Shown here in pieces: positions 1 to 20,628 of a DNA stretch of 20,628 bases. The DNA comes from a virus. The stretch covers positions 1 through 20,628 of IMG/VR virus record IMGVR_UViG_3300046006_001381. One strand, 5' to 3'. The position numbers and the translations under genes were made by a program. The notes beneath the pieces are model-generated. The model made no database searches and was not told where the DNA came from. It saw only the letters and a list, made by a program, of their open reading frames with translations. Position 1 is the stretch's first letter. The number at the start of each line of letters is the position of its first letter.

Positions 1-78
1 AAGAGACATGTAAAGCTCGCTGTAATCCTGCGGCGCAGAAGGTAGTCGCGGTGGGGTGGCCGTAGTAAATAAGCTCAT
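1..78 (-). CDS. 5' end of a small phage protein of unknown function (partial)
   Basis: Twenty-six codons are open from the ATG at 78 to the window edge, beginning MSLFTTATPPRLPSAP and continuing QDYSELYMSL. The start overlaps the stop of the 696-aa nozzle-like gene as ATGA, and an AGGGG ribosome-binding site lies a few bases upstream, so translation is probably coupled. Short proteins with this kind of Pro-rich start followed by a Tyr-rich helix are common next to nozzle/gp10-like genes in uncultured phages, as far as I recall. The function is unknown and the rest of the gene lies outside the window. Confidence 0.6.
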   Translation of the reverse strand, partial: MSLFTTATPPRLPSAPQDYSELYMSL

Positions 79-2165
79 GAGTTACCCCTTTTACCGTCTT
101 GGCGGATGTCGAGTCGATGTGAACCCATCTGCCATGTGCAACCAAGCTGGTTAGATTCCATTGTAAGAATCATCTGCCGTCCACGCACCCGAACAAATAC
201 TTGTCCTGTGAACGCTTCGATTGGCACAGTGGCCGAACGAGTAATCAAGGCATCGCTATTTCCACCAACAGACTGTGGGTTGTTGAACCCAGAGCCAGAG
301 TTTTGCATGGGGGTCAGCGTCAGCGTCACTTGTGGGTTGGCCGCAGTCGAACCAGAAAACGTCAAGTCAGGCAGGATACGACGCACGAACCCAAAATGAT
401 CACCATCGTCAATATCAAATTCGGTTGTAGATATTTTGGCGTAGATTGGTAACGTAGTTGCGGTCTCACTATCGTCAACACCAAACTCGTGGTTTACGAT
501 GTTGTAGCTGTATGTAGCCGCAACGGGATAATTACGCAAACCAGAATCCAGCCACGCGGTTCGGCCTAATGTACCGTACGCCCAAACATCTTCTGTGTAG
601 TTATACGTGACATACCTGTCAATTGCTGTAGAGTTAGCCGAGCAATAGAAAAACCATACCTCGTTAAAACCTTCGTTGGTCGCGGTAACAATTTGCGCGG
701 TTTGTGATAAGTTGATGTTGTTGTAAACATATTGGCGCAAGTCGCACCGGAGAGTCTGCACGCGACCATCGTACTTATAGAACTTGTCTTTACCCATCCA
801 GTAGGTTACCCCCGAAGCCAAAGTAGACGCCTTTGACCCCGCAATGGATAAGTTGTCACCAATCAGTTGTGAACCCCAGACTATTGGTGGCCCTGCGTAT
901 TGCAAGGAATACAACGATGAGTCTGTCCACACCAAGAGTTCTTGCCGTGATTGCAAAACTGAAACAATTTCAGACCCATGCGACAGCAACAAACTGCCCG
1001 CTTGGTTGGTGGCATTGGGCGTCCAATTTAAGTAGTCTTCTTGGTCAGACCAACGGATCAACATTGGGTTTTGGATTGTGCTGCCGTAGTCGTTACAACC
1101 AAACGCAAACGTAAACCGCGAAGCGTCCGATACCAAGATCAGGTTTTGGACGACCGGTACGTCCCCCAGCAACGAGATAGAAACCCCACTACCAGTAGAA
1201 GTAGTGTTAATCAATGCGCCCGCGCTGTTGGCAATATTGAATGTCAACCCACTCGGGCTTGTTACGTAGTACGTTGTGGCCGCAGAAACGCCTGTCGGTA
1301 ACGAGCCGGTTGCAGCAAACTGCACAGGGGTTCCCGGGGCAAAGGTGGTGGTTGCGGTGACCACGGTTGGGCTTGCGTTGGTAAACGTTACTGTGCCCCC
1401 AAGGCTGGAAATTAAAACGCCCCGGGTTGTGATAGAGGTTGCCGCATCCCAAAGATAGATACCACCCCCGTTGGGGCCAAAGATCAGGTTCTGGCCAAAG
1501 TTACTTTGGCTCCAGATACGCATGACTTCGGTTGCCGACGCGCCGTTACCCCATGTGCCAGAGCCCCAAGAACTTGCACCCCAGCCAGTAACCGGAACCT
1601 CAGTCGCAGGGCCAGTGTTGATCTGGTACGCGGCAACAACTGCTGCGCCACCGCCAGTTGCGCTGGACGTAGCTGCTGAAGCTGCGGTGATCTGGTACGT
1701 TGTAGTGCTTGTACCAATGCTGCTAATCTGATACTCGCCGTTGAGCGTCAAACCCCCAACAGCCGTAGCCCCACTGAAAGTTACAAAATCGCCGTTGGCC
1801 CAACCACCAGTCGAGTCGGTGACGGTGACAGTCCGCAACGTGTTAAAGGTTTGGAACGGGTTTGCACCCAGCGTAATGGTTTTACGCAGTGGGGTGATGT
1901 CGTTGTACGTGCCGCCGTTCTCAATATAGAACTTCAAGTTTGTACCGACACCCAATAAGTTCTGACCAGCCAACGTCACCCAGTTCCACAACGACCGACA
2001 GATACCCTGAAACACAGCCGGAGAAATGCGAGCCCACCCACCAATCTTTTCAGGAGTGCCTTGACGAAACCGGATTTTTTCGGATTCGTAGTACCCATTC
2101 TCGTTTGTGTACCGCGTGTTTTCTCGGTTTACACCGGGTTTTTGTACTAGTTTTTTTAGTGGCAT
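75..2165 (-). CDS. Tail nozzle / gp10-like packaged-DNA stabilisation protein (probable)
   Basis: A 696-aa virion protein. The N-terminus (about residues 20-95) carries the pattern NENGYYESEKIRFRQGTPEK, then IGGW, CRSLWNW, LLGVGT and YNDITPL, which I know from large phage proteins placed where T7 gp12 or P22 gp10 sit, at the distal end of the head-tail connector. Residues about 340-560 have repeating Trp/Tyr strands (LIRWSDQEDYLNWTP, ELLVWTDSSLYSLQY, VTYWMGKDKFYKYDG, NEVWFFY, DRYVTYNYTEDVWAYG) that read like blades of a beta-propeller. Two Thr/Gly-rich segments (about 110-165 and 257-332) look like inserted small beta domains. The ATG lies one base beyond the endolysin stop. The family call is pattern recognition without a search; the exact connector role is inferred. 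Confidence 0.6.
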   Translation of the reverse strand: MPLKKLVQKPGVNRENTRYTNENGYYESEKIRFRQGTPEKIGGWARISPAVFQGICRSLWNWVTLAGQNLLGVGTNLKFYIENGGTYNDITPLRKTITLGANPFQTFNTLRTVTVTDSTGGWANGDFVTFSGATAVGGLTLNGEYQISSIGTSTTTYQITAASAATSSATGGGAAVVAAYQINTGPATEVPVTGWGASSWGSGTWGNGASATEVMRIWSQSNFGQNLIFGPNGGGIYLWDAATSITTRGVLISSLGGTVTFTNASPTVVTATTTFAPGTPVQFAATGSLPTGVSAATTYYVTSPSGLTFNIANSAGALINTTSTGSGVSISLLGDVPVVQNLILVSDASRFTFAFGCNDYGSTIQNPMLIRWSDQEDYLNWTPNATNQAGSLLLSHGSEIVSVLQSRQELLVWTDSSLYSLQYAGPPIVWGSQLIGDNLSIAGSKASTLASGVTYWMGKDKFYKYDGRVQTLRCDLRQYVYNNINLSQTAQIVTATNEGFNEVWFFYCSANSTAIDRYVTYNYTEDVWAYGTLGRTAWLDSGLRNYPVAATYSYNIVNHEFGVDDSETATTLPIYAKISTTEFDIDDGDHFGFVRRILPDLTFSGSTAANPQVTLTLTPMQNSGSGFNNPQSVGGNSDALITRSATVPIEAFTGQVFVRVRGRQMILTMESNQLGCTWQMGSHRLDIRQDGKRGNS

Positions 2166-2166
2166 A

Positions 2167-2532
2167 TCAGGTCACCCGCGCCCATTCAGGCTTCGTTGCC
2201 CCACGGCTAAAGTGCGGGCAGTCCACCAATTTTTTGCCGTTGCCACCCCAAGAGTTCAAGGGGTGGAGTGATTCCCAATAAGCACCCAGCGGGGCAAGGA
2301 CAGCCTTACTACCCACGAGTTTGCCGTCTTTGAAGATGTTGAAGTCTACCGCAAGGCGCTTCAAGTGCAGTGAGTCCATGGTCTGGCTACGGCCAGTCTT
2401 CATGTAAATCTCTTGTTGCTCGGGCGTGCGATACAGTTCACCAGCGGTGAGTGTGAAGCCCTGCTCAGTGGCAAACTGCACCAGCTTGCACATGTCGAGG
2501 AGAAAAGCGGCTTGGGCGGTGACAAGGCTCAT
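2167..2532 (-). CDS. Endolysin, peptidase M15 family (L,D-peptidase type)
   Basis: A 121-aa single-domain lysin expected to cut peptide cross-links or stems in peptidoglycan. It shows the M15 layout: AGELYRTPEQQEIY (residues 30-43), a metal-binding S-x-H-x6-D motif with His56 and Asp63 in SLHLKRLAVDF, GAYWESL, a WGG turn (95-97) and a final DCPHF with His107. His56, Asp63 and His107 are the likely zinc ligands. Asp104, three residues before the last His, sits where VanX-like enzymes carry the catalytic Glu, so the acid may be Asp here. There is no cell-wall-binding domain and no signal peptide, so it needs a holin; the holin gene immediately upstream overlaps it by ATGA. Length is normal for phage M15 endolysins. 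Confidence 0.85.
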   Translation of the reverse strand: MSLVTAQAAFLLDMCKLVQFATEQGFTLTAGELYRTPEQQEIYMKTGRSQTMDSLHLKRLAVDFNIFKDGKLVGSKAVLAPLGAYWESLHPLNSWGGNGKKLVDCPHFSRGATKPEWARVT

Positions 2533-3035
2533 TCTCTTTTCCCTTTCATCTCAGCAAGTTTTTCGATGGTACGGCCACCGAAGTACGCACCCATGATTAG
2601 CATGCCCCATTGTCCAAGCAAGGACACATAGGATTCGTTGGCGTTGTAGCCAAAGGCTGACATCATAGCGAACGTGGAATACGCCACCAAGATAAAAATC
2701 AGACTCATGGGGCGAATATTTTTAGACAGTTGAGAGTCAGACGACATGTCTGCTTTCCAGCGATCTGAGACGTTGTTGTTCTCGTTCTGCGCAGCGGCGG
2801 TAAACGCTTGGATTTCTTCGATGCCAAGGCGCTTCTCCTCAATGCGCAAGCGCAGGAGTTCTTCCTCGTGATCCATCTCGTATTGCTTGAGCTTCATAGC
2901 GTCAGCGTCGGACAGCGGGCCGTCGAGTTTGACACCAGTTTTTTCTTCAACCCAGTCTTTGCCCTTGGCCATCACGGCGTTACCGATGAGGCTGAGTCCT
3001 TGGGACAGCAGAGGTGCGAGGAGTGCTGGAATCAT
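2529..3035 (-). CDS. Holin, three-transmembrane GTA-holin-like family
   Basis: A 168-aa membrane protein that should open the inner membrane for the endolysin. Hydrophobic segments lie at about residues 2-22, 110-130 and 135-155, with a charged helical region between them (about 40-80, rich in Glu/Arg/Lys, likely coiled coil). The stretch WKADMSSDSQLSKNIRPMS before the second helix, and GQWGMLIMGAYFGGRTIEK at the third, match what I know of the family called holin of 3TMs for gene-transfer release. It overlaps the endolysin by four bases (ATGA) and the upstream membrane protein gene by four bases (ATGA), forming a compact lysis cassette. Confidence 0.8.
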   Translation of the reverse strand: MIPALLAPLLSQGLSLIGNAVMAKGKDWVEEKTGVKLDGPLSDADAMKLKQYEMDHEEELLRLRIEEKRLGIEEIQAFTAAAQNENNNVSDRWKADMSSDSQLSKNIRPMSLIFILVAYSTFAMMSAFGYNANESYVSLLGQWGMLIMGAYFGGRTIEKLAEMKGKRE

Positions 3036-3301
3036 TTTTTCACCATTTTTTTGCGTTCTTCAAGAAGCCGAACTTTGACTTGCAACTCGTTGATGTGCGT
3101 CATCAACTGCTCTTTCATAATGGCACGGCGTTCGGCGGAAACGGGGCTGTCAGTGGGCACACCTTCTTTGGTGATCAACGCAGGCATCTGCCCTTCAATC
3201 TTGGTCAGGCGTTCAGAAAACGAGTTGACCTGCCCCAGCAACCACGCCAAAGACATGACCACTATGGGTATAACCGCCTTGAGTGCATCTGACCAATTCA
3301 T
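3032..3301 (-). CDS. Small membrane-anchored coiled-coil protein of the lysis cassette
   Basis: An 89-aa protein with one N-terminal hydrophobic helix (about residues 5-24, KAVIPIVVMSLAWLLG) followed by charged heptad-like helices, about 26-38 and 58-89, ending in a very basic tail (EERKKMVKK). The layout is that of an XhlA-like haemolysin, a holin accessory protein or an inner-membrane spanin, but I cannot tell which. A GGAG ribosome-binding site lies in the 3' end of the preceding 55-aa gene, and the stop overlaps the holin start by ATGA. No outer-membrane spanin (lipobox) gene is visible nearby, which weakens the spanin reading. Confidence 0.65.
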   Translation of the reverse strand: MNWSDALKAVIPIVVMSLAWLLGQVNSFSERLTKIEGQMPALITKEGVPTDSPVSAERRAIMKEQLMTHINELQVKVRLLEERKKMVKK

Positions 3302-3304
3302 GTC

Positions 3305-3472
3305 TTACTCCGCAGTAGTGGCTTCCGGTTGTGCGGCAGGTGTAGAAACCTGCGGAATTGCTTGTTCTTTGATTGATTGAATCAAGTCTGCGACTTGCTC
3401 ATACGGGGCTTTTCCAAGCGCCGCCAAAATGAGTTCAACAGACTGTACGGAAAGGGTAAGGTTGATGTTCAT
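3305..3472 (-). CDS. 55-aa conserved-looking phage protein, function unknown
   Basis: Translation from the ATG at 3472 gives MNINLTLSVQSVELILAALG, then KAPYEQVADLIQSIKEQA and a Pro/Ala-rich tail ending ATTAE, with TAA at 3305-3307. The first half is a beta strand plus helix (VELILAALGKAPYEQVADLI) of a kind I have seen in small phage proteins beside tail-fibre genes. It fills the gap between the tail fibre and the lysis cassette with three-base spacers on both sides, and its last codons carry the GGAG for the next gene. Its own ribosome-binding site is weak, which suggests coupling to the fibre gene. It may be a fibre chaperone or lysis accessory protein, but nothing in the sequence settles this. 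Confidence 0.7.
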   Translation of the reverse strand: MNINLTLSVQSVELILAALGKAPYEQVADLIQSIKEQAIPQVSTPAAQPEATTAE

Positions 3473-3475
3473 AGT

Positions 3476-4540
3476 TTAAGCCGGTGCAACTGTTGTTACT
3501 GTACCCGAAGAGCCGCGATATTTCAAAGCTCCAGCTTCAACGTAAATCTGGCCCATACCTACAGGGGAAGTAGTCGGCACGGTGGCGTTGCCCAACCCCA
3601 AAACTCTGTTGGCCGAGGTTCCAAAAGATGTTGCGCCAACACCCAAGTTTTGGCCATCAAACACAATTGCCGTACCGGCTGTAAGAATCTTGGAGGCGTT
3701 CAAATACGCCAGCCCGTTGACCGTGCCGTTAGACACAGTAACAGCGTTAGTTACAGTCAGCGCGTTGGCGGTCAGCAGCGTGCCGTTAAATGTTAGGTTG
3801 GCAGAGTCTTGCAACAAACCACTTGTGCCAGCATAGGTTACACGGCCAGTAGTCAGTGAACTCAAAGTTAAACTAGCGCCACCCACAGTTCCTGTCAGTG
3901 TCGGCGAAGCCGACATCACCACGCTGCCAGTACCTGTAATAGCGTTACTTACCAGACCTTTTGAGGCGTTCGTAAAAACTGCTTGGCTGGCGGTTAGGGT
4001 TGATAACGTAGGCTGCGCTGTAAACGTTGTTGCGCCAGTAAACGACGATGTTCCTATAACCGACAAGTTGCCGTTGATGGTTTGGTTACCCACACTTGAA
4101 GCACCGACTTCAATAAAGTCAGAACCGTTCCATGCCACTACTGCCGTAGCTCCGTTGGGAATAGTCAGTCCAGTTGTAGGCCCAGCACCCACCAGCTTTA
4201 CTGCAAACCCGCCAGTAGTAGCGTTGATAATTGTGTAAATCTTGGATTGTGCAGGAGCGGTAATAGTACGAATCGCCGTGCGTGCACCGGTGCACAGTAA
4301 CACGGCGTATTGCGCAGAACCCGTTGTACCTGCCCCAACTTGGGCAAGGTTCGTAACCGTGTCACTACCGTTGGTTACCGTCAAAGTAACGTTTGAGTCT
4401 CCAGTCATTGACTGGGTTCCAGCGATGGCCACATCGAGCGGGGACGTTATAGCATTGTCCACCATGTTACCCCACGAGCCAGAAAGCTCACCAGTTACGG
4501 GGAGGGCCAAACCAAGAAGTGTTGTATATGCTGTTGCCAT
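3476..4540 (-). CDS. Tail fibre protein
   Basis: A 354-aa fibre. The N-terminus (MATAYTTLLGLALPVTGELS, then GSWGNMVDNAITSPLDVAIAG) is a virion-attachment segment I recognise from many phage tail fibres. Residues about 45-150 are a beta-rich domain with AVLLCTGAR and VVAWNGSDFIEVG. The middle has the fibre-shaft phrases TINGNLSVIGTSSFTGATTF and ASKGLVSNAITGTGSVVMSA followed by SPTLTGT. The C-terminus (YVEAGALKYRGSSGTVTTVAPA) looks like a short tip. No intramolecular chaperone domain is visible. It is expected to trimerise and contact the host surface. AAGGTG lies about 5 bases before the ATG; the gene directly follows the giant 1349-aa fibre. Confidence 0.8.
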   Translation of the reverse strand: MATAYTTLLGLALPVTGELSGSWGNMVDNAITSPLDVAIAGTQSMTGDSNVTLTVTNGSDTVTNLAQVGAGTTGSAQYAVLLCTGARTAIRTITAPAQSKIYTIINATTGGFAVKLVGAGPTTGLTIPNGATAVVAWNGSDFIEVGASSVGNQTINGNLSVIGTSSFTGATTFTAQPTLSTLTASQAVFTNASKGLVSNAITGTGSVVMSASPTLTGTVGGASLTLSSLTTGRVTYAGTSGLLQDSANLTFNGTLLTANALTVTNAVTVSNGTVNGLAYLNASKILTAGTAIVFDGQNLGVGATSFGTSANRVLGLGNATVPTTSPVGMGQIYVEAGALKYRGSSGTVTTVAPA

Positions 4541-4548
4541 GATGCACC

Positions 4549-7500
4549 TTACGAATTATTTACAGGAATCCAATTTGGGTCTTGCGAATCATCAATTCGC
4601 GTCCACAAGAAATTACTTTCAGGGCTATCCGTGACATCGGTTGTTTCGGTAACACTTGTCGCAGTTGTACGCACGCCGTTGTTAGAATCCGAAGCCAAGG
4701 TAGTCTCAGTTACAGTCGGAGCCGCAGTGTACAAGCCCGTGTTTGTTTGTGTCGCGGTCGCGGTCTCAGTAACTGCGCGGGTCATACGCAGACTGGGGAC
4801 TACGGCATCCGTCCCGGTCGCGGTCTCAGTAACTGCGCGGGTCATACGCAGACTTGGAACAACTGTGTCGGTTTGAGTGGCGGTTTCCGAAATAGCCCGG
4901 CTGATGCTAAGGCTGGGGCCAATTGTGTCCGTTCCAGTGCTGGTTTCCGCAACAAATGCAACCAGATTAAAACCTGAGCTTTGCACTAACGTCACGGAGG
5001 TTGTCTCCGAGATTGGGCCAGCAAACCTATACTGCGGAGTAATCGAATCTGTTTGCGTAGCGGTCTCTGCAATGTTGCCGGTAACAAAAAGACCCCGATC
5101 TACGATGTCGGTTCCAGTTGACGTTTCGGCTATGGTTGCCGCCGCAGACATCTGCACGTTGTTTGTCTGGGTGCCAGTTGCGGTCTCAGTGATAGAACGG
5201 TTAATTCGCAAGCTGGGAACCACGGAATCAGTGCCAGTGGATGTTTCTGCAATAGCGCGGGTCATACGCAGACTCGGCACTACGGAATCAGTCTCGGTGG
5301 CTGTTTCCGCAATATTGGTAGAGACTATAAGCACCCGGTTGGTTGTGTCAGTCTCTGTAGCGGTTTCAGCAACGTTGGAATAAAACTCCGCTTTTGAAGC
5401 CACCAAATCAGTGCTGGTAGCTTGCTCAGCAATATTGACCCCACCCTCACGAGTGGCAGAGGGCGTATCAACCCCCGAAGCGGTTTCGGTGATGGCCCCT
5501 TTAAGCGTACCAGTTGCACCTACAGAATCCGTGCCAGAAGCAGCTTCGGAAATGCTACCAGTAAAAAACGCGGCGCGGTTTGTGACATCCGTTTGGGTTG
5601 CTGTCTCCGTAATGGCTCTACTAATTCTACGCTGTGGGACATTGGTCTCAGTAGCTGATGCGGTTTCGATCACCGCACGTGTGTACAAGACGTTGAACAG
5701 CCAACCTGTGTTATTCCCTGCGTACACGTTGTTTGAACTAAACAGCGCCGTCCAAGTTGCGCCACCAGTAGCGTTACTGTCCTGCACACTCAAATACGAT
5801 GCCGCATTGGTTCCGCTTGCATCACTGATCGTGGCTTGGGTGCCGGGTACTGTACTTTCCAAATATTTACGAACCGTACCCGAAGTTACAAATGCGCCAA
5901 CTGTGTTAGTAGTCCCGGCTTTTAACCTGAGCGTGCCGTTTGCAAATGATAGTGTACCGGAAATCGCCAAGGCGTCTTGCATTTCCCACGTTCCGCCAAG
6001 CCCGCTAAATGTTACGCCAGTAGAAAAAGTCTGCCCATTTGTTCTGATGGTTTTGATGCCTGACGTAGCGGCAAAAGTTATTTCAGAACTGCCCGTAATA
6101 GCAGTTACGCCACCAAGGTTAAGATTGCCGTAAATAAATATGGTATTAAGTACTTGCACCGTGCCAGTAAATGTGTTTGAAAACACTACGTTTTTAAATG
6201 AGCCAGAGGTAAATCCAAGCCGAAAAATATCTACTGCGCTTGTGCCGGGGTTAATGTTTACATTAATGGCTTGAGATTCGCTAAACGCCCCAATAGAGAA
6301 ATTTCTGGTTTGGCCAGAAGTTCCCGTTGTTCCGGTGCAATCAACCACAGGCACGCCTGTGATCGTTAAGTTGGTAACACTAGAGGCGGTAAAAATACTT
6401 GTGTTAACGCCAGTAACCACGATATTGCTTGTGCCAAAAGCGAGCGTTCGCACGTTGCTGTTGCTTGAACCAAATGATCCCGTGGTCAACGTATAACCGT
6501 TCAAATCCAATGTGCCGTTGGTCAGTGTGCAGAGGCGGGTAGCACCGGAAGTCAGTGCAGACACAAGTTGAAAAGTGCCACCTACGCCATTGAAAGTGAG
6601 GGGAAAGTCAAGTGTCACGCCAGCAGTGTCGATTGTCTTTGTGCCTGACGTAGCAGCAAAACTCATTGCAGCAGGGCCTGCGGCGAAAGTCATCCCGGTA
6701 GATGCTTTAAAATTGCCGTAAGCAGTTAGCCCGTTGTTACTAAGAGTACCCGCAAACCCCGTTGGGTTTACTCCATCGGTAAAGTCTAAATCACGACAGA
6801 AACCCGTGAATGTAAGCGTGCCGGTTCCGGCAGTAATTCGGAACGAAACGCTGTTAGCTTCGGTAGGGGCGTCGGTTGAAATAGTCCTTGCGGTTGCACT
6901 GGAATTTGTACAAATAATTAGCGGAGTGCCAGTTATAGTACAAGCCTTACCAGCAAAAGCGCCTTGAAAAATGGTGCCAACTCCAGTTGCTTCTAAATAA
7001 CTACTTCCGAAAGCTATTATTGCTGTGCCATACCCAGCGTTTGAATTTCCATTAAAGTTAATACCTCCTGCGGATAATACATACCCGCTAAGGGAAAACG
7101 TACCACTGTTAACGAATAACGTTCCGGCTCCGACAGAAGGAGTTATTGTTATATTTGCCGAAAGCGCAAAAGTTCCCGTCCCGCAATTTACAGTAATGTT
7201 ACCTAAAATTGTTCCTGAATTTTGGGTTATTGTTGTAGACTTTCCGTTAGCGGCAATAGTAAAATTTGTACCTGAACGCCCAAGTGTAGTTGCGGCCTGT
7301 AATGTTATATTGCCGTATACGCGAGCTAGGATGCTACTACCAGAGGTATCAAGTTGAAATGCGCTGGTTCTTTGAATGTTAATTGTTGGTAACAAATAGT
7401 CACCAAATATTGTCATAACCGCTGGGGTACTACCGGTATTATCAAATACGGCAGTATCTTGGGCCAATGGAAAATTAGCATTTGCGGGCACACCGCCAGA

Positions 7501-8598
7501 AGATGTAGCCCAGCCGGTAGACGCCCAATAAAGTGCAGTAGAGTTCCAATAAACTGTTTTTGCCGCAGCAAACGATATACCTGAGTTATTGGTACCATCT
7601 CCAAGGTTTGTACCCGACCAAGGACTTGACGCTCCAGCAGCAATAATATCGCAAAAATCAACATCTGTTATTGTTGATACATTTGCCGCGGATATAGTTC
7701 TTTGCACCCCCGTAATGTTGGAAGCTACCACTATTCTATAATTTGCGGTGGTAGCCGCACCAAAAGTTAGCGTGCCGGTTACAGTTAAATCCTGTTCAAG
7801 TTTTAGTTCACTAGTTGAACCGTTAGATTCAGAAGGTCGAGAAATAGTAAAATTGTTACAAGTAATCGGCCCCGACGAAATAGTACAATATATATTGGCG
7901 GTACCAGCACTAACTAGTCGTGTTAAATTATAAAAAGTTAATCCTGTAGTTGGTAATGTAAAACTAAAATTACTAAAAGAAAAATTAATTGTTGAAGTTC
8001 CAGCATCAAAAGTTAAATTTGTTGCGGAATTTATAGAAAAACCAACGCCAGTGCATGTAACTGTAGAACTTCGTAAATTAATACTACGAACTGAAGTGGT
8101 TCCTGAAAAAAATGTCGTTAGTGTTAGCGCATATCCCGCAGTGTCAAAAGCTCCAGCACTAAAAGCTGTAAGCTGTCCCGCTGTTGGCAGCGTAAGGGCG
8201 CTACCTAATGTCCATCCGCCAGTGGCGTTATTAAAAGACATTTGGCTACTAATTGGCACCCCATTAGTTGTAATAGTGCGACCAGTCGTTGAGGAGTTAA
8301 ATGTTATACCCCCGGTGGTTGTCCAGACTGTGCCCGCAAGTAAAGTAAAAGACCCGCTAATAGCAAAAGTAGGGGATGTGCCATTTACAAAGCTAACCGT
8401 ACCTGCGGATACGGTCAAGTCGAGGCAAGTCAGTGCGCCGGTACAGGTAACAGTGTAAGTTCCTGCTTGGTCAAAAAATACATCATCCGCAGCCGTAGGT
8501 ACAGATGCGCCAGCACCGCCGCCCGGCGAAGTTGACCAGTTAGTAGTGCTGGTGGTATTCCATGTTCCAGACCCACCAACCCAATAGCGATTAGCCAT
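4549..8598 (-). CDS. Giant repeat-containing tail fibre / adhesin
   Basis: A 1349-aa Thr/Ser/Gly-rich protein predicted to be beta-helical or beta-solenoid. It opens RYWVGGSGTWN..NWSTSPGGG..PTAADDVFFD (residues 4-43), and a diverged second copy of this YW...W...SGG...P.A.D...FD pattern occurs at about 349-386. A solenoid module with T-x-T-NG-x and GGT/W-x-L..AL recurs at about 104-186, 651-730 and 847-907, two copies carrying FAATSGTKTI or FAATSGIKTI. Residues 976-1315 are seventeen tandem 20-residue repeats led by ETAT/ETST-type motifs. The C-terminus ends FLWTRIDDSQDPNWIPV, a possible tip or trimer cap. GGAG precedes the ATG. The gene core is much more AT-rich than its surroundings. It is most likely a receptor-binding fibre or head/tail appendage; the target is unknown. 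Confidence 0.75.
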   Translation of the reverse strand: MANRYWVGGSGTWNTTSTTNWSTSPGGGAGASVPTAADDVFFDQAGTYTVTCTGALTCLDLTVSAGTVSFVNGTSPTFAISGSFTLLAGTVWTTTGGITFNSSTTGRTITTNGVPISSQMSFNNATGGWTLGSALTLPTAGQLTAFSAGAFDTAGYALTLTTFFSGTTSVRSINLRSSTVTCTGVGFSINSATNLTFDAGTSTINFSFSNFSFTLPTTGLTFYNLTRLVSAGTANIYCTISSGPITCNNFTISRPSESNGSTSELKLEQDLTVTGTLTFGAATTANYRIVVASNITGVQRTISAANVSTITDVDFCDIIAAGASSPWSGTNLGDGTNNSGISFAAAKTVYWNSTALYWASTGWATSSGGVPANANFPLAQDTAVFDNTGSTPAVMTIFGDYLLPTINIQRTSAFQLDTSGSSILARVYGNITLQAATTLGRSGTNFTIAANGKSTTITQNSGTILGNITVNCGTGTFALSANITITPSVGAGTLFVNSGTFSLSGYVLSAGGINFNGNSNAGYGTAIIAFGSSYLEATGVGTIFQGAFAGKACTITGTPLIICTNSSATARTISTDAPTEANSVSFRITAGTGTLTFTGFCRDLDFTDGVNPTGFAGTLSNNGLTAYGNFKASTGMTFAAGPAAMSFAATSGTKTIDTAGVTLDFPLTFNGVGGTFQLVSALTSGATRLCTLTNGTLDLNGYTLTTGSFGSSNSNVRTLAFGTSNIVVTGVNTSIFTASSVTNLTITGVPVVDCTGTTGTSGQTRNFSIGAFSESQAINVNINPGTSAVDIFRLGFTSGSFKNVVFSNTFTGTVQVLNTIFIYGNLNLGGVTAITGSSEITFAATSGIKTIRTNGQTFSTGVTFSGLGGTWEMQDALAISGTLSFANGTLRLKAGTTNTVGAFVTSGTVRKYLESTVPGTQATISDASGTNAASYLSVQDSNATGGATWTALFSSNNVYAGNNTGWLFNVLYTRAVIETASATETNVPQRRISRAITETATQTDVTNRAAFFTGSISEAASGTDSVGATGTLKGAITETASGVDTPSATREGGVNIAEQATSTDLVASKAEFYSNVAETATETDTTNRVLIVSTNIAETATETDSVVPSLRMTRAIAETSTGTDSVVPSLRINRSITETATGTQTNNVQMSAAATIAETSTGTDIVDRGLFVTGNIAETATQTDSITPQYRFAGPISETTSVTLVQSSGFNLVAFVAETSTGTDTIGPSLSISRAISETATQTDTVVPSLRMTRAVTETATGTDAVVPSLRMTRAVTETATATQTNTGLYTAAPTVTETTLASDSNNGVRTTATSVTETTDVTDSPESNFLWTRIDDSQDPNWIPVNNS
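4654..5673 (-). repeat. Seventeen tandem 60-bp (20-residue) repeats in the fibre C-terminus
   Basis: Translated units all measure exactly 20 residues and begin V/I-A/T/S-E-T; for example ITETATQTDVTNRAAFFTGS and IAETATETDSVVPSLRMTRA. Glu at position 3 is invariant in all units, Thr at 4 is nearly so, and Asp/Glu/Gln is usual at 9, while positions 10-19 vary widely. An eighteenth partial unit runs into the C-terminus. At DNA level the array is diverged, but gcgcgggtcatacgcagact is identical at 4775-4794, 4835-4854 and 5255-5274, and 40 bases are identical between 4755-4794 and 4815-4854, a sign of recent duplication. The array lies inside a reading frame and has no spacers, so it is not CRISPR. 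Confidence 0.95.
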
Positions 8599-8600
8599 GC

Positions 8601-8768
8601 TTACTCCTGCGGAGTTTCAGGGGCGGTTACTGCGGCAATCCAGTTATCCCGACGTTGTTTCTGCATGGCCTCAATTTCAGCATCAGTGAGGCCATGCCCG
8701 TCTGGCAAATGCAGTGCGTCAGAAAACTTCCCGAACTGCGTGTCGAACGAAAAGTCAATCTTGACCAT
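8601..8768 (-). CDS. 55-aa acidic/helical protein upstream of the giant fibre, function unknown
   Basis: The ATG at 8768 gives MVKIDFSFDTQFGKFSDALH, then LPDGHGLTDAEIEAMQKQRR and DNWIAAVTAPETPQE, ending with TAA at 8601-8603. The centre has a clear helix with a DAEIEAMQKQRRDNWI pattern. It fits exactly between the 171-aa gene (5-base gap) and the giant fibre (2-base gap), and its final codons supply the fibre gene's GGAG site. The tight fit, and the absence of any other use for the 175 bases, make it very likely real. The ribosome-binding site is poor. Tiny proteins in this position are often fibre assembly or attachment factors, but that is only suggestion. Confidence 0.75.
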   Translation of the reverse strand: MVKIDFSFDTQFGKFSDALHLPDGHGLTDAEIEAMQKQRRDNWIAAVTAPETPQE

Positions 8769-8773
8769 AAAAA

Positions 8774-9289
8774 TTAACCGGCCAAGCTGAGCGTGTAAGT
8801 CACGTTCAAAATATCGCCGGTGATAACGCTACGGTCGCCAGACGTAAAGTCAGCGGCGGAGAACAAGACACCAGTGGTGCCGCTCTTGGTGTTGTTGCTG
8901 GTCAAGAACGCGCCACCAACGGTAGCGGATGCGTTGATGTTGAACACGGCAGGGGAAGCCGAGTTGGTCACAACGGATGGGTTTGCAGCGGTAGCGGAAG
9001 GGAAAGTTGCCGTAACGCGGGTAGCGTTGGAGTAAGGTACGATCTCTACCCAGCCAGCGTGCGAAGCCATGGTGTCGCCAGCGGCGGGGGTGTTACTTGC
9101 ACCGGCACCGTACAAACCGACGTACCAAGTGGTGATTTGGGCTACGCCAGCCAAAGTGGAGCCAGCCATCTGTTGCAGGCCAACGTTCACCACCAAGTTG
9201 CTTTCTTCAGCGCTCCATTTCAGGACGCCTTGGTAGTCGTAGCAATCAATTTTAAAACGGCCTGTAGCGCGAGCGATGTTATCAGTCAT
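8774..9289 (-). CDS. Phage virion protein with N-terminal IDCYD / WYVGLYG motifs
   Basis: A 171-aa beta-rich protein. It starts ARATGRFKIDCYDYQGVLKW and continues with SNLVVNVGLQQMAG and TTWYVGLYGAGAS, followed by an NSATRVTATF-like strand region and a C-terminal ITGDILNVTYTLSLAG. The N..V...GL.......WYVGL signature belongs to a group of small phage structural proteins I have seen next to tail-fibre genes, usually annotated only as hypothetical or structural. AAAGG lies about 6 bases before the ATG. The final strands (TSGDRSVITGDILNVTYTLSL) resemble the edge of an immunoglobulin-like sandwich. It may be a fibre adaptor or a decoration protein; the role is not resolved. Confidence 0.65.
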   Translation of the reverse strand: MTDNIARATGRFKIDCYDYQGVLKWSAEESNLVVNVGLQQMAGSTLAGVAQITTWYVGLYGAGASNTPAAGDTMASHAGWVEIVPYSNATRVTATFPSATAANPSVVTNSASPAVFNINASATVGGAFLTSNNTKSGTTGVLFSAADFTSGDRSVITGDILNVTYTLSLAG

Positions 9290-9299
9290 GATTAACCTT

Positions 9300-9716
9300 T
9301 CAGTTTGAAGAACGAATCAACGCCGCCGTTGAAGTGTTGGCGGGCATTGTAACAAGGAACGTAGTTGCGGAGGTTTTGTCCGCGCCAAAATCCAGCACAG
9401 CAACCGACTTGTTGCCTTGGGTTACGTTATAAATCAAGGCGCAACGCGCTGTCAAGCGTGCGCTCCAACTTACATTATCCCAGTTGGCGTATGCCACTGA
9501 GCCGGAACTGTTGATCGTAACGCCGGTCATTACTTGACCCCCGGCTGTATAGCCTGCCGCTACAACTTCATTAGCGCTGGAGTACGCCGTGGTATCTGCG
9601 TTTAACTCGGCAAAAGATGTGTACAGGGCAATTTTGATCGTGTCGGTAGACAAGTCGTGGATACCCTGATACAACTCTTTTTTGAAGCTGGTGGTTTGGG
9701 TCTGTACGATGCTCAT
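9300..9716 (-). CDS. Small phage tail/virion structural protein
   Basis: A 138-aa protein. The N-terminus TSFKKELYQGIHDLSTDTIK leads into IALYTSFAELNADTTAYSS and ANEVVAAGYTAGGQVMTGV, then a beta-rich half with NWDNVSWSA, RCALIYN and AVLDFGADKTSA. The phrases IKIALYT and V.A.GYTAGG are typical of a family found in many tailed phages in the tail or fibre region; I know no experimental function. It overlaps the adaptor gene stop by ATGA (9713-9716), so it is probably translated together with that gene, and a TAGGA site lies upstream. It could be a tail-knob or fibre-connecting protein. Confidence 0.65.
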   Translation of the reverse strand: MSIVQTQTTSFKKELYQGIHDLSTDTIKIALYTSFAELNADTTAYSSANEVVAAGYTAGGQVMTGVTINSSGSVAYANWDNVSWSARLTARCALIYNVTQGNKSVAVLDFGADKTSATTFLVTMPANTSTAALIRSSN

Positions 9717-10369
9717 GAGACGGGTATCCTAACTTGACCATCGCGGTACGCATCCATACGCTGTTTGCCATCGCCCAAGTTCTTGAGCAGCCCAAGCGCC
9801 TGTACATACATCGTCTGGTACAGTTGCACCATATCGGCTTCACCCTTCATGTACGTGACGGCTTCACACATCGTACCGTACAGCAGCGCTGAATCAAAGT
9901 TGTCACCCAGCCAAGTGTTGCCAGCGACCACAATAGACTCTGGATAGTAGTAATAGTGCAGTTCCGCGCCATACGCAGCATTGGGTGTTGGGCCAATAAT
10001 CAAAGACAGTTCTGTGGTATTCGTGTATTGCGGGCCAAAGATAGCGTAGTGTTTTGGCTTGCCCGTCGTTGCGGGATTTGGATAGGCTTCACGTATGAAG
10101 TTCACATCCTTATTGAGCAGGTACAAATATTCACCACCACCGCCCGTTGGGTAGATCGCCAATGAGTACACCGACAAAAAATCATCAGGGCAAGACAAGT
10201 AAGGGTTGTTTGCGCTAAGATTACCTATCACGTTTTTACGCAAATTGGCAATTTGAACAGTGTTGTATATACGCTGTTCAGCCTGCTTGATAAACGTGTT
10301 CATATCATCTGTGGGAAACGAGTTCTCACAGTAGTTACTCACCATCGTGACAAGTTCAGTGTATGTCAT
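9713..10369 (-). CDS. Head-tail adaptor protein (SU10-adaptor-like)
   Basis: A 218-aa mainly helical protein with a beta insertion. It begins MTYTELVTMVSNYCENSFPT followed by DDMNTFIKQAEQRIYNTVQI, then LRKNVIGNL, YLSCPDDFLSVYSLAI, KPKHYAIFGP and a C-terminal helical half (GDNFDSALLYGTMCEAVTYM, MVQLYQTMYVQALGLLKNLG). This matches my memory of the phage adaptor family named after phage SU10, which sits between portal and nozzle in short-tailed phages. The start overlaps the stop of the 88-aa gene by ATGA. Together with the gp4-like gene at 11222-11932 this gives two connector-type proteins in one operon. The family call rests on motifs only. Confidence 0.65.
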   Translation of the reverse strand: MTYTELVTMVSNYCENSFPTDDMNTFIKQAEQRIYNTVQIANLRKNVIGNLSANNPYLSCPDDFLSVYSLAIYPTGGGGEYLYLLNKDVNFIREAYPNPATTGKPKHYAIFGPQYTNTTELSLIIGPTPNAAYGAELHYYYYPESIVVAGNTWLGDNFDSALLYGTMCEAVTYMKGEADMVQLYQTMYVQALGLLKNLGDGKQRMDAYRDGQVRIPVS

Positions 10370-10632
10370 GCCATTGGGCCTCGGGACATGGTGCCCTTAG
10401 TAGCTGCACCGGTGCCGCGCATCTTGATGCCGCTAGTTTTTGTGGGTTCGTTACCCGCAGACTTGCTTATTCTGCCAATGGTTGCATCAACCGAATCAAG
10501 TTTGCTATGGTTAGGCCCGGAACCGGGGTTCTCGACCACGGTAGAAGACTTACCACTCATAGTGTGGGGTTTGGCGTAAGTGCTGGCGGGGCCAACTTCT
10601 TTACCCATCATTTTCTTGCTAAATGTAGCCAT
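10366..10632 (-). CDS. 88-aa basic protein ending in RGTGAATKG motif, function unknown
   Basis: A low-complexity Ser/Lys/Gly-rich protein: MATFSKKMMGKEVGPASTYA, a Thr/Ser/Asn-rich centre (VVENPGSGPNHSKLDSVDAT), and the end TSGIKMRGTGAATKGTMSRG-PMA. The last 20 residues are the most family-like part; I have seen near-identical C-termini in phages from freshwater data sets. The motif RGTGAATKGTMSRG is a looser relative of the RxDGxAxKGxTKG motif in three other small genes here. It has no membrane segment or enzyme motif. It sits 2 bases after the 62-aa gene and overlaps the adaptor start by ATGA, so it belongs to the connector operon. It may be a virion-internal or assembly protein. Confidence 0.65.
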   Translation of the reverse strand: MATFSKKMMGKEVGPASTYAKPHTMSGKSSTVVENPGSGPNHSKLDSVDATIGRISKSAGNEPTKTSGIKMRGTGAATKGTMSRGPMA

Positions 10633-10634
10633 GT

Positions 10635-10823
10635 TTAGCCCCGTTTCTGGTTGGCAACTTTGGCCAGACCACGACCCATTGATTTCATATCGGCATCGGT
10701 CTTGCCGCCTTTTTTACCCTTGCCACCATGTTGAACGCCAATTGTGGGGCCGCTGTCGCCAAGATTTTTGCCCTTGGTCTTGCCTTTTTGGGCAACGCCG
10801 TCTGCTGCTCGTGTGAATGCCAT
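10635..10823 (-). CDS. 62-aa highly basic Gly/Lys-rich protein with DGVAQKGKTKG motif
   Basis: The protein starts MAFTRAADGVAQKGKTKGKN, then LGDSGPTIGVQHGGKGKKGG, and finishes KTDADMKSMGRGLAKVANQK-RG. Here the KGKTKG motif lies at the N-terminus (residues 5-21), whereas in the 64-aa and 101-aa genes it lies near the C-terminus. The ending MGRGLAKVANQ is a short helix. A strong GGAG lies 8 bases before the ATG, within the spacer after the zinc-ribbon gene. Its high Lys/Gly content and lack of hydrophobic core suggest a disordered nucleic-acid- or acidic-surface-binding protein, which is inference. Confidence 0.65.
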   Translation of the reverse strand: MAFTRAADGVAQKGKTKGKNLGDSGPTIGVQHGGKGKKGGKTDADMKSMGRGLAKVANQKRG

Positions 10824-10832
10824 GATTAACTC

Positions 10833-11222
10833 CTATGAAACGGATACCGTTACTGTACCAACAAATGTTGTTGCCACCAAATTATTTGGAGTCAACGCTG
10901 CATCAAACCCTACCGCCATCCCTACAGGGTTCCAGCCCCATTGGATGTCTCGACTGCCGCTACCAATAGAACCCGTCGTGGTTGTGCCCGACTGGTAGTA
11001 CGTATTGTCATTCCGTGGGTTCCGTAGCGCTTGCGGGTCATCCACAGGGTACATACCCAGTTGCAGTTGCGGTTGATCTGGTTCCCAACATTCACGACAG
11101 ACCAATATATTGACCTGCTTCGTTTTGACGATTAGCGTGCGCAAATCGCGCAGGCGAAATCGAAATCCACAACGGTCGCAGATTGCAATCGCAATCTTGC
11201 CGGAGGCAAAACGGTTTCCCAT
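10833..11222 (-). CDS. Zinc-ribbon virion or assembly protein
   Basis: A 129-aa protein with an N-terminal four-cysteine ribbon: CDRC (Cys15, Cys18) and CREC (Cys42, Cys45), separated by a basic segment FRFRLRDLRTLIVKTKQ. It is followed by a conserved-looking PVDDPQALRNPRNDNTYY (about 58-75). The C-terminal third (WNPVGMAVGFDAALTPNNLV to the end) is a Thr/Val-rich beta segment. The ribbon-plus-DDPQALRNPR layout recurs in phages between head-tail adaptor genes. Its start shares one base with the gp4-like stop (TGATG), implying translational coupling. The C-terminal beta part looks added on and could anchor it to the connector. The metal and the partner are not proven. Confidence 0.65.
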   Translation of the reverse strand: MGNRFASGKIAIAICDRCGFRFRLRDLRTLIVKTKQVNILVCRECWEPDQPQLQLGMYPVDDPQALRNPRNDNTYYQSGTTTTGSIGSGSRDIQWGWNPVGMAVGFDAALTPNNLVATTFVGTVTVSVS

Positions 11223-11932
11223 CAGCCACCCCCAATATAGGAGCGACGCGGTACAAACCGAATTGCTGCCTTTTCTCGATCCTCACCGGCTGCCAAGTCA
11301 AACTGCTCGTCGTACGCGGCTTTAAGCATCGGGATACGCTGAGACAGTTCAGGCACTTTCATGGAAATGTGATACGCCAAACCGGCTGTCAATGCGGGTA
11401 AAAAGCGGAAGCTGACATCAGGGGTTTCTACACCAGAGCCTGCATCCTGAATACGGCGCATGCGCCAGTACCTAAACACGTAGTATGGGTTCTCTACAGT
11501 GCCTTGGTCAGGGGTTGGCCAGACAGTGATCTTGGGGTTATCCTCAAGTCGCTGAATCCAAACTTGGATAGGACGTGCCTGCTGTAACTTGTTTGGGATC
11601 GTAGCGTACGTGGACACGCTGATTCGCGTGATTGAGAGGTCAGCCTGCGTAGACACATTACCCGCGCCCGTGCGAATCACGTGCTCTAACAAGTCAATGG
11701 TGTCCGCAGGGAGATCGTATGTGTTGACGCCCTGTACGAGGTTGACATACCCCTCGTCGATTGTCCACATGTTGATACCACGGTTTTGCCACTCGATGGT
11801 CATCAGGTTCATTGACCGACGCGCAGTGCGCAAGTCATAACCCGAACGCATTTCCCGACCCGCACGCTCCCATGCTTCCTCGGCAATCTCCGTGAAGTCA
11901 AGGTTAAAAGCGTAGGTGCCGGTGGTGGTCAT
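11222..11932 (-). CDS. Head-tail adaptor, gp4-like / tail tubular protein A-like (probable)
   Basis: A 236-aa protein. The N-terminal helices FTEIAEEAWERAGREMRSGY and LRTARRSMNLMTIEWQNRG lead into INMWTIDEGYVNL, a strand segment VNTYDLPADTIDLLEHVIR, then ITRISVSTYATIPNKLQQAR and a C-terminal helical region (LTAGLAYHISMKVPELSQR, MLKAAYDEQFDLAAGEDREK). This arrangement is shared by phage connector proteins that sit beneath the portal (P22 gp4, T7 gp11 and many uncultured relatives). A GGAG lies 6 bases before the ATG and the stop shares a base with the next start. The family role is established in P22 and T7; its application here is inferred from motifs and gene order. Confidence 0.65.
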   Translation of the reverse strand: MTTTGTYAFNLDFTEIAEEAWERAGREMRSGYDLRTARRSMNLMTIEWQNRGINMWTIDEGYVNLVQGVNTYDLPADTIDLLEHVIRTGAGNVSTQADLSITRISVSTYATIPNKLQQARPIQVWIQRLEDNPKITVWPTPDQGTVENPYYVFRYWRMRRIQDAGSGVETPDVSFRFLPALTAGLAYHISMKVPELSQRIPMLKAAYDEQFDLAAGEDREKAAIRFVPRRSYIGGG

Positions 11933-11935
11933 GGT

Positions 11936-12190
11936 TTACTCCACTGTGGGGGTATCTTCAACTACCGGAGCAGGCTCTTCAACTACCGGAGCAGGCTCTT
12001 CAACTACCGGAGCAGGCTCTTCAACTACCGGAGCAGGCTCTTCGGCGGGCATTTGAACCACTGGATCGGGGGCCAAAAGATACGTGACTTCATCAATCAA
12101 AAGTTGAACTTCGGGGTCAATATGCCCCAATGCAGTCATTTGAGTGGCTGCGGCCATTTTGGCGCATGACAGGATAGTAATGAGGTTCAT
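11936..12190 (-). CDS. 84-aa protein with acidic Pro-rich repeat tail
   Basis: The N-terminal half (MNLITILSCAKMAAATQMTA, then LGHIDPEVQLLIDEVTYLLA) is helical. From about residue 49 it becomes a run of EEPAPVV units ending VVEDTPTVE. The tail is made by four perfect 21-bp repeats and is strongly acidic, in contrast with the basic small proteins next to it. It has no signal peptide or obvious enzyme motif. The ribosome-binding site is weak and the start follows the 77-aa gene's stop by two bases. The rod-like Pro/Glu tail could be a spacer or a docking arm for a basic partner; this is speculation. The gp4-like gene starts 3 bases downstream. Confidence 0.65.
   Translation of the reverse strand: MNLITILSCAKMAAATQMTALGHIDPEVQLLIDEVTYLLAPDPVVQMPAEEPAPVVEEPAPVVEEPAPVVEEPAPVVEDTPTVE
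11956..12039 (-). repeat. Four perfect 21-bp tandem repeats encoding EEPAPVV
   Basis: On the plus strand cttcaactaccggagcaggc plus t (21 bases) occurs at 11956-11976, 11977-11997, 11998-12018 and 12019-12039 with no mismatch, and a 4-base start of a fifth unit follows. The period is a multiple of three, so copy changes keep the frame. Perfect identity points to recent expansion by slippage or recombination. Confidence 0.97.
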
Positions 12191-12192
12191 GA

Positions 12193-12426
12193 TTATTTCT
12201 TTGCGGTTTTTGCAGAGTCAATAAATGCCTGCGCGGTAGGCGCACCTTTTTGCCCGGGTTTGCGCATTTTAGCCCCACGAGCACGTTTTGCGTTGATGTT
12301 GGCGTACAGGCCAACTTTTCCACCCGCGGCGTACTCGGTGAAGTCCGTGTTGTCACGGCGCTTTTTCACCTTGGCTTTGGGCATTTTGTCTGGGTTGATA
12401 GCGCCCATGCCGCGACTGGCTTTCAT
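12193..12426 (-). CDS. 77-aa basic protein with GLYANINAKR motif, function unknown
   Basis: I choose the ATG at 12426, one base after the stop of the 101-aa gene. The frame is open upstream to 12501, but that extension would lie wholly inside the 101-aa gene. The protein starts MKASRGMGAINPDKMPKAKV, then KKRRDNTDFTEYAAGGKVGL, YANINAKRARGAKMRKPGQK and ends GAPTAQAFIDSAKTAKK. Both MKASRGMGAINPDKMP and the GGKVGLYANINAKR-x-RGAKMRKPG stretch look familiar from other aquatic phages, where they are uncharacterised. The protein is very basic with no membrane segment. A GGGAAG lies upstream. It belongs to the small-protein run between the large virion gene and the connector genes. Confidence 0.65.
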   Translation of the reverse strand: MKASRGMGAINPDKMPKAKVKKRRDNTDFTEYAAGGKVGLYANINAKRARGAKMRKPGQKGAPTAQAFIDSAKTAKK

Positions 12427-12427
12427 A

Positions 12428-12733
12428 TCAGCACTTCCCGCCGCCAGCCATCTTGATTTGAGCGCCCTTGGTTTTGCCCTTTGTAGCAATGCCGTCAGCA
12501 CGCTTAGAGGCAGAACCCACGGAACCGCCTTTCTTCATACCGGGCATCATAGATTCGTCAGGGGGCACGCCACGAGGTTTGGGAGCCATAGGCATCATGG
12601 GCTTCTTGGGCATGGGCTTCTTGGGCATAGGCCGTTTCATCGGGGGCTTTGGAGCCGAGCCACCGTCGATGTCTTGGGGCACTTGCATGCCCTCGCGGAA
12701 GATACCACCGTCGTTAAATTTACGTTTTTTCAT
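12428..12733 (-). CDS. 101-aa Lys/Pro/Met-rich protein with KGKTKG motif and Gly-Gly-Lys-Cys end
   Basis: The N-terminus is MKKRKFNDGGIFREGMQVPQ. A Pro/Lys/Met repeat follows (RPMPKKPMPKKPMMPMAPKP, about 34-53), then KKGGSVGSASKRADGIATKG (67-86) and the end KTKGAQIKMAGGGKC. The last 35 residues parallel those of the 64-aa protein encoded just upstream, so the two probably arose by duplication of this module. AAGGAG lies 6 bases before the ATG and includes the TAA of the preceding gene, the best ribosome-binding site of the cluster. The protein is strongly basic and presumably disordered. No function is known to me. Confidence 0.7.
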   Translation of the reverse strand: MKKRKFNDGGIFREGMQVPQDIDGGSAPKPPMKRPMPKKPMPKKPMMPMAPKPRGVPPDESMMPGMKKGGSVGSASKRADGIATKGKTKGAQIKMAGGGKC

Positions 12734-12742
12734 GTTGACTCC

Positions 12743-12937
12743 TTAACATTTACCGCCGCCAGCCATGGCAATCATCTTGCCCTTGGTATGACCCTTGGCC
12801 ACACAACCATCACCGCGAGTGACACTGCCACCCTTGGCCAACTTGGTCATAGGCTTGCCTTTGTGCAAACGGCCTTCGTGTTTGTTCACGGCCTTCTGCA
12901 TCATGGCTTTGTCCATCTTGACATCTTCATGTTTCAT
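12743..12937 (-). CDS. 64-aa basic protein with KGHTKG motif and Gly-Gly-Lys-Cys end
   Basis: The protein begins MKHEDVKMDKAMMQKAVNKH and EGRLHKGKPMTKL (a short helix), then AKGGSVTRGDGCVAKGHTKG and KMIAMAGGGKC. Residues 36-64 align with the C-terminus of the 101-aa neighbour (GGSV, DG, KG-x-TKG, MAGGGKC). It has two cysteines, at 45 and the last residue. The start overlaps the 80-aa gene by 11 bases, with AAGGGG about 7 bases before the ATG; an internal Met at residue 8 is an alternative start. It has no membrane segment. Confidence 0.65.
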   Translation of the reverse strand: MKHEDVKMDKAMMQKAVNKHEGRLHKGKPMTKLAKGGSVTRGDGCVAKGHTKGKMIAMAGGGKC

Positions 12938-13169
12938 ATTTAGCCCCTTTCAGATTGTCGATCTTCCGTTCAATACGGTCAAACCTGTCAAGCAATTGCT
13001 GCATGTCTGCACGAAATTCCGTACGGGTAATGTGGTCACGAGCAACTTCTTCACGAGTACGGTTAAGCAAAATGCTCAACCGATCCAACTCGTTGAACTT
13101 ACCCTTGAGTAAAAAGCCCATGAGCGCAACAATTGCGCTAAGGGCTACGTTCCAGAGCATCATTTCCAT
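12927..13169 (-). CDS. 80-aa membrane-anchored coiled-coil protein
   Basis: A hydrophobic helix (about residues 5-22, LWNVALSAIVALMGFLLKG) is followed by a long charged coiled coil (FNELDRLSILLNRTREEVAR, then FRADMQQLLDRFDRIERKID to residue about 73). The plan is the same as the 89-aa lysis-cassette protein, but the sequences are not obviously related. XhlA-type or holin-accessory proteins look like this; so do virion ejection or membrane-docking factors, and its place among structural genes leaves both open. The start is one base after the stop of the 84-aa gene (TGACATG), and the 3' end overlaps the next gene by 11 bases. Confidence 0.65.
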   Translation of the reverse strand: MEMMLWNVALSAIVALMGFLLKGKFNELDRLSILLNRTREEVARDHITRTEFRADMQQLLDRFDRIERKIDNLKGAKYET

Positions 13170-13170
13170 G

Positions 13171-13425
13171 TCAGCACTTCCACCTTGCGAGGGAAGCCGC
13201 CTTGCGGGTGGGCTTGCCCTTCTCGTCTTTCATTGGGCCCGGCATACCGCTCATGCGTGCGCAGAACGAGTCCTTACGCTTGCCGCCTTGGGGCTGGGGG
13301 GCTTTGAGGTTGCTACCGGTCGCAGCGTTGTACTTAGCGCGGCCTTTGGCGGTTAAACCCGCCCCCTTGGAAGCAGGCAGCTTTTCACCACGACCGATTG
13401 CAAGGGAGGGGGTTTTCTTAGCCAT
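13171..13425 (-). CDS. DUF6321-like small basic phage protein
   Basis: An 84-aa protein. The order KGAGLTAKGRAKYNAATGSN (about 20-39), LKAPQPQGGKRKDSFCARMS (40-59), GMPGPMKDEKGKPTRKAASL and the final ARWKC match my memory of the DUF6321 family, which occurs in phages of marine and freshwater bacteria and has no assigned function. It is very basic, with Cys55 in SFCARMSGM and a C-terminal Cys. The start lies one base past the stop of the 939-aa gene. Its ending resembles its neighbours in having Lys-Cys, and the last 11 bases of the gene (13171-13181) equal those of the 101-aa gene (12428-12438). Confidence 0.7.
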   Translation of the reverse strand: MAKKTPSLAIGRGEKLPASKGAGLTAKGRAKYNAATGSNLKAPQPQGGKRKDSFCARMSGMPGPMKDEKGKPTRKAASLARWKC

Positions 13426-13426
13426 A

Positions 13427-16246
13427 TTAAGCCTGCGCCTCTTTCCAGTTCAAACGAGCCTGAATTGTCGAACTTGTACTTGAAAGTGGGGTGGCCACAA
13501 TGTACAAAATGTCAGGGCCATCTGGGTAGAAGCCAGCCTGAGAAGTGGGCACCGTGTTGCTGGTGCCGCCACCCAAGATCGAATTACCCAAGTCACGCAC
13601 CTCGCTTAGATCAATGGTCGTGTTGCCCGTATCGCTTGAGTAAGCAGCGTACACCGACTCGCCGCCCGTTACCGTGACTGCGTTGGTGTTAATCGCAACT
13701 TGCGCCAGCGAGGAGGTGATGCCGTTGGCCTGCTGAATTGGAGGAATAAAGCTGCCAGACATCGCGCCCGAGGCGAAGCCGTTGAGCACCAAGTTGATCA
13801 AATACCCAGTGCCGGTTGTGTACAGGCCAAGCGAGTCCAACTGCAACTGCGAACGGTTGATGATCTCTTTAGCGCCCAGTGTGCCAATTGTTCCGTTGTC
13901 AACAGATGGTGCAATACGCAAAGCCAAAATCACAATCGGGGTTGTGCTAGTTGTGGTAATCGCAGTGGTCGTACCGAAGTTGAAAATCAAAGACTTGTCA
14001 TCATCGTAACGCCCGTCCATGATCACCGAAGAGCCCCAGTGCGAAACAGAGGCCGCGGTATCCGGGCTGGCATACTCGATCATGCAAAGAGCAGTGGCAG
14101 AGAATGTCACAGCAGTAGCCGCGCCGCCGCCGGTTGCACCACGAGTCAACCCGAAAAACAGATTGCCGGTTCTGCCTGTGTACGTCACATATTCGATAAC
14201 ACCTGTAACCGATGACGGCACAATTCGGAGCGAACCATTAGGGGAAAAACCGGCGGTACTGTTCACTGGAATTGAATCCGGCCCAATAGATTGACCACTT
14301 GCGTAGTTGTTAGCTCTCGTGTTGGCAAAACCACGGGTGCATCCAACCAAAGCGCCGCCCGATATACCAGAATACAAAACTCTTTCAGTTCCAATCAGCG
14401 CCACACCGCCAATTGACGCAAAGCCAGTTGTAGAGGTAATTGGAATGGTCGCCGCAGTGGGGGCCACTATTGCGGTTGTAGTAGTCGTTGTACCAGTACC
14501 AATTGATGCGGTAAGAGTGGTGTACGGCATCATACCGTTGGACTCGTAATGCGCAGCCATGTTGCCCGAACGCAAGTAGGCTTCAAACCTCTGGTTGTTG
14601 TTGGTTTGCTGGTAGCAGTACGAAATTTCGCCGTTAGTTGTACGCAGACCCCAACGAATGAAGCCTGCACCGTACCAAGAGTAGTCCATGTACCACATTT
14701 GCATCTTGGTCAGATCAAGCGTGTACCCAGACGGGCCAGTACCATCAAGCCGATCATCCCATTGCGACTGTGGAACTCGGGTATCAATAGTTCTTGACAC
14801 CAATGCCCCCGCAATCGTACTGCCACGATACTCTGGGGAGATGACCATGGCCGTTGCACTGGTAATGTTCAATACTTTGTACGACTGGCCGCGGATCACA
14901 ATGAAGTCGCCCGGCGACAGTTGGGTGTTGAACGCTGTACCAGTGCCAGTAACTGCGGCAGAGCCGCTTGTCACTGCTACAGTGCCACCAATTTGGTTGA
15001 CGCTATTACGCCACACGGCGTACAGAGTTTGGCCGTCGTACTCAAAGAACATACCGTTCTGTTGGTCAAACATACCAACACGGTTTGAAGAGCCGTACCA
15101 GTTGATTGGACTGACACGTATAGGGAAACCTGTGGCGGTTGTAATTGACAGCGTGGATGTAGTGGTGTACGTAAACGTGTTGCCGGTTGGGGTCGTAGCA
15201 ACGGTATACGTACCGTTGTAGTTACCGGGAGTACAACCTCCCACTCTAATAACGCAACCAACAGTCAAGTTGTGGGCAAATCGCGTGGTAACCGTAGCAG
15301 TCGTGCTAGAGCCAGTGATGCTGGTAACGAACAGCGCTGGGCACATAGAAGTGCCCGTGGAAAACTGAATAGCTTTACCAGACTGGTAACGGAAGTACCG
15401 GCGAGTCTGGCGAATCAATTGGCTGTTTGGGATGGATCTGGAAGCAGAGAAAGCAACCCCACCATCAAACGAACGTGACTCAACAAAGCCTGCTGGGCGA
15501 GCAAACAACGTGGTGTTGTTAGCAGTGTTAGTAATCGTGCCCGTTGGCGCTGCGGCCACAATAAAAGTAAATGTGTTGGCAGTTGGGGTAGTGGCAACAA
15601 CCCAAGCGCCGTTAGGTGCGTTGGTAGTTGCGGTGGTTCCAACCACATAGACCAAAGAACCAACTGTCAAACCGTGGGCGGATGATGTGGTGCAAGTGAT
15701 GGTGGTGGTGGAAAAGGTAAACGCTGTAGTGGACGCCAGCAAGATGCCGCAACCAGAGTAGAAGAACCCGCGATAAACGTACGTCAGTGAGGCATTGAAC
15801 TGGTTACCAGCGGCCACTACAGCGTTTGTAATAACCGTCATGGTGTTTGTGCCACCCGCAGTGGTAAACCACCAGCCGTTTGCATTGGGGTCTGTCGCGT
15901 TCTGAATGTAGATCAGCGTGTTAGCAGGAACCACAAAGGTGCCTGTGATGGTCACCGTAGTCGTGCCAGCACCCGTGATAGCCGAAATGACCAAAGGCTG
16001 CTGTGGAATGTAGTAGCAGCTTTGGCGGTTGTTTTGCAGGGCAATGGATTCCCACTTGGTTGGCTGTTGGCCATACTCAAAGTCGGTGTCGATCAACGCT
16101 TGAGGCGTGGACATCCGCATTTTGCCAACGGGGTCTTGAGCGCCCGGGCTGGGGGTTACATAGGGCGAAACAGCGCCACTGTTTGTCGTGCCAGTGATTG
16201 GCAACGACTTATTTGTGTTCGAGTCTACTACAGTCCATCCAGACAT
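13427..16246 (-). CDS. Large virion structural protein with repeated beta domains
   Basis: A 939-aa protein. After a variable start it has GKMRMSTPQALIDTDFEYGQ and QPTKWESIAL (41-70), a signature common in large phage structural proteins. Two modules at about 182-245 and 310-372 share AHGLTVG / AHNLTVG, NG-x-W/Y-x-VATTPT-x-NTFT and resemble the small domains annotated in phages as E1-FCCH-like. A TVAVTSGSAAVTGTGTAF module (421-475) follows, then MWYMDYSWYGAGFIRWGLRT (517-536) and NMAAHYESNG. Residues about 555-680 hold two turns of a pattern ending CTRGF / LTRGA. AAGGAG precedes the ATG, and a hairpin lies just upstream of the gene. It is likely a neck, whisker or head-appendage protein; the exact site is unknown. 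Confidence 0.7.
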   Translation of the reverse strand: MSGWTVVDSNTNKSLPITGTTNSGAVSPYVTPSPGAQDPVGKMRMSTPQALIDTDFEYGQQPTKWESIALQNNRQSCYYIPQQPLVISAITGAGTTTVTITGTFVVPANTLIYIQNATDPNANGWWFTTAGGTNTMTVITNAVVAAGNQFNASLTYVYRGFFYSGCGILLASTTAFTFSTTTITCTTSSAHGLTVGSLVYVVGTTATTNAPNGAWVVATTPTANTFTFIVAAAPTGTITNTANNTTLFARPAGFVESRSFDGGVAFSASRSIPNSQLIRQTRRYFRYQSGKAIQFSTGTSMCPALFVTSITGSSTTATVTTRFAHNLTVGCVIRVGGCTPGNYNGTYTVATTPTGNTFTYTTTSTLSITTATGFPIRVSPINWYGSSNRVGMFDQQNGMFFEYDGQTLYAVWRNSVNQIGGTVAVTSGSAAVTGTGTAFNTQLSPGDFIVIRGQSYKVLNITSATAMVISPEYRGSTIAGALVSRTIDTRVPQSQWDDRLDGTGPSGYTLDLTKMQMWYMDYSWYGAGFIRWGLRTTNGEISYCYQQTNNNQRFEAYLRSGNMAAHYESNGMMPYTTLTASIGTGTTTTTTAIVAPTAATIPITSTTGFASIGGVALIGTERVLYSGISGGALVGCTRGFANTRANNYASGQSIGPDSIPVNSTAGFSPNGSLRIVPSSVTGVIEYVTYTGRTGNLFFGLTRGATGGGAATAVTFSATALCMIEYASPDTAASVSHWGSSVIMDGRYDDDKSLIFNFGTTTAITTTSTTPIVILALRIAPSVDNGTIGTLGAKEIINRSQLQLDSLGLYTTGTGYLINLVLNGFASGAMSGSFIPPIQQANGITSSLAQVAINTNAVTVTGGESVYAAYSSDTGNTTIDLSEVRDLGNSILGGGTSNTVPTSQAGFYPDGPDILYIVATPLSSTSSTIQARLNWKEAQA

Positions 16247-16269
16247 AACATCTCCTTAAATTACAAGAA

Positions 16270-16285
16270 GGGGGCCGAAGCCCCC
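16270..16285 (-). terminator. GC-rich hairpin after the 160-aa gene, probable intrinsic terminator
   Basis: On the minus strand the sequence reads GGGGGC-TTCG-GCCCCC: a perfect 6-bp stem with a UUCG tetraloop, four bases after the TAA of the 160-aa gene. It is followed by TTCTTGTAATTT, which is only partly T-rich, so termination may be incomplete. It lies 23 bases before the 939-aa start codon. Confidence 0.65.
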
Positions 16286-16289
16286 GCTA

Positions 16290-16772
16290 TTAGGCAGATG
16301 TTGGAACGTAGCTGCCATCAGAGTTCTTGACAATGTAGCTAATTTCCAAGGTTCCTGCGCCGGTGCCGCCACCGCCGTTAACCTGAGTGAACGAAACAAT
16401 CGCGTCAGTGGAGCCGACGTTTTCAACTAGAAGCGGGTTGGAAGTGCCCAGCGTAAAACCGCCGCGACCTGTAGTGCCTGCGGCTGTACCGTTAGGAGCG
16501 GCAGCAGTATTAATGGCAGTGCCATTTACAAACAATGCAAATGTTGGTGCTGTGGTGGTGTACGCAGTTGTGGTAACAAACGCGATTGACTGGATGGTTG
16601 ATCCAGCAGGGACGCAAGCCAAGAATGTGTTTGCATTGGTGTCGCCATAAGCAACATTCATGGCTTGGAATGAATGCGTAACGCCCATATTGCGGATAGT
16701 GCCAGCAACGGTGCCGGTTGTATTTTTAACAGTGCCGAGCAGCCAAGGGCCGAGGTGCGATGCGAGTCCCAT
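16290..16772 (-). CDS. Capsid decoration-like beta-rich protein
   Basis: A 160-aa protein. It starts MGLASHLGPWLLGTVKNTTG, continues GVTHSFQAMNVAYGDTNANT, FLACVPAGSTIQSIAFVTTT and FALFVNGTAINTA, and ends with TLEISYIVKNSDGSYVPTSA. The strand-rich, Gly/Thr-rich sequence with one short N-terminal helix and no enzyme motif fits a capsid decoration or minor head protein, and this start and end are familiar from phage genes directly downstream of the major capsid gene. AAGGAA lies about 6 bases before the ATG. The gene is bracketed by hairpins on both sides and so may be expressed apart from its neighbours. The decoration role is inferred. Confidence 0.65.
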   Translation of the reverse strand: MGLASHLGPWLLGTVKNTTGTVAGTIRNMGVTHSFQAMNVAYGDTNANTFLACVPAGSTIQSIAFVTTTAYTTTAPTFALFVNGTAINTAAAPNGTAAGTTGRGGFTLGTSNPLLVENVGSTDAIVSFTQVNGGGGTGAGTLEISYIVKNSDGSYVPTSA

Positions 16773-16795
16773 GATATTTCCTTCATGCAGTTAAA

Positions 16796-16841
16796 GGTGT
16801 ATCAATCTTGCATGACGTCTGCCGGGACAGTTTGATACACC
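16796..16841. repeat. 10-bp inverted repeat between capsid and decoration genes
   Basis: ggtgtatcaa at 16796-16805 is matched exactly by ttgatacacc at 16832-16841, with 26 bases between. A related half-pair ggtgt...acacc occurs at 16856-16871. It could be an operator, an RNA stem in the leader of the 160-aa gene, or a remnant of recombination. I see no gene within it. Confidence 0.75.
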
Positions 16842-16863
16842 GGAAAGCCCGGAGTGGTGTCAA
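16834..16863 (-). promoter_or_regulatory. Possible sigma70-type promoter for the 160-aa gene
   Basis: On the minus strand TTGACA (16863-16858) matches the -35 consensus; 18 bases later TGTATC (16839-16834) matches only three of six -10 positions. It lies between the capsid terminator and the 160-aa start, where a promoter would make sense, and its -10 overlaps one arm of the inverted repeat. The weak -10 keeps confidence low. Confidence 0.3.
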
Positions 16864-16875
16864 TATACACCAAAA

Positions 16876-16902
16876 GAAAAGGGGCCACAAGAGCCCCTTT
16901 TC
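16876..16902 (-). terminator. Rho-independent terminator after the major capsid gene
   Basis: On the minus strand GAAAAGGGGC and GCCCCTTTTC form a perfect 10-bp stem around a 7-base loop, followed at once by TTTTGG. It starts about 20 bases after the capsid TAA. The A-tract in the left arm mirrors the T-tract, so the hairpin may work in both directions. Confidence 0.9.
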
Positions 16903-16921
16903 AAATATTTCCGGAGAAATA

Positions 16922-17830
16922 TTAAGCGCCGGGAGAACCGAAGACACCCAGAGGATCAGACACGCCGAAGCTGTAACGCTCGCGGGACTTGTAACGGCTG
17001 TTGCCGGTGTCGAAGTCAGCATCCATACCATTTTGCAATGGGGTACGGACAAAGTGCTTCAAACCGTTTGGCACGTCAGTCATCAGGAACCAAGCGTTGT
17101 TGTCCGTCAGGTAGTGGTTAACGGTATAGCCTTCAGGAATCGAGCCGTTGTTTTTCAAGGCGTTGATGTCGTTGTCGGTTGTACCAACACGCAGGCTGGT
17201 TTCGAGCAAACGAGTAGCAACGAATTGCAAAGACGGAGGCACGATCAGTTTCTTAGGCTGAGCCGCAATCAACAGACCACGTTCGTCTGTCCAAGCAGCG
17301 ATTTGAATAACGGCGGCTTCCAAGGAAGTCTCGTTCAAATCGGCAGCGACAGTAGGACGGTTGCTGTTAACGTCGCCGTTCACCAGAGGGTGAGCAGTGC
17401 TGAACAAAGGTACGCCGTCACCATAAGTGACGCTGCCGTTAAAGCCGTTGTTCAAAACAGACGCGGCCTTGACTTGCTTGGTGTAAGCCATAGCGCGAGC
17501 CAGAGCTTTGACGTAGCGTGCAGACAGCGAGTCGTACAAGTTATCTTCGATAGCTTCTTCGGTCAACGAGAAGCCCATCGCAATGGTTTCGTGCACGTAA
17601 CGTGCAGTCCATGCTTCTTGGGCGTTATCGTATCGCAATGCTGAACCTTCGTTCTTGACAGGTGCAGCAGAGAAACCAGACAGCTTGGTTTCTTCTTCAA
17701 AGCTACGCTCCGAGGTTTCGGTTTCGTAGATTTCCTTGTGCTCTTCGCCGTACCGTTTGTACTCCAAACCAAACAAAGCGTTCAGTCCGGGGAGCAGTTC
17801 TTTAAGTAGTTGTGCGCGTGAAATTGCCAT
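16922..17830 (-). CDS. Major capsid protein, Mu gpT-like (HK97 fold expected)
   Basis: A 302-aa protein. It starts MAISRAQLLKELLPGLNALF, then GLEYKRYGEEHKEIYETETS and ERSFEEETKLSGFS, an N-arm rich in charge. The core has EAWTARYVHETIAMGFSLTE (72-91) and EEAIEDNLYDSLSARYVKAL, then MAYTKQVKAASVLNNGFNGS and DGVPLFSTAHPLVNG (138-152). IAAWTDERG, IVPPSLQFVATRLL and a C-terminal RYKSRERYSFGVSD follow. The order GFSLTEE..DD-like..LARA..YTK....VLN.GF...DG..L.S..HP is that of Mu gpT-type major head proteins. AAGGAG lies upstream and a strong terminator follows, consistent with heavy expression. No protease domain is fused and there is no obvious cleavage site. The scaffold candidate is three genes upstream. 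Confidence 0.85.
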   Translation of the reverse strand: MAISRAQLLKELLPGLNALFGLEYKRYGEEHKEIYETETSERSFEEETKLSGFSAAPVKNEGSALRYDNAQEAWTARYVHETIAMGFSLTEEAIEDNLYDSLSARYVKALARAMAYTKQVKAASVLNNGFNGSVTYGDGVPLFSTAHPLVNGDVNSNRPTVAADLNETSLEAAVIQIAAWTDERGLLIAAQPKKLIVPPSLQFVATRLLETSLRVGTTDNDINALKNNGSIPEGYTVNHYLTDNNAWFLMTDVPNGLKHFVRTPLQNGMDADFDTGNSRYKSRERYSFGVSDPLGVFGSPGA

Positions 17831-17843
17831 GGTAAGTTACTCC

Positions 17844-18710
17844 TTAAACAGCGGTAGAGCTATAGTACCCATGTACAAACAAGTTCATTTTGACCAGAAT
17901 CTCTGGGTAAACTGTGTACACGATGATTGCACCACTCGGGATATTGGCGTTAGCGCCCAAAATCACGGGCTGGGCGTTAACGGTCTGCGTAGCTGAACCA
18001 GCGGTAGCAGAAGAAGTCAAGAACATACCAGTCTCAATGATTTGGCCGTTTGCCGCTACGTACGCAACGCTAGTACCAACTGGCAAAGCAGCAGGAGTCA
18101 CGGCGTTGATGGTGGTGGAGCTAGAAGCCGAAGTAGCAACCGCGCTAAAGCTGAATGCAGTGTCAGGAACCAAGCCGACGCAACGAACTGGAAGGATCGT
18201 AGTGACGGGGGTAGCTGTAGGAGCCAACACGGCATTGGTGGAGTTACCAGAGGCGGGGTTACCGGCGCTGTTATCAACCATTGACAAGTTAGCGCCAAGC
18301 ATACCGCGAGCGCCCGAAGCGAGGGTTGTGCCCGAAGAGCAAACCACAGCTTTGAACACGGTGTCTGGATCGTCACAAACAATAGCCACTGCATCACCAG
18401 CCAGAGTGCCGCCGGGCCAGTATTGGCTCCATTGCTTCTGCTTGGTCAGAGGGTTAGTGTAAGAACAGCCCAAGAACACGCCGGTCACTTGGTTGTTGGT
18501 TGTACCAGTGGTAACCGTCGCACGGGTAATAAAACCCCCGGGGTTAGTGCCGCTGGCATAGGGGGATACTTTAACGAAATCACCGTAGTAGATGCTCGTT
18601 GCGTAGCCGTACTGAATGGGAAGATCGCGGGTAGAACCCGAAAAAACTTGCCCACCGATCAAATTGACCGGTGCAAGGCCATAGGGCGATGACACGGTTG
18701 GATAAGACAT
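17844..18710 (-). CDS. Capsid-associated structural protein, upstream of the major capsid gene
   Basis: A 288-aa protein. It starts SSPYGLAPVNLIGGQVFSGS, then TRDLPIQYGYATSIYYGDFV and KVSPYASG, followed by NQVTGVFLGCSYTNPLTKQK and QWSQYWPGGTLAGDAVAIVC with DDPDTVFKAVV. The C-terminal half is beta-rich and Ala/Thr/Ser-rich, ending YPEILVKMNLFVHGYYS. This N-terminal signature is shared by a group of phage virion proteins always found near the capsid gene in my memory; it may be a decoration protein or a second capsid component. A TTGGAGT site precedes the ATG, and the capsid gene starts 13 bases after its stop. There is no sequence sign of a protease. Confidence 0.65.
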   Translation of the reverse strand: MSYPTVSSPYGLAPVNLIGGQVFSGSTRDLPIQYGYATSIYYGDFVKVSPYASGTNPGGFITRATVTTGTTNNQVTGVFLGCSYTNPLTKQKQWSQYWPGGTLAGDAVAIVCDDPDTVFKAVVCSSGTTLASGARGMLGANLSMVDNSAGNPASGNSTNAVLAPTATPVTTILPVRCVGLVPDTAFSFSAVATSASSSTTINAVTPAALPVGTSVAYVAANGQIIETGMFLTSSATAGSATQTVNAQPVILGANANIPSGAIIVYTVYPEILVKMNLFVHGYYSSTAV

Positions 18711-18727
18711 AGTGATACTCCAAAAAA

Positions 18728-19177
18728 TTAAACACCTTTACCGAAACTAACACTCGTCTTCCGGTCGTTGTAGAGCGGCATCCGAGGATCATTTTCGCGC
18801 ATGAGATTGTTATCGACGGAATGCATCTGATTCGTTGCTTGGTTTTGAAACCATGCGTTACGCTCATCAACTATTTCGACGGGGGTTTTGCAAAGTAGCA
18901 GTCCACCAATTACGATATTTTCTTTGAAGCGTTCATCTTCGATGCGCCCAACAAAAATCTCGGGGTGTTCCGCGGCTTTAACTGGCTCCCAACCTTCTTG
19001 TAGTTTCAAGGACACGTTCATGGCGTCTGATTCGCCGCGAGTGCTGATGCGAACCCAATGAAATTCATAGCCGTCTTCCTTAAAAGGAGTTGGCAAGGTC
19101 TCGGGACGAGTCCACGATTTCTTGCGGGCCGTTTTTTCACGGGTATCCAGTTCACGATTTAATCTATTTTCAGCCAT
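18728..19177 (-). CDS. Conserved head-module protein of unknown function
   Basis: A 149-aa charged, soluble protein. It starts MAENRLNRELDTREKTARKK, then KEDGYEFHWVRISTRGESDA, NVSLKLQEGWEPVKAAEHPE, IVIGGLLLCKTPVEIVDERN and MHSVDNNLMRENDPRMPLYN with a final KTSVSFGKG. The features GYEFHWVRIST, GWEPV, HPE, GG-L-LCK-P and SVDNN-MRENDPRMPL recur in my memory of short-tailed phages of aquatic bacteria between scaffold and capsid genes. It overlaps the scaffold stop by 8 bases, with GAGGAAA as ribosome-binding site. A head-assembly role is likely from position alone; no enzymatic motif is visible. Confidence 0.65.
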   Translation of the reverse strand: MAENRLNRELDTREKTARKKSWTRPETLPTPFKEDGYEFHWVRISTRGESDAMNVSLKLQEGWEPVKAAEHPEIFVGRIEDERFKENIVIGGLLLCKTPVEIVDERNAWFQNQATNQMHSVDNNLMRENDPRMPLYNDRKTSVSFGKGV

Positions 19178-20198
19178 TTTGTTTCCTCAATTCTATAGCA
19201 ACCTGTTTGGCGTATTCTTCCAGCGGCACTCCCATCCTCTTGGCCAGAGCTACTTGCGTCTTCGTCAGCGTGACCTTTTTAGGGGATGTACTGCGAGTAG
19301 CAGATGCTACGACCGTTGCCCTGCGGCGAGGTTCTTCAGCCACTGCCTCGTCTTCGTCAGCATCCTCGAAGGATTCTGGGAACACTTGGCGCATACGAGA
19401 GTTGATCTTCTCGTAGTAGTCGTCAGATCGCGGGTTGACGCCCTGTTTGACCAGTTTTTGGTGCAACCCCAGCGCAAAACTGGTCATCTCATCGTCTTCT
19501 CCGAACCATTTATTCTTGGCTTGCCAAGTTACGGCGCGGTCATCAACAGACTGTGCTGGGGCGTTTGTTTGAGTTTGTACATCATAACTGTCTTCTTGTA
19601 AAGCAGGAAGTTTGAGGTTGTTTACTCGCTCAACTTTCATTTTTGCAGCAGTCAGTGCCTCTTGGGCCTCGACTACAGCATTTGCTTCACCAGATTCATA
19701 CGCCTTTTTGTACTGCTCTCTGGCCTTTTCATGCTCCTCGGTAGCCATTTTCTTGGCCGATTCCAGCATCGCTTCTTGGTTTTTGGAGACAGTGCCCTTG
19801 AGCTTTTTGTTCTCCTCAGCAATGTGTTGAGCATACCGCAGGGCTTCTTCACGTTCCTTGGCAGCAGCCTCTGCGGCGCGTCGTTGGTCGTGGTAACCCT
19901 TGCTAAAGTGTTGCAAGCGCTTGCGCACCTTTTCGGAATATTCGTCCATCTCCTCATCGGAAAGCTCCATGGGAGCCTTGGAACGCTTTTTCCCTTGATC
20001 TTCCTCGGGGCGGTCATCGACCACCTCGATGTCAAACTCGGCTTCTTTCTTCTTGGGCTTTTCCGCTTTTTCCTCTTCCAAAGAAGGGCGTCCAGCGATT
20101 TTTAACCCAAAACTGCCGTCTTCCTTTTCCACAAAGTCGGTGCTATCCGCAGCTTTATTGGGGTCAGGAAACGAGAACTCTACTTGTTGTAGTGCCAT
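19170..20198 (-). CDS. Capsid scaffolding protein (probable)
   Basis: A 342-aa, highly charged, helical protein. Residues 1-80 are acidic and low-complexity. Residues about 82-195 form a long coiled coil (EEMDEYSEKVRKRLQHFSKG, RRAAEAAAKEREEALRYAQH, EEHEKAREQYKKAYESGEAN). A compact segment follows, NKWFGEDDEMTSFALGLHQK and VNPRSDDYYEKINSRMRQVF (229-273). After an acidic linker the C-terminus is basic, with VTLTKTQVALAKRMGVPLEE and YAKQVAIELRKQNG. Acidic start, coiled coil and basic helix-turn-helix tail fit internal scaffolds, whose C-terminal helices bind capsid subunits. It has few hydrophobic residues and no protease motif. AAGGAAAA precedes the ATG. The role is inferred from architecture and its position before the capsid genes. 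Confidence 0.7.
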   Translation of the reverse strand: MALQQVEFSFPDPNKAADSTDFVEKEDGSFGLKIAGRPSLEEEKAEKPKKKEAEFDIEVVDDRPEEDQGKKRSKAPMELSDEEMDEYSEKVRKRLQHFSKGYHDQRRAAEAAAKEREEALRYAQHIAEENKKLKGTVSKNQEAMLESAKKMATEEHEKAREQYKKAYESGEANAVVEAQEALTAAKMKVERVNNLKLPALQEDSYDVQTQTNAPAQSVDDRAVTWQAKNKWFGEDDEMTSFALGLHQKLVKQGVNPRSDDYYEKINSRMRQVFPESFEDADEDEAVAEEPRRRATVVASATRSTSPKKVTLTKTQVALAKRMGVPLEEYAKQVAIELRKQNG

Positions 20199-20207
20199 AT
20201 GTTTTCC

Positions 20208-20588
20208 TTATGCGGCGCGAGAAACGCCGCGTGGATCAGAGACGACTGCTTCAATCGAGTCGTCGTTCATGATTCGGTATTCCACGCCATTTACGCTGAC
20301 ACGGGTTCCCGTGTACGACGCAAACACAACGTAGTCACCAACTTTGCACCATGGGCCATTTGGGAACCGTTCCTTGTCGGAATAGGCTTGTTCGCCCATA
20401 TCCAGAACCAGCCCCACTGTAGACATGATGCGCTCTTCACGCATTGTCTGTTTGGCTTTGATAATGCCCATCTCTCCGATGGTTTCTTCAATTTGCGGCA
20501 GTGCCACAAGCAACCGATACCCAACAGGACGTGGAAGCTGAGCTTCTACTTCTTCATCAGTTACGGCGGTTTCGACTTGATCAGTCAT
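20208..20588 (-). CDS. GroES-like co-chaperonin (phage-encoded)
   Basis: A 126-aa protein. After an acidic 16-residue extension it reads LPRPVGYRLLVALPQIEETI (about 18-37), then GIIKAKQTMREERIMSTVGL, VLDMGEQAYSDKERF, PWCKVGDYVVFASYTGTRVS and VNGVEYRIMNDDSIEAVVSD. The pattern P-x-GYRLLV..P, TVG-VLDMG, VGD-VVFASY-GT and V-x-G-x-EYRIMND-I-AVV follows Cpn10/GroES proteins; T4 gp31 is a known phage functional analogue used for capsid folding. The mobile-loop part is unlike bacterial GroES. No GroEL is present in the window, so it would work with host GroEL. It heads the visible head operon, just before the scaffold gene, with GGAAG upstream of the ATG. Confidence 0.8.
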   Translation of the reverse strand: MTDQVETAVTDEEVEAQLPRPVGYRLLVALPQIEETIGEMGIIKAKQTMREERIMSTVGLVLDMGEQAYSDKERFPNGPWCKVGDYVVFASYTGTRVSVNGVEYRIMNDDSIEAVVSDPRGVSRAA

Positions 20589-20628
20589 CGTTATCTTCCA
20601 GTTGTGAACGCGAAAGGTCTTTGGTCCC
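20581..20628 (-). CDS. 3' tip of an upstream gene (partial, frame uncertain)
   Basis: One minus-strand frame reads TKDLSRSQLEDND then TGA at 20581-20583, overlapping the GroES-like start by 8 bases. Another frame ends with TAA at 20591-20593 (RPFAFTTGR). The first looks more protein-like and fits the overlapping style of the operon. In related gene orders a portal or portal-adjacent gene would be expected here; 15 codons are too few to tell. Confidence 0.35.
   Translation of the reverse strand, partial: GTKDLSRSQLEDNDD

What the first reader, a model, noticed from the sequence alone, without database searches (positions are those of the whole stretch)
10366..12937. Four small proteins share a RxDGxAxKGxTKG-type motif
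RGDGCVAKGHTKGKMI (64 aa), RADGIATKGKTKGAQI (101 aa) and RAADGVAQKGKTKGKNL (62 aa) clearly match; RGTGAATKGTMSRGPM (88 aa) is a looser match. The motif sits near the C-terminus in three and at the N-terminus in one, so it moves as a module. All four proteins are small, Lys/Gly-rich and without a hydrophobic core, in a block that separates the large virion gene from the connector genes. It may bind DNA, a capsid surface or a common partner. I know no described function, so this is the best candidate for an undescribed system in the window.
Basis: partly seen in the sequence, partly recalled or inferred. Interest (0 to 1): 0.65.

Follow-up and report, generated by a model that had tools for sequence, protein, structure and literature searches.

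The report
Shared address tag on phage proteins
A widespread lineage of aquatic phages puts the same ~22-residue tail on many otherwise unrelated, fast-changing small proteins made beside the capsid genes; it looks like an address tag that sends them to one common phage partner, perhaps into the virus head, but the function is untested.

Summary
An HMM built without the window finds the 101-, 64- and 62-aa proteins at E 4e-13 to 7e-10; the 88-aa protein is only suggestive (E 0.87). The motif is a ~22-aa tag, GG[SK]V..SAS[KS]RADG[IC]A[QT][RK]GKTKG[RKT]M[VIL], found once per protein on 452 distinct proteins whose bodies fall into 127 BLAST clusters. Where MCP and adaptor genes are both on the locus, all 251 C-terminal-type tags lie between them, on the same strand, usually 2-6 genes in a row. 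The tag is under stronger purifying selection than the bodies, is not a DNA element, and is predicted disordered. Bodies turn over fast (5% shared at 80-90% MCP identity). Two C-terminal forms exist: a hydrophobic end (MV/FV/MI) or a GG-x-Cys tail. Tagless relatives often carry a variant tag, RGxGIARKGVRPAKMR. Best reading: a peptide address that recruits hypervariable basic proteins to a phage-encoded head partner, working like the T4 capsid-targeting sequence without membership of that family. Virion location is inferred, not shown.

The parts
12743..12937 (-). 64-aa tagged protein (HKHE-type body + tag + AMAGGGKC tail)
   Evidence: ORF; leave-window-out HMM E 5.6e-10. In L006 the identical 64 residues are preceded by an SKKQ module
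12770..12835 (-). tag in the 64-aa protein, residues 35-56
   Evidence: HMM alignment
12428..12733 (-). 101-aa tagged protein, N-terminal KKRKFNDGG, Pro/Lys-rich body, tag, C-terminal GGGKC
   Evidence: leave-window-out HMM E 3.7e-13; 288 candidate relatives in viral contigs
12455..12520 (-). tag in the 101-aa protein, residues 72-93
10635..10823 (-). 62-aa protein p62 with an N-terminal tag, ending MGRGLAKVANQKRG
   Evidence: leave-window-out HMM E 6.6e-10; orthologues at the same place in many relatives, alignment of 33
10767..10811 (-). tag in p62, residues 5-19
10366..10632 (-). 88-aa protein p88; conserved C-terminal KTSGIKMRGTGAATKGxMxRGPMA (10369-10440)
   Evidence: family of 139 distinct ORFs; relation to the tag only suggestive
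13171..13425 (-). DUF6321 small basic protein at the edge of the cassette; fused to a tag in some relatives (L204:1812-2132)
   Evidence: PF19846 E 6.9e-23
12927..13169 (-). 80-aa protein with a hydrophobic N-terminus, next to the tagged genes
12193..12426 (-). 77-aa basic protein with the phrog_16028 module (probable start ATG at 12426)
   Evidence: phrog_16028 E 1.3e-15; start read from the sequence
11936..12190 (-). 84-aa protein with VVEEPAP repeats, between cassette and adaptor
   Evidence: no family
11222..11932 (-). SU10-type head-tail adaptor; one border of the tag cassette
   Evidence: PF24175 E 1.5e-10
16922..17830 (-). major capsid protein; other border of the tag cassette
   Evidence: tblastn to annotated capsid proteins of Pag-Yong1 (72%), HTVC023P (63%), DSL-LC04 (64%)

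Best explanation
The motif is a short peptide address tag used by one lineage of aquatic phages (MCP relatives: Planktothrix Pag-Yong1, pelagiphages HTVC023P/027P, DSL-LC04). Each genome carries a small, rapidly changing set of very basic proteins encoded next to the capsid protein. All carry the same flexible peptide, nearly always C-terminal, after a Gly-Gly linker. The peptide most likely docks on a conserved phage-encoded partner of the prohead (capsid, scaffold or another core protein), so that whatever body is attached is carried into or onto the head, possibly for release into the host. Shown by computation: the tag, its modularity, its restriction to this lineage and locus, protein-level selection, body turnover and predicted disorder. 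Inferred: a partner, its identity, head location and delivery to the host.
For: 452 distinct proteins, one tag each (two ORFs excepted), on 127 BLAST body clusters. 251 of 251 non-p62 tags lie between MCP and adaptor, same strand, where both genes are seen; 197 of 198 tag loci hold core genes. In 21 environmental phage records of 24-67 kb searched whole, 20 carry tags, in one short cluster plus p62 and nowhere else. More than 600 viral stretches against 3 in genome contigs. pN/pS 0.28 in the tag versus 0.48 in bodies; 241 of 290 pairs have lower pN in the tag. Codons are free and no within-genome tag pair reaches 95% nucleotide identity, so the peptide is selected, not a DNA site. Tags of one genome resemble each other more than shuffled (0.719 vs 0.662, SD 0.011, 0/500), as a genome-specific partner would give. 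Tag pLDDT 43-54, disordered alone. All tagged proteins with a full core tag are net positive, median +13. The commonest tagged family's SKKQ module matches the N-terminus of PHROGs called 'virion structural protein, head and packaging' (E 6.5e-13). Precedent: the T4 CTS loads basic, poorly conserved internal proteins (PMC9026906, PMC7697877).
Against: No proteomics or structure shows any tagged protein in a virion. PHROG labels are annotations, not tests. Tag similarity tracks MCP only weakly (Spearman 0.18; 1 of 100 permutations as high) and no core gene stands out as partner. Within-genome similarity could reflect inheritance. Many bodies look low-complexity, and no enzyme or anti-defence domain was found, which weakens the idea of injected effectors. 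Some relatives with the same capsid lack the tag.
Confidence: 0.45

Rival explanations
1. The tag is a nucleic-acid-binding peptide: tagged proteins are histone-like or condensing proteins that coat packaged or replicating DNA, and the common partner is DNA.
For: Every tagged protein tested is net positive, median +13; the tag itself is Lys/Arg/Gly-rich.
Against: Invariant positions include Asp0, Gly+1, Gly+6 and Thr+8 with a hydrophobic +2 and +13, more specific than a charge-only contact. Hypervariable bodies with a single C-terminal copy suggest an address rather than many DNA contacts.
Confidence: 0.2
2. Tagged proteins sit on the outside of the head or at the neck (decoration), bound through the tag to MCP or cement protein, and vary because they face the environment or host surface.
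For: The cassette follows the MCP, cement and a large virion-structural gene and ends at the adaptor.
Against: Bodies are mostly short, basic and Pro/Lys-rich without recognisable display or adhesion domains.
Confidence: 0.15
3. Tagged proteins are not virion parts but host-takeover or lysis-phase factors that share one host or phage target bound by the tag.
For: Hypervariable small phage proteins often act on hosts (own knowledge); the gene set changes fast.
Against: The cassette is fixed between MCP and adaptor in 251/251 cases. The tag is nearly constant across a diverse lineage, including a genome recorded from Planktothrix, which favours a phage-encoded partner over a host one, though hosts of most records are unknown.
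Confidence: 0.12
4. The conservation is nucleotide-level: a recombination site or ribosome-binding element that happens to be translated, letting gene bodies be exchanged.
For: In tags that end the gene, the Gly+10 codon is GGA/GGG in 112 of 210 against 5 of 135 in tags with a tail, so the tag end probably also carries the next gene's Shine-Dalgarno. Bodies are exchanged often.
Against: Synonymous codons are otherwise free; nucleotide identity between tags of one genome is 0.60, similar to amino-acid identity 0.61, none at 95% or more; pN/pS 0.28.
Confidence: 0.04

Closest known systems
Phage T4 capsid targeting sequence (CTS) and internal proteins IPI-IPIII
   Same: A short peptide shared by several small basic head proteins whose bodies are poorly conserved between related phages; a CTS carries almost any attached protein into the head (PMC9026906, PMC7697877).
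   Different: The T4 CTS is ~10 aa, N-terminal and removed by the prohead protease. This tag is ~22 aa, nearly always C-terminal, has no sequence similarity that I know of, no protease cut site was tested, and head entry is not shown.
Encapsulin cargo-loading peptides (from my own knowledge)
   Same: C-terminal targeting peptide behind a flexible linker that docks cargo on an HK97-fold shell.
   Different: Cargo there is folded enzymes of a cellular compartment; no similarity was tested and no enzyme domain was found here.
DUF6321 (PF19846)
   Same: Small basic phage domain in the same block; fused to the tag in cluster 8 (L204:1812-2132).
   Different: A separate domain, spread over cyanophages and pelagiphages (521 records); the tag is not part of it.
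phrog_22033 / phrog_25121 'virion structural protein'
   Same: Their N-termini match the SKKQ module of the commonest tagged family.
   Different: They are 845 and 263 aa; the match covers only residues 1-57/1-61 and not the tag.

Membership tests
T4-type CTS / internal protein system | Short targeting peptide shared by several otherwise diverse small basic proteins of one genome | tested here: met
   2-6 tagged genes in most tagged loci, 127 body clusters, net positive; that the peptide targets anything is not tested
T4-type CTS / internal protein system | Peptide at the N-terminus, ~10 aa | tested here: not met
   Tag is ~22 aa and C-terminal, or 6-16 aa from the end, except in the p62 family
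T4-type CTS / internal protein system | Peptide removed by a prohead protease | not tested
   No cut site examined; no protease identified in the window
T4-type CTS / internal protein system | Carries proteins into the head | not testable with these tools
   Needs virion proteomics or reporter packaging
DUF6321 (PF19846) | Match above Pfam gathering score | tested here: not met
   Tagged window proteins have no Pfam match above cut-off; only one of 115 representatives carries the domain
RADG tag family (this work) | Leave-window-out HMM hit | tested here: met
   101, 64 and 62 aa: E 3.7e-13, 5.6e-10, 6.6e-10
RADG tag family (this work) | Leave-window-out HMM hit for the 88-aa protein | tested here: inconclusive
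   E 0.87; profile-profile 3/200 shuffles as high; hhalign probability 14%
Known curated families | Tag described in Pfam, PHROGs, NCBIfam or PADLOC | tested here: not met
   115 representatives scanned; no family matched by more than one member; no PDB match to the tag profile

The most novel reading that the evidence does not exclude
An undescribed, portable, mostly C-terminal peptide code by which an abundant aquatic phage lineage loads a fast-evolving set of small proteins onto or into its head, in two chemical forms (hydrophobic end, or GG-x-Cys end), with a variant code (RGxGIARKGVRPAKMR) in marine-type relatives.
Probability: 0.4. Interest if true: 0.82.

Novelty: new variant of a known kind. 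Interest (0 to 1): 0.66.

Why it matters
If right, it defines which unknown small proteins of a very abundant phage lineage belong together: anything with the tag is a candidate head-associated, possibly injected protein, even when its body has no relatives. [quoted passage not shown] The tag could also serve as a portable head-loading peptide for reporters in laboratory phage systems.

Tried and rejected
Chance or low complexity: rejected. DNA-level element: rejected except for the probable overlapping Shine-Dalgarno. Known domain: Pfam, PHROGs, PADLOC, NCBIfam and PDB gave nothing for the tag. Fold search: not run, because both AlphaFold models are low confidence (mean pLDDT 56 and 60). Naming the partner from co-variation with core genes: inconclusive. 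Tag in phages outside the lineage: a short pattern scan of HTVC010P and HTVC019P found none; tblastn with short variant tags, typed as consensus strings, found nothing, but low-complexity filtering makes that weak. Literature search for the motif strings, Pag-Yong1 and DUF6321: no relevant paper. The Patulibacter hit L244 was set aside as a probable chimeric contig end: the tag peptide follows an acyltransferase-like sequence without phage genes nearby. A first seed alignment (A1) held some sequences I had typed loosely; it was not used and was replaced by A2.

Full report
What was claimed. Four small proteins between 10366 and 12937 share a RxDGxAxKGxTKG motif that may move as a module. The ORFs are there, on the - strand. 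An HMM from 115 tag sequences that exclude the window and its near-identical loci finds three of them at E 3.7e-13, 5.6e-10 and 6.6e-10; the 88-aa protein is next at E 0.87. The first three are certain. The fourth is a conserved C-terminal tail of its own (RGTGAATKGxMxRGPMA) that resembles the tag only at the edge of significance.

What it is. The 101-aa protein has 288 candidate relatives in viral contigs. Among ORFs of 245 loci I found 452 distinct tagged proteins. All but a couple carry one copy. About half have the tag end 0-2 residues from the C-terminus, about a third 8-16 residues from it, and about a tenth (mainly the p62 family) carry it near the N-terminus. BLAST of the bodies without the tag gives 127 clusters; the largest has 124 members and about 90 are singletons. 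BLAST may split distant homologues, so 127 is an upper estimate. No family library recognises the bodies except DUF6321 in one cluster and an SKKQ-type N-terminal module in another.

Where it sits. The gene order is GroES-like, scaffold, two genes, MCP, cement, virion gene, DUF6321, an 80-aa gene, tagged genes, SU10-type adaptor, 129-aa gene, p62, p88, connector. In 120 loci with both MCP and adaptor, 98 carry tagged genes, 92 of them two to six, and all 251 non-p62 tags lie between the two genes on the same strand. Many loci were fetched by the tag or the adaptor with 8-10 kb flanks, so location elsewhere was tested separately: in 21 environmental records of 24-67 kb and Pag-Yong1 searched whole, tags form one short cluster plus p62. 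The records' completeness is not known. Of loci fetched by the adaptor with at least 3 kb upstream, 26 of 46 have tagged genes; 20 do not.

How it evolves. Pairs of loci whose MCPs are 80-90% identical share only 5% of tagged bodies outside the SKKQ cluster, rising to 44% at 90-95% and 79% at 95-99.5%. In the same 80-90% class the adaptor is always shared (by construction of the set), and the 129-aa and connector genes are shared in every pair where coverage allows the test. Meanwhile the tag has pN/pS 0.28 against 0.48 for bodies. Codons in the tag are free, nucleotide identity between tags of a genome is 0.60, and none of 321 pairs reaches 95%, so the peptide, not the DNA, is conserved and tags were not recently copied. 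One exception is informative: where the tag ends the gene, Gly+10 is GGA or GGG in 112 of 210 cases, against 5 of 135 when a tail follows, which fits a Shine-Dalgarno for the next gene.

Chemistry. Two C-terminal forms occur. In one the protein ends in the tag, usually MV, FV, MC, MI or ML. In the other a tail of 6-16 residues follows, and 130 of 155 such proteins end in Cys (or Cys plus a basic residue), usually GG-x-C, although 404 of 451 proteins have no Cys in their body. Both C-terminally tagged window proteins are of the Cys form. All 385 proteins with a full core tag are net positive, median +13. [FYM]xxGG occurs 1.59 times per protein before the tag against 0.16 in shuffled sequences, and a GG lies within 14 residues upstream of the tag in 392 of 405. 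AlphaFold gives pLDDT 43-54 over the tag and helical confidence only for the SKKQ module.

Relatives without the tag. Of 22 tagless loci with MCP and adaptor, 17 have one or more genes in the same interval ending in a variant such as KVRGAGIARKGVRPAKMR, RGYGMARGGKVCKMR or RGCGAVMENRRKKTLYT; shuffled sequences give 0.05 hits per pass. The pattern was drawn up after seeing some of these loci, so the count describes rather than tests. Profile comparison of the variant with the tag scores above all but 2 of 200 column shuffles. The cultured pelagiphage HTVC023P has three proteins ending RGVGAAIRGHKFIGVK, RGGGAAVRGMGFKGVF and KARGGGMARMKPTKMY, two of them outside the MCP-adaptor interval. These may be a wider family of tags; that is a hypothesis.

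Mechanism. A short, disordered, single-copy, C-terminal peptide with invariant Asp, Gly and Thr positions on many unrelated bodies is what an address tag looks like. That it stays nearly constant while bodies change, and that tags within a genome are more alike than shuffled (0.719 vs 0.662, 0/500), fits one phage-encoded partner per genome. The locus beside MCP and scaffold, and an SKKQ module also found at the N-terminus of proteins labelled virion structural, point to the head. I therefore favour head recruitment, with T4 CTS and internal proteins as the closest working analogue (PMC9026906, PMC7697877). The T4 definition is not met in position and length, and cleavage is untested, so I do not file it there. 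No experiment shows head location. Co-variation with core genes is weak and names no partner.

Context. MCP relatives include Pag-Yong1 (72%), DSL-LC04 (64%), HTVC027P (64%), HTVC023P (63%), Roseobacter CRP-901 (56%), Alcaligenes QDWS535 (47%) and Caulobacter RW (39%). Among the named records inspected, only Pag-Yong1 and the two records that share its hits carry the tag itself. The 37-F6 virus, whose capsid is 83% similar to that of HTVC027P (PMC9599517), has a reported hypervariable island at 9,000-9,700 in an unknown protein (PMC5490008). Whether that is the same slot I could not test.

Noticed in passing
window 12743-12937 and 12428-12733; 155 tail-class proteins in related loci: Tagged proteins with a tail end in GG-x-Cys in 130 of 155 cases, while 404 of 451 tagged proteins have no Cys in the body; a conserved terminal thiol of unknown use.
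   Followed up: partly
L114, L130, L134, L139, L156, L158, L161, L162 between MCP and adaptor: Marine-type relatives without the RADG tag carry variant C-terminal peptides (KVRGAGIARKGVRPAKMR, RGYGMARGGKVCKMR, RGCGAVMENRRKKTLYT), again on unrelated bodies.
   Followed up: partly
3' ends of C-terminal tags in related loci: The Gly+10 codon of the tag is biased to GGA/GGG when the tag ends the gene, as if it doubled as a Shine-Dalgarno for the next gene.
   Followed up: yes
window 10635-10823 and its homologues (L171, L184, L066 and others): p62 homologues keep the C-terminal GGKTNADMKSMGRGLAKVANQK module but swap the N-terminal tag for a KAVHKHEKxMHPGKPxTKxAKGG module, also seen in the 64-aa protein: several short modules are shuffled in this block.
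   Followed up: partly
records OQ594354.1, OL906435.1, PP438419.1: Three phage records named for Synechococcus, Planktothrix and Planktothricoides hosts have the same length (65,014) and the same hits; at least some host labels may be unreliable.
   Followed up: no
L244 (JALRCL010000652.1) near 8348-8422: Tag peptide at the end of an acyltransferase-like reading frame in a Patulibacter MAG contig, close to the contig end; probably a chimeric assembly.
   Followed up: partly
window 20208-20588: GroES-like co-chaperonin (PF00166) next to the scaffold and MCP, conserved through the lineage.
   Followed up: no
window 11936-12190: 84-aa protein with VVEEPAP repeats between the cassette and the adaptor; acidic, unlike its neighbours.
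   Followed up: no
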